Positions 1 to 64,000 of a stretch of DNA of 64,000 nucleotides are shown here, in pieces (positions within the stretch are counted from its first letter, which is position 1; the number at the start of each line of letters is the position of its first letter). The stretch covers positions 682,001-746,000 of the forward strand of contig NZ_CP084752.1 in the NCBI RefSeq assembly GCF_020535545.1, read 5' to 3'. Source of the stretch: Roseateles sp. XES5. Lineage in GTDB: Bacteria; Pseudomonadota; Alphaproteobacteria; Rhizobiales; Rhizobiaceae. Both the position numbers and the translations under genes were made by a program. The notes under the pieces were generated by a model. The model searched no databases. It was not told the origin of the DNA and was given only the letters and a program-made list of their open reading frames with translations.

Positions 1-732
1 TTGCTGCGAAACGTCCTTGTCCTCTTCCTCGTGCTCTATCTCATGCCGGCGCTCGCCTCGGCGGGCTACTGGTACATCAAGGACCGCCCGGCAAACTGGC
101 GGGAGGCCGACTGGTCCTCCGCCGGCATCCTGCCGAAGCCGAAGGACATGCCGCAGGCGACGATCCACATCTTCTCCGCCGCGACCGGCGGCATGAAGGG
201 CGCGGTGGCGAGCCACGCCTGGATCGTCACCAAGGAGGCGAACGCGCTCGCCTATAACCGCTACGACAAGGTGGGCTGGGGCAAGCCGGTGCGCCGCAAC
301 GCCTATGCGCCCGACGCCTACTGGTATTCCAACACGCCGCACGTGGTGGTGAGCGTCAGCGGCGAGCAGGCGGCCCGGCTGATCCCGAAGATCGAGAAGG
401 CCATCGCCGCCTATCCCTATGCCACGCCCGGCGCCTACCGCATCTGGCCGGGGCCGAACTCCAACACCTTCGTCGCCCATGTGCTGCGCTCCGTGCCGGA
501 ACTCGGCGTCGTGCTGCCGCCCGACGCGGTGGGCCGCGACTACCTGCCGGACGGCAGGCTCTTCGCCCTGGACCCCGACGGCAAGGACGTGCATGCCACG
601 CTCTACGGCCTGCTCGGCGTTTCCGCCGGGCTGCGCTCGGGGCTGGAACTGCACATCATGGGCCTCGTCGCCGGCGTCGACTTCCAGCGACCGGCGATCA
701 AGATACCCGCCATCGGGCGGATCGGCATCTGA
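1..732 (+). CDS. DUF3750 family protein
   Basis: A 243-residue protein of unknown function that resembles the DUF3750 family common in proteobacteria. Residues 2-22 form one hydrophobic segment, probably an uncleaved anchor or signal, followed by a soluble domain with a conserved-looking GPNSNTF core near residue 150. The reading frame opens with TTG at the first base of the window, so the true start may lie upstream. The N-terminus nevertheless looks natural (Met-Leu-Arg then a hydrophobic run). The next gene is convergent, only 9 bp past the stop. Function cannot be inferred from context. Confidence 0.7.
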   Translation: MLRNVLVLFLVLYLMPALASAGYWYIKDRPANWREADWSSAGILPKPKDMPQATIHIFSAATGGMKGAVASHAWIVTKEANALAYNRYDKVGWGKPVRRNAYAPDAYWYSNTPHVVVSVSGEQAARLIPKIEKAIAAYPYATPGAYRIWPGPNSNTFVAHVLRSVPELGVVLPPDAVGRDYLPDGRLFALDPDGKDVHATLYGLLGVSAGLRSGLELHIMGLVAGVDFQRPAIKIPAIGRIGI

Positions 733-741
733 GGCCGCCCC

Positions 742-1604
742 TCAGAGATAATCCACCGTCATGGCAGCGATGCGGGCCGGGTCGGCGATCGATTCGATCC
801 CGACGATCCGGTCGTCTTCCACATCCATGACGACGATGACCCGCAGTTCGCCGCCGAGAATGACGGCAAGCCCGAGCACACCATCGATGCGCGCGAGCCT
901 TGCAGCGGTCGCCTTGCCCTTGAAGGTCGTCGCCACGGCCTCGGCCCCGTGGATTTCGGCGAGCGAACCGAGCCGCACCGCGTCGGCATCCGCATGGAAG
1001 ACGACATCGGGATCGAGCACGGCGAGCAGGCCGGAGAAATCGCCGTCGCGCGAGGCCGCGAGAAAGGCGGCGACGACGCCCTTGCGGCGCTCGTAATCGG
1101 CCGACGGCGTTTCCGGCAGGCCCTGCACGCGGCGGCGGGCGCGGCTGGCGAGCTGGCGGGCGGCGACGGGGGAGCGGTCGACGATGCGGCCGATCTCCTC
1201 GAAGGGCACGTCGAACATGTCATGCAGCACGAAGGCGAGACGTTCGGCCGGCGCAAGGCGCTCCAGCACCACGAGAAGCGCAAGCCCGACGGAATCGGCC
1301 AGCGCCGCCTGCTCGTCCGCCAACGCGCCCGGGTCGGCATGCTGCGCTTCGCCGGCATCGCCCTCGATCGGTTCTTCGCCGCGGCGCGTACGGGCGCGCA
1401 GCATGTCGAGGCAGATGCGGCCGACGACGGTGGTCAGCCAACCGGCCGGATTGTCGACGCCCTCGCCCGCCCGCTCCAGCGCAGCCAGGCCTCCTGCACC
1501 ATGTCCTCGGCCTCGGCGCGCGAGCCCAGCATGCGGTAGGCCAGGGCGCGCAGGCGGCCCCGCTCGGCCTCGAAACGCTCGGTCCAAAACTTTTTTTCGC
1601 TCAT
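742..1604 (-). pseudogene. ECF41/SigJ-type RNA polymerase sigma factor, apparent frameshift
   Basis: Extracytoplasmic-function sigma factor with regions 2 and 4 followed by a C-terminal SnoaL-like domain, as in ECF41/SigJ proteins. The start is ATG at 1604 with an AGGAG site 7 bp upstream; it reads MSEKKFWTERFEAERGRL and into the region 2 sequence AEDMVQEAWLRW. That frame stops soon afterwards. The rest (NPAGWLTTVVGRICLDML, region 4, then a LDPDVVFHADAD SnoaL-like core) continues in another frame. Adding one base near 1473-1474 restores a frame of 287 residues, the family's usual length. It is either a real frameshift mutation or a base-call error. The gene is divergent from a CMD-family gene, the classic ECF41 partner. 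Confidence 0.75.
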
Positions 1605-1605
1605 C

Positions 1606-1632
1606 AGTCACACTCCTTCGTCCAGCGGCGTC
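1606..1632 (+). promoter_or_regulatory. ECF41-type promoter for the CMD gene
   Basis: AGTCACA at 1606-1612, exactly 16 bp, then CGTC at 1629-1632. The published ECF41 promoter pattern is TGTCACA-N16-CGTC, so one base differs. It points at the CMD-family gene starting at 1713, giving a leader of roughly 70 nt. Its -35 part overlaps the ribosome-binding site of the sigma gene. Confidence 0.5.
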
Positions 1633-1640
1633 ATGGCCAT

Positions 1641-1667
1641 GACGAACGAAGCCGCACCGGTGTGACA
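1641..1667 (-). promoter_or_regulatory. ECF41-type autoregulatory promoter
   Basis: On the minus strand, TGTCACA (1667-1661), exactly 16 bp, then CGTC (1644-1641): a perfect match to the ECF41 promoter pattern. It lies about 37 bp upstream of the sigma-factor ATG, as expected for autoregulation. Confidence 0.65.
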
Positions 1668-1712
1668 GGGCTCGCAACCGTCGAAGCGAAAAACAGTGCA
1701 AGGAGCACCGAA

Positions 1713-2171
1713 ATGCAATCCCGTATGAACAACATCGTTGCCGTTCTCCCCGATGTCATGGCCGCCATGGGCGCCCTCCAGGGCGCCGCGCAGAAGACCG
1801 GCCTGCCGGAAAAGACCGCCCATCTCGTGCAGCTTCGCGCCAGCCAGATCAACGGCTGCGGCTTCTGCGTCGATCTGCATCCGCGCATGATGAAGAAGGC
1901 TGGCGAGACGGACCGGCGCATTCTGTCCGTCGCCGCCTGGCGCGAGGCGCCGTTCTATACGGATGCAGAGCGCGCGGCGCTGGCCCTGACCGAGGCGCTG
2001 ACGCGCATCGCCGACCGCGAGGAGCCGGTGCCGGATACCATCTGGAACGAGGCCGCCAGGCACTATGACGAAAAGACGCTGGCCGCTCTCGTCGTGGAGA
2101 TCGCCGCGATCAACGTCTGGAACCGCTTCAACGTCGCGACCCGGCAGATCGCCGGCGAATGGACCCCGTAA
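1713..2171 (+). CDS. Carboxymuconolactone decarboxylase (AhpD-like) family protein
   Basis: A 152-residue all-helical protein of the CMD/AhpD superfamily. It carries the redox motif C-G-F-C followed by Asp-Leu-His (CxxC plus His) near residue 50, typical of AhpD-like peroxidase/reductase proteins. ATG at 1713 is preceded by AGGAG (1701-1705); the in-frame extension to 1662 crosses the promoter and is not favoured. ECF41 sigma factors are usually encoded beside a CMD, oxidoreductase or epimerase gene that they control, and this is that arrangement. The substrate is unknown. Confidence 0.85.
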   Translation: MQSRMNNIVAVLPDVMAAMGALQGAAQKTGLPEKTAHLVQLRASQINGCGFCVDLHPRMMKKAGETDRRILSVAAWREAPFYTDAERAALALTEALTRIADREEPVPDTIWNEAARHYDEKTLAALVVEIAAINVWNRFNVATRQIAGEWTP

Positions 2172-2276
2172 GGCCGCCCCATCCGGCGCCGCTCGATCAA
2201 AAAGTCACGGCTTGAACTCCGGTTTGGGCCGTGCGACGTCTCTTCCACCTTCTTCAGCATACCAGGGCCGAAATCC

Positions 2277-3695
2277 ATGTTCGAGAGCGCCGCCACCGCG
2301 AAGGAAGCCGCACCGCGGCTTTCCAGCCTCCTGTCCCGCGCCTATCTGTTCGGCACGCTGATGCTCGGCGGCGGCATCATGCTGCATGCGGTGGAGACCT
2401 ACATCACGGCGACGCTGATGCCCTCCATCGTGCGCGACATCGGCGGCCTGCCGCTCTTCGCCTGGGCGACGACCATCTATGTCGCCGCCTCGGTGCTCGG
2501 CTCCACCTTCATCGCCGTGCGGCCGCCAGGCGTCACCCTCAACCGCTGCTACGTCTTCGGCGCGGCGCTGTTCGGTGTCGGCAGCCTCGTCTGCGCCATC
2601 GCGCCCAGCATGGAGACGGTGCTGATCGGCCGGGCGATCCAGGGGCTCGGCGCGGGCTTCCTCGTCGCGCTCGGCTATGCCTTCATCCGCTTCGTCTACC
2701 CCGAGACGCTGTGGAGCACGGCCTCCACGCTCTATGCCGCCGCCTGGGGCATCGCCACCTTCCTCGGGCCGACCATCGGCGGCATCTTCGCGGCCGGCAG
2801 CGCCTGGCGCGAGGCCTTCGCCCTGCTCGTTCCCATCTCGGTGCTCATGGCCGTCTGCGCGCCCCGGCTGCTGCCCTCCGGGGACGGCGAACGCGTGACG
2901 ACGAAGACGCCCTTCCTGCAGATCCTGCTTCTCGTGGCGGCGGTCGTCATGCTGTCCTTCGCCAGTTCCGCCGAGACGCCGATCCTGCGCGGCCTTCTCG
3001 CCGGCGCGGCGGTCGTCGCCGTCGTCACGGCCGTCGCCATCGAGCGCAGCGCCGAGGCCCGCCTGCTGCCCGCCGGCACGATCCGCCTCTCCTCCCCGCT
3101 CGCCGGCGTCTATCTCGTCATGCTGCTCCTGCTGGTGACGATCTGCTCGGATGTCTACATTCCCTATTTCCTGCAGGTGCTGCATGGGGTGACACCGCTG
3201 GTCTCTGGCTATCTCGTGGCGCTGCTGGCGCTCGGCTGGACCATTGCCGCCTTCGTGACGGTGCGCTTCCAGGGCCGCAGCGCCAACCGCATCGTCGTCA
3301 TCGGCGCGGTGGTGGAAACGGTGGCGACCGTGCTCCTGGTCTTCACGCTCGCCCGGCACAATCCGGATAGCGGCCTTGCCCTCCTGGCGCTTTCCACGCT
3401 CTTCATCTTCCTGATGGGCTTCGGCATCGGCATGGGCTGGGCGCATCTCGTCACCCATGTCATGCGCCTTGCGCCGGCAGGGGAAACCGACAAGGCCTCG
3501 GCCGCCATCACCACCATGCAGTCGCTGGGCGCCGCCTTCGGCGCGGCGCTCGCCGGCATCATCGTCAATTCGGCGGGGCTGGTGGAGCCGGGCGGCATCC
3601 CGGGCGCCGTCAGCGCGGCGCGCTGGCTCTACCTCCTGCTGGCCCTGCCCGCCGCGCTCGGCGTGCTGCTGGCCCTGCGCCTGCCGCGCGATTGA
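2277..3695 (+). CDS. MFS transporter
   Basis: A 472-residue integral membrane protein of the major facilitator superfamily with roughly 14 predicted hydrophobic segments, close to the drug:H+ antiporter DHA2 pattern. GRAIQGLGAGFLVALGYAF (around residue 120) resembles the family's motif B/C region, and FLGPTIGGIFA follows it. The ATG at 2277 has only a weak upstream site. It stands alone between a CMD gene and a diguanylate cyclase, so the substrate is not indicated. Confidence 0.85.
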   Translation: MFESAATAKEAAPRLSSLLSRAYLFGTLMLGGGIMLHAVETYITATLMPSIVRDIGGLPLFAWATTIYVAASVLGSTFIAVRPPGVTLNRCYVFGAALFGVGSLVCAIAPSMETVLIGRAIQGLGAGFLVALGYAFIRFVYPETLWSTASTLYAAAWGIATFLGPTIGGIFAAGSAWREAFALLVPISVLMAVCAPRLLPSGDGERVTTKTPFLQILLLVAAVVMLSFASSAETPILRGLLAGAAVVAVVTAVAIERSAEARLLPAGTIRLSSPLAGVYLVMLLLLVTICSDVYIPYFLQVLHGVTPLVSGYLVALLALGWTIAAFVTVRFQGRSANRIVVIGAVVETVATVLLVFTLARHNPDSGLALLALSTLFIFLMGFGIGMGWAHLVTHVMRLAPAGETDKASAAITTMQSLGAAFGAALAGIIVNSAGLVEPGGIPGAVSAARWLYLLLALPAALGVLLALRLPRD

Positions 3696-3806
3696 GGATT
3701 TGTTAACGCCGTCCGCCGGTCGCGATTGCGGGCCTGCCCCCTTCTGCCACAAAGGACCCCCATCATCCGCAGCACGCGGTGATTCTGTCCTGGGAGGAAA
3801 TGGCGG

Positions 3807-4781
3807 GTGCGACGCAACGACAGGCAAGGCTGGCCGCAGGAGAGCGGCGTTGCGCATGTCGATGCGATCCTGCCGCTCGCGCTGATCCGCGACCGCGCCG
3901 CCACCGATCTCATCCTGTCCGGGCTCGACGCCTCCGGCGTCGCCTTCGCGCTGTTCTCGCCCGACGACGTGCTTTCCTATGGCTCGACCGCCTTTCGCAC
4001 GCTCTTCGACGTGCAGCCGGGCGCCAGGACCTTCGCCGACATCATGCGCCACTGCCATGCCACCGGCATCGGTCCGCGCGTGACCATGGAGATCGAAGCC
4101 TTCCTGGCGATGGCCGGCGAACGGCGGCGCAGTCGTCCGCAGCGCACCTTCGAGATCGACGTCAGCGACGAGCGCTGGTTCCTCGTCAACGAGACGCTGC
4201 TGCCCGGCGGCTGGCTGTGGCACGTCTTCACCGACATCAGCATGCTGAAATCCAACGAGCGGGTGCTGCAACAGGCGCGCGACGCCGCGCAGCTTGCCGC
4301 CGATACCGACCCGCTCACCGGCCTGCTCAGCCGCCGCGCCGCAATGGAGCGGCTGGATGCGGAAATGCAGGCCGCCTTCCGCGAGGGCGCCGCGCTTTCG
4401 CTGGTGCTGATCGACCTCGACCATTTCAAAACGATCAACGACCGCTACGGCCATGCCCGCGGCGACGCGGTGCTGCGCCATTTCGCGGCCGCCGGCCGCC
4501 AGCAACTGCGCGGCGGCGACATCTTCGCCCGCATCGGCGGCGAGGAATTCATGATGCTGATGCCGGGCGCCGGCATGCCGGAGGCGGTGGCGACCGCCGA
4601 ACGGCTGCGCAGCCACATCGCCGGCGAAGAAAACCGTGCCGGGCTCGGCTGCGCCTACACCATGTCGGCGGGCGTTGCGCAATTCTGCGGCACGCCGGCG
4701 GCCGATTTCTTCGAGCGCGCCGACCGGGCGCTCTACGCCTCCAAGCGCAGCGGGCGCAACCGTATCGAACGCGCCGACTGA
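3807..4781 (+). CDS. PAS-GGDEF diguanylate cyclase
   Basis: A 324-residue cytoplasmic protein predicted to make cyclic di-GMP. It has a PAS-like sensor domain (about residues 28-145), a short helical linker and a GGDEF domain (about 165-320). The active-site loop is Gly-Gly-Glu-Glu-Phe at 244-248. An RxxD inhibitory site (Arg-Gly-Gly-Asp, about 235-238) sits five residues before it, so product inhibition is expected. The start is GTG at 3807, with GGAGGAAA at 3792-3799. No membrane segment is seen. The ligand of the PAS domain is unknown. Confidence 0.9.
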   Translation: MRRNDRQGWPQESGVAHVDAILPLALIRDRAATDLILSGLDASGVAFALFSPDDVLSYGSTAFRTLFDVQPGARTFADIMRHCHATGIGPRVTMEIEAFLAMAGERRRSRPQRTFEIDVSDERWFLVNETLLPGGWLWHVFTDISMLKSNERVLQQARDAAQLAADTDPLTGLLSRRAAMERLDAEMQAAFREGAALSLVLIDLDHFKTINDRYGHARGDAVLRHFAAAGRQQLRGGDIFARIGGEEFMMLMPGAGMPEAVATAERLRSHIAGEENRAGLGCAYTMSAGVAQFCGTPAADFFERADRALYASKRSGRNRIERAD

Positions 4782-4796
4782 GCCCTGCCCGTCCCG

Positions 4797-5798
4797 TCAG
4801 TCGAAGGTCAGGACGATCTTCCCGATATGGTCGCCGTGCTCCATCATGCGGTGGCCGGCCGCGGCCTCCCGGAATGGCAGCACCGCGTGCAGGACCGGGG
4901 CGATGCGCCCCTCCTCCAGAAGCGGCCAGACCTTTTCCAGAAGCGCGTCGCGGATCGCCTGCTTTTCGGCCGCCGTGCGCGGGCGCATGGCCGAGCCTGT
5001 GATGTGCAGGCGCTTGAGCATGATGGGCGCGAGGCTGACCTTTTCGGCGAAGGTGCCGCCGAGGAAGGCGATGATCGACAGGCGGCCATCGCGGGCGAGC
5101 GACTTCAGGTTCCGCTCGAAATAGGCCGCGCCGATCATGTCGAGAATGACGTCGACGCCAGCCTTGCCGGTCTCCTCGGCGATGACGGCGCAGAAATCCT
5201 CGCTGCGATAGTTGATGGCGCGGCTGGCGCCGAGGGAAAGGCAGGCCTCGCACTTGTCGGCCGTGCCCGCCGTCGCGAAGACGCGCGAGCCGAGCGCGGC
5301 GGCAAGCTGGATGGCCGTGGTGCCGATGCCGCTGGAGCCGCCATGGATCAGCACGCTTTCGCCGGACTTCAGGCCCGCCATCATGAAGAGGTTCGCCCAC
5401 ACGGTGAAGAACGTTTCGGGCAGCGCCGCCGCCTTCACCGCATCGTAATCCCTGGGGAAAGGCAGGGCCTGCGTCGCCGGCACCGTGCAATATTGCGCAT
5501 AGCCGCCGCCATTGGCCAGCGCGCAGACCCGGTCACCGATCCGGTGGTCCGTGACGCCCTCACCCAGCGCCACCACCTCGCCGGCGATCTCCAGGCCGAG
5601 AATGGGGCTGGCATCGGGCGGCGGCGGATAGTCGCCCTTGCGCTGGAGCACATCCGGCCGGTTGATGCCGGCCGCCGCAACGCGCACGAGGATCTCGCCG
5701 CCGCGCGGCTGCGGCGTGTGCCCCTCCATCACCACGAGATTGTCCGGGCCGCCGTGTTCGGTGAGCCCGACATAGGACATGGTGGATGGAACGGTCAT
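4797..5798 (-). CDS. NAD(P)H-quinone oxidoreductase (zinc-independent MDR family)
   Basis: A 333-residue medium-chain dehydrogenase/reductase of the quinone oxidoreductase/PIG3 type, predicted to reduce quinones or enones with NAD(P)H in the cytoplasm. It has the N-terminal GroES-like fold ([17 protein letters not shown]) and a Rossmann domain with the [15 protein letters not shown] nucleotide-binding loop near residue 145. The cysteines that bind zinc in alcohol dehydrogenases are absent, as expected for this subgroup. Length is typical. It is convergent with the diguanylate cyclase gene (15 bp apart). Confidence 0.9.
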
Positions 5799-5887
5799 GG
5801 CTTGGCCTCCCGGCAGCGTTTCTTCAGCCCTGTTGCGCCGATTCTAGCGGAAAACGCGATTCATTTGAATCGCTTCCGGGCAGAACC

Positions 5888-7675
5888 TCACTCGCCGCCC
5901 GAAAAGACCAGCCCGCCGTCGCTCGCCTTGGCGTCGGCCTTGAGGGCGGCGATGCGGCTGCTGATCTGCCCCGCCTCCCCGATCACCTCGCCCTCCGGCA
6001 GCGTGAGCACGACGGCAGAGCAGCGCATCAGGGGAAAGCGCGTCTCGTGGCCGGCGCGGTCGCGGCCGCGGATTTCCCCGGCCAACCGGTCCTCCGGCGA
6101 ATAGAGCGTGCGCACCTCGCGGGCGAAATCGGCGAGCAGCCGTTCCAGCATCTCCCGCACGTCAGGCGCGGGGCGGCCGCAAATGCCGGCGAAGAAATCG
6201 TCACCGCCGACATGGCCGACGAAGACATCCTCGCCGACGAATTCGCGCCGCAGGAGCGAGGCGAAGAGCGACAGGGCAAGGTCGCCCTTGTGGAAGCCGT
6301 AACGGTCGTTGAACGGCTTGAAATTGTCGAAGTCGAAGTAGCACAGGCAGCGAAGCTGGTCGCCGTCGAGCGCCTTGTCCTGCAGGTAGTCGCGCACCGA
6401 GCGGTTGCCGGGAAGACCGGTCAGCGGGTTCTGGTCCTCCGCCGTCTTCAGCCGCTTCTCGTTGATGATCTTCAGGAGCGAGGAGGCCGAGAGAATGCCG
6501 GCATAACGCAGGTTCTCCGTCAGGATCACGCATTCGTTGCCGCCCATGCCGGTGAAGACGTCGAGCAACTGTTCGGCCGGCGTATCGAGATCGGCGATGG
6601 GGGCCGTCGTGACGAAATGCGACAGGCTCTTCTGGTAGAGCTTGTTCTTCAGGAGGTCGCGGCCGAAGGGATGATAGCTCAGCTCCTTCACATGGTATTC
6701 GTGCAGGATGCCGCGCGGCTCGTCATTGGCGTTGAGCACCGGGAAAAAGGTGCGCTTGGGGTCGCGGCGGAAGAACTCGAAGACCGATTCCAGGCTTTCG
6801 TTCTCGCGCAGCACCGCCACCTGCTCGATCTCGCGGCGGATGAGGATGCTGTCCAGCGTGCGGGAATTGCGGCGCGTGCCGCCGGCGCGGGCGACCTGCG
6901 CATAGACCGGGCTCAGCGCCGAAAAATCCGTGACCGGGCGGGAGATGAACCAGCCCTGCACGAGATCGCAGCCCGCCTCGCGGCAGGCGACGAACTCCGC
7001 CTCCGTCTCCACCCCTTCGGCGATGACGCGGATGCCGAGCACATGGGCGGCGTTGACGGTGTTGCGCACCAGATGGCGCTTGCGGGCATCGGCCTCGATG
7101 CCGGAGATGAAGTGGCGGTCGATCTTGAGATAGTCGACCGGGTGATCGCAGAGCAATTTCAGGCCGTTATGGCCGACGCCGAAATCGTCGATGGCGAGCT
7201 TGAAGCCGGCAAGGCGCAGCTTGCGCACCAGCACGGCGAAATCCGGCAGCGTATCGTTGTCGAAGCGCTCGGAAATCTCGAAGCAGATGGACGAGGCCGG
7301 AATGCCGGCGCGCGTCAGATGCCCGACGAGGCGCTCGACGAGGTCGGCGCCCTCGGGCACGAGGCGGGAATCGAGATTGACGAAGAGCGTACGCGAGCGG
7401 AAATCCGGCAGCGCCGCGAAGGCCGCGATGGCGCGGCTGTTGACCATGTGCTCGAGCGCCAGAAGCTGGCCCGCCTCATGCGCCCGGTCGATGAGATCGA
7501 GCGGAGAGCGGAAGCCGAGGCGGTCGAAGCCGCGCATCAGCGACTCGTAGCCGAAGACCGCGCCCGTCGCCGCCTCCACGATGGGCTGGAACGCCGTCTC
7601 GATCACCAGCTTGGCGAGCGTGACGATCTCGCCGTCGCCGAAGCGTCGAAGGGCTAGCAGTTCGGCGGCGGACAT
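5888..7675 (-). CDS. EAL-CBS-GGDEF cyclic di-GMP phosphodiesterase
   Basis: A 595-residue protein. The N-terminal EAL domain (about 20-265) keeps the catalytic signatures: Glu in YESLMRG, Asn in FVNLDS, EISER, the DDFGVG loop, KIDRHF and EGVET. A CBS-pair region follows (about 290-415). The C-terminal GGDEF-like domain (about 430-590) has GGDDF instead of GGDEF and no RxxD site. Phosphodiesterase activity is therefore likely, while the GGDEF part may be regulatory. CBS pairs commonly bind adenosyl nucleotides. With the PAS-GGDEF gene nearby, both synthesis and breakdown of c-di-GMP are represented. Confidence 0.88.
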   Translation of the reverse strand: MSAAELLALRRFGDGEIVTLAKLVIETAFQPIVEAATGAVFGYESLMRGFDRLGFRSPLDLIDRAHEAGQLLALEHMVNSRAIAAFAALPDFRSRTLFVNLDSRLVPEGADLVERLVGHLTRAGIPASSICFEISERFDNDTLPDFAVLVRKLRLAGFKLAIDDFGVGHNGLKLLCDHPVDYLKIDRHFISGIEADARKRHLVRNTVNAAHVLGIRVIAEGVETEAEFVACREAGCDLVQGWFISRPVTDFSALSPVYAQVARAGGTRRNSRTLDSILIRREIEQVAVLRENESLESVFEFFRRDPKRTFFPVLNANDEPRGILHEYHVKELSYHPFGRDLLKNKLYQKSLSHFVTTAPIADLDTPAEQLLDVFTGMGGNECVILTENLRYAGILSASSLLKIINEKRLKTAEDQNPLTGLPGNRSVRDYLQDKALDGDQLRCLCYFDFDNFKPFNDRYGFHKGDLALSLFASLLRREFVGEDVFVGHVGGDDFFAGICGRPAPDVREMLERLLADFAREVRTLYSPEDRLAGEIRGRDRAGHETRFPLMRCSAVVLTLPEGEVIGEAGQISSRIAALKADAKASDGGLVFSGGE

Positions 7676-7800
7676 GCAGTGGGCTCCAGGGCGTTTTCCA
7701 ATGCCGCGAAGTCTCCGCCGTCATCCCTGAAGAAAGCGTTTCCCTGGCATGACAATTTCATGAAACTTCAACAACTACAAAGAGTTGAAAAAGATTTCAC

Positions 7801-8238
7801 TCATATTGGAAGCGCCAGCATCAAGGCCCCGGCGCCGATCATGAAAACGGCGAGCCAATGGGCCGGCGAAAGCTGCTCGCCAAGGACCAGCACGGCGAAG
7901 ACCGCGACGAGGACGACGCTGAGCTTGTCCACCGGCGCGACCTGCGCGGCCTTGCCGATCTTGAGGGCGCGGAAATAGCAGAGCCAGGACGCGCCGGTCG
8001 CCAGACCCGAGAGAACGAGGAAAAGCCAGCTTCTCGCCGAGACCGTGCCCGGCGCCTGCCAGGTGCCGGCAAGCGTCAGCATCAGACCGATGGCGGCGAG
8101 AATGACGAGGGTGCGCACGAAGGTGGCGAAGTCGGAATTGACACCGGCAATGCCGACCTTGGCGAAGATGGCGGTCAGCGCCGCGAAGACCGCCGAAGCG
8201 AGCGCCCAGACCTGCCAGGAGGCCAGGAGCGCCTTCAC
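7801..8238 (-). CDS. Single-domain EamA (DMT) family transporter
   Basis: A 145-residue protein with about five hydrophobic segments, corresponding to one EamA repeat of the drug/metabolite transporter superfamily. Such half-size members are expected to dimerise. GTG at 8238 overlaps the crcB stop by four bases (GTGA) and is preceded by GGGAGG, so translation is coupled to crcB. It lies behind the fluoride riboswitch and may be fluoride-regulated. A role in ion or fluoride homeostasis is inference from the operon. Confidence 0.85.
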   Translation of the reverse strand: MKALLASWQVWALASAVFAALTAIFAKVGIAGVNSDFATFVRTLVILAAIGLMLTLAGTWQAPGTVSARSWLFLVLSGLATGASWLCYFRALKIGKAAQVAPVDKLSVVLVAVFAVLVLGEQLSPAHWLAVFMIGAGALMLALPI

Positions 8239-8624
8239 GCTGCACCTCCCGCGAGCATCAGGCGCGAGAGCCAGAGCCCCGCCGCCACGCCGGCGAGCGA
8301 AAGAACGACCGACGCGCCGACATAAAGCGCCGCCAGCCCCGCCTCGCCGCGCTCCCACAGCAGCGCCGCATCGAGCGAGAAGGCGGAAAAGGTGGTGAAG
8401 CCGCCGAGAACGCCCGTTGCCAGGAAAAGGCGTGCCTCCTGCGGCAGGTGTCCGCGAAAGGCGAAGATGCCGGCGACCAGCCCCATGACGAAGCAGCCGA
8501 GCACATTGATGGCGAGCGTGCCCGCGGGAAAGCCTGTGCCGAAGAGACGCGCCGCCAGCACGTTCACCCCGTGCCGGCCCGCACCGCCCAGCCCCGCGCC
8601 GAGAAAGACGATCAGATAGTTCAT
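8235..8624 (-). CDS. crcB: CrcB/Fluc fluoride channel
   Basis: A 129-residue membrane protein with four transmembrane helices, the size of the dual-topology Fluc fluoride channels. It has the family's GGAGRHGVN motif near the N-terminus and GGFTTFSAFSLD in helix 3, containing the conserved phenylalanines and polar track. It exports cytoplasmic fluoride. ATG at 8624 (MNYLIVFLGAGLG) is the natural start; longer frames run back through the riboswitch. It is followed by the coupled EamA gene. Confidence 0.95.
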   Translation of the reverse strand: MNYLIVFLGAGLGGAGRHGVNVLAARLFGTGFPAGTLAINVLGCFVMGLVAGIFAFRGHLPQEARLFLATGVLGGFTTFSAFSLDAALLWERGEAGLAALYVGASVVLSLAGVAAGLWLSRLMLAGGAA

Positions 8625-8666
8625 GTCCGTTGCCCTCACGTTCAGCGATCCGATTGTCCGGACAAC

Positions 8667-8687
8667 AAAAAACCGCCCTCGGGCGGT
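8667..8687 (-). terminator. Intrinsic terminator of the fluoride riboswitch
   Basis: On the minus strand, a hairpin ACCGCC-CGAG-GGCGGT followed by six T residues, located between the fluoride aptamer and crcB. This is the expected expression platform: termination without fluoride, read-through with it. Confidence 0.85.
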
Positions 8688-8730
8688 CGCCAAACACGCT
8701 CCCGCCGTCGACGGCCATCGCTGGCCGGTC

Positions 8731-8783
8731 TGGCAGGAGCTATCAGCCGGTAAACGGCAGTTGTCGGGGAGCTCCATCCCCAT
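8731..8783 (-). ncRNA. Fluoride (crcB motif) riboswitch aptamer
   Basis: The minus strand carries the conserved blocks of the crcB motif in order: GGGGATGGAGCTCCCC (8781-8766), ACAACTGCC (8763-8755), then CCGGCTGATAGCTCCTGCC (8750-8732). These match the family consensus of a GATG 5' arm, an AACNGCC pseudoknot element and a GGCTGATG-CTCCT 3' arm. It lies about 110 nt upstream of crcB and is followed by an intrinsic terminator. Confidence 0.92.
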
Positions 8784-8828
8784 CCCACAGCCGATTTCTA
8801 GGCGCTGGCGGGGCGGCTGTCAAACCGC

Positions 8829-9995
8829 TCAACGCTGCCGTTCGAGGATCGAGACGTAGTTGGCGACGGCGGCGCCGCCCATGTTGAAGAGACCGCCGAG
8901 CGTGGCGCCGGGGACCTGGATGCCGCCGGCCTCGCCGGCGAGCTGCATGGCGGTCAGCACATGCATGGAAACGCCCGTCGCGCCGATGGGATGACCCTTG
9001 GCCTTGAGCCCGCCGGACGGATTGACCGGGAGGCGGCCGTTCCTTGCGGTCTCGCCGGAAAGGGCGAGCCTGCCGCCCTCGCCGGGTTTTGCAAGGCCCA
9101 TCGCCTCGTATTCGATGAGCTCGGCAATGGTGAAGCAGTCGTGGGTTTCGACGAAGGAGAGGTCGCCGAGCGTCGCGCCGGCCTCCGCGAGCGCCTGCCG
9201 CCAGGCCTCCGCGCAGCCCTCGAAACGCAGGATGTCGCGCTTCGACATGGGCAGGAAATCCTGCACATGGGCGCTCGCCCGGAAGGCGATGGCGCGCGGG
9301 GCGCTGGCGGCCGCGTCCGAGGACGCCAGAACGACGGCGGCCGCCCCATCGGAGACGAGCGAACAATCCGTGCGTTTCAGGGGGCCGGCGACGAAGGGGT
9401 TCTTCTCGCTCTCGGTGCGGCAGAAATCGAAGCCGAGGTCCTTCTGCATCTGGGCATAGGGATTGGCGACGCCGTTCCGGTGGTTCTTTGCGGCGATGGC
9501 GGCGAGCGCGTCGGACTGATCGCCATGGCGCTGGAAATAGGCCGAGGCGATACGGCCGAAGACGCCGGCAAAACCGGCAGGGGTGTCGCCGTCCTCCGGC
9601 AGATAGGAGGCTTTCAGGAGATTGGCGCCGATCTCGGCGGCGGGCGTCCTCGTCATCTGCTCGACGCCGACGACGAGCACGTATCGGGCGGCCCCGGCGC
9701 GAATGGCGCGGATACCCTGATGCACGGCGGCCGAGCCGGTGGCGCAGGCATTTTCCACCCGCGTCGCGGGCTTGAAGCGCAGCGCGTCGTCGGCCTGCAG
9801 CACGAGGCTGGCGGTGAAGTCCTGCGGCGAGAAGCCGGCGTTGAAATGACCGAGCACGATCTCGTCGATATCGCCCGCCGCCAGGCCCGCATGGGCGATG
9901 GCCTCGCGGGCCACGGTGACGATCAGGCTTTCGACCGTCTCGCCTTCGAGCTTGCCGAAACGCGTATGCGCCCAGCCGATGATGGAAACGTCCAT
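8829..9995 (-). CDS. Thiolase family protein (acetyl-CoA acetyltransferase/SCP-x type)
   Basis: A 388-residue thiolase-fold protein. It has the nucleophile region VENACATGSAAVHQG (Cys near residue 85), the HDCFTIAELI motif and the C-terminal NPSGGLKAKGHPIGATG loop with the conserved His. The pattern resembles SCP-x/nonspecific lipid-transfer thiolases more than classical AtoB. It is predicted to act on acyl-CoA thioesters in the cytoplasm; the substrate is unknown. ATG at 9995 has GGGAGG about 8 bp upstream. It is followed by the crcB leader, with no linked beta-oxidation genes. Confidence 0.85.
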   Translation of the reverse strand: MDVSIIGWAHTRFGKLEGETVESLIVTVAREAIAHAGLAAGDIDEIVLGHFNAGFSPQDFTASLVLQADDALRFKPATRVENACATGSAAVHQGIRAIRAGAARYVLVVGVEQMTRTPAAEIGANLLKASYLPEDGDTPAGFAGVFGRIASAYFQRHGDQSDALAAIAAKNHRNGVANPYAQMQKDLGFDFCRTESEKNPFVAGPLKRTDCSLVSDGAAAVVLASSDAAASAPRAIAFRASAHVQDFLPMSKRDILRFEGCAEAWRQALAEAGATLGDLSFVETHDCFTIAELIEYEAMGLAKPGEGGRLALSGETARNGRLPVNPSGGLKAKGHPIGATGVSMHVLTAMQLAGEAGGIQVPGATLGGLFNMGGAAVANYVSILERQR

Positions 9996-10052
9996 GAGCA
10001 ATCCTCCCGCCGCCATGATGGGACCGCGGCGGCGGGAGGTAAAGGGTGGAGA

Positions 10053-10601
10053 TTACTTGCGCAGCGCGAAGCCGAAGGCGACGAGCGCCCAGCCCTGCAT
10101 GGCAAGGTCGAAAGCGAGGAAGAGGCCGAGCAGCCAGAGGCTGTTCACCGGCCAGCCGAGAATGAAGACCACGCCGGCGAGCGCCGTGACGACGCCGCCG
10201 GCCATCAGCCAGCCCCAGCCGCTTTCCGGCCGCACGCGCCAGGCCGCGAAGATGCGGAAGACGCCGGCGACGAGCAGCGCGGCCGCCATCAGCAAGGTCA
10301 GCACGGCCGAGGTGAGCACCGGATTGACGAAGGCGAGCACGCCCGCGGCAAGATAGAGCAAGGCGCTCAGCGCCCAGGAAATCGTCTCCCGCCAGGCCTT
10401 GACCTGAAAGGCATGGGCGAGATGCACCGCACCGCCGACGATCATCAGCATGCCGACATAATAGACCGAGGCGACCGTCGCCATGAAGAGATTGGCGGCG
10501 GCAATGCCGCCGAAAGCAAGCAGGACGACGCCGAGGGCGACGAACCAGCCCCATTTCGCACGCACGTCGGAGAGAGGATTCATTCCGGGGGAGAGGACCA
10601 T
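10053..10601 (-). CDS. HdeD family membrane protein (DUF308)
   Basis: A 182-residue inner-membrane protein with about six hydrophobic helices arranged as repeated pairs, matching HdeD/DUF308 proteins. HdeD is linked to acid resistance in E. coli, but the role in rhizobia is not established. The start at 10601 reads MVLSPGMNPL; an internal ATG (10583) is possible. It is divergent from betI, with about 150 bp between, and is probably unrelated to choline metabolism. Confidence 0.85.
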   Translation of the reverse strand: MVLSPGMNPLSDVRAKWGWFVALGVVLLAFGGIAAANLFMATVASVYYVGMLMIVGGAVHLAHAFQVKAWRETISWALSALLYLAAGVLAFVNPVLTSAVLTLLMAAALLVAGVFRIFAAWRVRPESGWGWLMAGGVVTALAGVVFILGWPVNSLWLLGLFLAFDLAMQGWALVAFGFALRK

Positions 10602-10700
10602 GATGCACCTCGAAAAATGAATGAAAACAAAGCCAGCCTAACATGAAACCGGCGGGCTTTGCGACAGCCGATTGTGGCCTGGCCCGGGCAGCAGATTTTT

Positions 10701-10718
10701 ATTGATTGATCACTCAAT
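10701..10718. promoter_or_regulatory. Probable BetI operator
   Basis: ATTGATTGATCACTCAAT is a near-perfect 18-bp palindrome centred on TGATCA, flanked by T-rich and A-rich arms that extend the symmetry. It lies 35 bp upstream of the betI ATG, where the TetR-family repressor BetI is expected to autoregulate the bet operon. Confidence 0.65.
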
Positions 10719-10752
10719 TAAAAATATTCTTGACCAAAAGCAGGGGACGAGC

Positions 10753-11388
10753 ATGCCGAAGGTTGGAATGGAGCCGGTGCGCCGCAAGGCGCTGGTGGAC
10801 GCGACGCTCCGGGCGGTCGGCGACCATGGCTCGCTGACCGTGACCATGTCGGAAATCGCTCGCCATGCCGGCGTCTCCCCGGCCCTCGCGCATCACTATT
10901 TCGGCTCCAAGGAACAGCTCGTCATCGAGACGATCCGCAGCCTCTTGCGCCAGTTGCGCGCCGATGCGGTGGCGGCCCTCACGGCGGCGGCGACACCACG
11001 GGAGCGGCTTTCGGCCGTCATCCGCGTCAATTTCCAGGCGCACCAGTTCGCGCCGGAGACGGTGGCGGCCTGGCTTGCCTTCTATTCGGAGGCGCAGCGC
11101 TCGGAAGCCGTGCGGCGGCTGCTCGTCGTCTATGCGCGGCGGCTCAATTCCAACCTGCTTGCCAGCCTCAAGCAGCTTTGCCCGGCCGAGCGCGCCCGCG
11201 AGATCGCCGACGGGGCGGCCGCGATGATCGACGGGCTCTACCTGCGGCAGGGGCTGAAATCGGCGCCCGTCAGCATCGAGTCCTCGATCGCGCTGACGGA
11301 AGGCTACCTCAATGCCCAGCTTGCCGCCGTCGCAAGCGCCGCTTGCGCCGCCGCGGGCCGACGACCACCCGTCACACGGGCGCGATAG
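10753..11388 (+). CDS. betI: Choline-responsive repressor BetI
   Basis: A 211-residue TetR-family regulator. The N-terminal helix-turn-helix (about 25-55; MSEIARHAGVSPALAHHYFGSKEQL) is followed by the BetI ligand domain, which senses choline and relieves repression of the bet genes. ATG at 10753 (MPKVGMEPVRRKALVDATL) is the canonical BetI N-terminus and follows an AGGGGACGA site. It is first in betI-betC-betB-betA. Confidence 0.95.
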   Translation: MPKVGMEPVRRKALVDATLRAVGDHGSLTVTMSEIARHAGVSPALAHHYFGSKEQLVIETIRSLLRQLRADAVAALTAAATPRERLSAVIRVNFQAHQFAPETVAAWLAFYSEAQRSEAVRRLLVVYARRLNSNLLASLKQLCPAERAREIADGAAAMIDGLYLRQGLKSAPVSIESSIALTEGYLNAQLAAVASAACAAAGRRPPVTRAR

Positions 11389-11429
11389 AGATTCCGGATA
11401 CCTGTTTCATTCATTTCAAGGACCAGCCC

Positions 11430-12959
11430 GTGACCGCCAGCAAGCCGAACATCCTGATCATCATGGTCGACCAGCTCAACGGGACCTTTTTCCCCGACGG
11501 GCCGGCGGACTGGCTGCATGCGCCACACATGAAGACGCTCGCCGCGCGCTCGGCGCGGTTCCGCAACAACTATACGTCCTCGCCGCTCTGCGCGCCCGCC
11601 CGCGCCTCCTTCATGGCCGGCCAGTTGCCGAGCCGCACGCGGGTCTATGACAATGCGGCGGAATACGTTTCCTCCATCCCCACCTTCGCCCATCACCTGC
11701 GCCGCGCCGGCTATTACACGGCGCTGTCGGGCAAGATGCATTTCGTCGGGCCGGACCAGCTGCACGGTTTCGAGGAGCGGCTGACCACCGACATCTACCC
11801 CGCCGATTTCGGCTGGACGCCCGATTACCGCAAGCCGGGCGAGCGCATCGACTGGTGGTATCACAATATGGGTTCGGTGACGGGCGCGGGCGTGGCCGAG
11901 ATCACCAACCAGATGGAATATGACGACGAGGTCGCCTTCCTCGCCAACCAGAAACTCTACCAGCTTTCCCGCGAGAACGACGACCAGTACCGCCGTCCCT
12001 GGTGCCTCACCGTCTCCTTCACCCATCCGCACGACCCCTATGTGGCGCGCCGGAAATTCTGGGACCTCTACGAGGATTGCGCGCATCTGACGCCCGAGGT
12101 CGGCATGCTGGAGGAGCAGGACCCGCATTCCGCCCGCATCCTGCATTCCTGCGACTATGCCAAGTTCGCCATCAGCGGCGAGGACGTGCGCCGCTCGCGC
12201 CAGGCCTATTTCGCCAATATCTCCTATCTCGACGAGAAGGTCGGCGAACTCGTCGACACGCTGACGCGCACGCGCATGCTGGACGAGACGCTGGTGCTCT
12301 TCTGCTCCGACCATGGCGACATGCTCGGCGAGCGCGGCCTGTGGTTCAAGATGAACTTCTTCGAGGGGTCGGCCCGCGTGCCGCTGATGGTTGCCGGCCC
12401 AGGCGTGACGCCCGGCCTGCATCTGGCGCCGACCTCCAATCTCGACGTGACGCCGACGCTCTGCGACCTCGCCGGCATCTCCATGGACGAGGTGATGCCC
12501 TGGACCGACGGGGAAAGCCTGCTGCCCGTCATCAACGGCGCGGAACGCACGACGCCGGTGCTGATGGAATATGCGGCCGAAGCCTCCTATGCGCCGCTCG
12601 TCGGTATTCGCGAAGGCAAGTGGAAATACATCCATTGCGAACTCGATCCCGAACAGCTCTACGATCTCGAGGCCGATCCGCAGGAACTGACGAACCTTGC
12701 GGCCTCCGACAATCCGGGGATCCGGGCGACACTGGATGCCTTCCGCCAGATGCGCGAGGCGCGCTGGGACATGGCCGCCTTCGACGCCGCCGTGCGCGAG
12801 AGCCAGGCGCGGCGCTGGGTGGTCTACGAGGCGCTGCGCAACGGCGCCTATTATCCATGGGACCACCAGCCGCTGCAGAAGGCATCCGAACGCTACATGC
12901 GCAACCACATGAACCTCGACAATCTCGAGGAATCCAAACGCTATCCGCGAGGAGAATGA
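11430..12959 (+). CDS. betC: Choline-sulfatase BetC
   Basis: A 509-residue type I sulfatase that hydrolyses choline-O-sulfate to choline and sulfate. The signature CAPAR starts at Cys54, the residue converted to formylglycine and the same position as in the characterised Sinorhizobium enzyme. Metal ligands are visible as VDQ near residue 14 and [10 protein letters not shown] near residue 295. The start is GTG at 11430 ([15 protein letters not shown]), after AAGGA. It sits between betI and betB, the order typical of Sinorhizobium, and is absent from enteric bet operons. The sulfate released could feed the nearby cys genes. Confidence 0.95.
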
Positions 12960-12960
12960 C

Positions 12961-14424
12961 ATGAAAGCCCAACCGAAAGCCTCGCATTTCATCGACGGCG
13001 ACTATGTCGAGGATACCGCCGGCACGCCCTTTGAGAGCCTCTATCCCGCCACCGGCGAGGTGATCGCGAAGCTCCATGCCGCAACGCCCGCCATCGTGGA
13101 AAAGGCCATCGCCTCCGCCAAGCGCGCGCAGAAGGAATGGGCGGCGATGAGCCCCACCGCGCGCGGCCGCATTCTCAAGCGCGCCGCCGAGATCATGCGC
13201 GAGAGGAACCGCGAACTTTCCGAACTGGAAACGCTCGACACCGGCAAGCCGATCCAGGAAACCATCGTCGCCGATCCGACCTCGGGCGCCGACGCCTTCG
13301 AATTCTTCGGCGGCATCGCGGCGGCGGGCCTGAACGGCGACTATATCCCGCTCGGGCAGGACTTCGCCTTCACCAAGCGCGTGCCGCTCGGCGTGTGCGT
13401 GGGCATCGGCGCCTGGAACTATCCGCAGCAGATCGCCTGCTGGAAGGGCGCGCCAGCGCTGGTCTGCGGCAATGCCATGGTCTTCAAGCCCTCGGAAAAC
13501 ACCCCGCTCGGCGCGCTGAAGATCGCGGAAATCCTCATCGAGGCCGGCCTGCCGAAGGGCCTCTACAACGTCATCCAGGGGGATCGTTCGACGGGGCCGC
13601 TGCTTGTCAACCACCCTGACATCGCCAAGGTCTCGCTGACCGGCTCCGTACCGACCGGCAAGAAGGTGGCGGGCGCCGCCGCGTCCGACCTCAAGCATGT
13701 CACGATGGAACTTGGCGGCAAGTCGCCGCTCATCGTCTTCGACGACGCCGACCTCGAAAGCGCCATCGGCGGGGCGATGCTCGGCAACTTCTATTCGACG
13801 GGCCAGGTCTGCTCCAACGGCACCCGCGTCTTCGTGCAGAAGGGCATCAAGCAGAAGTTCCTCGCCCGCCTCAAGGAGCGCACGGAGAAGATCCTGATCG
13901 GCGATCCGATGGACGAGGCGACGCAGCTCGGTCCGATGGTCTCGAAGGCCCAGCGCGACAAGGTTCTCGACTATATCGGCAAGGGCAAGGCCGAGGGCGC
14001 GACGCTTCTGACGGGCGGCGGCATTCCGAACGACGTTTCGGGTGAAGGCACCTATATCCAGCCGACCGTCTTCGCCGATGTCACCGACGACATGACCATC
14101 GCCCGCGAGGAGATCTTCGGGCCCGTCATGTGCGTGCTCGACTTCGACAGCGAGGGCGAGGTGATCGCCCGCGGCAACGCCACGGAATTCGGCCTGTCCG
14201 GCGGCGTCTTCACCGCCGACATCACCCGCGCGCACCGCGTCGTCGACCAGCTCGAAGCCGGCACGCTGTGGATCAACACCTACAACCTCTGCCCCGTGGA
14301 AATCCCCTTCGGCGGCTCCAAGCAGTCCGGTTTCGGGCGGGAAAACTCGCTGGCCGCACTGGAGCATTATTCGGAGCTGAAGACGGTCTATGTCTCCATG
14401 GGCAAGGTCGAGGCACCGTATTGA
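12961..14424 (+). CDS. betB: Betaine aldehyde dehydrogenase BetB
   Basis: A 487-residue NAD(P)-dependent aldehyde dehydrogenase that oxidises betaine aldehyde to glycine betaine. The catalytic Glu lies in [12 protein letters not shown] (near residue 250) and the nucleophilic Cys in [13 protein letters not shown] (near residue 284). The GSVPTGKKV cofactor loop is present. The ATG lies one base after the betC stop, with GAGGAG inside the end of betC. Length is standard for BetB. Confidence 0.95.
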
Positions 14425-14435
14425 GGTAGGGGATT

Positions 14436-14491
14436 GCCCTCATCCGCCGTCGCGGCCTCTCTCGGGGAGAGGGCGGCCGCCGGATGAGGGC
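14436..14491. repeat. Intergenic palindromic element (betB-betA)
   Basis: An 11-bp perfect inverted repeat, GCCCTCATCCG (14436-14446) and CGGATGAGGGC (14481-14491), encloses a second hairpin (CCTCTC...GAGAGG). This organisation resembles the short palindromic repeats scattered through rhizobial genomes. It may attenuate or stabilise the mRNA between betB and betA. Confidence 0.6.
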
Positions 14492-14526
14492 GCTTGCCGC
14501 AGGCAGGAATTCAGGGGGCAAACGCC

Positions 14527-16179
14527 ATGCAGAACGCAGACTATATCATCATCGGCTCCGGCTCGGCCGGCTCGGCGCTGGCCTATCGTCTTTCGGAAGA
14601 CGGCAAGCACACGGTCATGGTGCTGGAATATGGCGGCTCGGATATCGGGCCGTTCATCCAGATGCCGGCCGCGCTCGCCTGGCCGATGAGCATGAAGCGC
14701 TACAACTGGGGTTACCTCTCCGAGCCTGAGCCCAACCTCAACAACCGGCGCATCACCGCCCCGCGCGGCAAGGTGATCGGCGGCTCGTCCTCCATCAACG
14801 GCCTCGTCTATGTGCGCGGCCATGCAGAGGACTTCAACCGCTGGGAAGAGCTCGGCGCGCAGGGTTGGGCCTATGCAGACGTGCTGCCCTACTACAAGCG
14901 GCTGGAGACCTCGCTCGGCGGCGAAGCGGGCTGGCGCGGCACGAACGGGCCGCTGCATGTGCGGCGCGGGCCGGTGACGAACCCGCTCTTCCACGCCTTC
15001 ATCCAGGCCGGCCAGCAGGCCGGCTTCGAGACGACGGACGATTACAACGGCTCCAAGCAGGAAGGTTTCGGCCTGATGGAGCAGACGATCTACAACGGGC
15101 GGCGCTGGTCGGCGGCCAATGCCTATCTGCGCCCGGCGATGAAGCGGCAGAACGTTTCCCTCGTGCGCTGCTTCGCGCGCAAGATCGTCATCGAGAACGG
15201 CCGCGCCGTCGGCGTCGAGATCGAGCGAAACGGCAAGATCGAGGTGGTGAAGGCGAACCGGGAAGTCGTCGTCTCGGCCTCCTCCTTCAACTCGCCGAAG
15301 CTGCTGATGCTTTCGGGCATCGGCCCGGCGCAACACCTCAAGGACATGGGCATCGCGGTGAAGGTGGACCGGCCGGGCGTCGGCGCCAACCTGCAGGACC
15401 ATATGGAATTCTATTTCCAGCAGGTCTCCACCAAGCCGGTCTCGCTCTATTCTTGGCTGCCGTGGTTCTGGCAGGGCGTGGCGGGCGCGCAGTGGCTGCT
15501 GTCCAAGGGCGGGCTCGGCGCGTCCAACCAGTTCGAGGCCTGCGCCTTCCTGCGCTCGGCGGCCGGGCTGAAGCAGCCGGACATCCAGTATCACTTCCTG
15601 CCCGTCGCCATCTCCTATGACGGCAAGGCGGCGGCCAAGAGCCACGGCTTCCAGGTGCATGTCGGCTATAACCTGTCGAAGTCGCGCGGCAGCGTCACGC
15701 TGCGCTCGTCCGACCCTGGGGCCGATCCGATGATCCGCTTCAACTATATGAGCCACGAGGAAGACTGGGTGAAGTTCCGCCACTGCGTGCGTCTCACCCG
15801 CGAGATCTTCGGCCAGAAGGCCTTCGACGACTTCCGCGGGCCGGAAATCCAGCCCGGCGAGAGAGTGCAGACGGACGACGAGATCGACGCCTTCCTGCGC
15901 GAGCATCTGGAAAGCGCCTACCATCCCTGCGGCACCTGCCGCATGGGCGCGGCGGACGATCCGATGGCGGTGGTCGACCCGCAGACCCGCGTCATCGGCG
16001 TCGATGGCCTGCGCGTCGCGGATTCGTCCATCTTCCCGCATGTCACCTACGGCAACCTCAACGCCCCCTCGATCATGACGGGCGAAAAGGCCGCCGACCA
16101 TATCCTCGGCAAACAACCCCTCGCCCGCTCCAACCAGGAGCCCTGGACGAACCCGCGGGCGGCGGTGAGCGATCGGTGA
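14527..16179 (+). CDS. betA: Choline dehydrogenase BetA
   Basis: A 550-residue FAD-dependent GMC oxidoreductase that oxidises choline to betaine aldehyde at the membrane. It has the N-terminal dinucleotide-binding [13 protein letters not shown], the GMC signature [20 protein letters not shown] (about 80-100), and the C-terminal [10 protein letters not shown] and [15 protein letters not shown] segments containing the catalytic His/Asn. It starts at ATG 14527 after a GGGGGC site. It is the last gene of the bet operon. Confidence 0.95.
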
Positions 16180-16262
16180 CGGTCTCGCCGACCGATCCAT
16201 CGCCAAGAGATCTCGCGATGACCCCGGCATAGTCATCGGGGCACGCCTGCTCTACGGAATCT

Positions 16263-16310
16263 TGTTGGTGTAATTGCCAACAGGATTGCTTGATGGTATA
16301 AACACCAACA
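16263..16310. promoter_or_regulatory. Tandem palindromic operators of the toxin-antitoxin pair
   Basis: Two 20-bp sites, TGTTGGTGTAATTGCCAACA (16263-16282) and TGATGGTATAAACACCAACA (16291-16310), share 15 of 20 positions and are each palindromic. Their centres are 28 bp apart, and the second ends on the A of the toxin ATG. This placement fits autorepression by the HTH antitoxin. Confidence 0.6.
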
Positions 16311-16612
16311 TGAAAGCGCGGCTGATCGTCAAGACCCGAAGACAGATCGGCGAGGCCATGTTCGCGGACCTCGTGATATGGCTGACGCCCGAACCGTTGC
16401 GCGGCAGCCATCACTCCTTCAAATACCGTCTGGCCTTCGTGGTCGATGGCGTCTGCGTGATGCGTTACGACAACGAGGCCGGCAAAGGGGACCACAAACA
16501 TATCGGCGTCGAAGAACATTCCTATGTCTTTGAGTCCGTCGAGAAGCTGCTGCTGGACTTTGACGCAGACATGAAAGGATGGATCGATGGAAACGCTGAC
16601 CGTGAAGATTGA
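16310..16612 (+). CDS. TumE-like (DUF6516) toxin
   Basis: A 100-residue protein with the pattern of the TumE/DUF6516 toxin family: VIWLTPEP, HSFKYRLAFVVDGVCVMRYDNEAGKGDHKH in the centre (cited in two parts: HSFKYRLAFVVDG, then RYDNEAGKGDHKH), and a C-terminal LLLDFDADMKGW helix. The His/Asp-rich centre may be catalytic, but the target is unknown. ATG at 16310 directly abuts the second operator; an upstream TTG (16274) lies inside the operators and is unlikely. It overlaps the downstream HTH gene by 26 bp. Confidence 0.75.
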   Translation: MKARLIVKTRRQIGEAMFADLVIWLTPEPLRGSHHSFKYRLAFVVDGVCVMRYDNEAGKGDHKHIGVEEHSYVFESVEKLLLDFDADMKGWIDGNADRED

Positions 16613-16946
16613 AAGCATGAAGGATGTGATTGCTTCAGCAGTCGATGCCGCGAAGCGGGCGGAGGCGGGCGAGGCCTTTGAGGCTCGCTCCGTACTGTCG
16701 TTCGATTCATGGGAATCGATGCACCGGACGCTAGCGCCAAAACGAACCGAGATCGTCATGGCGATGGCCGGCCGGGGTTCCCTCACCGTGCGCGAGGTGG
16801 CGAAGCTGGTGAACCGCGATATCAAGAACGTTCATGGGGACCTGGACATGTTGGCGAAGAGCGGCGTGATCGACAAGACCGAGGGCGGCTTCGCCTTCCC
16901 CTACGACCGTATTCATGTCGAATTCGACATGGAGGCGGCCGCCTGA
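16587..16946 (+). CDS. HTH antitoxin of the TumE-type pair
   Basis: A 119-residue protein with a winged helix-turn-helix (about 50-110; GSLTVREVAKLVNRDIKNVH, then LDMLAKSGVIDKTEGG). It resembles the MarR-like HVO_A0114-type proteins found beside TumE toxins. Its likely roles are to neutralise the toxin and repress the operon through the two palindromes upstream. It starts at ATG 16587 inside the end of the toxin gene, so translation is probably coupled. Toxin-before-antitoxin order is the rule for this family. Confidence 0.75.
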   Translation: METLTVKIESMKDVIASAVDAAKRAEAGEAFEARSVLSFDSWESMHRTLAPKRTEIVMAMAGRGSLTVREVAKLVNRDIKNVHGDLDMLAKSGVIDKTEGGFAFPYDRIHVEFDMEAAA

Positions 16947-17148
16947 TCTTATTGCCCGCAGGCAGCTTATTTTCTACTATTTTTATAGAATAATATCAAA
17001 GCGTTCCCCGGCGGCAGGATTTCTGCACCGGGGCTGAGATGGAGAGATATTTGCTCTTCGTCCCAAGGCTTTGGAAATCCGTTTTGCTGTCTCTCCCGTT
17101 TCGCCCCTGCGATAATCCGGCAAATTCTCGCAAAGGCTTGGAAACGGA

Positions 17149-17946
17149 ATGACTGCTCTTACCGGAAACGGGATCGCGGAAGCCCTGAACGACAAACTGG
17201 CCGGTCTCGACCTTGCCGGGCGCCTGGCGCTTGTGGCGGAGCTTGGCGGGCGCGCCGTCTTCACCACCAGCCTCGGCATCGAGGACCAGGTCATCACCGC
17301 CGCCATCGGCACGGGGCGCCTTGCCATCGACGTCGCGACGCTGGAGACCGGCCGCCTCTTCAAGGAGACGGTCGACCTCATCGACGAGACCGAGGAACAG
17401 TACGGCATCACCATCACCCGCTATCATCCGGTGCAGGACGATATCGACGCTTATGCGGCGAAATACGGCCTCAACGGCTTCTACGAGAGCGTCGAGGCGC
17501 GGCATGCCTGTTGCGGCGTGCGCAAGCTGAAGCCGCTTGCGCGCGCGCTCGAAGGGGCATCCTTCTGGATCACGGGCCTGCGCCGCGGCCAGTCCGGCAA
17601 CCGGGCGGATACGCCCTTCGCCGAATACGACGCCGACCGCAACCTCATCAAGGTGAACCCCCTGGCCGACTGGGACATCGACCGCATCAAGGCCTATGTC
17701 ACCGAAGAGGCCGTGCCGGTGAACCCGATGCACAAGCGCGGTTACCCGTCCATCGGCTGCGAGCCCTGTACGCGCGCCATCAAGCCGGGCGAGCCCGAGC
17801 GCGCCGGCCGCTGGTGGTGGGAAAACGACGAGAAGCGCGAATGCGGCCTGCACGTCGCGGAAGCCGCCGCCTCCCCCTCCCGGCCCCGAGCGTGGCCTGA
17901 ACCGAACAGCCCTCCCAAGGCATCCCTATCTGGAGTGACGAGTTTA
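17149..17946 (+). CDS. cysH: Assimilatory APS reductase CysH (no stop before cysD)
   Basis: Reduces adenosine phosphosulfate to sulfite. It has the [4Fe-4S] cysteines of the bacterial APS-reductase group: the pair in [10 protein letters not shown] (about residues 122-123) and CEPC near residue 205. The catalytic ECGLH is near residue 233. It should therefore use APS directly rather than PAPS. The frame does not stop after [11 protein letters not shown]: it runs through about 28 low-complexity residues into cysD. A stop lies one frame over at 17898-17900, so a single-base change near the 3' end is the simplest explanation. ATG at 17149 follows a purine-rich site. Confidence 0.85.
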
Positions 17947-18900
17947 ATGTCCGATATCCGTAACGAGGCGGAAGCCAAGCACAACGCGACGCCGAAGCCG
18001 CCGCTCGATCCGCACCTGAAGGCGCTGGAAAACGAGGCGATCCATATCTTCCGCGAGGTCGCCGCCGAATTCGAGCGTCCCGTCATGCTCTATTCGATCG
18101 GCAAGGACTCCTCCGTCCTGCTGCATCTCGCCCGCAAGGCCTTCTATCCCGGCCGCGTGCCCTTCCCGCTGCTGCACGTCAACACGGGCTGGAAGTTCGC
18201 CGAGATGATCGCCTTCCGCGACAATATCGTGAAGGAATACGATCTCGACCTCATCGAGCACGTCAACCCGCGCGGCGCGGCGGAGAATGTCACGCCCTTC
18301 TCTCATGGTTCGGCGCTCTATACCGACATCATGAAGACGGAATCGCTGCGCCAGGCGCTCGACGCCGGCAAGTACGACGCGGCCTTCGGCGGCGCACGCC
18401 GCGACGAGGAGGCCTCGCGCGCCAAGGAGCGCATCTACTCCTTCCGCACGCCCGACCACCGCTGGGACCCGCGCAACCAGCGCCCGGAACTGTGGAACGT
18501 CTATAACGGCATGGTCCGTCAGGGCGAGAGCGTGCGCGCCTTCCCGCTGTCCAACTGGACCGAGGTCGACATCTGGCGCTACATCCAGGCAGAAGACATC
18601 CCGATCGTGCCGCTCTATTTCGCCAAGAAGCGTCCCTATGTCGAGCGCGACGGCATGATGATCATGGCCGAGGATCCGCGCCTGGAACTGCTTCCCGGCG
18701 AAGTGAAGCAGGAAGGCGTCATCCGTTTCCGCACGCTCGGCTGCTTCCCGCTGACCGGCGCCATCCGCTCTACCGCCACGACGCTCGACGACATCATTGC
18801 CGAGCTGGAGACCGCGACCGTCTCCGAACGCCAGGGCCGCGCGATCGACCGCGACCAGTCCGGCTCCATGGAAAAGAAGAAACGCGAAGGGTATTTCTGA
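17947..18900 (+). CDS. cysD: Sulfate adenylyltransferase subunit CysD
   Basis: A 317-residue catalytic subunit of ATP sulfurylase, the usual length for rhizobia. It has the PP-loop motif [19 protein letters not shown] (about 55-72), [16 protein letters not shown] (about 155), and a C-terminal [13 protein letters not shown]. It forms APS from ATP and sulfate with CysN. The start at 17947 ([13 protein letters not shown]) has its own TGGAG site 9 bp upstream, which favours separate initiation even though the frame is open from cysH. The cysN ATG follows the stop by one base. Confidence 0.92.
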
Positions 18901-18901
18901 G

Positions 18902-20395
18902 ATGACCGTTTCCGCCACTGCAACCGCCGAGGTTCTTGTGCCCGTCGAAGAACCGGCCCTTGGTCAGGCGCGGGCGATCCGCGATTCCCGCCCGCTTCGC
19001 CTCATCACCTGCGGCTCGGTCGACGACGGCAAGTCGACGCTGATCGGCCGCCTGCTCTGGGACACCAAGGCCGTCAAGGAAGACCAGGCCGCGACGCTCG
19101 AGCGTGACAGCTCCGGCAAGCAGAACGATCTCGGCCTGCCCGACTTCGCGCTGCTTCTCGACGGCCTGCAGGCCGAGCGAGAACAGGGCATCACCATCGA
19201 CGTCGCCTATCGCTACTTCTCGACGGACCGCCGCTCCTTCATCGTCGCCGATACGCCCGGCCACGAGCAATATACCCGCAACATGGCGACCGGCGCTTCG
19301 ACGGCCGATCTCGCCGTGCTGCTGGTCGATGCCCGCGCCGGCATCCTGGAGCAGACGCGCCGCCACGCTACCATCGCCTCGCTGATGGGCATTCGCCAGT
19401 TCGTGCTCGCGGTCAATAAGATCGACCTCACGGACTACGACCGCGCCCGCTTCGACCAGATCTCGCACGACTTCCGCGAATTCGCCCTGACGCTCGGCGT
19501 CAAGCAGATCACCGCCATTCCGATGTCGGCGCTGAAGGGCGAGAACGTCGTCTATGACGGCCGCGCCGCCATGCCCTGGTATGACGGCCCGACGCTGGTC
19601 GAGACGCTGGAAAAGGCCACCACCCGCTCCAACCAGACGGTCGGCTTCCGCCTGCCGGTGCAGCGCGTCTCCCGCCCCGGCGAGAGCTTCCGCGGCTATC
19701 AGGGCACCGTCGCCGGCGGCTCGGTCAAGCCGGGCGACTCGGTCGTCATCCTGCCCTCCGGCATGGTGGCGAACGTCACCAAGATCGTCACCTTCGACCT
19801 CGTGCGCAACGCGGCCGTCGCGGGCGATGCCATCACGCTGGTGCTCGACCGCCAGGTGGACGTGTCGCGCGGCGACATGATCGTCGCCATCGACAGCCAG
19901 CCCATGACCGGCCGCGGCTTCGACGCCCAGCTCGTCGCCCTGCAGCCCGAAGGCATCGAGCCCGGCAAGCGCTACTGGCTGAAGAGCGGCTCGCGCCGCC
20001 AGCGCGTCAGCATCGAGCCGGTGAGCCAGCTAGACCTGAAGACCTCCAAGTGGAACAGCGCCGAAAAGCTCGGCATGAACGCCATCGGCAAGGTGCACCT
20101 CACCTTCGACGAGCAGGCGATCTTCGACACCTACGAGCAGAACCGCACCACCGGCGCCTTCATCCTGATCGACCCCGACACCAACAACACGGTGGCCGGC
20201 GGCATGATCACCGGCCGTCGTTCGGAACTCGGCGGCATCCACAAGGACGACCAGCGCGTGCTGCTGTCGCTGCCCGCCGACCTCGCGGAAAAGATCATGG
20301 CGACCGAACTCTTCGCCAACCGCCGCCAGGACGTGGACGTGCGCCACACCAGCGCCGGCCGCGCCGCGGAAATCCTCGCGGATCTCGACGAATAG
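18902..20395 (+). CDS. cysN: Sulfate adenylyltransferase subunit CysN (GTPase)
   Basis: A 497-residue regulatory GTPase of ATP sulfurylase. The GTP motifs are present: GSVDDGKST (P-loop, near residue 42), DTPGHEQYTRNM, and NKIDLTDYD, followed by EF-Tu-like beta-barrel domains. There is no C-terminal APS kinase (CysC) domain, consistent with an APS-reducing pathway that needs no PAPS. ATG at 18902 nearly abuts the cysD stop. A strong terminator follows. Confidence 0.95.
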   Translation: MTVSATATAEVLVPVEEPALGQARAIRDSRPLRLITCGSVDDGKSTLIGRLLWDTKAVKEDQAATLERDSSGKQNDLGLPDFALLLDGLQAEREQGITIDVAYRYFSTDRRSFIVADTPGHEQYTRNMATGASTADLAVLLVDARAGILEQTRRHATIASLMGIRQFVLAVNKIDLTDYDRARFDQISHDFREFALTLGVKQITAIPMSALKGENVVYDGRAAMPWYDGPTLVETLEKATTRSNQTVGFRLPVQRVSRPGESFRGYQGTVAGGSVKPGDSVVILPSGMVANVTKIVTFDLVRNAAVAGDAITLVLDRQVDVSRGDMIVAIDSQPMTGRGFDAQLVALQPEGIEPGKRYWLKSGSRRQRVSIEPVSQLDLKTSKWNSAEKLGMNAIGKVHLTFDEQAIFDTYEQNRTTGAFILIDPDTNNTVAGGMITGRRSELGGIHKDDQRVLLSLPADLAEKIMATELFANRRQDVDVRHTSAGRAAEILADLDE

Positions 20396-20420
20396 AACTT
20401 TCGGCAATCGGACGATGGAT

Positions 20421-20449
20421 GGCGGCGCCCCTGTGGCGCCGCTTTTCGT
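20421..20449 (+). terminator. Terminator after cysN
   Basis: A GC-rich hairpin (GCGGCGCC - CCTGT - GGCGCCGC) followed by TTTTCGTT, 25 bp after the cysN stop. Confidence 0.8.
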
Positions 20450-20450
20450 T

Positions 20451-20527
20451 CTAGAGTTTGTCAGGGCAAATTGGGAACCGGTTTTCCCGAAAAGACAAAC
20501 GAAAACAAAAGAATTTAGAGCCTGTCA
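20451..20527 (+). repeat. Dispersed intergenic repeat, copy 1
   Basis: A stretch beginning CTAGAGTTTGTCAGGG, with the palindromic core GGGAACCGGTTTTCCC, then AGACAAACGAAAACAAA and GAGCCTGTC. A closely matching copy occurs in reverse orientation at 41686-41761. Both sit immediately behind a coding region. Confidence 0.75.
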
Positions 20528-20584
20528 TCGGTACGCTTGCGGGGTCAGGAATTTCTGCAAGGATGCGGCCACCCATGCAGCCGG

Positions 20585-21157
20585 ATGCCGACAATGCCCA
20601 AGCCCCCCACAGCCAACACCGTCATGGACTTTCCGAGCCTTGCCACCGCGCGCCTCCGGCTGCGGCAGGCCCGGCCGGAGGATTGCGGAGCCTTCCACGC
20701 CCTCCTCTCCTGCCCCGAGGTGACGCGCTTTTCCGACTGGCCGGACACGCCGAGCCGCCGCCAGGCCGAACGAGCGGTCAAATGGATGGGTGAGGTCTTC
20801 GCCAGGGGCAAGGGATGCGCGTGGATTATCGAGGACGGCGCGACGGCGACGCTGCTCGGCGCCATACGCTTCAACAGCCTCGACGCGCGGAACCGCAGTG
20901 CGGAGGTCGGCTATGAGCTGCATCCCGCCGCCTGGGGCAAGGGCTACATGAACGAAGCGCTGGAGGCGGTGGTGATCTGCGGTTTCGGGCCTTTCGGGCT
21001 CAACCGCATCGAGGCCTGGACCCTGCCGGGCAATCCCGCATCGGACCGGGTGCTGGAAAAGGCGGGCTTTCACTATGAAGGCACCCTTCGCCAGAAAGCC
21101 TGGTTCAAGGGTGCCTTTCATGATTTCAGGATGTTTTCGCGCCTTGCCGGCGCGTGA
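20585..21157 (+). CDS. GNAT family N-acetyltransferase (RimJ/RimL-like)
   Basis: About 190 residues with the GNAT fold of the RimJ/RimL type. TARLRLRQARPEDCGAFHALL is the usual N-terminal beta strand and helix. GYELHPAAWGKGYMNEAL (near residue 110) contains the acetyl-CoA-binding Q/RxxGxG/A region in the form WGKGYM. NPASDRVLEKAGFHYEGTLRQ is the typical C-terminal motif. The substrate, protein or small molecule, is unknown. The start is uncertain (20585, 20594 or 20624); none has a strong ribosome-binding site. Confidence 0.8.
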   Translation: MPTMPKPPTANTVMDFPSLATARLRLRQARPEDCGAFHALLSCPEVTRFSDWPDTPSRRQAERAVKWMGEVFARGKGCAWIIEDGATATLLGAIRFNSLDARNRSAEVGYELHPAAWGKGYMNEALEAVVICGFGPFGLNRIEAWTLPGNPASDRVLEKAGFHYEGTLRQKAWFKGAFHDFRMFSRLAGA

Positions 21158-21166
21158 GGCGGCTCA

Positions 21167-21244
21167 TCAGAAGAAGAAGTACCAGAGCAGGAGGACGAGG
21201 AAGAGCGGCACGCCCATCAGCCAGAGAATCAAAGCCCGAGCCAT
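21167..21244 (-). CDS. 25-residue membrane micro-protein
   Basis: A short open frame reading MARALILWLMGVPLFLVLLL then WYFFF and stop. It is almost entirely one hydrophobic helix with a terminal aromatic cluster. The ATG at 21244 has an AAGGA site about 8 bp upstream. It lies between a GNAT gene and an MgtC-like gene, convergent with the former. Function is unknown; single-helix micro-proteins often modulate membrane partners, which is inference here. Confidence 0.55.
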   Translation of the reverse strand: MARALILWLMGVPLFLVLLLWYFFF

Positions 21245-21335
21245 CGAAGTTTCCTTTCATCGTTGCGTTGAAGGGGAAATGTCCGGGCGGCAAATTTGTT
21301 CCATCGGCGGCCGGTCATGGAGGCCCTGGCGGACA

Positions 21336-21842
21336 TCATCTTTCCTCGCCCTCGCGGCGGTTTTCCCGCGCGTCGTCGCTGCCGATATCGATCTTGGCGA
21401 GGATGAAAAGCACGCTGAAGCAGGCCGCCGTCGCCACCGCCGCGACGAACCAGTAGCCGAGCCCGACGGCAAGGCCGACCGCGCCGGCCAGCCACATGCC
21501 CGCCCCCGTCGTCAGCCCTTTCACCTTGCCGCGCGAAAAAACGATCATGCCGGCCGCCAGAAAGGCGACGCCCGAGGTCACGGCCTCGATGACGCGCAGC
21601 GGATCGATCCGCACCTGCTCGTCGGCAAAGCCCGCCATGTGAACGCTCTCGATGGACAGGAGCGCGAAGACGCAGGCCGACAGCGACACGAGGATATGGG
21701 TGCGAAGGCCTGCCGGATGATCGCGATATTCCCGCTCCGCGCCGATCACGGCGCCGAGCAGCACGGCGCCGATCATGCGTGCAAGCATGACCGGATAGGG
21801 CAGTTCCGTCTTTGCGACGAGGTCGGCGGCGATCTCTTCCAT
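21336..21842 (-). CDS. MgtC/SapB family membrane protein
   Basis: A 168-residue inner-membrane protein with four to five hydrophobic helices and the family signature GAVIGAEREYRDHPAGLRTHIL (cited as GAVIGAERE and HPAGLRTHIL, about 30-50). A second conserved segment reads TSGVAFLAAGMIV. This family is associated with magnesium limitation and intracellular survival in some pathogens; its role here is unknown. It starts at ATG 21842, or GTG at 21848; no clear ribosome-binding site. Confidence 0.85.
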   Translation of the reverse strand: MEEIAADLVAKTELPYPVMLARMIGAVLLGAVIGAEREYRDHPAGLRTHILVSLSACVFALLSIESVHMAGFADEQVRIDPLRVIEAVTSGVAFLAAGMIVFSRGKVKGLTTGAGMWLAGAVGLAVGLGYWFVAAVATAACFSVLFILAKIDIGSDDARENRREGEER

Positions 21843-22001
21843 GGCCACCGAAACGGACGAGCCGCGCCACGGTTCCCGCCCGAAACCGGCGCGAAAGAAA
21901 TTTTTCCCGGTGCACCAGCGTTTTGCGCAAGTTGGCGAATTTTTTTGATATTTTGCGCTTGTCGAAACGGAAAGCCTGTTCTATAGGAAGCGCCGCTGGT
22001 C

Positions 22002-22078
22002 CGGAGTGTAGCGCAGTCTGGTAGCGCACCACGTTCGGGACGTGGGGGTCGAGTGTTCGAATCACTCCACTCCGACCA
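22002..22078 (+). tRNA. tRNA-Pro (anticodon CGG)
   Basis: A cloverleaf with acceptor arms CGGAGTG (22002-22008) and CACTCCG (22068-22074). The anticodon stem CCACG/CGTGG encloses loop TTCGGGA, giving anticodon CGG for Pro codon CCG. The T-arm has GTTCGAATC, and CCA (22076-22078) is encoded. A GGTTCG-like D-arm is intact. Confidence 0.95.
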
Positions 22079-22203
22079 GCCAAAATCCTCTTCCCGGAGG
22101 ATCTTTCAGCCGCCCGAAAGGCTGACGTCTCCCACGCCCGGAAAGCTCCATTCCTGATCGCTTCAAGCGTTCCGAAGGCCGTGTCGCTCTGCCCGGATAT
22201 GCC

Positions 22204-22323
22204 TCACATCAGCAGCACCAGCGGCGGGATGCCGAGGGCGAGCAGGCTGGCGAGGGTGGCGAGCGCGAAGCGCAGCAGCGTCCTGTCGTAATGCTGTTTC
22301 TGTCTTTCTGTCCGTACCGCCAT
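22204..22323 (-). CDS. 39-residue membrane micro-protein
   Basis: The frame reads MAVRTERQKQHYDRTLL, then RFALATLASLLALGIPPLVL, then LM and stop. It has a charged cytoplasmic N-terminus and one C-terminal transmembrane helix. A near-consensus AAGGAGG lies 7 bp before the ATG at 22323. It is too short for most gene finders. The nearest neighbours are tRNA-Pro and a lipoprotein gene. Function is unknown. Confidence 0.6.
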   Translation of the reverse strand: MAVRTERQKQHYDRTLLRFALATLASLLALGIPPLVLLM

Positions 22324-22727
22324 TTTCGAGCCTCCTTGAACTCAATGGCCACACGACGATGAAGCAGGAAGCATGCCACCGGCGGACTGTTCCCCATTTG
22401 GGGAGGCCCGCCCTGGCGCCGGACCGTCGAACCGGCAACAGTATACACGTCCTGCGGGAGAAGTGTGCGCTTCAATAGTAAAGGAAGTGCTTAATGAACC
22501 CGGGCGTGCAGGCGGTTGCCTTCTGCCACCCTTTCCATGCCGGCACAGGCGAGGCGGTGAACGCGGCAAACTGTTGCAAATCCGCACGTTCCGCGCGTCT
22601 TCGGTTGGGATGGGTGCAAAGTTGGCACAGGGGCGATTCCCCTTTGACGCGTGCTGCGCTATGGCGAATCGAGGCTCAAGGCCCGAGTCGCCGGGAACGG
22701 CCGCACGAATTCGAGGAAATCACACCC
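22324..22727. other. Intergenic stretch without a supported gene
   Basis: About 400 bp between a micro-protein and a lipoprotein gene, presumably holding both promoters. An in-frame ATG at 22494 follows AAAGGAAG, but the peptide it would add to the lipoprotein lacks any signal sequence, so it was not used. No RNA element was recognised. Confidence 0.5.
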
Positions 22728-23072
22728 ATGAAGTCCCGCATTGCAATTCTGGCAGGCGTTGCGCTTGCTCTCGCCGGATGCACCACCGCAACCGTCGCCT
22801 CCAACCCGCTGCAGGCGCGCTGGAACGGCAAGACCGCCGGCAGCTTCTTCGCGGCCTATGGCCCGCCGATCTCCGACACGGCCAGCTCTGGCGGCACGAC
22901 GCTCTACAAGTGGCGCGGCGGCTTTGCGAAGGGCAAGTCCTGCACGGTCGAGCTGAGCGTCAACGAGGCCTACAAGATCAACAACATTCGCGCCGTCGCC
23001 GACCGCGTCGACCCCAAGGGCGGCCCGACCCATTGCGAAAAGGTTCTCGACGCCGACGGCGAGAAGAAGTGA
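22728..23072 (+). CDS. Small lipoprotein, function unknown
   Basis: A 114-residue predicted lipoprotein. Its signal peptide MKSRIAILAGVALALAGC has lipobox Leu-Ala-Gly-Cys, with the acylated Cys at 18. The mature domain has a WNGKTAGSFFAAYGPP segment and two Cys that could form a disulfide in the periplasm. ATG at 22728 has GAGGAA upstream. It is a stand-alone gene closed by an intrinsic terminator. No known family is confidently recognised, though the architecture resembles small outer-membrane-associated lipoproteins of alphaproteobacteria. Confidence 0.8.
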   Translation: MKSRIAILAGVALALAGCTTATVASNPLQARWNGKTAGSFFAAYGPPISDTASSGGTTLYKWRGGFAKGKSCTVELSVNEAYKINNIRAVADRVDPKGGPTHCEKVLDADGEKK

Positions 23073-23097
23073 TCGCCGGCTGAGACCGAACGTTCGA

Positions 23098-23125
23098 AAG
23101 CCGTGCGGAAACGCACGGCTTTTTT
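23098..23125 (+). terminator. Terminator after the lipoprotein gene
   Basis: Hairpin AGCCGTGC - GGAAAC - GCACGGCT followed by a run of six T. It ends only a few bases before the ribosome-binding site of the next gene, so that gene must be transcribed by read-through or from a promoter in the hairpin region. Confidence 0.85.
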
Positions 23126-23138
23126 CTTGGAGGAGAGA

Positions 23139-23885
23139 ATGGACGAAGACCGCCTCTATCACGATCCGGCGCTCGCCGATTTCTACGACCTCGAGAACGG
23201 CTGGGACCGCTCGCCGGACTTTGCCTTCTGCAAGGCGCTGGCGGCGGGGACGGCAAGCGTGCTGGACCTTGGCTGCGGTACGGGCGCGCTTGCCGTCGCG
23301 CTTTCCGGCGGCCGGCAGGTCGTCGGCGTCGATCCCGCCCCCGCCATGCTGGAGATTGCCCGGGCGAAACCCGGCGCCGAGGCCGTGGACTTCATCGAGG
23401 GCGATGCGCGCACGCTGCGGCTTTGCCGCCGCTTCGAACTCGTCGTGCTGACCGGCCACGCCTTCCAGGTGTTCCTGACCGAAGACGACCGCCGCGCGGT
23501 GCTTACCACCATCGCCGCGCATCTTGCCCCCGGCGGCCGTTTCATCTTCGACAGCCGCAACCCGGACTGCCGGGAATGGGAGGAATGGGGACCGAAGGAA
23601 TCGCTGCGCGTCGTGGACCATCCCCGCTTCGGCGCGGTCGCGGCCTGGAACGATGTGGCCGAGGACCCGGCGACCGGCATCGTCACCTACGAGACCCACT
23701 ACGAAATCCGCGCCACGGGCCAGCGGCTCTCCGCCGCCTCCCGCATCGCCTTTGCGCCGAAGGCCGAACTGGAGGCGCTGATCGCCGAGGCCGGGCTGAA
23801 AGTGGAGCGCTGGCTCGGCGACTGGGAGGGCAACGACTGGAAGCCGGGCGCGGGAGAACTCATTCCCCTCGGCACCCTCGCCTGA
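23139..23885 (+). CDS. Class I SAM-dependent methyltransferase
   Basis: A 248-residue cytoplasmic methyltransferase. Motif I is VLDLGCGTGALAVAL (about 44-58), motif II is VVGVDPAPAMLEIAR, and GGRFIFDSRNPD follows near residue 135. It resembles small-molecule methyltransferases of the Methyltransf_25 type. ATG at 23139 follows GGAGGAGA. The substrate is not indicated by its neighbours. Confidence 0.88.
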   Translation: MDEDRLYHDPALADFYDLENGWDRSPDFAFCKALAAGTASVLDLGCGTGALAVALSGGRQVVGVDPAPAMLEIARAKPGAEAVDFIEGDARTLRLCRRFELVVLTGHAFQVFLTEDDRRAVLTTIAAHLAPGGRFIFDSRNPDCREWEEWGPKESLRVVDHPRFGAVAAWNDVAEDPATGIVTYETHYEIRATGQRLSAASRIAFAPKAELEALIAEAGLKVERWLGDWEGNDWKPGAGELIPLGTLA

Positions 23886-23938
23886 CCTTAGTCGTCCTAT
23901 TTCAGACGGCCGGGATCGTCGCGTGCCCGGAAGGAAGG

Positions 23939-23964
23939 AAGGCCGGCCGTTTCCGCGGCCGGCC
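23939..23964. terminator. Hairpin between convergent genes
   Basis: GGCCGGCC (arm) - GTTTCCGC - GGCCGGCC (arm): a strong symmetric hairpin between the methyltransferase and the convergent SDR gene. Neither side has a clean T-run, so termination is only likely. Confidence 0.45.
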
Positions 23965-24027
23965 TCCAATATCATCAGGCGTTCGCGCCGAGCCGGTCGC
24001 CAAGCGGTCGCCGGCATGCGCCGCCGC

Positions 24028-24732
24028 TTAGACGGATCGCATCAGCCCTCCATCGACGCGCAGGTTCTGGCCGGTGATGTAGCCGGCCCCCTCGGAGGCG
24101 AAGAAGGCGACGGTGGCGGCGATCTCCTCCATCGTGCCATAGCGCTTCATCGGCACGCTCTCGCGCCGCTCCTCCGTGCCCGGCAGGCTGTCGATCCAGC
24201 CCGGCAGCACATTGTTGATGCGCACATTGTCGGCGGCATAGCTATCGGCGAAGAGCTTCGTATAGGCGGCAAGGCCGGCGCGGAAGACGGCCGAGGTGGG
24301 GAACATCGGCGACGGCTCGAAGGCCCAGGCGGTGGAGATGTTGACGATCGAGCCGGACTTCTGCGCCTTCATGATGGGCGCCACCAGCCGCACGGGGCGG
24401 ATGACGTTCATCAGGTAGGTGTCCATGCCCTTGTGCCAGTCCTCGTCGCTGATCGCGGTGATCTCGGCGCGCGGGCCATGGCCGGCGCTGTTGACGAGCA
24501 CGTCGATGCGGCCCCACGTGGACATGGCGAGGTCGACGAGCGCCTTCAGGTCGTCGTTCGACTGGTTGGAGCCGGTGACGCCGAGACCGCCCAGTTCCCT
24601 CGCCAGCGCCTCGCCCTTGCCGGAGGACGACAGGATCGCGACATTGTACCCGTCCGCCGCCAGGCGCTGCGCCGCCGCCGCGCCCATGCCGCTGCCGCCC
24701 GCGGTGATGACGGCTACCTTGTTCGTGCTCAT
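24028..24732 (-). CDS. SDR family oxidoreductase with atypical active site
   Basis: A 234-residue short-chain dehydrogenase/reductase. The Rossmann motif is TAGGSGMGAAAA (about 10-21; the usual TGxxxGxG with Ala-Gly-Gly-Ser-Gly-Met-Gly), with NSAG at 81-84 and the catalytic-position Ser at about 133. Where YxxxK should be, aligned by the following AGL..YTK and by RINNVLPG, the sequence is Ser-Ala-Val-Phe-Arg (147-151). Both catalytic Tyr and Lys are therefore replaced. The protein may be a non-catalytic or divergent SDR. ATG at 24732 follows GGGAG. Confidence 0.85.
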   Translation of the reverse strand: MSTNKVAVITAGGSGMGAAAAQRLAADGYNVAILSSSGKGEALARELGGLGVTGSNQSNDDLKALVDLAMSTWGRIDVLVNSAGHGPRAEITAISDEDWHKGMDTYLMNVIRPVRLVAPIMKAQKSGSIVNISTAWAFEPSPMFPTSAVFRAGLAAYTKLFADSYAADNVRINNVLPGWIDSLPGTEERRESVPMKRYGTMEEIAATVAFFASEGAGYITGQNLRVDGGLMRSV

Positions 24733-24920
24733 GCTCGTCTCCCGTCTGGTCTTTGCTTTCAAATAGAACCGGGCCTTGTGATAGCACCGGCCCTGCAGAA
24801 AAATCTCGCACAATCGTCGCGCCCTACCCCTCCGGCCGAAACCGGAAGGGCGATGGCAGAAAAAGCATGTCCAGCCGAAGCAGTATCGCTCCGGCTTTGG
24901 ATCCTGCGGAAACCGGGCAG

Positions 24921-25629
24921 CTAGAGCGAGGGTGCGAAGGCGAGATTGACCGGCGCGACCCGATCGACCGGCGCGCCATTCGTCGCCTCGACCTCCCCGC
25001 CGACCGGCGCAAGCGTGACGTCGCGCACCCAGAGGCTGCCGGCGCCGCGCAGGTAGAAGCCGAAGCTGATGATCTCTGCGCTGTCGGGGATATCCAGCAC
25101 GACGCGACGTTCGCACCAGTCCGTCGTGCCGCTCAGGACACCATCGGCCGTCCGGCGCTCCATGTTGTCGAAGCGCAGCGTGTCGTTCTGCCGGCCATCG
25201 ACCCGCATCCACAGCGTGCCGCCACCGGCATCGCGCGTCCTCAGCCTTGCCGAGAGTTGCAGGCGCTGCCCGCGATAGGCCGTCGCCATCATGCTCTGCA
25301 TCAAGGTGCCGAAACCATTGCCGATGCCGGCGAAGGCCGGATCGTCCGGCTCGTATTTGCACCGGATGAGAACCGCACCATGCGGCTCGCTCTGGTCGAT
25401 GCCCATGTCATAGGCCTCGCTGCGCGAGCCGGAGGGCTGCCACCCGGCGGGAAGGTCAAGGGTCCTCTCCCGCGCCTCGATCTCAGCCGACAGCCGCATT
25501 CCAGTCGGCAAAGCCGAACTGGCGGGCGACAAGTTCGAGGCAGAGGCTGTGGGAGACGTCGATCGTCTGTTCGCCAAGGGCCTTGCGGAGGGCCTTGGCC
25601 ATGATTTTTGCATCGCGATAGGTGCGCAT
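24921..25629 (-). pseudogene. Glyoxalase-related protein, apparent frameshift
   Basis: The minus strand from ATG 25629 encodes MRTYRDAKIMAKALRKALGE, then a CLELVARQFGFADWNAA segment typical of the N-terminal domain of 'glyoxalase superfamily' proteins. It then hits a stop. One frame over, the sequence continues without a break: SAEIEARERTLDLPAGW, then a beta-sandwich-like domain (FGTLMQSMMATAYRGQRLQL, LWMRVDGRQNDTLRFDNM, GTTDWCERRVVLDIP) to TAG at 24921. The span is 709 nt, i.e. one base too many, with the shift near 25488-25500. It is either a real lesion or a sequencing error. The C-terminal domain alone might still be translated. Confidence 0.65.
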
Positions 25630-25948
25630 AGTCCGATCCTGAAACGGGGCAAACGTTTATCAGAGCTCGCATTGCTGACAGGTTCACCCGCAGGGGTCAG
25701 ACCATGGTTTTGGAAGGTGCATTCACCATGCCTTGCGGCGCGAGCGGCAGGCTGCACTGGCCCTGCGCGCAAGCTAGCGAGGGCGGCGCGATTCTGTCAA
25801 TCGGCAAGGATGGGCGAAAGCCGGGACCGGGATTGCGGCCCGACGGCCCTGCCCCAGTCCGGCGACATCTTATGAGACGCACGCGAAACCGTTTCCGCGC
25901 GCGGCTCCTAACCGGCAAGCGCCCGAGGGCGCGCCGACCGATGCGGCC
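25630..25948. other. Intergenic stretch without a supported gene
   Basis: About 320 bp. A + strand frame through it has no ribosome-binding site and runs antisense into the VOC gene; it was not accepted. A short GCGCCC/GGGCGC hairpin at about 25919-25932 may end VOC transcription. Confidence 0.4.
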
Positions 25949-26335
25949 TCAGCCGCGCCGGGCCGCCTCGATGGCGGCGATGTCGATCTTCTTCATGCCC
26001 ATCATCGCCTCGAAGGCGCGCTTTGCCTCGCCGCCGCCGCCGGCCATCGCCTCGGTCAGCGCGCGCGGCGTGATCTGCCAGGAGATGCCCCATTTGTCCT
26101 TGCACCAGCCGCAGACGCTTTCCTGGCCGCCATTGCCGACGATGGCGTTCCAGTAGCGGTCCGTCTCTTCCTGATCGTCCGTGGCGATCTGGAACGAGAA
26201 GGCCTCGCTGTGCTTGAACGTCGTGCCGCCGTTAAGGCCGATGCAGGCAACGCCCGCGACGGTGAATTCTACCGTCAGCACGTCGCCTTCCTTACCGGAG
26301 GGGAAGTCATCGGGCGCGCGGTGAACCGCGCCCAC
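25949..26335 (-). pseudogene. VOC/PhnB-like protein, 5' end removed by island junction
   Basis: Encodes most of a PhnB-like VOC protein (VHRAPDDFPSGKEGDVLTVE, LNGGTTFKHSEAFSFQI, ESVCGWCKDKWGISWQITPR, and a C-terminal MMGMKKIDIAAIEAA). Full-length relatives begin about 25-28 residues earlier with a first beta strand and helix, which are absent. Recognisable sequence (NSAVGAVHRAP) can be followed back to about 26345, exactly where base composition drops. GTG at 26335 is the first possible start, but the shortened product lacks part of the fold and is probably non-functional. Confidence 0.7.
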
Positions 26336-26345
26336 GGCGCTGTTG

Positions 26346-26744
26346 CGATGACGCGGTTGAAAACATCGAGCGATGTTGCCGCGAGAATGCTATTGATTTG
26401 AACAGCCGTACGCTCCTTTCGTCAGACCAAGAAGAGATGCTGTGGAAGGCTGCGGTTGTGGAGTCCGACCTTCCCTTAAAATCATGAATACCTTGATGTG
26501 TCCGGGGTCGAGCCGATCTGAAGTTGATTTCCGCCCACGAATAAATCGGGGAAGATGATTCGCGCAAAGGCACCGTTATGCAACTCCAATCGAGATTGTG
26601 AATGCACTTGACAACCCATGTGTCTAATGGCCAATGGGCGGTATTCTCAAGGCACGTGATCAGCAGCGAATATAGTAATCGCTGAATGTTAAAGCAAACA
26701 CGATCTTTGTTTTAAGGTGCCGCAGCGCAGGGATATCCGTCCTC
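26346..26744. other. Left flank of the low-GC island, no supported gene
   Basis: About 400 bp of AT-richer sequence between the VOC junction and the first glycosyltransferase. A TTGACA (26608-26613) is a possible -35 element, but a good -10 at normal spacing was not found. The minus-strand frame 26307-26573 crosses the junction and has no recognisable product. No transposase was identified. Confidence 0.45.
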
Positions 26745-29186
26745 ATGATAAAGAAAATTGGTAATAAAACGGAAACCGTGCTGGTTTCCATATTAATTTT
26801 CAGCGGCACCGAGAATATTGAAAGACTACTTTCAAATTTCCCGGAAAAAATTGATCGCATTTGTCATGAGATAGATCTCTCCGCTACAGTTGTAATTCGA
26901 AGCAATAATCCGTCTTTGGATTTAAATCCCATCAAAGAAACACTGGCGCGCTTCAGTAATTACTCCGATCGAATCTCGTTCGAGATTTTCGATGAGGGTT
27001 ATAACTCCGGCTTTGGTTGCGGTCACAATTCGAATTTTCGCAGATATCCGCACGACTACATATTAGTACTGAATGACGACCTAGACTTTGAAGATCTGGA
27101 CTGGATGAAGGTTGCGATCCGCCGCTTGCGAGATGAGTCTCGCTTAGCGATGATCGGAGATGTCTCAAACCCTAACGCCGTCAATCCGTTCTTTGGCAAC
27201 GGAACATTTCCCTCACGCGACCTATACTTCAGCATGAAATACGCAGAAGCGTCAATTCTGTTGATACGGGGAAAAACATTTGAAGAAATTGGGATGTTCG
27301 ATGAGACCATCAAGTGGGCCATGGGTGAGGATTCCGATCTCTCCTTCAAGGCCCAACAAGCTGGATATTATGTCGATTGGATGCCAATCCCACACGAGCA
27401 TTTTCGCTCGACATCGTTCAATTCTCTCCCTTCTTTTGAAAAATCGTCGATCCTAGAACACAACCGCGCCCGACTTTTTGCAAAATGGGGAAATTCCTTC
27501 GATAGCGGCCGGATAGGCAAGTTCGAGGTTTTTGACGTTTACAGCGATGGATTGGGCGACATGTTCTGTGCCCTCCTCCATATTAGAGCTGAATACGATC
27601 GCCTTAATAGAGCGTCTCACGATCACATTGTAGTCAATGTCGCCAACGAATCGCTGGCTCGCCTTGTACTACCGGAGCATGCTCGCCTTACGTCCTACCG
27701 GGATATCAATGCACTGCGCTCGCAACTATCTAATGACATCGCCAGCATTAGATCCATCCGTGCGTTAAACTATGCCCTTCCCTATAATATTCACTCACTC
27801 CTAGCCGGCTCATTGAGCGCCCCGTTTGCTGATGAAGCTACACTGATCGATGTCCGCAGTCGCCTTAGAGTGGCCACATCGGACCGCTTGGTTGAGGGAG
27901 ATTACTGCCTTCTACACTTGGAATTTGAGAGGGAAGGTCACCACGGTCGCGGCCCTTCGAGAGAATTGATCGAGAAGATCATCGCGGCGATTCCCGACAT
28001 GAATTGTAAAATCGTTCTTGTGGGAAAGAACCAAACTGTCCGGGCTGAATATTTTTCTCATTGCCCAAATCCGGTCGTGGATCTTCAGGGCAAACTGTCG
28101 CTTTCCGAATTGGTATCAGCCATCTCGAATGCTCGCTTCTTCATCGGAATCGACTCATTTCCTTTCCATGTTGCACAAGTCTCGGGAGTTCCAAGCGTAG
28201 TCTTCTTCGGATCGGTCAGCCCACTCCTTCGGGTTCTTTATCCTGAATTAGTCTGGCCGCTTCTAGCAGATATTGACTGCCTTGGATGCTATCATGATCA
28301 ACTTGAGCCCGGCATTCCTTTCTGCATGAAGATGACAGATCGCTGTACTTACGATATTTCCAGCGCGTCAATACTCAACTCCATTTCCGGCATGCTGAAC
28401 GACAAGCCATACAACTGGTCTCCCGTTCGAACGAGGCTGGATCGCAAGCTGGCGCATTTCGTGGAGTACCAGAAGTTCCATCCCTCGGCAGGACGTCGCC
28501 TTTACGAAACCATCATTCCCAACCAGCAGGTCAGTGAACTCATTTATGAGCTAACCGATCGCATATCTCGTCTTCACACCAATTATTCGCAAGGCGCTTT
28601 CCTGGAACAGTTGCAGGAAGATAATGCACGCATGCGGTCACAGCTTGTAGAAGGCGTCGCGAAGCTGAACGCATACGAGGAGGTCCAGCCGATCCATTCA
28701 CGCGATCCATCGAAGGTGCGGTCCGTGCCGTCGGCAGCGCTCATTTCAGGTCGGACGCGGTGTTCCGCAAACGAAGAAGGCGACGAAATCGTCTTTGCGA
28801 GTAGCCAGCACGATCCTCAGATTGAATTCGCGCCGGTCATTCTAAACGGTCCGACATTTGGCGTCACCATCACCGCTAGGGCTCAATCGAGGATATCGTT
28901 CAAGCTCTACTGGCGATCCGAGGGGGAGAATTTCGACGAAGGCCGCTGCTTTGCATTTATTGCCGATGAGCACCCCATTTCGCGCACCTGGTGGCACAGC
29001 GGCAAGATCGGCAAGCGTATTTACCTCCGTGTCGACCCTTGTGAGGGAACCGGCAACGTGAGCTTTAAGTTAAATTTTCTAGGTGACCTCGACGTGGAGA
29101 CGATGCGCGCCATGCTTGTCGTTGGGACTGAGCCGAATATCTGGAATCGCCTTTGGGGGATTACGCGTAAACTCTTCCGACGGTAG
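26745..29186 (+). CDS. GT2-GT9 fusion glycosyltransferase (813 aa)
   Basis: Residues about 10-250 form a GT2 (GT-A) domain with the metal site Asn-Asp-Asp (110-112) and the acceptor-side motif GEDSDL (194-199). Residues about 260-555 form a GT9 (GT-B, heptosyltransferase-like) domain with VYSDGLGDMF (about 265-274), GIDSFPFHVAQVSGVPSVVF (468-487), and the four-cysteine cluster C-x2-C-x11-C-x6-C (512-534) found near the end of many GT9 proteins. A linker with a short coiled coil and a C-terminal beta-rich domain (about 680-800) follow. It is cytoplasmic with no signal peptide. As first gene of the island operon, it probably adds two sugars, one plausibly heptose. Confidence 0.8.
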   Translation: MIKKIGNKTETVLVSILIFSGTENIERLLSNFPEKIDRICHEIDLSATVVIRSNNPSLDLNPIKETLARFSNYSDRISFEIFDEGYNSGFGCGHNSNFRRYPHDYILVLNDDLDFEDLDWMKVAIRRLRDESRLAMIGDVSNPNAVNPFFGNGTFPSRDLYFSMKYAEASILLIRGKTFEEIGMFDETIKWAMGEDSDLSFKAQQAGYYVDWMPIPHEHFRSTSFNSLPSFEKSSILEHNRARLFAKWGNSFDSGRIGKFEVFDVYSDGLGDMFCALLHIRAEYDRLNRASHDHIVVNVANESLARLVLPEHARLTSYRDINALRSQLSNDIASIRSIRALNYALPYNIHSLLAGSLSAPFADEATLIDVRSRLRVATSDRLVEGDYCLLHLEFEREGHHGRGPSRELIEKIIAAIPDMNCKIVLVGKNQTVRAEYFSHCPNPVVDLQGKLSLSELVSAISNARFFIGIDSFPFHVAQVSGVPSVVFFGSVSPLLRVLYPELVWPLLADIDCLGCYHDQLEPGIPFCMKMTDRCTYDISSASILNSISGMLNDKPYNWSPVRTRLDRKLAHFVEYQKFHPSAGRRLYETIIPNQQVSELIYELTDRISRLHTNYSQGAFLEQLQEDNARMRSQLVEGVAKLNAYEEVQPIHSRDPSKVRSVPSAALISGRTRCSANEEGDEIVFASSQHDPQIEFAPVILNGPTFGVTITARAQSRISFKLYWRSEGENFDEGRCFAFIADEHPISRTWWHSGKIGKRIYLRVDPCEGTGNVSFKLNFLGDLDVETMRAMLVVGTEPNIWNRLWGITRKLFRR

Positions 29187-29321
29187 CCATCCTCTGCAAC
29201 CCGGCTGGAAACGTCCGACACATATCTTGTTTAGCCCTTTGACGCCGTGTAGAGAATTCATCGCGAGCATAGCGCAGCTCAGGTTGATTTGAAGAAGAAG
29301 AACTTGGAAAGTGTGATTTGA

Positions 29322-30791
29322 ATGGACGTGTTGACCATCGATAGTTGGAAAGACAAAACGGTCTTCGTTCTCGGAGACGTAATGTTGGACCGGTTCATCT
29401 ACGGAAACGTCGAACGCATCTCTCCTGAAGCACCCATCCCGGTACTGCATTACCGGAAAGAAGCCCAGATGCCGGGAGGCGCAGCCAACGTAGCTCGAAA
29501 CATCGTGGCGCTAGGGGGGCGGGCCATCTTGGCAGGCATCGTTGGCACCGACGAAGCTGGTCGCGTCCTCGACAACGAATTGAACGAAAAGCAGGGTATA
29601 GAAGCCTATCTAATCAAAACCCAGCGCATCCCTACAATTGTTAAGACAAGGTTCGTTTCGGGCGGGCAGCAGATTATGCGCCTCGACGTGGAAATGCGTC
29701 TTCAGATGGATGTGGAGCTAGAAAACGAGATTTACGCGGCGTTCAAGGCTGTTTCGGAGAGGATAGACGCAGTAATTCTTTCAGACTATGCGAAAGGGTT
29801 ACTTTCGGCGGCACTTGTAAAGCGAGTGATCGAATTTGCCCGTGAATGCGGTTTGCCCGTTGTTGTCGATCCCAAGACCGCCAATATCGATCATTTTTGC
29901 GGAGCCACAGTGATCACACCGAACGCGCTCGAAGCGGCGATGATCACCGGGATTAGGTGTATTTCGAACAAAGCCGCCCACCATGCGGCGCGCGACATTG
30001 CTACGCGTATTTCGGTCAGCGGCGTCATTGTGACTCGCGGCGCAGATGGGATGACGCTGTACGCGCCGGAAATGGGCGTAGCTGAAGCGCTTCATATTCC
30101 GGCAAATGCGTCGGAAGTATTCGACGTTTCGGGTGCCGGAGATACAGTGGTAGCAACTATTGCCCTGGCGCTTGTAGCTAATTGCGGCATAGCCGAAGCC
30201 GCAAAAATTGCAAATGTCGCGGCGGGCATTTCTATAGGCAAGCATGGAACCTCGGTAGTCTATCCGCATGAACTTCGTGGATCCGTCAGTGCTAGCAGCC
30301 ACGCGAGTGACGGCAAAATCGTCGGCCATGTCGATGCGGCTGAAATCATAGGTGACTGGAAGCGGGCAGGACTCCGCGTCGGCTTTACCAATGGCTGCTA
30401 CGACCTACTTCACCCGGGCCATATCAGCCTGCTCAGGAAGGCTAGAGCGGCCTGCGACAGGCTTGTTGTAGCGCTTAACACTGATGCTTCCGTGCGCAGG
30501 TTGAAGGGCGAGACGCGCCCTGTCCAGAACGAGATGGCCCGGGCGACAGTGATGGCCTCAGTCAACTCCGTCGATCTAGTGACGCTGTTCGACGAGGATA
30601 CACCGTTGTCACTGATCCAGAAACTGAGACCCGATGTCCTCGTCAAGGGGGCCGACTACACGGTCGCGACAGTTGTCGGTTCCGACTACGTTATCAATAA
30701 TGGCGGCGAAGTCGTGCTAATCCCATTGGAAGAAGGGCACAGCACAACTTCGATCATTGCCCGCTCGAAGACCGGCGCATCAGAGCGATAG
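29322..30791 (+). CDS. hldE: Bifunctional heptose-7-P kinase / heptose-1-P adenylyltransferase HldE
   Basis: A 489-residue two-domain enzyme. The N-terminal PfkB-type kinase (about 1-325) has GGAANVARNIVALGG (about 46-60) and the catalytic SGAGDTVVA (about 268-276). The C-terminal nucleotidyltransferase (about 350-489) has FTNGCYDLLHPGHISLL with the HxGH motif and KGADY. It phosphorylates D-glycero-D-manno-heptose-7-P and, after GmhB, adds AMP to form ADP-D,D-heptose. ATG at 29322 is well placed, and its length matches E. coli HldE (477). It is unusual in rhizobia, whose characterised LPS cores generally lack heptose. Confidence 0.93.
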   Translation: MDVLTIDSWKDKTVFVLGDVMLDRFIYGNVERISPEAPIPVLHYRKEAQMPGGAANVARNIVALGGRAILAGIVGTDEAGRVLDNELNEKQGIEAYLIKTQRIPTIVKTRFVSGGQQIMRLDVEMRLQMDVELENEIYAAFKAVSERIDAVILSDYAKGLLSAALVKRVIEFARECGLPVVVDPKTANIDHFCGATVITPNALEAAMITGIRCISNKAAHHAARDIATRISVSGVIVTRGADGMTLYAPEMGVAEALHIPANASEVFDVSGAGDTVVATIALALVANCGIAEAAKIANVAAGISIGKHGTSVVYPHELRGSVSASSHASDGKIVGHVDAAEIIGDWKRAGLRVGFTNGCYDLLHPGHISLLRKARAACDRLVVALNTDASVRRLKGETRPVQNEMARATVMASVNSVDLVTLFDEDTPLSLIQKLRPDVLVKGADYTVATVVGSDYVINNGGEVVLIPLEEGHSTTSIIARSKTGASER

Positions 30792-30845
30792 ACAGGTCGG
30801 CAAATTGCCGGAACATCTGCGCAGACAGCCAATGGAGTCAAAAGT

Positions 30846-31835
30846 ATGTATGTCGTGACCGGTGGGGCAGGGTTTATCGGGTCGAATATTGCCGCCGCCC
30901 TCGATAACCGCGAAGAGGACGTCGTGATCGTCGATTGGTTGGGCAACAGCGATCACAAATGGCGGAATGTCGCCAAGCGAAGGTTGCGTGCAATCATACC
31001 GCCAGAGGATTGTTTCGGGTTCCTCCAGACGCATGCAAAGGCGATATCAGGAATCTACCATATGGGCGCGATCTCGGCCACGACTGAGACGGACGTCGAT
31101 CTAATTGTCAGAAGCAACATCACCCTTTCCTCTAGTCTGTGGGATTTTGCGGTTGAGAACCAGATCGGTTTTGTCTACGCTTCATCTGCGGCTACTTATG
31201 GGGACGGTACTAACGGCTTCCATGACCGGTTCGACAACGAATATCTTGCCGGTTTGCGACCAATGAATGCCTACGGTTGGAGCAAGCACCTGTTTGATCG
31301 GATGGTCCTCAAGAAAATCGAGCGTGGTGAAGCAACACCGCCCGTATGGGCAGGCCTGAAATTCTTTAATGTCTACGGCCCCAATGAATATCACAAAGGC
31401 GCGCAGCGCAGTGTGGCAGCGCAACTTTATAATCAGATTCGTAGCGAAGGGCATGTGCGGTTGTTCCGTTCGGACAATCCCGACTACCCTGATGGTGGCC
31501 AATTGCGAGATTTCGTATGGGTAGGCGACTGCGTTGATGTTGCGCTCTGGCTGATGGCAAGTAGCAAACACAATTCCGGCCTGTACAATGTAGGTTCAGG
31601 AAAAGCTCGAAGCTTCCGAGATAAGGCGGAAATTGTGTTCCGAGAACTCGGCATTGCGCCGGATATCCGCTATGTCGATCTCCCTGAAAACCTTAAGGGA
31701 AAATACCAATACTACACCTGCGCCTCTATGAAGAGGTTGCACGATGCAGGCTACAGTAAGCCGATTACATCCTTGGAAAATGGACTCCGAAGCTATGTTC
31801 TCGATTATCTCGATAACACTGACCCATTCGTTTGA
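30846..31835 (+). CDS. hldD: ADP-L-glycero-D-manno-heptose 6-epimerase HldD
   Basis: A 329-residue extended SDR that converts ADP-D,D-heptose to ADP-L,D-heptose. The N-terminal VTGGAGFIGSNIAAAL binds NADP. The HldD-specific segment HMGAISATTETD is near residue 72, the catalytic YGWSKHLFDR near residue 142, and LKFFNVYGPNEYHKG near residue 175. The middle residues ASSAATYGDG match the family. It starts 54 bp after hldE in the same operon. Confidence 0.93.
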   Translation: MYVVTGGAGFIGSNIAAALDNREEDVVIVDWLGNSDHKWRNVAKRRLRAIIPPEDCFGFLQTHAKAISGIYHMGAISATTETDVDLIVRSNITLSSSLWDFAVENQIGFVYASSAATYGDGTNGFHDRFDNEYLAGLRPMNAYGWSKHLFDRMVLKKIERGEATPPVWAGLKFFNVYGPNEYHKGAQRSVAAQLYNQIRSEGHVRLFRSDNPDYPDGGQLRDFVWVGDCVDVALWLMASSKHNSGLYNVGSGKARSFRDKAEIVFRELGIAPDIRYVDLPENLKGKYQYYTCASMKRLHDAGYSKPITSLENGLRSYVLDYLDNTDPFV

Positions 31836-31900
31836 GGAAATTAGTACGACGTGAAATACCGCGATGATGCACTTGGAGCGCTATCGAAAGTATTATTTGC

Positions 31901-33064
31901 ATGACTAGTGAAGATCGCTTGTTGCTGCGGCATGAAGCCGAGCGAGCTTCATCCTGGCTATCGGATGAGGCTCTTCCGTTGTGGTCGAATGTTGGTTTTG
32001 ATCATGCAACTGGAAGCTTCCACGAACAAATAGATCTATCGCTGTCTCCCATCACGAATATACCATCCCGCGTAATGGTACAGGCGCGACAAATCTCAGT
32101 ATTTTCCGCTGCCACACTCACGGGGCGCTTCAACGGGGCAGAGATTGCACTTATAGCCGTCCAGAACATGATCGCACGTTACGAGAGTGCCGATGGAAGA
32201 CCGGGTTGGGTATTTTCGATTGATAGGGAGGCGGGAGCACTCAATTCGGTTCGCGATCTCTATGCGCATGCATTTGTGCTTTTTGCCTTGGCATGGGCTA
32301 TTCGCTTGGAACAAAGACAAGCTTTTTTTGATGCCGCGGACAGGACGCTGCAGTTCCTCGATGCTCAGCTAAGCGATCCAACGGCGGGCGGTTTTTGGGA
32401 CAGCCTGCCGCGGTTGGACAATCTCCGCCGTCAAAATCCACATATGCACCTCTTCGAAGCGTTCATCGCGCTTTACGAGGCAACCGGTGATCCGAAATTT
32501 CTGGAGCGCGGTCGAAAACTCCGCAACCTCGCCGTCGAACGGTTCTTGTCAGCCAATGACGGCGCGCTGCGAGAGTTTTTCTTCGACGATTGGACTGTTT
32601 CGCCAGCAAATGGCCAGGGTAGTGTCGAGCCCGGGCATCTGTTCGAGTGGTCTTGGCTTCTTCACCAATATCAGTCGGCCAGCGGCGAAGAGCAATCCGA
32701 GTCAATAGCAGCCATGATGCGGCTGGCCCGCCAAAGCGGTCTTGACGAGGCAACAGGGAGGATCGTTGATGAGATCGCCGAGGACGGATCAATAATAGCC
32801 TACACAAGCCGGTCCTGGCCGCATGCCGAGGCGCTTAAGGCACTAACTACGATCGCTTCCGATCATGGAGGTGGCGGCGATCTCGCCGTCGCCATGATCC
32901 TCCGACGACTGATGACTCGCTACTGTCCTCCTTCCCTGAAAGGTGGTTGGCACGACCAAATGGACGCAGATGACAACCCGATCCGTCCAAATATTCCAGC
33001 AAGCACGCTCTATCATCTTTATTTCGGAATAACGGCGGTGGAAGAGTTCCTGAGAACACCATGA
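31901..33064 (+). CDS. AGE-family sugar isomerase/epimerase
   Basis: A 387-residue (alpha/alpha)6-barrel protein of the N-acylglucosamine 2-epimerase / mannose isomerase superfamily. Family landmarks are RVMVQARQISVFS (about 55-67), NPHMHLFEAFIAL with an active-site His (about 180), GHLFEWSWLL (about 245) and STLYHLYFGI at the end. Relatives interconvert glucose, mannose or fructose (and their phosphates) or GlcNAc/ManNAc. In this operon the heptose pathway lacks GmhA, so a role in supplying the ketose/aldose precursor is possible but unproven; a mannose-6-P isomerase role is the alternative. Its stop overlaps the gmhB ATG. Confidence 0.8.
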   Translation: MTSEDRLLLRHEAERASSWLSDEALPLWSNVGFDHATGSFHEQIDLSLSPITNIPSRVMVQARQISVFSAATLTGRFNGAEIALIAVQNMIARYESADGRPGWVFSIDREAGALNSVRDLYAHAFVLFALAWAIRLEQRQAFFDAADRTLQFLDAQLSDPTAGGFWDSLPRLDNLRRQNPHMHLFEAFIALYEATGDPKFLERGRKLRNLAVERFLSANDGALREFFFDDWTVSPANGQGSVEPGHLFEWSWLLHQYQSASGEEQSESIAAMMRLARQSGLDEATGRIVDEIAEDGSIIAYTSRSWPHAEALKALTTIASDHGGGGDLAVAMILRRLMTRYCPPSLKGGWHDQMDADDNPIRPNIPASTLYHLYFGITAVEEFLRTP

Positions 33065-33651
33065 ACGCCGGCCATGTAAGGTCCAAGCTCAGAGATATCG
33101 GAATTTCCCCCATGACAAAAACTATATTTCTGGATCGCGACGGTACGATCATCATCGACAAAGGATATTTGCACGATCCGCTCCAAGTCGAACTGGAGGT
33201 TGGTGCAGCTCATGGTCTGATGCTCATGCAACAGGCAGGGTATCGACTTGTTGGAGTGACTAACCAGTCAGGCGTCGGACGCGGATATTTTTCCCTGGCG
33301 GAAGCCGAAGCTTGCAATCGTCGCGTCGACGAACTGCTGCTAGAGTACGGCGTTGAGATTAGCGCTTGGTTTATCTGCCCACACGCACCCGATGAGGCTT
33401 GCGATTGTCGTAAGCCGCTTCCAGGCCTCGTAAGGCAGGCGAGCGAAAAATTCTCGATCGACTACACGTCCTCCTTCGTTATCGGCGACAAGGATTCCGA
33501 TGTCCTTCTTGCAGAGTCCAGCGGAATGCAAGGCCTGCTTGTTCTGACCGGATCAGGACACAGTCATGCTGACTGGGCGCGGGCGACCAAAACCCGTTCT
33601 TTCGACGGCTTGGAGGACGCAGCGAAGTACATTATTGCGCCAGTTAGATGA
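33061..33651 (+). CDS. gmhB: D,D-heptose 1,7-bisphosphate phosphatase GmhB
   Basis: A 196-residue HAD-family histidinol-phosphatase/GmhB type enzyme. The nucleophile motif is FLDRDGTI, followed by GVTNQSGVGRG (motif II), the zinc loop CPH...CDCRKP, and the acidic motif GDKDSD. It removes the C7 phosphate between the two HldE steps. ATG at 33061 overlaps the upstream stop (ATGA), giving coupled translation; an internal ATG at 33112 (MTKTIFLDRD) is closer to the usual N-terminus. Confidence 0.9.
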   Translation: MNAGHVRSKLRDIGISPMTKTIFLDRDGTIIIDKGYLHDPLQVELEVGAAHGLMLMQQAGYRLVGVTNQSGVGRGYFSLAEAEACNRRVDELLLEYGVEISAWFICPHAPDEACDCRKPLPGLVRQASEKFSIDYTSSFVIGDKDSDVLLAESSGMQGLLVLTGSGHSHADWARATKTRSFDGLEDAAKYIIAPVR

Positions 33652-33734
33652 ACAAGCACGCTGCGGAGAACCAGAATCGGTAAACTTCAGGCGTCATCGT
33701 TGACTTTCGATTAGAAGCTGCCAATAAGCCTCAT

Positions 33735-36700
33735 ATGCAGCGTCAAAAACTTCTCAATATTTATCCGAATGGCCGGCTCTCGAATTACGTTGCTCGGGAT
33801 GAGTTCGACCCGTCAAAGCGTGAGACAATTCAAATGCTCGTGAGTGTTGTTATTTCAACGTACAATCGCTGCAAGTCGCTGAAGAATACCTTGGCGGCTC
33901 TCGAACTCCAGACGTATCGCGATTTTGAGGTAATTATCGTTAACGGCCCGTCGAACGATGGCACGGCTGAAGTCGTTGAAGATCGCTGGCCATCGGCCAA
34001 ATTACTGCATATCACGGAAAGGAACCTGTCAAAATCGAGAAACGTCGGCATAGCGGCCGCGTCAGGTGAAATTATAGCGTTTATCGACGATGATGGTGTC
34101 GCATCACCTACCTGGCTCGAAGAGATCGTGGGGGCCTATGATGATCCTCTGGTCGGCGGCGTGGGCGGACTTGTCGTTGATGCAAATGGCGTAAAGTTGC
34201 AGTATCGGTATTCTCTGTGCGATCGCCTATGTGTCGGGGAATTTATATTCGGCGAACTTGCCCCTGATCGCCTTGCGGCGGCGCTGAAGCCGGGAGCGGA
34301 TCCATTTCTCTATTTGCAAGGGACGAATTGTTCCTTTCGGCGCGATGCCCTAGCAAAAATAGGCGGATTCAACGAGCAAATTGAATACTACGGCGACGAA
34401 TCCGACGTATGTATGCGATTGATAGATAGCGGCTATCGGCTGGTGCCGCTTGATGCCGCCAGCGTCATGCATAAATACGCTGCTAGCCATTCGCGAAATG
34501 CCGCCGGCTTCGTCTTCGACCCTTATACGACCATCAAGAATCACCATCTCTTTGCGCTAACAAACGGCAAGGCGACGCGACGCCCTGAGCAAATCTACCG
34601 TAATCTTGAATACTATATCCAGCTTTGCCGTGATGGTGCACGGTGGCACTTTGCCCGCTCGAACATCACGCGAGAGCAGCTTGACTTCTTCAACGCCCGC
34701 CTCGAAGCAGGAGTCAGAGCGGGCATCCTAGCTGCTCGTAGCCCGCGCCTCAGTTGCGATTTCCCTCCCGTGATCGCCGCTGAGTTTCAGCCTTTCGCTA
34801 CGCGAAAGGCCTTGCAAGACGACCGTCCGAATGTGGTTCTACTTAGTCCCCGGCACCATGATAAGCTGCTTTCGGACCGCATTCTGGTATATGCTGAAAA
34901 GTTATCACAGCAGGGGGTCGTTGTGCATCTGGTCATTCGTGGCCAAGATCAGGACATGGTCGATTTCGACGATCGCGGCTATTACGTCCATCGAATCTGT
35001 TTCGATGAATTTGCCGAACTAGAGAGGCGATATTCCAGCTACCTGGCCGATAAGTTCGATGTGATGGCAAGTCGTCACCTGACACGCCTGAACGCGCCTT
35101 TCGACATCCGCCTGGTTGTCGTCTTCGAAGAACCAGGCTTCCCAAACGTGCTCGCAAGCATATACGATTGCCCAATCGTTAATGCCAATCCAGCCGGAAC
35201 GCCGGTTGAGTTTTTCGATACGGATGTCGTTGTCAGACATTCCGCCGTTCTAGAACGAAGAGGCTCCACAGACGGTAGAGAAGCCTCAGAGCAGGCAACC
35301 GTCCGATCACCGCGTGAGCAGATCGATATAGCCGTGATGGACGCGGTCAGTTCGTCTCAGTATTCGGACGATCTACATGCTCTCAACGGTTTTCTGGACG
35401 AGGCCGAGCCCGAAGCTGCGCGCCTCAAGGCCGTCCGCAAGATTATGCTTGAAACGGATGCCGATTTCGTTCGCGGCGCCTTCGAGATTCTATACGACCG
35501 GATACCGGGAGCCACGGAATTCGATCATACGCCAACTCAGATGCTGCTGCGTTACGGCGGGAGAATCGAATTTTTGCGTCATCTGGTTGACTCGCCAGAA
35601 TTCGAATTAAAACAGAACTACCAAGAGATTCGCCGCCAATTTGCATCCTTCGCGATCCGCATTAAGAGAGTGCCGGATCCAACTATCCAGCTTGGGGAAA
35701 AACTGGCTGCCGAGATATACACTAAACTCGGGAAACACCTTAAAGCCGACGACGCTCTCGAATTCATGACTGCATGCTATCAGCTCATTTTGGAACGCAA
35801 CCCGGATGAGCATGCATTGTCGGTCGGTCCGAAATATCTAATCGGCACGGCTGGCGGCAGACTCGGCTACATAAGACGGATGGTGTGGTCCGAGGAATTT
35901 AACGGCCGCCCGAACAGCCTCTTCCTTCGCCGCGCACTTGCCAATTTTGAAGCACATGAGTCTGGTTTCATTGACGAAGTGTTGCAAGATGAGTTGATTC
36001 AATGCCAAGCTTTGCTTGAGAAGCTTATGAAATCGGCAGTCAAGGACAACGATCGAGCCTTCGTCACATTGCTCTACGAGGCAGTACTACATCGTTCACC
36101 CGATGACGCTGCAAAGGCTAGCTTTCACAAATTTATCGACGATGCCGGCGGGCGGGAGCGGCTTATCGAGCGATTGCTGAGCTCGCGAGAAGGTAAAGAC
36201 TTCCCGCGCAATCACCAAATTTTGGCTCTGCTTGATAGAGCGAGCAAGACAACGGCAGATGCAAGCCGCCTTCTCCTAAAGCGACAGACATTCTTCATGA
36301 AGGATGCCTTACGGAAAGGCACTATACGCCTCTCGCGAGGAGGAGGTCTCGGCGATGTACTGATGTGCACCCCCGTTTTACGTGAAATCAAGAACCGTTA
36401 TCCGAACCTACGCTTGGAATTCTATACAAAGTTCGGTGCACTTGTGCAGGGGTTGCCGTTTATTGACCATGTCGCTGACGTTTCTGAGGAGCCTGAGGAT
36501 GTTATTCCTATGCTCTATGAAAAGGATGTTCCAACGAACAGGCATCTCGCAAGCATCTTCGCAGAACGTTGTGGTTTCCAGATCGATGACCTAACACCTC
36601 TTTGCTGGTTAGACCCTAAGGTCTTGGCGAAAACTTCGGAGAAGATATCCCATTTGCCACGGCCGGTGGTCGTTATCCAGCGGCAGGCAAGTGACTGGAC

Positions 36701-37163
36701 ACCCAACAAGAAATGGCCGATACGATACTGGGAAGAGTTGCTGTCTTGCCTGACCGAGATAGCCTTTGTCATCGAAGTCGGGGTAGGTGCGGCGGGCTGC
36801 GAAGCTCATCACAACTATCTTGACATGCGGGGCAAGACATCGTTGCAGGAGATGGCGGCGCTTATCAAACTGGCCGATGCTTTTGTCGGACCCGACTCCG
36901 GCCCGGCGCATATCGCAGCTGCTGTCGAGACGAAGGCCGTGGTGATCTCGGGTGGATATATCCATCCAAATTGCATCAGCTACAAAACGACGAGGTTGCT
37001 GAGTTCGGAGGTTCCATGCTTATCCTGCTGGCTGCAAACGCCCTGCCCGAATAATCTCATGTGTTTGGGAATGATTACCCCAGATGTTGTCATCGACAAT
37101 GTCCGAGACATCCTTGCTACGCGCCCGCTCGTCGCGGGACTTGAGAAGCATGCGCGCGCCTAA
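33735..37163 (+). CDS. GT2-(DUF4214-like)x3-GT9 giant glycosyltransferase (1142 aa)
   Basis: Residues about 35-290 form a GT2 domain (VSVVISTYNRC; DDD at 118-120; GDESDVCMR near 220). Residues about 340-520 look like a Rossmann half-domain of a GT-B enzyme. Three repeats about 98 residues apart (near 575, 672 and 771) match the DUF4214 pattern, e.g. FVRGAFEILYDRIPG ... FLRHLVDSPEF. Residues about 862-1130 form a GT9 domain (SRGGGLGDVLMCTPVLREIK, VGPDSGPAHIAAA, and a C-x2-C-x5-C-x5-C cluster). It is predicted to be cytoplasmic. The start is 33735 or, closer to GT2 convention, ATG 33834. Two catalytic centres joined by repeats suggest processive or scaffolded assembly. Confidence 0.78.
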   Translation: MQRQKLLNIYPNGRLSNYVARDEFDPSKRETIQMLVSVVISTYNRCKSLKNTLAALELQTYRDFEVIIVNGPSNDGTAEVVEDRWPSAKLLHITERNLSKSRNVGIAAASGEIIAFIDDDGVASPTWLEEIVGAYDDPLVGGVGGLVVDANGVKLQYRYSLCDRLCVGEFIFGELAPDRLAAALKPGADPFLYLQGTNCSFRRDALAKIGGFNEQIEYYGDESDVCMRLIDSGYRLVPLDAASVMHKYAASHSRNAAGFVFDPYTTIKNHHLFALTNGKATRRPEQIYRNLEYYIQLCRDGARWHFARSNITREQLDFFNARLEAGVRAGILAARSPRLSCDFPPVIAAEFQPFATRKALQDDRPNVVLLSPRHHDKLLSDRILVYAEKLSQQGVVVHLVIRGQDQDMVDFDDRGYYVHRICFDEFAELERRYSSYLADKFDVMASRHLTRLNAPFDIRLVVVFEEPGFPNVLASIYDCPIVNANPAGTPVEFFDTDVVVRHSAVLERRGSTDGREASEQATVRSPREQIDIAVMDAVSSSQYSDDLHALNGFLDEAEPEAARLKAVRKIMLETDADFVRGAFEILYDRIPGATEFDHTPTQMLLRYGGRIEFLRHLVDSPEFELKQNYQEIRRQFASFAIRIKRVPDPTIQLGEKLAAEIYTKLGKHLKADDALEFMTACYQLILERNPDEHALSVGPKYLIGTAGGRLGYIRRMVWSEEFNGRPNSLFLRRALANFEAHESGFIDEVLQDELIQCQALLEKLMKSAVKDNDRAFVTLLYEAVLHRSPDDAAKASFHKFIDDAGGRERLIERLLSSREGKDFPRNHQILALLDRASKTTADASRLLLKRQTFFMKDALRKGTIRLSRGGGLGDVLMCTPVLREIKNRYPNLRLEFYTKFGALVQGLPFIDHVADVSEEPEDVIPMLYEKDVPTNRHLASIFAERCGFQIDDLTPLCWLDPKVLAKTSEKISHLPRPVVVIQRQASDWTPNKKWPIRYWEELLSCLTEIAFVIEVGVGAAGCEAHHNYLDMRGKTSLQEMAALIKLADAFVGPDSGPAHIAAAVETKAVVISGGYIHPNCISYKTTRLLSSEVPCLSCWLQTPCPNNLMCLGMITPDVVIDNVRDILATRPLVAGLEKHARA

Positions 37164-37217
37164 GAGTCCGCTTCATAGATAGGGCCCGTCCTTTGCAGAT
37201 TGACAGGAGAGTTTGGA

Positions 37218-37418
37218 TTGTTGACACAGAACGAGAAAACCGAAGCCTTTATGGCGGATATGCTATCGTCTATTGAGGCCATCAAGGACAAACTGGCGCT
37301 TATACATTACAAGCAGATCGAAATAGAAGCGCTGTTGCTTGAGAAGCAGGATATAGCGGATCGCATTGCAGACATGAATTCCAAAGGGAGAGATGTTCAT
37401 GGCAAGCCCGTACGATAA
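37218..37418 (+). CDS. 66-residue helical protein
   Basis: A short, mostly alpha-helical protein (LTQNEKTEAFMADMLSSIEA at the start; EIEALLLEKQDIADRIADM near the end) with a heptad-like pattern suggesting a coiled coil. TTG at 37218 has AGGAGAG 8 bp upstream; an earlier TTG at 37200 lacks one. Its 3' end overlaps the GSCFA gene by 26 bp, so it belongs to the operon. Function is unknown; an adaptor for the neighbouring glycan enzymes is one guess. Confidence 0.6.
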   Translation: MLTQNEKTEAFMADMLSSIEAIKDKLALIHYKQIEIEALLLEKQDIADRIADMNSKGRDVHGKPVR

Positions 37419-38463
37419 ACTTCCCAGCATCGCATTCTGGCGCAAATCCGTTTCCTCCATTCCAGCCTTTGCTTTTGATCCGGTTTCGAACCCCACCTTT
37501 AAAATTCTCCCGGAGGACGTCATCGCGACAGCGGGAAGCTGCTTTGCCCAACATCTTTCCAAGGCATTGAATCGTGAAGGATATAATTACCTGATCGCTG
37601 ACGAGGGGCAGGACAAGGAAGTGCCCGACGACAGCTACGGAGTCTTTTCCGCGCGATACGGGAATGTTTATACCGTGCGGCAGCTTTTGCAGCTTTTTCA
37701 GCGCGCGTTCGGCAGTCGAAATTTCGACCTTCCTGTCTGGAAAAACCGCAACGATCAGGTGGTCGATCCATTTCGCCCACAGGTGCAGTTCGGGGGGTTC
37801 GCTTCGCAAGAAGATATGCTTGCCGACCGCGAAAGGCATCTTTCTGCCGTACGCGGAATATTTCGCGACATGAACGTGCTGATTTTTACCCTTGGCCTGA
37901 CGGAAGGATGGATCCATCGCCAATCCGGCGCGGTGCTGCCAATAGCTCCAGGGGTTTCTGGAGGCGATTGGAATCCAGAAGAATATGAATTTGTAAACTT
38001 CTCCGTCGCGCAAGTCTCAGCCGACCTTACTGACGTATTGTCCAGTATTCGCAATATTAACCCCTCGTGCCGCGTCATCCTAACGGTTTCTCCAGTCCCC
38101 CTGATTGCAACCTATTCGGGTAGTCACGTTGCCCCGGCGACGACGCTGAGCAAGTCTGTGCTACGGGTCGCAGCCGAAGAAGTGTCCGCGGCTATGCCTG
38201 GCGTCGACTACTTTCCTTCCTACGAAATCATCACATCAGCTGCCGCAGGTGGTCGGTATTTTGAGGACGACTTGCGAAACATCCGTGCCGAAGGCGTTGC
38301 TCATGTTATGCGGGTGTTCTTTCATCACTATGTCCGACAGAACGAGGACGGGCCTGTTCCAGTAGCTTCTGAAAGCTCCGAGATCTTGGTCGACCGCGCT
38401 GCGCGGATGATGAAGGTCGTCTGCGATGAGGAAGCTATTGAGGAGCAGCTCGCGCACATTTGA
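37393..38463 (+). CDS. GSCFA domain protein
   Basis: A 356-residue protein of the GSCFA family (PF08885). The name motif appears as TAGSCFAQHLSKAL (about 47-60), with ARYGNVYTVRQLLQLF and FTLGLTEGW following. GSCFA proteins are GDSL/SGNH-like and are suspected acyl esterases or acyltransferases of glycans; the activity is not established. It starts at ATG 37393 after GGGAGAG. It stands before a WcbI-like gene, and the pair is likely to modify the glycan built by the upstream transferases. Confidence 0.85.
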   Translation: MFMASPYDKLPSIAFWRKSVSSIPAFAFDPVSNPTFKILPEDVIATAGSCFAQHLSKALNREGYNYLIADEGQDKEVPDDSYGVFSARYGNVYTVRQLLQLFQRAFGSRNFDLPVWKNRNDQVVDPFRPQVQFGGFASQEDMLADRERHLSAVRGIFRDMNVLIFTLGLTEGWIHRQSGAVLPIAPGVSGGDWNPEEYEFVNFSVAQVSADLTDVLSSIRNINPSCRVILTVSPVPLIATYSGSHVAPATTLSKSVLRVAAEEVSAAMPGVDYFPSYEIITSAAAGGRYFEDDLRNIRAEGVAHVMRVFFHHYVRQNEDGPVPVASESSEILVDRAARMMKVVCDEEAIEEQLAHI

Positions 38464-38483
38464 GCTGAATAGAGGCGGACACA

Positions 38484-39377
38484 ATGCGTATTGGTATAAT
38501 CGGAAACTGCCAGGTAGAGACGATAGCGCCTGTACTGAGGCTTCTTACCAGGAGTCTTGATATAGAAAGCCACCACAGCTGGAACATAAAATCGAACTTC
38601 AACAATCAAGAATCCTTGGAAGAATATATCAATGGCTTTGATATTTTCCTATGCCAAGATTTCTATGGTATAGATGGGTTCGATTCTTCTGCAATATGGG
38701 AAAATACAAAGGCAATCCGGTTTCCGACCTTCTATTTCGATGCCTTTCACCCTGATTGTGTGTATTTGTATAACCACGAAAAACAAACGGTGGTTCGCAC
38801 AGATATGTCGCATTATAATTCGGGCTTGATTGCGTATCTCTATGTGAACGGTCTTACCGAGTCTGAAACCGTCAACGCTTTTCGTGCGAATATCTTTTCC
38901 GCCGCAGGCTTCCTTAATCGATGGCATCCAGCCTACACAGTGCTGGAACAGGAGTTCAAGGCGTGCAACCTGAGACTTGCCGACTTTATGCCTCGGTGGA
39001 TGCGGCAAGGCCCTTTCATGCATAGCTGCAATCACCCCACTTTGAACGCGATCTACGATGTCTGTCTTTTTGTGCTACAACAAGCTGGAGCAACCACCAC
39101 GAATGTGGAAAGACCAGGCAACTTCCTCCAAGATCCTTTGCTGCGTTATCCAGTGTGGCCTATTTATCCGGAGATTTCATCGCGGTACGGTTTCTCGGGA
39201 ACGTATTGCTTCAAGGGTGAAAACTTAGATGGAACTTTGAAAAACTTGTTCGACCTACCACAGTTTGTCGAAAGAAGTTTCCATTACTACGCGGAAAATG
39301 AACTGACCAAAATTGATGATCCGATGTTTGTCAAATGGGACAACGACGGGCTAATCGCCACAATACGCGCTACGTGA
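38484..39377 (+). CDS. WcbI-like polysaccharide biosynthesis protein
   Basis: A 297-residue protein that opens with RIGIIGNCQVETIAPVLRLL, the GNCQ signature of WcbI-type proteins, and has HYNSGLIAYLY and MHSCNHPTLNAIYDVCLF, which resemble the rest of that fold. In Burkholderia, WcbI belongs to the heptose capsule locus, binds coenzyme A and is required for acetylation of the capsule. Its presence behind heptose genes therefore fits O-acylation of a heptose glycan. It is the last gene of the operon, starting at ATG 38484, 20 bp after GSCFA. Confidence 0.72.
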   Translation: MRIGIIGNCQVETIAPVLRLLTRSLDIESHHSWNIKSNFNNQESLEEYINGFDIFLCQDFYGIDGFDSSAIWENTKAIRFPTFYFDAFHPDCVYLYNHEKQTVVRTDMSHYNSGLIAYLYVNGLTESETVNAFRANIFSAAGFLNRWHPAYTVLEQEFKACNLRLADFMPRWMRQGPFMHSCNHPTLNAIYDVCLFVLQQAGATTTNVERPGNFLQDPLLRYPVWPIYPEISSRYGFSGTYCFKGENLDGTLKNLFDLPQFVERSFHYYAENELTKIDDPMFVKWDNDGLIATIRAT

Positions 39378-39842
39378 CGAGGCGGCGGCTATATAAGGCC
39401 GAAGGGAGTAAAGGGCGGAGTTAGCACGACCCGTTGTGGTCGAATTGCTTACCGTTAGAGCACGTCCCCGTTTAATCTGCTCCACATGTTGACTGAAGCG
39501 ATAGGGGGCTCGGCAGGGGTAAAGAGTTATAGAACGGAACTGACGGCATTTCAGAGAGCAGATAAAGGTTCGTTCGCCCCTTGCCCGCATCAGCGCCTTG
39601 AGCTTTCAGAATGCGTTTTCGACTAGGTGTAAACTTGGGATTGTAGGCTGACAGGTTCGCCCTCGCCGCTTCAATGGCGTTGCACGCAACTACGACCTTA
39701 TCGGCGGCAGGCCACCCTACCAATTTACCCCGCGCTATCAGCACATCAACCTGACGAAGGTTAGTCTTCTGCTTTACGTCGTTTCGCTGCCCACTTTTCA
39801 GCGCAGACCAAGCGCTGACTACACAACAGCAGGAGTACACTT
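39378..39842. other. Right flank of the island, no supported gene
   Basis: About 465 bp of intermediate GC. A minus-strand frame (39870-39472) contains a plausible stretch (TNLRQVDVLIARGKLVGWPA, then NAIEAARANLSAYNPKF) but has no convincing start and its beginning lies over the next gene's ribosome-binding site. It may be a decayed gene. No transposase, integrase or terminal repeat was recognised. Confidence 0.4.
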
Positions 39843-40073
39843 GTGAGCGAACCGTCCGTAGCAGAGGCAACCAGCCGTATTTATGAATCGCTCCAGGCGG
39901 ACAATGCCGACATCGATATGCATATCGCGGCGCTCAAGGCGGCGATGAAGCAGGCGGGGTTGAAAGAGGCGGTGTTCGATCCGGCGCGGCTGGCACATAA
40001 CAATCGTTCCGGCAGGAAGCTCATGCAGGCTTATTTCCGCCAGCGTGGGGTGACGGTGACGTTCTCGGCGTGA
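39843..40073 (+). CDS. Conserved hypothetical protein (76 aa)
   Basis: A 76-residue protein, mostly helical with a basic C-terminus (ARLAHNNRSGRKLMQAYFRQ). GTG at 39843 follows GGAG. GC content and codon use return to chromosomal levels here, so it marks the first gene to the right of the island. No domain is recognised; the small basic form could suit nucleic-acid binding, but this is a guess. Confidence 0.7.
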   Translation: MSEPSVAEATSRIYESLQADNADIDMHIAALKAAMKQAGLKEAVFDPARLAHNNRSGRKLMQAYFRQRGVTVTFSA

Positions 40074-40175
40074 AACCTTCCCGGCCCTGGAACCAGGGCC
40101 GCGATGCCGCCCACGGATTCCGGATGAACGCGAAAGCGCTGGAAAGCCGCGATTCTTCTTTGAAAATGGGAACGC

Positions 40176-40250
40176 TGGCTGGGGCGCCAGGATTCGAACC
40201 TGGGAATGCCGGTACCAAAAACCGGTGCCTTACCGCTTGGCGACGCCCCA
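40176..40250 (-). tRNA. tRNA-Gln (anticodon TTG)
   Basis: Minus strand: acceptor TGGGGCG (40250-40244) pairs with CGCCCCA (40186-40180), discriminator G, and CCA is encoded (40178-40176). The anticodon stem CCGGT/ACCGG encloses loop TTTTGGT, giving anticodon TTG for Gln codon CAA. The T-loop GTTCGAATC is present. Its 3' end faces the island, but no duplicate of that end was found at the left junction. Confidence 0.95.
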
Positions 40251-40429
40251 ACACGGCGGGAGCCTGATAGCAAAGCGGGAGGGCGTGGACAATGCTTAAG
40301 TTCCGCTTTGCCGCGATTATTCTCCGCCGGGGTCGCCGTTTTCCGGCCGGGCGGGCGGGCTTCGTGCTTGGCAGGCGCGGCGGGCGGGGCTAGGGTCCGG
40401 CCCAACCTGCCTTTTTTCAAGGAGCCGCC

Positions 40430-40726
40430 ATGCCCCAGTTCCGCGCCCGCCCGCCCGCCGTGTCCACCGTTCTCCTCGATGATGCCGTGGTGCGCGTCAC
40501 GCGCTGGGATTTCGAACCGGGGGCCGATACGGGCCATCATGTGCACGGGCTCGGCTATGTCGTGGTGCCGATGACGGATTGCGAATTCCTCATCGAGGAG
40601 GAGACGGGCGACCGGCGCGTGTCCACCAAGGCGGGCGCCGTCTACCGGCGCGAGGCGGGCGTTGCGCATAATGTGGTCAATGGCGGCGATGCGCCGATGA
40701 GCTTCATCGAGATCGAGTACAAGTGA
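40430..40726 (+). CDS. Cupin domain protein
   Basis: A 98-residue single-domain cupin. The metal-binding pattern HHVHGLGYVVVPMTDCEF (about 37-54) and a second His in GVAHNVVN form the beta-barrel site. ATG at 40430 has AAGGAG upstream. Its TGA overlaps the GTG of the metallo-hydrolase gene, so the two are co-translated. The ligand is unknown. Confidence 0.85.
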   Translation: MPQFRARPPAVSTVLLDDAVVRVTRWDFEPGADTGHHVHGLGYVVVPMTDCEFLIEEETGDRRVSTKAGAVYRREAGVAHNVVNGGDAPMSFIEIEYK

Positions 40727-41670
40727 CCGCATCCGTGAGCGACGAGAAGGACGACAGCCCGCATTTCAACCTCGAGTTCCGCCCCGCCCATGGCGAGGCC
40801 GTGCCCGTGGCCGCGCGCGTGCAGCGCATCACGGTCAACAATCCCGGTCCCTTCACCTTCCACGGCACCAACAGCTATATCGTCGGCGACCGCTCTGTGG
40901 CGGTGATCGATCCCGGGCCGGAGGACGAGGCGCATTTCCGCGCGCTGATGGCCGCGCTCGCGGGCCGCGAGGTCACGCATATCGCCGTCAGCCACACCCA
41001 TCGCGATCACTCGCCGCTCGCCCGCCGGCTGAAGGCGGAGACGGGCGCGATCATCGTCGCCGAAGGCCCGCACCGGGCCGCGCGGCCGCTCTATGCCGGC
41101 GAGCAGAACCCCTTCGCCGAAAGCTCGGATACGGATTTCGTGCCCGATATCGCGCTTGGCCATGGCGAGACGCTGGCCGGCGACGGCTGGGCGCTGACGG
41201 CGCTGCTGACGCCCGGCCACACCGCCAACCATGCGGCCTTCGCGCTCGACGGGCCTGACGGCATCGTCTTTTCCGCCGACCATGTCATGGCCTGGGCGAC
41301 GACCATCGTCGCCCCGCCCGATGGCGCGATGGCGGATTACATGGCCTCGCTGGAACGGCTGCTGGAGCGGGACGACCGCCTCTATTTCCCCGGCCATGGC
41401 GGGCCGGTGGTCGAGCCCGCCTCGTTCCTGCGCGGGCTGCGCACCCACCGGCGCATGCGCGAGCGGGCGGTGCGCGAGCGCGTGCGCGCCGGAGACCGGC
41501 TGATCGCCGACATGGTGAAGGTGATCTACCGCGAGACCGATCCGCGCCTGCATGGCGCGGCGGCGCTGTCCGTGCTGGCGCATCTGGAAGATCTTGTCGG
41601 GCGCGGCGAGGTTGCCACCGAGGGACCGCCTTCGCTGAAGGGGCTCTATTTTCCCGCGCCGGGGTTTTAG
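40723..41670 (+). CDS. MBL-fold metallo-hydrolase with C-terminal winged helix
   Basis: A 315-residue metallo-beta-lactamase-fold hydrolase. The zinc motif is SHTHRDHS (HxHxDH, about 89-94), with further ligands in GHTANH and the SADHV Asp. A C-terminal winged-helix domain (about 250-310) matches LACTB2-like proteins. GTG at 40723 overlaps the cupin stop; GTG at 40735 (MSDEKDD) is an alternative. It probably acts on a thioester, lactone or RNA substrate; not resolved. Confidence 0.85.
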   Translation: MTASVSDEKDDSPHFNLEFRPAHGEAVPVAARVQRITVNNPGPFTFHGTNSYIVGDRSVAVIDPGPEDEAHFRALMAALAGREVTHIAVSHTHRDHSPLARRLKAETGAIIVAEGPHRAARPLYAGEQNPFAESSDTDFVPDIALGHGETLAGDGWALTALLTPGHTANHAAFALDGPDGIVFSADHVMAWATTIVAPPDGAMADYMASLERLLERDDRLYFPGHGGPVVEPASFLRGLRTHRRMRERAVRERVRAGDRLIADMVKVIYRETDPRLHGAAALSVLAHLEDLVGRGEVATEGPPSLKGLYFPAPGF

Positions 41671-41685
41671 AGCATGTCAGGTTCA

Positions 41686-41761
41686 GACATGCTCTCAATT
41701 CCTTTGTTTTCGTTTGTCTGTTCGGGAAAACCGGTTCCCACTTTTCCCTGACAAACTCTAG
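41686..41761 (-). repeat. Dispersed intergenic repeat, copy 2
   Basis: Reverse-orientation copy of the element at 20451-20527. Read on the minus strand it has CTAGAGTTTGTCAGGG, GGGAACCGGTTTTCCC, AGACAAACGAAAACAAA and GAGCATGTC. It follows the metallo-hydrolase stop, and its first bases supply the TAG stop of the DUF1499 gene. An adjacent short inverted repeat (AGAGCATGTC...GACATGCTCT, 41669-41695) flanks it. Confidence 0.75.
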
Positions 41762-42669
41762 TCCCCGGCAATGCCGAGCAGTTCCGCGTCCAGCGCCTTG
41801 AGATAGCCTTCGACCAGCTCGGCGCCGATGCCGAGATCGTGCGGCCCGTAGCGGGAGGCGGCGCGCATGTCGACCAGCGTCGTCTCCGCCTCTTCGCGCA
41901 GGCGGATGACCACGTCGAAGCGGAAGCCGAAGACCGGTGAGCGCCATTCGCCCTGCAGGATCACGTCGCCCGGGCCGCCGATATGCGGCAGGATGGGCGT
42001 TTCCAGCGGCCTTGCCTCGGGGATCGGCACTTCGCCGAGCGGCTCGGCGCTGCCGGCCGCCTTGCCGGGATCGACCACCAGGTCCTCGAGATCGGCAAGG
42101 ATATTGTCGAGGCCGTCCTCGGCGGTGATCGCAATGCCATAGGCGGCCGCCACCTTGCGCACGCCCTGATAGACGCGGTCGAGCGCGCCTTCGTAGCGCC
42201 GGCCGGATAGCGCGGGATAGGCGGCAAGCTGCACCTCGCGGTCGCGCGGCGTCACCACGCCGGCGCGCGGCAACCAGTCCTGCTCGGCGGAGGGCTGCGA
42301 AAGCCAGGGCGGCGCGGAAAGCGTATCCGTCGTCACGTCGTAGAGCGCCGGCTTGTAGAAATAGGAATAGGCGGCGGCGGCCGCGACGCCGAGCGGCAGC
42401 AACGCCAGCAGCAGCGCGATGAAGGAGGCCTTGCCGCCCCGCGCGCCGACATGCCAGAGCCGCACGAGACCGATGGAAGCCAGCAGCACGGCAAGCGCGG
42501 AAAGCGCGGCGGCAAAACCGGCGAGCACCAGGAAATGCGGCGTCGTCAACGGCCCGAAGCGGTGCGACAGCACCACGGCGACGAAGAGCAGGCAGGAAAA
42601 CAGCGCGAGACGTCGCGCCCAATGGGCCGCGTGAGAAACAGGCCTCTCGTACTGGATCGTGATCGCCAT
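41758..42669 (-). CDS. DUF1499 domain membrane protein
   Basis: A 303-residue protein with three to four N-terminal transmembrane segments (about 20-125) and a soluble C-terminal DUF1499 domain (about 135-300; AYPALSGRRYEGALDRVYQG, FGFRFDVVIRLREE). Its biochemical role is unknown. ATG at 42669 follows GTGAGG; a longer frame from 42693 is less likely. The stop codon lies inside the dispersed repeat, so the repeat may have set the C-terminus. Confidence 0.85.
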   Translation of the reverse strand: MAITIQYERPVSHAAHWARRLALFSCLLFVAVVLSHRFGPLTTPHFLVLAGFAAALSALAVLLASIGLVRLWHVGARGGKASFIALLLALLPLGVAAAAAYSYFYKPALYDVTTDTLSAPPWLSQPSAEQDWLPRAGVVTPRDREVQLAAYPALSGRRYEGALDRVYQGVRKVAAAYGIAITAEDGLDNILADLEDLVVDPGKAAGSAEPLGEVPIPEARPLETPILPHIGGPGDVILQGEWRSPVFGFRFDVVIRLREEAETTLVDMRAASRYGPHDLGIGAELVEGYLKALDAELLGIAGD

Positions 42670-42853
42670 GGCCTCACCGGATGCGCACGGCACCGCTGCC
42701 GCGCCCCATCCCTAGCGCAGGGCGGGGAACTTTTCCACCGGGATCGGCCTTGTGAGATCGAACGCCCCCAATCGCGTAAAAACCTTGCGTGCCGTAAATT
42801 TGCCACGCTCGTTAACGAGCCTTCGTAAACGGGGGTAGAACAAGGAGAAGACG

Positions 42854-43234
42854 ATGTTGCCGACGCAGACGGCCGCCGACACACCTGTCGCCACCACGGC
42901 TGGCGAACCCGCCCTCCCCCTGGAGCTTCTCGAACTCGAACTTTCGCTCGACGGCTTTTCCGGCGACGTGGAGAATTTTGCCGAGGCAGTGCGCCAAGCC
43001 GCAACGCAGCTCGGCGGCGATTTCCTGTTCGACCTGCCGGCCTCCGGCCTTGCCGAGGATTGCCTGCGCATCGCGGCGCTGCGCGTGCCGAAGGGCGAAG
43101 ACAATGTGCTGGAGGTGGTGTTCGCGCTGCTCGATGCCGAGGGTTCCACCATCCGCGTGGAAAACCCCGATGAGACGACGCAGGACCTGAAGCGCTTCGC
43201 GGAGGCCTTCGTCGGCGTGCTGGAACGCATCTGA
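42854..43234 (+). CDS. Conserved hypothetical protein (126 aa)
   Basis: A 126-residue acidic protein with a proline/alanine-rich N-terminus and an alpha/beta C-terminal part (ELLELELSLDGFSGDVENFA, then VLEVVFALLDAEGSTI). ATG at 42854 follows AAGGAGAAG, a strong site. No domain is recognised. It lies between the DUF1499 gene and a small lipoprotein and appears monocistronic. Confidence 0.7.
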   Translation: MLPTQTAADTPVATTAGEPALPLELLELELSLDGFSGDVENFAEAVRQAATQLGGDFLFDLPASGLAEDCLRIAALRVPKGEDNVLEVVFALLDAEGSTIRVENPDETTQDLKRFAEAFVGVLERI

Positions 43235-43301
43235 GGCCTTGCCGAGGCAGGACGCCCGGCCTATTTGCAGGGCAGACACCCGTTCGCCCGGAGCCTTCCC
43301 G

Positions 43302-43553
43302 ATGTTTGCACGACTAGCCGTCCTCGCCGCCACCGCCCTTTTGCTCGCCGGCTGCCAGAGCGCGGCCGAGATGCGCGCGGCGGATGAAAACCGCTGCGTT
43401 TCCTATGGCTTCCGCCCCGCCACCGACGCCTTTGCCGAATGCCTGCAGCGCATCGATCTCGACCGCCGGGCGCAGCTTCGCCAGGCGAGCAGCGAGGCGC
43501 TGTTCATGCCGTCGCCCGTCATCGTGGTGCGCGAGCGGCGGCACTGGCACTGA
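43302..43553 (+). CDS. Small lipoprotein (83 aa)
   Basis: Signal peptide MFARLAVLAATALLLAGC with lipobox Leu-Ala-Gly-Cys, then about 65 residues with two further Cys (ENRCVSYGFRPATDAFAECL) likely forming a disulfide in the periplasm. ATG at 43302 has GGAG upstream. It is convergent with ppdK (24 bp between). The role is unknown. Confidence 0.78.
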   Translation: MFARLAVLAATALLLAGCQSAAEMRAADENRCVSYGFRPATDAFAECLQRIDLDRRAQLRQASSEALFMPSPVIVVRERRHWH

Positions 43554-43577
43554 GGCCGTTCACGCGTCGCCCTTCGC

Positions 43578-46244
<2,667 letters not shown>

Positions 46245-46425
46245 CGACGCCTCCCCAAACGTATCCGGGCAATCTACAGGAACTGCATCCCTTTGAAAAC
46301 GCGGCACGACAGGTTTTTTGCTGCACTGCGTCAATTTTGCGACGGCGATGCAATATTATGACAAGACGATAAAGCCGCGCTCCCTTGCGGAAACACGGCC
46401 TCCTGCCTTGCCGCAGCGTCGCGGC

Positions 46426-46572
46426 TCAATTTTCCTGGATGGACAGGCCCTGCTGGTCCAGCCGGATCTCGACGCCGTCAGGCTGCTTTTCCTGCTGATA
46501 GGCGTAATAGGAAAACCCGGCCACCACGACGATGAGGGCGCCGATGATCATGTAAAGTGCGTTTCTGTTCAC
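46426..46572 (-). CDS. 48-residue inner-membrane protein
   Basis: The frame reads MNRNALYMIIGALIVVVAGF then SYYAYQQEKQPDGVEIRLDQ, QGLSIQEN and stop. One transmembrane helix (about 6-26) precedes a short acidic periplasmic tail ending GLSIQEN. It starts at GTG 46572. Similar single-helix proteins ending in EIxxxxxGxSxQEN are widespread in rhizobia, which supports it as a gene. The neighbours, ppdK and a patatin, are unrelated in function. Confidence 0.65.
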   Translation of the reverse strand: MNRNALYMIIGALIVVVAGFSYYAYQQEKQPDGVEIRLDQQGLSIQEN

Positions 46573-46635
46573 GTTTGGTCCCCGATTGCATTGGCTGCCT
46601 GCAGGAACTGGCAGGCGGCCTTTAATGCACCAGGG

Positions 46636-49257
46636 TCAGTTTTGTTCCTTCGCGCCGTCGTCCAGCATGTCCTGCAGCTTGTTGCGCAGGCTGTCATATT
46701 GCGGCTTGCCGACCGTGTCCTTCAGGCCATGGCTCGTCGCGTGGAAGCCGAGCGCCCGATAGGCCTCGAACTGCTCCTCGGAAAAGAACTGGTCGCCGGT
46801 CGATTCATGCGGGAAACGCGGATAACGTTTTTCGTAGTCGAGCACATAGGTGCTTTCGTCGCCCGTCATGGACGCCTTGATATAGAGGAGCACGCCCTCC
46901 TTCGCCGGCTTGAGCAGTCGCTTGTCCTCATAGAGCGCGGGATAGGAAATCTTGCCGATCACCGCATGGGCATGGGCCGGGGCCCTGTAGGACAGTACAT
47001 CGGCCTTCTTCAATTCCGCCTGCCGCTTCAGCACGGCCTCGCGGATGGTGGCGACCGGCACCTCCATGCGGATGCCGAGATCGATGCGGGCGAAGCGCTC
47101 GACATCAACGAAGGAGGCGAAGGTCATGGCGGGGTCGGCTTCGGCGTCCGAAACGACGATCACGTCGCAGCGCCGCTTGAGAAGCTGGTAGAGCCCGAGA
47201 TTGTCGATATGCCCGCCATCGGAGACGTAGACCTTCGGCGATTTCTCGTCGAGCAGCTTGAACATCTCGAAGAAGAGATAGGGAAGCCGCCAGTCCCCCG
47301 CCGAGACCTTGCGCTGGTCGCCGCCGACCACGAGGCGGTTCGGATTGCGCAGCCAGTAGGCAAGACGGATGTTGAGCAGGGCGAGCGTCGGCGCGATGAG
47401 GGCGATGCCCGCCCGGCCCATGGCGGAGGAGACGGCCGCGCCCGAGATCGCGACGGCCGTCGCAAGATCCAGCGACGGTTCCGCCTTCTGATAGTCCTCC
47501 GTCGACACGTATTGCGTGACCTCGGAGCCGACATGGCGCGGCGTGAAGGTGAAGAAGTCCGCGTCGCGCGCCCGCTTGTTATGCTCGGAATGCTGGATGT
47601 TGACGGCGGCGTTGATGATGAGCTGCGGGCGCAGCGGCTGCTCGACGCCGTCCTTCGTCACCGTCGCGAGATCCGTGAGGCGGTAGCTCTTCTCGCCGTT
47701 TCCAAGGTTGAAGGCGAAGTTCAGCCGGTCGCGATAGAGGCGATGGAGCGAGTTGGCGTTTTCCGTGAAGAGGCTGCCCACAAGGAACAGCACCATGAAG
47801 AGCGCCAGATAGTCCGTGGCGATCCGGTAGATGCCGAGGTCTGCGGTGCCGGTGTGGAGCGCGAGCCATCCGGCAAGATGCACGGCAAGGATCAGCAGGA
47901 AGAGAGAAGCCGCGACGGTCGAACGGCTGTCCTCCTGCCGCCAACCGCCGCCCTTCCACCAGGCTCCATTCAGCAGCGTCTCGCCGACAGGCCCGACCTT
48001 CGCCGACCAATGGGCGATGGCCAGCATGATCCACAGCGGCGGCAGCAGGAACCAGACGGCGCCGAGGCAATCCTGCACGGCGACGAAGACGGCGGGAATA
48101 TCGCAGCCGTTCCTGGCGAGCGCGAGCACGGTCACCCAGAGATAGAGCACATAGATCAGCAGCGGCAGCGCGGCGGCGAGAAGCACGAGCGCGAGGCCGC
48201 TGACGAGCTTGTCGAAGCGGGCGCGCCACGGACCGTTCTTGTCGGCCGCCTGGATGTAGCCGACGAGCTTGCGCCAGAAGAAGGCGAGCATGACATTGCC
48301 GGTGACGAGCGTGAACACCGAGGTCTGGAACGAGAACCATCCCTTGAAGATGCCGCCGCCTTCCCGCCAAGCCACCAGCCGGTCGACGATGGGCACCTGC
48401 ACCTCGCACAGGAAGACCGCAAGGATCACCAGCAGGAAAATCCCCGTCCGCCTCGCCCCTTTGGATCCCGGGTCCGATTGGTCGCTTTCGCTGCGCGCGG
48501 CCGACCGCACCAGCGCCCACCCGATGAGCCAGAGCAGAAGCACGATGGCGAGCAGCTTCGTCAGCACCAGCGAGGGTCCAAGATCGAGCATGCCCTTGAA
48601 CGGCGTTCGCTCGAGGAGGGCATTGATCCAGGACACCTGAAGCGACGCCTTGGTCGGGTTGAAGAACAGCGTGACGGCGGCGGCAAGGAAGATCGCGGCG
48701 GCCACCATGACGGCGTTGACCGCAAGCCCCCGCAGGATGATCCCGAGCGAGACGATGAGATCGAACTTGCCTGTCGGCATCAGGTAGCGGCTCTTGTCGC
48801 GCAGCGCGCGCACATCGCCGTTGTCGCCGATCTCGTTCGCCCCCATGCCGAGGCGGTCCGTGCTGTCGTCCATGCCGAAGGGGAAGTCGCCGTTTCCGCG
48901 CTTGATGCCCGCGACCAGCGCCGCGCCGGTATAGCCGCCGCCCGATACGGTCGAGAGAAAGTCGATCCTGTCGAACACCTTGCGCACCTTGAGGGCCTGC
49001 AGCACGCCAAGGCTGAAGGCCGCCGAGCGGATGCCGCCGCCCGAAAGCGCAAGGCCCGTCTCGATCGGTTCGGCCTTTCGCCGGATCGCCGTCGTCTCCA
49101 GCGCGGAGGCCCCGGCAACCTCCCGGCGCTCTTCCAGGAAGACAGTGTTGAAATTCTGCGGCTGAACCTTGCGGCCGGCGTCCCGGGGCGTGTTCGAAAC
49201 CCCTGCGCCCTGGTCTTCGTCCCGTGGATCGGCACCAGCAACGACATCGTCCGCCAT
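46636..49257 (-). CDS. Patatin-like phospholipase with large membrane insertion
   Basis: An 873-residue protein. The patatin oxyanion loop GLALSGGGIRSAAFSLG (about 67-83) and the nucleophile elbow STVSGGGYTG (Ser near 103) are followed by several hydrophobic segments (about 165-500). The catalytic Asp is in VSDGGHIDNLGLYQL (about 695). The catalytic Ser and Asp are thus some 590 residues apart, with the membrane domain in between. A membrane lipase or esterase acting on phospholipids is predicted. ATG at 49257; no partner genes are evident. Confidence 0.85.
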   Translation of the reverse strand: MADDVVAGADPRDEDQGAGVSNTPRDAGRKVQPQNFNTVFLEERREVAGASALETTAIRRKAEPIETGLALSGGGIRSAAFSLGVLQALKVRKVFDRIDFLSTVSGGGYTGAALVAGIKRGNGDFPFGMDDSTDRLGMGANEIGDNGDVRALRDKSRYLMPTGKFDLIVSLGIILRGLAVNAVMVAAAIFLAAAVTLFFNPTKASLQVSWINALLERTPFKGMLDLGPSLVLTKLLAIVLLLWLIGWALVRSAARSESDQSDPGSKGARRTGIFLLVILAVFLCEVQVPIVDRLVAWREGGGIFKGWFSFQTSVFTLVTGNVMLAFFWRKLVGYIQAADKNGPWRARFDKLVSGLALVLLAAALPLLIYVLYLWVTVLALARNGCDIPAVFVAVQDCLGAVWFLLPPLWIMLAIAHWSAKVGPVGETLLNGAWWKGGGWRQEDSRSTVAASLFLLILAVHLAGWLALHTGTADLGIYRIATDYLALFMVLFLVGSLFTENANSLHRLYRDRLNFAFNLGNGEKSYRLTDLATVTKDGVEQPLRPQLIINAAVNIQHSEHNKRARDADFFTFTPRHVGSEVTQYVSTEDYQKAEPSLDLATAVAISGAAVSSAMGRAGIALIAPTLALLNIRLAYWLRNPNRLVVGGDQRKVSAGDWRLPYLFFEMFKLLDEKSPKVYVSDGGHIDNLGLYQLLKRRCDVIVVSDAEADPAMTFASFVDVERFARIDLGIRMEVPVATIREAVLKRQAELKKADVLSYRAPAHAHAVIGKISYPALYEDKRLLKPAKEGVLLYIKASMTGDESTYVLDYEKRYPRFPHESTGDQFFSEEQFEAYRALGFHATSHGLKDTVGKPQYDSLRNKLQDMLDDGAKEQN

Positions 49258-49385
49258 GACACTCTCCCCAAAGTCGCCGATCGAAACGTCCCGAAAAAGG
49301 TATGCCAGCAGCTCAAAATTACAAGTTGTATTTTGAGTTTCCAGTCGCCAAAGAAGTCAGGGGCAACATGGCAGGGGCGCCGTCC

Positions 49386-52300
49386 CTAGACGGCTTCGCG
49401 CAGCTGCTCGGCGGTCTGCAAGTCCACCGACACCAGCTGCGAAACGCCCTGTTCGGCCATGGTGACGCCGAAGAGGCGGTTCATGCGCGCCATGGTGATG
49501 GGGTTGTGGGTGATGATGACGAAGCGGGTCTCGGTGGAGGCCGCCATTTCGTCCATCAGGTTGCAGTAGCGCTCGGTGTTGGCGTCGTCCAGCGGCGCGT
49601 CCACCTCGTCCAGCAGACAGAAGGGCGCCGGGTTCAGCATGAAGATGGCAAACACCAGGGCAATGGCGGTGAGCGCCTTCTCGCCGCCCGAGAGCAGGTG
49701 GATGGTGCTGTTCTTCTTGCCCGGCGGCTGGGCGAGGATTTCGAGGCCCGCATCGAGCGGGTCGTCGCTCTCGATCAGCTGCAGTTCCGCCGTGCCGCCG
49801 CCGAAGAGGTGGGTGAAGAGGCGCTGGAACTGCACGTTGACGACGTCGAAGGCGGCCAGCAGCCGCTCGCGGCCCTCGCGGTTGAGGCTCTGGATGGCCG
49901 AGCGCAGCTTGCGGATCGCCTCGATGATATCCTCGCGCTCGGTGACGATGGCGTCGAGTTTATCCGTCAGTTCCTTCTGCTCCTCCTCGGCGCGCAGGTT
50001 CACCGCGCCGAGCCGTTCGCGCTCGATACGCAGGCGGTCGAGGTCGCGTTCACGCTCGCGCGGATCGGGCAGCGGCGCATCGGCCGGGTGGCCGGTGAGG
50101 CGCAGGGCCTCGTGCGGGGCGCAGGACAGCGCCTCGCGGATGCGCGTCTCGCCCTCGATACGGCGCTCGCGGGCGGAGACGAGGCGTTCCTCGGCACGCC
50201 CGCGCGTCTCGCGGGATTCGGCAAGCTGCGACAGGGCCGTGGCGGCGAGGCGGTCGGCCTCGCGCTGGCGGTTCTCCGCCTCCTGCAGGGCATCGGCGGC
50301 CTCGCGGCGGGCAGCTTCCGCATTGGTAAGGCCGGTCAGGAGTTCGCGGCGCTTTTCCTCGATCTCGTCGGGGGCCTCGGCAAGCTCCTCCATTTCCTCG
50401 CGCGCTTCGCCCTCGCGCTCGCGCAGCGTCGCGATGTGGGTCTCGGCACTGGCGGCGCGGGTCTTCCAGGTCTCGCGCTCGGCGGCAATGGCCATCAGCC
50501 GGCGGCGGCGGTCGGCCATTTCGCGGGCAAGGCCGTCATGGGCGGCGCGGGCCTCGGCAAGCATCGCCCGGTCGGTCGCGACATCCATGGTGTGGGTGCG
50601 CAGGCGCAGCTCAAGGTCGGCAAGGTCAGGCGCGTCTTCCAGCGCGGCGCGGGCATCTTCCAGCGAGACGGCCGCCTCCTCCACCTGCACCTCGATCTGC
50701 GCGCGCGTTTCCGACAGCACGGCGCGGCGGCGGATGAGATCGCCGGAGGCGCGCTCGGCCGCTTCCAGCGCCTCCCGGGCCTCGGCCAGCGTGCGGCTGG
50801 CGGCGCGCTGCGCCTCGCGGGCGGCCTGCTGGCGCTGGCTTTCGGCGCGGATGGTTTCGGCGGCGCGGGCCAGATCGGCTTCTGCGGCAGACAGTTTCGC
50901 GCGGGCGTCTTCCGCCTCGGTCTCAAGCTCGGAAAGACGGTTCTTCTGTTCGAGGCGAAGGGCGGCGGCGCTCGGCGCATCCGAGCCGGTGACATGACCG
51001 TCCCAGCGGAAGACCGCACCCTCGCGGGTGACGAGCCGCTGGCCGGGCTTCAACCGCGGCAACAGGGCCAGCGCTTCGCCGACATCGCCGGCAATGCCGA
51101 TCTGGGCAAGACGGCGGTGCAGGACCTTCGGCGCACGGACATGGGCGATCAGCGCGGGAACGCCATCCGGCAGGGCGGGATCGGCGGATGCGTCGCCGGC
51201 CTGCCGCCAGTGCACGGGCGCGTCGCTGTCGGCGGGCGAATCGAGATCGTCGCCAAGGGCTGCGCCAAGCGCAGTCTCGTAGCCGCGGTCGACATGCACA
51301 TCCTCGACAACAGGCGCGAAGGAGCCACCGGCGGCGCCGGCCTCCAGCATGCGCCGGATGGTGCGGGCTTCCGTCTCGATGCCGGCAAGGTGGGCGCGAG
51401 CCGTATCGACGGGGCCGCGCAGGGTCGTTTCGGCAAAGCGGGCGTCTTCCAGCGCTTCTTCCACGGCGACGAGCATGTCGCCGGCCGCTTCCAGCGCCTC
51501 CTCGGCCGCCTGCACGGCGGCGCGGCGTTCTTCCGGATCGGGCAGCGCTGCAATACGCGCGTCCATCTCGTCCAGCTCGCGCGCCTGCGCGTCGAGCTGC
51601 TGGCCGAGCCGGAGATGGCGTTCGGCAAGGTCGCGGATCGCCTTTTCAAGCTGGTTGCGCACGGCCTGCGCCTCGGCGCGCTCGGCGGTGACGCCGGCAA
51701 GGGCGGCTTCGCTTTCGGCAAGTTTCGCGGCGGCCGCGTCCATGGTCTCGCGGGCGGCTTCGGCGCGTTCGTCGGCCTCGGCGAGGATGTCGCCGATCTC
51801 CTCCTCCTCGCCCGTCAGGCGTTCCAGCACCGCGGCATTGTCGGCCACCATGCGCTCCTCGCGCACGATATCCTCGGCAAGCTGGGCGAGACGGCGGGAA
51901 AGCTCGTCGCGGCGGCGCAGCAGCCGGGCGGAATCTTCCTCGAGCTGCGCGCGGGCGATCTGCAGGCGCTGCAGCACGGCGGCAAGCTTTGCCTCGTTCT
52001 CGCGCAGTTCCGGCAGCTTGAGGCTGGCGACGGCCTGGTCCTTGGCGGCCTGCATCTGGGCGTTCGCGCGCTCGGCGACGAGCGAGGTCGCCTGGTTGAG
52101 CTGGCTCTCCGCCTCGCCTTCCTGCTCCTTGGCCTGAACCCAGCGGATATGCAGCAGCATCGCCTCGTGGCGGCGGATATCGGCTGACAGCGCCTTGAAG
52201 CGGTTCGCCTGGCGCGACTGGCGCTTCAGGCTCTCGATCTGGCTTTCGAGCTGCGAGGTGACGTCGTCGAGCCGTTCGAGGTTGGTCTCGGCGGCGCGCA

Positions 52301-52850
52301 GGCGCAGCTCCGCCTCGTGGCGGCGGGAATGCAGGCCCGAAATGCCGGCCGCCTCTTCGAGAAGCTGGCGGCGGGCCTGCGGCTTTGCCTGGATGAGTTC
52401 GCCGATGCGGCCCTGCCCCACCATGGAGGGCGAGCGGGCGCCGGTGGAGGCGTCGGCGAAGAGAAGCTGCACGTCCTTGGCGCGCGCCTCCTTGCCGTTG
52501 ATGCGGTAGACCGAACCGTTCTCGCGCTCGATGCGGCGCGTCACCTGGATCTCGTCCTCGCCGTTGAAGGCGGCGGGCGCGGTGCGGTCGGAATTGTCGA
52601 GATAAAGGCCGACCTCGGCGGTGTTGCGCGCCGGGCGGTTGCCCGAGCCGGAGAAGATGACGTCGTCCATGCCGGACGCGCGCATGTTCTTGTAGGAGTT
52701 TTCCCCCATCACCCAGCGCAACGCCTCGACGAGGTTCGACTTGCCGCAGCCGTTCGGCCCGACGACGCCGGTCAGGCCCCGCTCGATGACGAATTCGGTG
52801 GGCTCGACGAAGGACTTGAAGCCGAGGAGGCGGAGCTTGGTGAACCTCAT
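49386..52850 (-). CDS. smc: Chromosome segregation protein SMC
   Basis: A 1154-residue SMC ATPase. Walker A is GPNGCGKSNLVEALRWVMGE (about 31-50). It has two long coiled-coil arms rich in Glu/Arg/Ala and a hinge (about 510-640). The C-terminal signature is LLSGGEKALTAIAL, with Walker B CLLDEVDAPLDDAN. It condenses and organises the chromosome as part of SMC-ScpAB; no scpA or scpB lies nearby. ATG at 52850. The order smc-dsbA-dciA is typical of this group. Confidence 0.96.
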   Translation of the reverse strand: MRFTKLRLLGFKSFVEPTEFVIERGLTGVVGPNGCGKSNLVEALRWVMGENSYKNMRASGMDDVIFSGSGNRPARNTAEVGLYLDNSDRTAPAAFNGEDEIQVTRRIERENGSVYRINGKEARAKDVQLLFADASTGARSPSMVGQGRIGELIQAKPQARRQLLEEAAGISGLHSRRHEAELRLRAAETNLERLDDVTSQLESQIESLKRQSRQANRFKALSADIRRHEAMLLHIRWVQAKEQEGEAESQLNQATSLVAERANAQMQAAKDQAVASLKLPELRENEAKLAAVLQRLQIARAQLEEDSARLLRRRDELSRRLAQLAEDIVREERMVADNAAVLERLTGEEEEIGDILAEADERAEAARETMDAAAAKLAESEAALAGVTAERAEAQAVRNQLEKAIRDLAERHLRLGQQLDAQARELDEMDARIAALPDPEERRAAVQAAEEALEAAGDMLVAVEEALEDARFAETTLRGPVDTARAHLAGIETEARTIRRMLEAGAAGGSFAPVVEDVHVDRGYETALGAALGDDLDSPADSDAPVHWRQAGDASADPALPDGVPALIAHVRAPKVLHRRLAQIGIAGDVGEALALLPRLKPGQRLVTREGAVFRWDGHVTGSDAPSAAALRLEQKNRLSELETEAEDARAKLSAAEADLARAAETIRAESQRQQAAREAQRAASRTLAEAREALEAAERASGDLIRRRAVLSETRAQIEVQVEEAAVSLEDARAALEDAPDLADLELRLRTHTMDVATDRAMLAEARAAHDGLAREMADRRRRLMAIAAERETWKTRAASAETHIATLREREGEAREEMEELAEAPDEIEEKRRELLTGLTNAEAARREAADALQEAENRQREADRLAATALSQLAESRETRGRAEERLVSARERRIEGETRIREALSCAPHEALRLTGHPADAPLPDPRERERDLDRLRIERERLGAVNLRAEEEQKELTDKLDAIVTEREDIIEAIRKLRSAIQSLNREGRERLLAAFDVVNVQFQRLFTHLFGGGTAELQLIESDDPLDAGLEILAQPPGKKNSTIHLLSGGEKALTAIALVFAIFMLNPAPFCLLDEVDAPLDDANTERYCNLMDEMAASTETRFVIITHNPITMARMNRLFGVTMAEQGVSQLVSVDLQTAEQLREAV

Positions 52851-52951
52851 GCCGCGCGCACGGGGCGAATGGAACCGCCCTCCTCTCGCCCGCCGGCCCT
52901 CTTCCCCTCAGGGGAAGAGATCGCATGGCAGGCGGTCAGCGCCGCCGCGCA

Positions 52952-52988
52952 ATAAAAAGCGGGCGCACGGCTTCCGCCGTCGCCCGCC
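52952..52988 (-). terminator. Terminator after dsbA
   Basis: On the minus strand a strong hairpin (GCGGGCG...CGCCCGC with an inner CGGC-GGAA-GCCG) is followed by TTTTTATT, 18 bp past the thioredoxin-like gene. Confidence 0.85.
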
Positions 52989-53006
52989 GAAAATCCGGTC
53001 GAAGGA

Positions 53007-53837
53007 TCAGAGCATGCTGTCGATGAGGGCCGACATGGTGTCAACCGACATGTCTCCCGAATAGCGCTTGCCGTTGATGAGGAAGGTCGGCGTTGCGGCA
53101 ACGCCGAATTCCTTGGCGCCGCGTTCGCGGACCGCGTTCACATCATCCAGAAGCTTCTGGTTCGTCAAGCAGGCCTGGAAGCTCTCCTGTGTAAAACCGG
53201 CGAGCTTGGACATCTGCATCAGCGCTTCGCGGCCGTCCTGCGCGGCGGCCCAGACTTCCTGCTGCTTCATCAGCATGGAGATCATCGGGAAATACTGCGC
53301 GGCTTCGGTGAGCTTCGTCGTGTCCTGCGGGTTGCAGCGCGCCAGCATGAAGGCGGCGGCAGCGCGCGGGTCGAACGGGAATTCGCGCACGATGAAGCGA
53401 ACCTTGCCGCTGTCGACATACTTCGTCTTGATGGCGTCGAAGGTGTTGTTGTGGAAGGCCGCGCAGTGCGGGCAGGTCGTCGACATGTATTCGACGATGG
53501 TGACGGGGGCGTTTGCCTCGCCGAGCGCCATGTCCGGCAGCGCGCCGGGCTTCAGCACTTCGGCCATGTCCACGTCGCCCTCGGCGGCGGGAACTTCTGC
53601 CGCCGGCTTTTGGGCGGTTTCGGTTGCCGGCGTGGTCGTCGTGGCGGTCTCGGTGGTCGTCGCCGTCGAGGTGGCCGGCGTCGAGCTTGCGCCTTCGGTC
53701 GTCGTCTGGGTGGTTTCGGGAGCCTTGGCGGTCTCCTCCTTCTTCTCGTCGGAGCAGGCGGCCAGCGTCACGGCGAGCGCCGCAACGGCCGCGCCGGTCA
53801 GGAGGCGCTTCATCAGGCTCATTTCGGAAAGGGACAT
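53007..53837 (-). CDS. DsbA-family thiol oxidoreductase lipoprotein
   Basis: A 276-residue periplasmic thioredoxin-fold protein. The signal peptide ends in lipobox LAAC, followed by a Thr/Ala/Glu-rich low-complexity linker (about 30-85) and a DsbA-like domain. The active site is CPHC in YMSTTCPHCAAFH (about 120). The cis-Pro region is AATPTFLINGKRY. It resembles the ScsC/BdbD-type DsbA proteins found beside smc in rhizobia. ATG at 53837 follows AGGAGAG; internal Met at 53822 or 53813 could also start it. It forms or shuffles disulfides. Confidence 0.88.
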   Translation of the reverse strand: MSLSEMSLMKRLLTGAAVAALAVTLAACSDEKKEETAKAPETTQTTTEGASSTPATSTATTTETATTTTPATETAQKPAAEVPAAEGDVDMAEVLKPGALPDMALGEANAPVTIVEYMSTTCPHCAAFHNNTFDAIKTKYVDSGKVRFIVREFPFDPRAAAAFMLARCNPQDTTKLTEAAQYFPMISMLMKQQEVWAAAQDGREALMQMSKLAGFTQESFQACLTNQKLLDDVNAVRERGAKEFGVAATPTFLINGKRYSGDMSVDTMSALIDSML

Positions 53838-54108
53838 GGTCTCTCCTGTGGGAAGGGATAGGAATTCAAATCTCTGGCGCAATGGCGGGCGGGAACGACT
53901 TACATCTTTCCGCAATTGCTCTCGGCATCCCCGTTATACCTGCTTTGGGGCGGGAACAAGCGGTGTGAAGGCAAGTAACTTCAAAGAATTGTGACCGTTC
54001 GATGTTCCGGGCATTCCCACGCGAAGCGGCTTCGCTCCGGCGCCGGACCATGCGGAAAAACAGGAGACAGGAAAGCAATTCCGGTGGGCGGCGTTCACCG
54101 CGCTTGCG

Positions 54109-54615
54109 CTAGCGGCGCTTTCCGAGCACGGCCGTGCCGAGCCGTTTCAGCGCCGCCTTCAGCGCGTCGCCCTCGATGCCCTCGACGAGATGGTCGAGAT
54201 GGCGCGCGGCCTCGCCCGTCAGCGGGCGGGGCTTCGGGCGGCGGCGCGGCTGGACGGCCACCGGCTTCTGCACGATCCGCACCTGGTTGATGGCGGGAAA
54301 GCCGAAGAAGCCGTTGATGCGCTGGATGATCTCGCCCTGCTGGTGGCTGAGGAAGAGCGCGCGGGCGCCCTCGCAGGCGATGGTCAGCACGCCCGGCTGG
54401 TGACCGCCGCCCTCACCCGCCATTTCGGAGGCGCGGCGCGGCCAGGAAATACGCTCGGGCCGCGTGCATTCGGCAAACTGCACCCCGGCGATCTCGTCCC
54501 AGGAGCCGAGCAGCATCGTGTTGATGCCGGCGCGCTTGGCCAGAACGGGATCGATGAGGCCGTTGGCCACTTCGCTGATCTGGACGATGCCGCGTCTTGA
54601 CGCCTTGTTGTTCAC
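54109..54615 (-). CDS. dciA: DciA-like (DUF721) protein
   Basis: A 168-residue DUF721 protein, the family of DciA, which loads the replicative helicase DnaB in bacteria lacking DnaC. The domain spans about 10-120 (GLIDPVLAKRAGINTMLLGS, then FLSHQQGEIIQRINGFFG), followed by an Arg/Pro-rich tail. It starts at ATG 54615 and diverges from mutY across about 155 bp. The assignment to DciA follows the family; the tail after the domain is longer than in many homologues. Confidence 0.8.
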   Translation of the reverse strand: MNNKASRRGIVQISEVANGLIDPVLAKRAGINTMLLGSWDEIAGVQFAECTRPERISWPRRASEMAGEGGGHQPGVLTIACEGARALFLSHQQGEIIQRINGFFGFPAINQVRIVQKPVAVQPRRRPKPRPLTGEAARHLDHLVEGIEGDALKAALKRLGTAVLGKRR

Positions 54616-54769
54616 GATTTACCCCTTACGGGAAAATATTCCTGCTTCACCCGCGAAGCACCTTGAAGATCGCGGATCACTCCGCCAGTTATAGAGCAAT
54701 TCCAGCAAAAATGTGCAGCCGTTTTGCGCCCGCAACAGCGCCGCCGAAGAAGGTCCCGTCAGGCAGATC

Positions 54770-55864
54770 ATGACCCAAGCCCACCGGACCCTGTCGCCCG
54801 CCGACCTGCTGCTTGCCTGGTACGACCGGCACCATCGCGACCTGCCCTGGCGGGTGAGCCCGCCCATGGCGGCGCGGGGCGAAACGCCCGATCCCTACCG
54901 CATCTGGCTGTCCGAGGTGATGCTGCAACAGACGACGGTGCAGGCCGTGAAGGCCTATTTCGCGCTCTTCACCGCCCGCTGGCCGACCGTCACGGATCTT
55001 GCGAAAGCGGACAACGAGGACGTGATGAAGTCCTGGGCGGGCCTCGGCTACTATGCCCGCGCCCGCAACCTCAAGAAATGCGCCGAAGCCGTCGCGTTCG
55101 AGTATGGCGGCGTGTTTCCCGATACGGAGGAAGGCCTGAAGGCCCTGCCCGGCATCGGCGACTATACCGCCGCGGCCATCGCCGCCATCGCCTTCAACCG
55201 CCGCAGCGCGGTGCTGGACGGCAATGTCGAGCGCGTCATCTCGCGCCTTCATGCCATCGAGACGCCCCTTCCCGCGGCCAAGCCCGAAATGCGCGCGCTC
55301 GTCGCGGCGATGACGCCCATGGACCGGCCGGGCGACTTCGCCCAGGCGATGATGGATCTCGGCGCGACGATCTGCACGCCGCGCCGGCCGGCCTGCGCGC
55401 TCTGTCCCTTCGATGCGGATTGCCGCGTGCTCGGCCGCGCCGACCCGGAGTCCTATCCGCGCAAGGCCGCGAAGAAGGAAAAGCCGGTGCGGCTCGGCGC
55501 CGCCTTCGTGGCGGAAGACGAGACCGGCGCCATCTTCCTGCGCAAGCGGGGCGACAGCGGCCTTCTCGGCGGCATGACGGAGGTGCCGGGCAGCGCCTGG
55601 ACCGCCCGCATCGACGGCGAGACGAGCCCCGCCGCCGCGCCCTTTGCGGCCGACTGGCAGGCAAGCGGCACCGTCACCCATGTCTTCACCCATTTCGAGT
55701 TGCGCCTCACCGTCTACCGTTCCAAGGTGACGGGCTCGGCCGTTCCGGGCGACGGCTGGTGGCAGCCGAAGGCGACGCTCGACGGCGAGGCGTTGCCGAC
55801 CGTCATGAAGAAGGCAATAAAACAGGCCATACCCGACGCATTTCAACCGGCGAGGAAAGCATGA
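54770..55864 (+). CDS. mutY: A/G-specific adenine glycosylase MutY
   Basis: A 364-residue base-excision repair glycosylase removing A opposite 8-oxoG. The HhH-GPD domain has SEVMLQQTTVQAV and the LPGIGDYTAAAIAAIAF hairpin; the catalytic Asp is in DLGATIC. The [4Fe-4S] cysteines are C-x6-C-x2-C-x5-C (near residues 202-218). The C-terminal NUDIX-like 8-oxoG recognition domain follows. ATG at 54770; an in-frame 54713 start is less likely. The stop overlaps the next ATG (ATGA). Confidence 0.95.
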   Translation: MTQAHRTLSPADLLLAWYDRHHRDLPWRVSPPMAARGETPDPYRIWLSEVMLQQTTVQAVKAYFALFTARWPTVTDLAKADNEDVMKSWAGLGYYARARNLKKCAEAVAFEYGGVFPDTEEGLKALPGIGDYTAAAIAAIAFNRRSAVLDGNVERVISRLHAIETPLPAAKPEMRALVAAMTPMDRPGDFAQAMMDLGATICTPRRPACALCPFDADCRVLGRADPESYPRKAAKKEKPVRLGAAFVAEDETGAIFLRKRGDSGLLGGMTEVPGSAWTARIDGETSPAAAPFAADWQASGTVTHVFTHFELRLTVYRSKVTGSAVPGDGWWQPKATLDGEALPTVMKKAIKQAIPDAFQPARKA

Positions 55865-56478
55865 GCAGCATCGACATCCGACACATCGTCTTCGACATCG
55901 GCAAGGTGCTGATCCACTACGATCCGCATATCCCCTTCTCGCGGCTCATCCCCGACGATGCCGAGCGCAACTGGTTCTTCGCCAATGTCTGCACTCACGA
56001 CTGGAACCTGGAGCAGGATCGCGGCCGCAAGTGGGAAGACGCCGAGGCGCTGCTGATCGAGGCGCATCCCAACCGCATCGAACATATCCGCGCCTTCCGC
56101 AAATACTGGCACGAGATGGTCTCGCATGCCTATGTCGAGAGCGTCGCGATCATGGAAGCGCTGATCCAGGAAGGGCGCGACGTGACCATGCTGACCAATT
56201 TCGCGGCCGATACGTTCAAGGAAGCGCGCAAGCTCTTCCCCTTCCTCGACATGCCGCGCGGCGTGACGGTGTCGGGCGAAGTCGGCCTCATCAAGCCGGA
56301 CCTTGCGATCTATGAAATGCACACCCGCGATTTCGGCCTGTCGCCGGCCCATACGCTGTTCATCGACGATTCGGCCGCCAATGTGGACGGGGCGCGGCAG
56401 GCCGGCTGGAACGCCGTGCTGTTCACCGATCCGGAAAAGCTGAAGAGCGACCTTGCGGCCCATGGCATCCCGCTCTGA
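55861..56478 (+). CDS. HAD family hydrolase
   Basis: A 205-residue HAD-IA phosphatase-like protein. Motif I reads FDIGKVL: the first Asp of DxDx(T/V) is present but the usual second Asp is Gly, as in haloacid dehalogenase-like and some non-phosphatase members. TNF (motif II), KPD (motif III) and FIDDSAAN (motif IV) follow. Coupled by ATGA overlap to mutY, a pairing conserved in rhizobia. The substrate is unknown. Confidence 0.88.
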   Translation: MSSIDIRHIVFDIGKVLIHYDPHIPFSRLIPDDAERNWFFANVCTHDWNLEQDRGRKWEDAEALLIEAHPNRIEHIRAFRKYWHEMVSHAYVESVAIMEALIQEGRDVTMLTNFAADTFKEARKLFPFLDMPRGVTVSGEVGLIKPDLAIYEMHTRDFGLSPAHTLFIDDSAANVDGARQAGWNAVLFTDPEKLKSDLAAHGIPL

Positions 56479-56866
56479 TCCCATGGGTTTCGACCCGGCC
56501 GAGGCGGTGCGCGACTACCACGCCGCCATTGCCGCGCTGGACTTCGACGCCATCGCGGGCTTCTTCGCCGAGGAGGCCGTCTATCGTTCGGCCGGCACCG
56601 GCGGCTCCATCGCGGGACGCGCGGCGATCCTTGCCGCCTTCCGCCGCTACTTCGCGGAATTTCCCGACCAGCGGGCGGAGGATTCGCTCATCGAGCGGGT
56701 CTCGCCCCATGCCGCCCGTTCGCTCTGGAGCCTCGTTGCGACCAGCCGGCATAACGGTGCGGTCTCCCGCCGCGCGGGAGAGGAGACCGTGACCTTCGAT
56801 GCGGCGGGCCGCATCGTGCTCGTGGAGGTCCGGGACCTGGAAACCGAAACGCCCGGAGCCTTGTGA
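56462..56866 (+). CDS. SnoaL-like/NTF2-fold protein
   Basis: About 134 residues with the cone-shaped NTF2/SnoaL fold (AVRDYHAAIAALDFDAIAGF, FAEEAVYRSAGTGG, GRAAILAAFRRYFAEFPD). Possible starts are ATG 56462 and ATG 56483 (MGFDPAEAV); the latter fits family N-termini. Either overlaps or abuts the HAD gene. Its stop lies inside the terminator hairpin. Function is unknown. Confidence 0.75.
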   Translation: MASRSDPMGFDPAEAVRDYHAAIAALDFDAIAGFFAEEAVYRSAGTGGSIAGRAAILAAFRRYFAEFPDQRAEDSLIERVSPHAARSLWSLVATSRHNGAVSRRAGEETVTFDAAGRIVLVEVRDLETETPGAL

Positions 56867-56880
56867 GCTCCGGGCGTTTT
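56848..56880 (+). terminator. Terminator of the mutY operon
   Basis: Stem ACGCCCGGAGC with its complement GCTCCGGGCGT, loop CTTGTGA region, then TTTT. The last codons and stop of the SnoaL-like gene form part of the stem. Confidence 0.82.
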
Positions 56881-57143
56881 CGCATTTCCGGGACTGAAGG
56901 TACAAAAACCGGAAAAGCGACATCCGGCCTGCAGGGCCGGTTGATCGGCCGTAGCTTTCCGCAACGATTTCCGCTGCTTGGCCCGATATACTTGCACCAT
57001 GAGACTAAGCGCCTGATGGTTAAGATCACCTGAATCTAATCCGGGAAATTTGCGCGCGCCGCATCCCCGAAAAGCCACAGCCCCCGGTGCAGGGAACACC
57101 GGAGGCCGCAGCTGGAGAAACGGTATGAAGCGGGGCGGCAGGC

Positions 57144-58319
<1,176 letters not shown>

Positions 58320-58321
58320 TT

Positions 58322-58341
58322 ATGGTTACCGAAGATGGTTA
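58322..58341 (-). promoter_or_regulatory. Two CtrA-like half-sites upstream of ccrM
   Basis: On the minus strand TAACCAT occurs twice, 13 bp apart (58341-58335 and 58328-58322), each 7 of 8 to the CtrA half-site TTAACCAT. They lie about 50-65 bp upstream of the ccrM ATG. CtrA drives ccrM in Caulobacter and relatives. Confidence 0.5.
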
Positions 58342-58479
58342 CCAAAGGCTGAAGGCTTTGGAGAAAAAGCAAAAACCGTCCCGTTGCCGCACGCCGAGAA
58401 TAGATGCCGCCCCCCGCCCGTTCCCTTGGAAACGCGCCGTTCACGACCGGTCGAGGCGGCCCTGACGAGGAGGAAGACC

Positions 58480-60150
58480 GTGCGATTTCCCGCCGCCCTG
58501 ATGCTTGTGGCCAGCCTTTTCGCCGCCACGCAGACCGTTGCCGCCGACAAGACGATGATCGTGCTCGACGCCTCCGGCTCCATGTGGGGCCAGATCGACG
58601 GCAAGGCGAAGATCGACATCGCCCGCGAGACGCTGGGCACGGTGCTGCAATCGGTGCCCGCCGGCACCGAGCTTGGCCTGATGGTCTACGGTCATCGCGA
58701 GAAGGGCTCGTGCAGCGATATCGAGCTTGCGGTGCCGCCGGGCGCCGGCACGGAAAACGCCATCACCGCCTTCGTCAACGGGCTCAACCCGAAGGGCAAG
58801 ACGCCGCTGACGCAATCGGTGGAACAGGCGGCCGACATCCTCAAATATACCGAGGACAAGGCGACGGTCGTGCTGGTCACCGACGGGCTGGAGACCTGCG
58901 AGGCCGACCCTTGCGCGCTGGCCTCGGCGCTGGAAAAGAAGGGCGTCGACTTCACCACCCATGTCGTCGGCTTCGGCCTGACGGCGGAGGAAGGCAAGCA
59001 GGTCGCCTGCCTTGCCGAAAACACCGGCGGCAAATATTTCCAGGCCTCCGACGCGGCCCAGCTCGTCGCGGCGCTGACGGAGACGGTGGCGGAAGCGCCG
59101 ATGTCGAAACCGGCGCAGGAGGTGGCGGAGGCCGAGCCGGAACCGGAACCCGTCGCCGCCTTCAACGCGGAATTCGACAGCGTGCTTGCGGAAGGCGGTC
59201 CCTCGCTCGGCGACAACGACAACATCTTCTGGCAGGTCTACAAGGCGGACGCCAATGGCGCGCCGGCCGGCGACACCGTCGAAACCCAGTACAAGGGCGC
59301 CTTCTCCGGCACCTATCCGCCGGGCAAATATGTCGCCGTCGCGACGCTGCAAAGCGCGATCAAGCGTGAGGTTCCCTTCGAAGTGAAGGACGGCGCGGTG
59401 GCGAAGCCCTTCGTCAACTTCGATGCCGGCCTTCTGACGATCACGCCGAAGCGCACGCCTCAGGATGCGGAAGGCGACGCCAATGCGGCCATCGAGATCG
59501 CCTTCGGCGACTATTCGACGACCTATTACGGCACGGCGAAATTCTATGCCTCGGCCGGCGACGTAACGCTGAAGGGCAAGATCGGCCCTGCCAGCGTCGA
59601 AGAGACCGTGACCATCAAGGCCGGCGAGACGGTTGAGCGCGACCTCGTCATCGGCTCGGGCACCGTGCTCAACAAGGCGATCTATGCCGAAGGCGGGCCG
59701 GCGGTCGATTCGGGCGACGTGTTCTTCGAGGTGGTCGAGGCCAAGAAGAACATCGACGGGACGCGCAAGAGCATCACCTATAGCTACGGCACCGGCACGA
59801 AGCTCGACGTGCCGCCGGGCGACCATGTGATGACGGCAAAGCTCGGCTCGACGACGGCGGAAATGCCCTTCTCCATCAAGGCGGGCGAGACGACGGAGAT
59901 CACCGTCAACCTCAATGCCGGCGTGCTGGCGATCACCGCGCCGGGCGCGAACTTCATCGAGATCCTCAGCGCCGCGAAGGACATCCAGGGCAACCGGAAA
60001 TCGCTGTCCTACGCTTACGCCACCGAATGGCAGGATACGCTGCCGCCGGGCGACTATGTCGTCGCCGTCAAATACGAGGGCGACACCGCGCCCAAGGAAG
60101 CGACCGCCACCGTGAAGGCCGGCGAGCGCGCGGAAGTGACGGTGCAGTAG
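58480..60150 (+). CDS. Secreted VWA-domain protein with repeated C-terminal modules
   Basis: A 556-residue exported protein. Signal peptide MRFPAALMLVASLFAATQTV A-A; a von Willebrand A domain (about 25-205) with an intact MIDAS-like DASGSMWG (DxSxS) and TDGLETCEADPC. An acidic Glu/Pro linker (about 220-235) leads to three related beta-rich modules (about 245-340, 420-495 and 500-556), each with a PPG(K/D)Y/H-V-x-A core (YPPGKYVAVATL, PPGDHVMTAKL, PPGDYVVAVKY). GTG at 58480 follows GAGGAGGAAGA. Likely periplasmic or cell-surface; ligand unknown. It is a single gene closed by a hairpin. Confidence 0.85.
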   Translation: MRFPAALMLVASLFAATQTVAADKTMIVLDASGSMWGQIDGKAKIDIARETLGTVLQSVPAGTELGLMVYGHREKGSCSDIELAVPPGAGTENAITAFVNGLNPKGKTPLTQSVEQAADILKYTEDKATVVLVTDGLETCEADPCALASALEKKGVDFTTHVVGFGLTAEEGKQVACLAENTGGKYFQASDAAQLVAALTETVAEAPMSKPAQEVAEAEPEPEPVAAFNAEFDSVLAEGGPSLGDNDNIFWQVYKADANGAPAGDTVETQYKGAFSGTYPPGKYVAVATLQSAIKREVPFEVKDGAVAKPFVNFDAGLLTITPKRTPQDAEGDANAAIEIAFGDYSTTYYGTAKFYASAGDVTLKGKIGPASVEETVTIKAGETVERDLVIGSGTVLNKAIYAEGGPAVDSGDVFFEVVEAKKNIDGTRKSITYSYGTGTKLDVPPGDHVMTAKLGSTTAEMPFSIKAGETTEITVNLNAGVLAITAPGANFIEILSAAKDIQGNRKSLSYAYATEWQDTLPPGDYVVAVKYEGDTAPKEATATVKAGERAEVTVQ

Positions 60151-60158
60151 CAACGGCA

Positions 60159-60180
60159 ACGGCCCGCTCGCGCGGGCCGT
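60159..60180. terminator. Hairpin between convergent genes
   Basis: ACGGCCCGC - TCGC - GCGGGCCGT between the VWA gene and the convergent ABM gene. No strong T-run on either side, so rho-independent activity is uncertain. Confidence 0.5.
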
Positions 60181-60186
60181 CCCATT

Positions 60187-60534
60187 TCATGCGGCGTGGA
60201 AGGTGCGGCTGTCCTGCGGCGCCTCATCGCGGTCGTTGAGGCCATAGTCCCTGATAACGCTGGCGATGCGCAGCCGGTAGGCGTCGAAGACGCCGTTGCG
60301 GCCGAGGGACTGGGCGGCGCGGTGTTCCTCGGTGGTTCGCCAGGCCTTCACCGCCGCCTCGTCGCGCCAGAAGGAGAGCGACAGCAGGCGGGTCGGATCC
60401 GTCAGGCTGCGGAAACGCTCGATGGACAGGAAGCCGTCGATGCCCGACAGCAGCGGGCCGAGATCGCGCGCCGTGTCGAGATAGAGGTCCATGCGGCCGG
60501 GGGCCGGCACCACCTCGAAGATCACCGCGATCAT
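60187..60534 (-). CDS. Antibiotic biosynthesis monooxygenase (ABM) domain protein
   Basis: A 115-residue dimeric alpha+beta-barrel protein of the ABM family (IAVIFEVVPAPGRMDLYLD, FLSIERFRSLTDPTRLLSLS, WRTTEEHRAAQ). Members act as small monooxygenases or haem-degrading enzymes; many have no known activity. ATG overlaps the stop of the NIPSNAP gene (ATGA), so the two are translated together. Confidence 0.85.
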   Translation of the reverse strand: MIAVIFEVVPAPGRMDLYLDTARDLGPLLSGIDGFLSIERFRSLTDPTRLLSLSFWRDEAAVKAWRTTEEHRAAQSLGRNGVFDAYRLRIASVIRDYGLNDRDEAPQDSRTFHAA

Positions 60535-60860
60535 GGCGTCACCGCCGGCGCATGGGGCAGCGAGACGTTCTTCAGAAAGATGCGATCCTCCCTCAGGATG
60601 AAGCGTTCCCGGCGCGAGAAGTCATAGTTCTCCCGGCCGAGCGGATCGGCGGCGAGCCGGGCGCGGTAGGCCTCATAGGCGGCAAGGCTCTCGATGTTGT
60701 AGACGCCGTAGGCCGTCGTCGCGGAGCCCTCGTGCGGGCCGAAATAGCCGATGAGATCGGCGCCGCAGCGCGGGATGACCTGCCCCCAGTTGCGGGCATA
60801 GGTCGCAAAGGCGTCCTTCCTGAAAGGGTCGATCTCGTAGCGGATGAAGCAGGTGATCAT
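60531..60860 (-). CDS. NIPSNAP family protein
   Basis: A 109-residue protein with the NIPSNAP ferredoxin-like fold (CFIRYEIDPFRKDAFATYAR, CGADLIGYFGPHEGS, FSRRERFILREDRIFL). It starts at ATG 60860 after AAGGAGAAAACG. Divergent from the ArsR-type regulator and co-translated with the ABM gene; both products share the same dimeric barrel superfamily, so they may form a mixed complex. Confidence 0.85.
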   Translation of the reverse strand: MITCFIRYEIDPFRKDAFATYARNWGQVIPRCGADLIGYFGPHEGSATTAYGVYNIESLAAYEAYRARLAADPLGRENYDFSRRERFILREDRIFLKNVSLPHAPAVTP

Positions 60861-60923
60861 CGTTTTCTCCTTGTCTGTCGTCCTGTCTCTGCACCGCTTT
60901 TCCCACATTGCCGGACGCGAATG

Positions 60924-60941
60924 CTTCGGCTATCATCGAAG
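60924..60941. promoter_or_regulatory. Probable operator of the ArsR-type regulator
   Basis: Inverted repeat CTTCG-GCTATCAT-CGAAG lying 2 bp upstream of the regulator ATG, inside the 82-bp divergent promoter region shared with the NIPSNAP/ABM genes. Confidence 0.5.
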
Positions 60942-60942
60942 T

Positions 60943-61620
60943 ATGAAAGAAGGACCGGACATTTCCCAGATCGGCGCGCTGATCGGCGATCCCGCCCGCG
61001 CCAACATGCTGACCGCGCTGATGGGCGGGCAGGCGCTGACGGCGACCGAGCTTGCCGGCGCGGCGGGCGTGACGCTGCAGACGGCGAGCGCCCATCTCGC
61101 CAAGCTCGAGGCCGGCGGCCTGATTGCCCAGCGCAAGCAGGGCCGGCACCGCTATTTCGGGCTCGCCGACGACGAGGTGGGGCTGCTGCTGGAGGGGATC
61201 ATGGGCTTTGCGGCAAACCGCGGCCTGCTGCGCACCCGCCCCGGCCCGAAGGATCCGGCGCTGCGCAAGGCGCGCGTCTGCTACAACCACCTGGCCGGCG
61301 ACTATGGCGTGCGTCTCCTCGACCGGCTGGTCGCCGACGGCGACGTGACGCTGGATGGCGAGGAGGCCGCGCTGACGCCCTCAGGCGAAACGCGCATTGC
61401 CGCCCTCGGCATCGACGTGCCGGCCCTCAAGGCCCAGCGCCGGCCGCTCTGCCGCACCTGCCTCGACTGGAGCGAGCGCCGCTCGCACCTTGCCGGCTCG
61501 CTCGGCGAGGCCCTGCTCGCCCGCTTCATCGCCAACGGCTGGGCGAAGCGCGAGAAGGACAGCCGCGCCATCCGCTTCACCGGAGAAGGCGAGCGAACGT
61601 TCATGGCGCTGTTTCCGTAA
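60943..61620 (+). CDS. ArsR-type winged-helix transcriptional regulator
   Basis: A 225-residue regulator. The N-terminal ArsR winged helix (about 8-90; LIGDPARANMLTALM, GVTLQTASAHLAKLEAGGLI) is followed by an additional domain (about 100-225) with CYNHLAGDYGVRLL and CRTCLDWSERRSHLAGSLG, in which clustered cysteines (CRTC) could bind metal or sense redox. ATG at 60943. It probably represses itself and the divergent NIPSNAP/ABM operon through the overlapping palindrome. Confidence 0.88.
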   Translation: MKEGPDISQIGALIGDPARANMLTALMGGQALTATELAGAAGVTLQTASAHLAKLEAGGLIAQRKQGRHRYFGLADDEVGLLLEGIMGFAANRGLLRTRPGPKDPALRKARVCYNHLAGDYGVRLLDRLVADGDVTLDGEEAALTPSGETRIAALGIDVPALKAQRRPLCRTCLDWSERRSHLAGSLGEALLARFIANGWAKREKDSRAIRFTGEGERTFMALFP

Positions 61621-61818
61621 GAGGACGCCGGCCGTTTCCCGCCCGAAAACCGCCGCCGCATAGCTCTTCTCCCGAATCCGCAATTGTCCCGCGGGCCCCT
61701 TTCGTGTAGGGAACCGGCGGCTTTACGGGCGCGTATGCGCCCTCCCTCTCCCGCAGTTCCGGACCCACGGCCTTGCCGGTCGCGTCCGTGAACCGGCCCC
61801 TAGGAAAGACAGGCGTTC

Positions 61819-62508
61819 ATGAACGGTTTCGATCTCATCATCTTCGACTGCGACGGCGTTCTGGTCGATTCGGAAATCATCGCGGCGGAAGTGGAATCGG
61901 CGCTGCTGACGGATGCCGGCTATCCGATCAGCGTGGAAGAAATGGGCGAGCGTTTTGCCGGCATGACCTGGCACAACATCCTCCTCGCGGTCGAGCGCGA
62001 GGCCGCCATTCCGCTCTCCGCCACCCTGCTCGACAAGTCGGAAAAGCTGCTCGACGCGCGCCTTGCCCAGGAGGTGAAGGTGATCGACGGCGTGAAGGCC
62101 ATGCTCTCGCGCATCCGCAAGCCCTATTGCATCTGCTCGAATTCCGCCGCGCACCGTCTCGACATGATGCTGACCAAGGTCGGCCTGCGCGAGGTCTTCG
62201 GTCCCTATGTCTATTCCGCCAAGGACCTCGGCGCGGACCGCGTCAAGCCGAAGCCGGACATCTTCCTGCACGGCGCCAAGCAGTTCGGCGCAGACCCGGC
62301 CCGCACGCTGGTCATCGAGGATTCCGTGCATGGCATCGCCGGCGCCCGCGCCGCCGGCATGCGCGTCGTCGGCTTTACCGGCGCTTCGCACACCTATCCC
62401 TCGCACGCCGACCGCCTGACGGAAGCGGGCGCGGAGACCGTCATCTCGCGCATGAGCGAACTGCCCGGCACCATCGCCGCCCTGGCGGAGTGGCAGGAAG
62501 CCATCTGA
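61819..62508 (+). CDS. HAD-IA phosphatase (CbbY/Gph-like)
   Basis: A 229-residue HAD-IA hydrolase. Motif I is FDCDGVLVDSE (DxDGxxxDSE), with a helical cap (about 15-85), CSNS (motif II), KPKPDIFL (motif III) and VIEDSVHG (motif IV). This pattern fits beta-phosphoglucomutase/phosphoglycolate phosphatase-like enzymes. ATG at 61819 after GGAAAGACAGGC. It is monocistronic, closed by the bidirectional terminator. Confidence 0.9.
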   Translation: MNGFDLIIFDCDGVLVDSEIIAAEVESALLTDAGYPISVEEMGERFAGMTWHNILLAVEREAAIPLSATLLDKSEKLLDARLAQEVKVIDGVKAMLSRIRKPYCICSNSAAHRLDMMLTKVGLREVFGPYVYSAKDLGADRVKPKPDIFLHGAKQFGADPARTLVIEDSVHGIAGARAAGMRVVGFTGASHTYPSHADRLTEAGAETVISRMSELPGTIAALAEWQEAI

Positions 62509-62528
62509 CCTTTTTTCCTTCCGGAAAA

Positions 62529-62565
62529 CACAAAGGCCGCGGAGATCTCTTCCGCGGCCTTTGTG
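62529..62565. terminator. Bidirectional terminator
   Basis: A 15-bp perfect stem, CACAAAGGCCGCGGA with TCCGCGGCCTTTGTG, between two convergent genes (HAD and lipoprotein). Confidence 0.8.
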
Positions 62566-62584
62566 TTCTGGGCTGATCGGCCCG

Positions 62585-63160
62585 TTATTTTTTCTTCTTC
62601 TTCACCGGCCCGTCCTCGAAGCCGACATAGACCTTGATGAAGCCGCCCGAGCCGCCGGGCACCGTGATGTTGCTTCTCGTGTAGACGAACTGGGTGCCGG
62701 TGCCATCGGCCGGGATCGTCACCGGGAACTGCTCCAGCTCCGAATAGAGCGGCGTGCTGCCGTCGAGCACCGCGACGCGGATCGGCACGTTGACCGTGCC
62801 GCCGGCGCCGGCCGGGCCGACCACGAGGCGGCCCTGAACCATGACCGTCATGACGAGCTGGCTTTCGTTCAGCACGCACTGGCGCGTCGTGTCGGCGAGC
62901 GTCACCTGATAGGCGAGGCTCTGCGGATCGTCCTTGGCGCCCTTGCCGTAGCGCTTCAGAACGGCCGTGCTTTCGCGCAGGAAGACCTGCGGGCACGACC
63001 CCTGCACCACGGCGACCTGGGTCTTCTGCTGATGCGCCGTCTCGACGCCGGACGGATCGCTCGTCACGCCGAGATCGGCGGGCTTGTCGGTCTGGCTGCA
63101 GCCGGCGACGACGGCGAGAAGGGAGATGCCGAGAAAGCGGCGGATGGTCATTCCAAACAC
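62585..63160 (-). CDS. Lipoprotein of unknown function (191 aa)
   Basis: Signal peptide with lipobox Val-Ala-Gly-Cys (Cys at 21), then a beta-rich domain (QVAVVQGSCPQVFLREST, LAYQVTLADTTRQCVLNESQ, RLVVGPAGAGGTVNVPIRVA) with two Cys that could pair, ending in a lysine run (KKKKK). ATG at 63160, or 63151 (MTIRRFLG). No family is confidently recognised; probably an outer- or inner-membrane-anchored periplasmic protein. It is convergent with the HAD gene. Confidence 0.8.
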   Translation of the reverse strand: MFGMTIRRFLGISLLAVVAGCSQTDKPADLGVTSDPSGVETAHQQKTQVAVVQGSCPQVFLRESTAVLKRYGKGAKDDPQSLAYQVTLADTTRQCVLNESQLVMTVMVQGRLVVGPAGAGGTVNVPIRVAVLDGSTPLYSELEQFPVTIPADGTGTQFVYTRSNITVPGGSGGFIKVYVGFEDGPVKKKKK

Positions 63161-63469
63161 GTTACGTTCTACCCCTGCGATCAGGCCCCGCCTCCGGCGT
63201 GCAAGCCTTTCGGAACTCGTTTTACGGGCCTTTTCACGACCCTAGGCGATGGTCTATAGCAGCGGCGCGGCGAAAAATCGATTGTCGAATGAAACCGCCC
63301 GCAGAATTTCGGAGAGGCCTGCCCGGCACCGGGCGGGCAGGACGCAACGGCATTGCCACGATCCGCCGCAAAAAGACCTGCGGCATGCGTGGCCTTTCGG
63401 GTAGGGTCGGAAGCACGATGGCAGGAAAGCGACCGAGCGACCGGCGAACGGTTCCCCACCCCGGATCCA

Positions 63470-63514
63470 GGCCCAATAAATCCGGGCCCAACAAATACAG
63501 GCCCAACAAATCCA
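63470..63514 (+). repeat. Triple 15-bp tandem repeat before thrC
   Basis: Three consecutive units GGCCCAATAAATCCG, GGCCCAACAAATACA and GGCCCAACAAATCCA, ending 13 bp before the thrC start codon. Confidence 0.7.
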
Positions 63515-63527
63515 AGGACGTGTGAAC

Positions 63528-64000
63528 GTGGACTATGTTTCGACGCGGGGCGAAGCCCCTTCCCTCGGTTTCTCCGACGCGCTTCTGGCGGGCCTTGCCC
63601 GGGACGGCGGCCTCTATGTGCCGCGCGAATGGCCGACCTTCTCCAAGAAGGACATCCGCGCCCTGCGCGGCAAATCCTACCAGGAGATCGCCTTCACGGT
63701 TCTGCTGCCCTTCGTCGAGGGCGACATTCCCGCCGACAAGTTCCGGGCGATGATCGACGAGGCCTATGCCACCTTCCGCCATCCGGCCATCGCGCCGCTC
63801 GTGCAGACCGGGCCGAACGCCTTCGTCATGGAGCTCTTCCACGGCACGACGCTCGCCTTCAAGGACGTGGCGATGCAGCTTCTCGCCCGCCTGATGGACC
63901 ATGCGCTGGCCGCGCGCGGCGAGCGCGCCACCATCGTCGGCGCCACGTCGGGCGATACCGGGGGCGCGGCCATCGACGCCTTTGCCGGGCGTGAACGCAC
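63528..64000 (+). CDS. thrC: Threonine synthase (3' end outside window)
   Basis: The PLP enzyme that converts O-phosphohomoserine to threonine. GTG at 63528 begins MDYVSTRGEAPSLGFSDALL, the family N-terminus (an upstream in-frame GTG at 63522 adds two residues). Visible motifs are GLARDGGLYVPREWP and FHGTTLAFKDVAMQ, whose Lys forms the Schiff base, followed by ATIVGATSGDTGGAA, which binds PLP phosphate. The frame is still open at the right edge (158 residues of about 465). Confidence 0.95.
   Translation, partial: MDYVSTRGEAPSLGFSDALLAGLARDGGLYVPREWPTFSKKDIRALRGKSYQEIAFTVLLPFVEGDIPADKFRAMIDEAYATFRHPAIAPLVQTGPNAFVMELFHGTTLAFKDVAMQLLARLMDHALAARGERATIVGATSGDTGGAAIDAFAGRER

Follow-up and report, generated by a model that had tools for sequence, protein, structure and literature searches.

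ADP-heptose, which supplies heptose for lipopolysaccharide (LPS) and for protein heptosylation, is made by the pathway GmhA-HldE-GmhB-HldD, in which the accessible portion of PMC11056994 assigns the committed first step to GmhA and also presents this enzyme as an inhibitor target. A published genome survey, as far as its available text goes, confines ADP-L,D-heptose to Gammaproteobacteria (PMC7725333). Heptose is also handled by the autotransporter heptosyltransferases TibC and AAH, and Cys-339 and Cys-342 of TibC belong to an iron-finger according to the available part of PMC4358343. The Burkholderia wcb locus, which serves a 6-deoxy-heptose capsule, carries WcbI, a protein described in the accessible sections of PMC4104973 as binding CoA, inactive alone and thought to require a partner not yet identified. 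The locus described here shares HldE, HldD, a GmhB-like phosphatase and GT9 users with the ADP-heptose pathway, but neither the island nor the genome yielded a GmhA, and an AGE-family protein is found instead.

The locus lies in the window, by which we mean the whole 64,000-nucleotide stretch of Roseateles sp. XES5 that was analysed. Eight + strand genes of at least 100 aa (Table 1) occupy a 13.5-kb block (coding part 26745-39377) with a GC of 0.518, as against ~0.66 outside (0.656-0.666 in the flanking stretches, with the exception of 0.616 in the 284 bp adjoining a tRNA gene). They run in the order GT2-like/GT9 glycosyltransferase, HldE, HldD, AGE, GmhB, GT2-DUF4214-GT9 glycosyltransferase, GSCFA and WcbI, and the 3' end of the AGE gene overlaps the start of gmhB. 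The original prediction had rightly recognized a low-GC block of same-strand genes, although it had counted nine of them, and its naming of hldE, hldD, the AGE gene, two GT9-containing proteins, GSCFA and WcbI was borne out by profile matches, HldE and HldD even exceeding the curated cut-offs of TIGR02198, TIGR02199 and TIGR02197. The name gmhB is the best available, being the best family match, at scores under the NCBIfam curated cut-offs. Both large glycosyltransferases had been called GT2/GT9 fusions, which holds for the 1142-aa protein, while the GT2 domain of the 813-aa protein is weak and falls under its cut-off.

Table 1. Features of the heptose island and its borders in the window
Feature	Position	Strand	Evidence
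Insertion by synteny	24747..40176	.	ends at tRNA-Gln 3' end
Low-GC part of island	26346..39842	.	GC 0.518
GT2-like/GT9 glycosyltransferase, 813 aa	26745..29186	+	PF01075 39.5 bits; PF13632 24.7 bits (cut-off 27)
hldE, heptose-7-phosphate kinase and heptose-1-phosphate adenylyltransferase, 489 aa	29322..30791	+	TIGR02198 357.4 bits; TIGR02199 194.4 bits
hldD, ADP-heptose 6-epimerase, 329 aa	30846..31835	+	TIGR02197 365.7 bits
AGE-family isomerase, 387 aa, proposed sedoheptulose-7-phosphate isomerase	31901..33064	+	PF07221 208.8 bits
gmhB-like heptose-bisphosphate phosphatase, 196 aa	33061..33651	+	PRK08942 158.6 bits (cut-off 178); TIGR00213 124.1 bits (cut-off 149.6)
GT2-DUF4214-GT9 glycosyltransferase, 1142 aa	33735..37163	+	PF00535 101.9 bits; PF13946 39.4 bits; PF01075 72.4 bits
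GSCFA-family protein, 356 aa, candidate WcbI partner	37393..38463	+	PF08885 184.2 bits
WcbI-family CoA-binding putative acetyltransferase, 297 aa	38484..39377	+	PF18588 96.7 bits
tRNA-Gln(ttg), right border	40176..40250	-	ARAGORN

The insertion defined by synteny is longer than the low-GC block. Its two ends lie only ~95 bp from each other in one same-genus relative (G333), and the same interval measures ~785 bp in G340, 4.7 kb in G349, 640 bp in G337 (counted there from 40367) and 52 bp in G350 (counted there from 23873). Of 20 same-genus relatives, 16 have their right-border homology starting at 40127-40176 and the remaining four 190-240 bp further right. The island was seen at the tRNA-Gln site in none of nine same-genus relatives (blastn, >17 kb read in each), and hldE is present in 2 of 21 same-genus genomes, namely the window genome and G346; descent of the island from a common ancestor at this site in the genus was rejected on these results. 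The relatives so examined did not show the same genes at normal GC in this position, and the predicted acquisition of a heptose glycan locus by horizontal transfer is supported. G346 carries a different lower-GC island at another genome location, with hldD-gmhB-hldE-AGE plus WcbI-GSCFA, and no gmhA was found in the 38 kb read around it. When compared with plasmids, the 1142-aa protein gave partial matches only, in 15 records.

The pathway had been taken for self-contained, which does not hold, as at the thresholds used gmhA was found in neither island nor genome. The original prediction overlooked this absence and its bearing on the AGE gene. Searching the whole genome with PF13580 (E<=0.1) gave only SIS proteins that read as MurQ-, RpiR- and GlmS-like, so that none was accepted as a hidden gmhA, and TIGR00441 gave no match at E<=1e-8. 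In the canonical relatives L135, L144 and L152, gmhA sits between hldE and gmhB; here the order is hldE-hldD-AGE-gmhB. We argue that the AGE-family protein is quite probably a non-orthologous sedoheptulose-7-phosphate isomerase, for which we infer both substrate and product. It would take over the step of GmhA, from sedoheptulose 7-phosphate to heptose 7-phosphate, and HldE, GmhB and HldD would then lead to ADP-heptose.

A similar exchange was observed well beyond the genus. Among 80 named AGE loci, hldE lies within 2.5 kb of AGE in 25, with representatives in Kaistia, Gluconobacter, Acetobacter, Komagataeibacter, Methylocella, Sphingomonas and others, and gmhA was found in none of the 80 (stretches of 4-21 kb examined). 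No full gmhA was found genome-wide in 35 of 36 genomes tested, among them 24 of the 25 hldE-linked ones; four of these 35 show partial matches of 28-32 bits. AGE is fused to HldE in an 890-aa protein on a plasmid of Rhizobium sp. CC-CFT758, adjoining rfaD, a GT9 gene and a HAD gene, and to GmhB in a 561-aa protein of R. rhizogenes OV677. Two GDP-heptose loci (L043 and L204) contain hddA, hddC-gmhB and AGE, and gmhA was not found in their stretches either. Matches by tblastn of over-long gmhA query ORFs (G015, G261) in hldE stretches were read as antisense artefacts of the chosen starts and set aside.

In a class sample of 166 hldE-bearing alphaproteobacteria, gmhA was missing in 26 of the 32 genomes with AGE versus 18 of the 134 without it (Fisher p 2.5e-13, kinship ignored). 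However, AGE adjoins heptose genes in only 4 of the 26 genomes that have AGE and lack gmhA, and ManC in 3 of them. At the thresholds used, sixteen hldE genomes lacked both gmhA and AGE, and they therefore have another route or genes that were missed. Bradyrhizobium-like TIGR00441 matches (86-90 bits) were rejected as GmhA, two that were read (G143, G253) being devoid of the positions that are presumably the GmhA zinc ligands. In an order sample, strong gmhA was present in 11 of 33 hldE genomes with AGE and 7 of 15 without, therefore the mere presence of any AGE, linked or unlinked, is no predictor of gmhA loss. The strongest contrary case is G230, whose AGE is the closest found in the order sample (47%) and adjoins an intact-looking gmhA that retains the HxxxE and QxxH positions, which we take to be zinc ligands. 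Gluconobacter wancherniae has AGE linked to hldE, yet gmhA elsewhere. A kinship-aware independent-pairs test on an HldE tree gave three pairs, too few to inform; the tree had 67 rows, with two organisms entered twice (G244 = L126 and G278 = L059, identical there), and it left out one HldE, L078, with 186 aa matched, as well as five hldE genomes (G123, G140, G184, G207 and G257).

The structure model of the AGE protein (pLDDT 96.6) gave TM-scores by query length of 0.77-0.90 to the AGE structures listed by Foldseek (alpha/alpha barrel). It is akin to the AGE superfamily (GlcNAc 2-epimerase, cellobiose 2-epimerase, mannose isomerase, YihS) in fold and in its His, Glu and Arg positions: R57, H183, H246 and E249 are kept in 52 of 52 aligned sequences and H372 in 51 of 52, residues that we assume to form the catalytic site. 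Unlike the solved relatives displayed, the aligned sequences keep Arg304 and K/R at 313 (52 of 52), position 304 being H, E, V, Y and Y by eye in the five distinct solved ones. Linkage or fusion with heptose or ManC genes is a further difference from the known superfamily members. These two basic residues are also common to ManC-linked AGEs, and hence are not specific to a heptose substrate.

The AGE protein might instead be a 2-epimerase or other tailoring enzyme which alters the heptose, for example from manno to gluco, the first step being left to some isomerase that is encoded at another place in the genome and was not recognised. Solved AGE relatives are indeed mostly named 2-epimerases of free sugars, and in G230 the neighbouring gmhA is accompanied by a GDP-mannose-4,6-dehydratase-like gene, suggesting a modified heptose. 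However, such a role leaves the gmhA gap in 24 of the 25 hldE-linked genomes unexplained, and the complementarity of AGE and gmhA across the class would not be expected from it; we consider it improbable. The ManC associations bear on another proposal, that AGE came with the island as a phosphomannose isomerase to supply GDP-mannose, with a role in mannose and not in the first heptose step. Five of six long AGE ORFs have a ManC domain ahead of the AGE part, the long N-terminal part of the sixth (L024) not matching ManC, and such fusions are likewise annotated on plasmids; ManC is also adjacent in other genomes, including those noted in the class sample. These fusions point to phosphomannose isomerization, which is equal chemistry one carbon shorter and in this respect also favours the proposed heptose isomerase. 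But manC/manB domains were not found in the island, AGE fusions to HldE and GmhB exist, and the AGE tree separates 12 of the 14 AGEs linked or fused to ManC from 30 of the 31 hldE-linked rows, which makes a mannose role for the island protein very improbable. From the AGE tree 25 near-copies or duplicates had been removed beforehand, and a second one combined 43 chosen earlier rows, 33 class loci and 2 others. No report connecting heptose with AGE or N-acylglucosamine 2-epimerase came up in our searches; hyphenated forms may escape them, and an earlier report may exist, subscription papers being outside their scope. Within the same scope no report linked the AGE family with phosphomannose isomerase. 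The proposal that AGE stands in for GmhA was not found in the accessible portions of PMC10440746, PMC7725333, PMC9200736, PMC4104973 and PMC4358343.

ADP-heptose made by the AGE route would be used by the two GT9-containing glycosyltransferases, which would transfer heptose into a glycan, and WcbI and GSCFA may jointly O-acylate it; glycan and acylation are both deduced from the island genes. The predicted O-acylation is plausible from WcbI plus GSCFA, as GSCFA adjoins WcbI in four of six loci read and is fused to it in one, and we propose GSCFA as a candidate for the missing partner of WcbI. The island resembles the Burkholderia wcb locus in its WcbI-family protein but has ADP- rather than GDP-heptose genes and pairs WcbI with GSCFA; neither GDP-heptose genes nor capsule export genes were found by profile searches of its eight proteins.

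Domains for export, flippase, polymerase or ligase functions were not found in the same eight proteins (Pfam, E<=0.001), as originally predicted, and this had made a cytoplasmic acceptor, for example a protein, attractive. Such a protein would be decorated in the manner of TibC, in place of LPS or capsule. TibC is the best PDB match of both GT9 domains, weakly (E 1.6e-4 for the 813-aa protein, which has no other solved match at E 0.01, and 5.5e-4 for the 1142-aa protein), and the CxxC of the former aligns with Cys-339 and Cys-342 of TibC. On the other hand, further cysteines are spaced otherwise than in TibC, LPS heptosyltransferase I scores close to TibC for the second GT9 domain, and with TIGR04414 (autotransporter heptosyltransferase, cut-off 200 bits) the 1142-aa protein scored 33.6 bits and the 813-aa one gave no match. 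The island proteins are also larger than TibC and AAH and multidomain, no autotransporter domain was seen in them or in eight flanking ORFs scanned, and export genes may come from elsewhere in the cell. LPS core heptosyltransferase equivalogs scored 21.7-47.8 bits, their cut-offs being 134.6-467. A cytoplasmic protein acceptor is thus a possible but rather doubtful reading.

Taken together, we are inclined to believe that in much of Alphaproteobacteria a second, structurally unrelated family performs the committed step of nucleotide-heptose synthesis, that this family goes back to an AGE resembling phosphomannose isomerase and entered the pathway by more than one recruitment, and that here it supplies multidomain glycosyltransferases with heptose for an acylated glycan, which may be attached to protein; gmhA would then be no universal marker or target for heptose. 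If true, a metal-dependent enzyme would have undergone a clean non-orthologous replacement. Acetic acid bacteria, Kaistia, Methylocella and others would then be misjudged by any pathway annotation that requires gmhA, and GmhA inhibitors would be without effect in those bacteria.

GmhA converts sedoheptulose 7-phosphate to heptose 7-phosphate, the substrate of HldE, and no gmhA was found in the island. A TIGR00441 search of the window genome (E up to 1e-8) returned zero matches, while the three matches to SIS_2 (E up to 0.1) read as MurQ-, RpiR- and GlmS-like. The genome encodes one AGE-family isomerase at E up to 1e-20, and its gene stands after hldD and overlaps the following gmhB. We consider it quite probable that the island exposes a non-orthologous replacement of GmhA by AGE.

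The low-GC block of the original prediction was borne out, with a GC of 0.518 compared with 0.660 to the left of 24747 and 0.666 to the right of 40251, although it is occupied by eight + strand genes, one fewer than the nine claimed; the GSCFA and WcbI proteins have no NCBIfam match. Of 20 same-genus relatives, 16 have homology on the right side that starts at 40127-40176, the 3' end of tRNA-Gln; for the remaining four it starts 190-240 bp farther to the right. The island was not found by blastn at the tRNA-Gln site in nine same-genus relatives (17 kb each). Window positions 24747 and 40176 are separated by about 95 bp in G333 and by 785 bp in G340, and the gap at the island site is 52 bp in G350 (counted from 23873), about 640 bp in G337 (counted to 40367) and 4.7 kb in G349; these sizes come from five of the nine relatives, the left flank of the other four lying outside the 17-kb stretch. 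The gene left of the block seemingly lost its start at the left GC border, because it matches its profile only from position 31. hldE is present in 2 of 21 genomes of the genus, the window genome included, and altogether this is an ordinary-looking transferred glycan island.

Features of the island, its borders and the WcbI-GSCFA loci
Feature	Position	Strand	Remark
Low-GC block	26346-39842	+ (genes)	GT2-like/GT9, HldE, HldD, AGE, GmhB, GT2-DUF4214-GT9, GSCFA, WcbI, in this order (Pfam and NCBIfam)
Gene left of block	25949-26335		3-demethylubiquinone methyltransferase-like family
Stretch between island and tRNA-Gln	39823-40081		relatives elsewhere in several same-genus genomes
WcbI-GSCFA, window	37393-39377		both gene orders occur among the loci
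WcbI-GSCFA, G346	L202:9143-11074		single ORF
WcbI-GSCFA, L206, L242, L244			

In G346, a genome of the same genus, hldD-gmhB-hldE-AGE is accompanied by WcbI-GSCFA and by a pair of TPR-GT proteins of 1675 and 1815 aa; the functions are the same as those of the window island while gene order and genomic place are different, and the four pathway genes are 37-50% identical. Among all six WcbI loci obtained, GSCFA is adjacent to or fused with WcbI in five (window, G346, Alloyangia, G010 and S. fredii SMH12), and in R. tropici CIAT 899 there is no GSCFA within 8 kb of WcbI. GSCFA is a candidate for the partner of WcbI, which is reported to bind CoA and to be inactive alone, and for which a partner has been proposed (PMC4104973). 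For each of the two GT9 domains the best match among solved structures is TibC (E 1.6e-4 and 5.5e-4), compatible with a protein or a lipid acceptor.

When named genomes were scanned with an AGE alignment of 11 sequences, 588 loci were obtained. Among the best 80, hldE lies within 2.5 kb in 25, a gmhB domain only in six more (two being Bradyrhizobium), ManC in nine, and none of hldE, gmhB or ManC in 40; gmhA was seen in the surrounding stretch of 4-21 kb at none of the 80. In the genomes behind 36 of these 80 loci full gmhA is missing in 35, four of them with partial matches of 28-32 bits, the lone exception being Gluconobacter wancherniae, where gmhA reads as intact. In Rhizobium sp. CC-CFT758 a single 890-aa ORF, annotated rfaE2, consists of AGE followed by a complete HldE (Pfam) and neighbours rfaD, GT9 and a HAD hydrolase, and R. 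rhizogenes OV677 has an AGE-GmhB fusion adjoining hldD and hldE. The same swap occurs in GDP-heptose loci, with hddA, hddC-gmhB and AGE in L043 and L204 (Methylosinus plasmid).

In the order sample hldE is present in 48 of 297 genomes, and strong gmhA in none of the nine with directly linked AGE versus 18 of the 39 without linkage (p 0.018). Counting any AGE, linked or not, there is no effect in this sample (gmhA in 11/33 with AGE versus 7/15 without). Of 21 unlinked hldE genomes without strong gmhA, 13 have AGE elsewhere and eight have none; weaker TIGR00441 matches occur in eight of the 21. The strongest evidence against replacement is G230, where AGE adjoins gmhA in a GDP-heptose locus also holding a dehydratase. 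G207, G257, G184 and G140 encode divergent kinases resembling HldE (E 1e-54 to 1e-61) together with divergent GmhA-like proteins (102-106 bits), possibly of another sugar pathway; in G207 and G257 the two are within about 3 kb of each other. G143 (L142) and G253 (L143), of a Bradyrhizobium-like family, have a GmhA-like SIS protein without the HxxxE and QxxH positions, and in the order sample strong gmhA is found in one (G035) of nine hldE genomes of this family.

Across the 318 genomes of the class sample hldE was found in 166, a gmhA match in 145 and AGE in 38. Among the hldE genomes gmhA is missing (no match reaching E 1e-30) from 26/32 with AGE versus 18/134 without, and at E up to 1e-20 in 22/32 versus 16/134. 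Nine families have both AGE states, of which five shift as predicted, none in the opposite direction and four are unchanged; one of the five, f108, counts only through gmhA matches near 5e-26 failing the threshold. Linkage of AGE to heptose genes is not general here: in the 26 genomes with AGE and without gmhA, AGE adjoins hldE in three (window, G382, G513), an hddC-gmhB fusion in one (G538) and ManC in three, and the others have none of the sought genes within about 5 kb of AGE, except G419, where the hddC-gmhB query matches at 30% identity 4.6 kb away. The class-wide pattern supports AGE enzymes, even unlinked, being able to carry the step, and shared ancestry may inflate it. Sixteen hldE genomes lack both gmhA (E 1e-20) and AGE (E 1e-30), which would mean a third route or missed genes.

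The predicted structure of the window protein is an AGE barrel (pLDDT 96.6). R57, H183, H246 and E249 are invariant in 52/52 AGE sequences and H372 is kept in 51/52, while R304 and K/R at 313 are each kept in 52/52. In the alignments shown, read by eye, the solved relatives 3wkf, 8h1k, 5zig, 3gt5 and 5x32 have H, E, V, Y and Y at 304, and V, I, A and A at 313, the 5zig alignment stopping before it. R304 and K/R313 may have a phosphate role. Since both are also common to ManC-linked AGEs, which would fit a common taste for phosphosugars, they do not single out heptose. An AGE domain lies C-terminal to a ManC domain in one ORF in L021, L027, L029, L030 and L031, which suggests a phosphomannose isomerase of the AGE type.

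Of the 31 hldE-linked rows in an AGE tree of 85 rows, 30 fall within one 41-row fork (SH-aLRT 88), which also holds G230 and five of the nine rows linked to gmhB/hdd, and 12 of 14 ManC-linked or fused rows lie on the opposite side with Bradyrhizobium. Because a second tree places Acetobacter thailandicus, G382 and G513 in an hldE-linked group of their own and the CC-CFT758 fusion stands apart in it, with weak support, AGE was likely recruited more than once.
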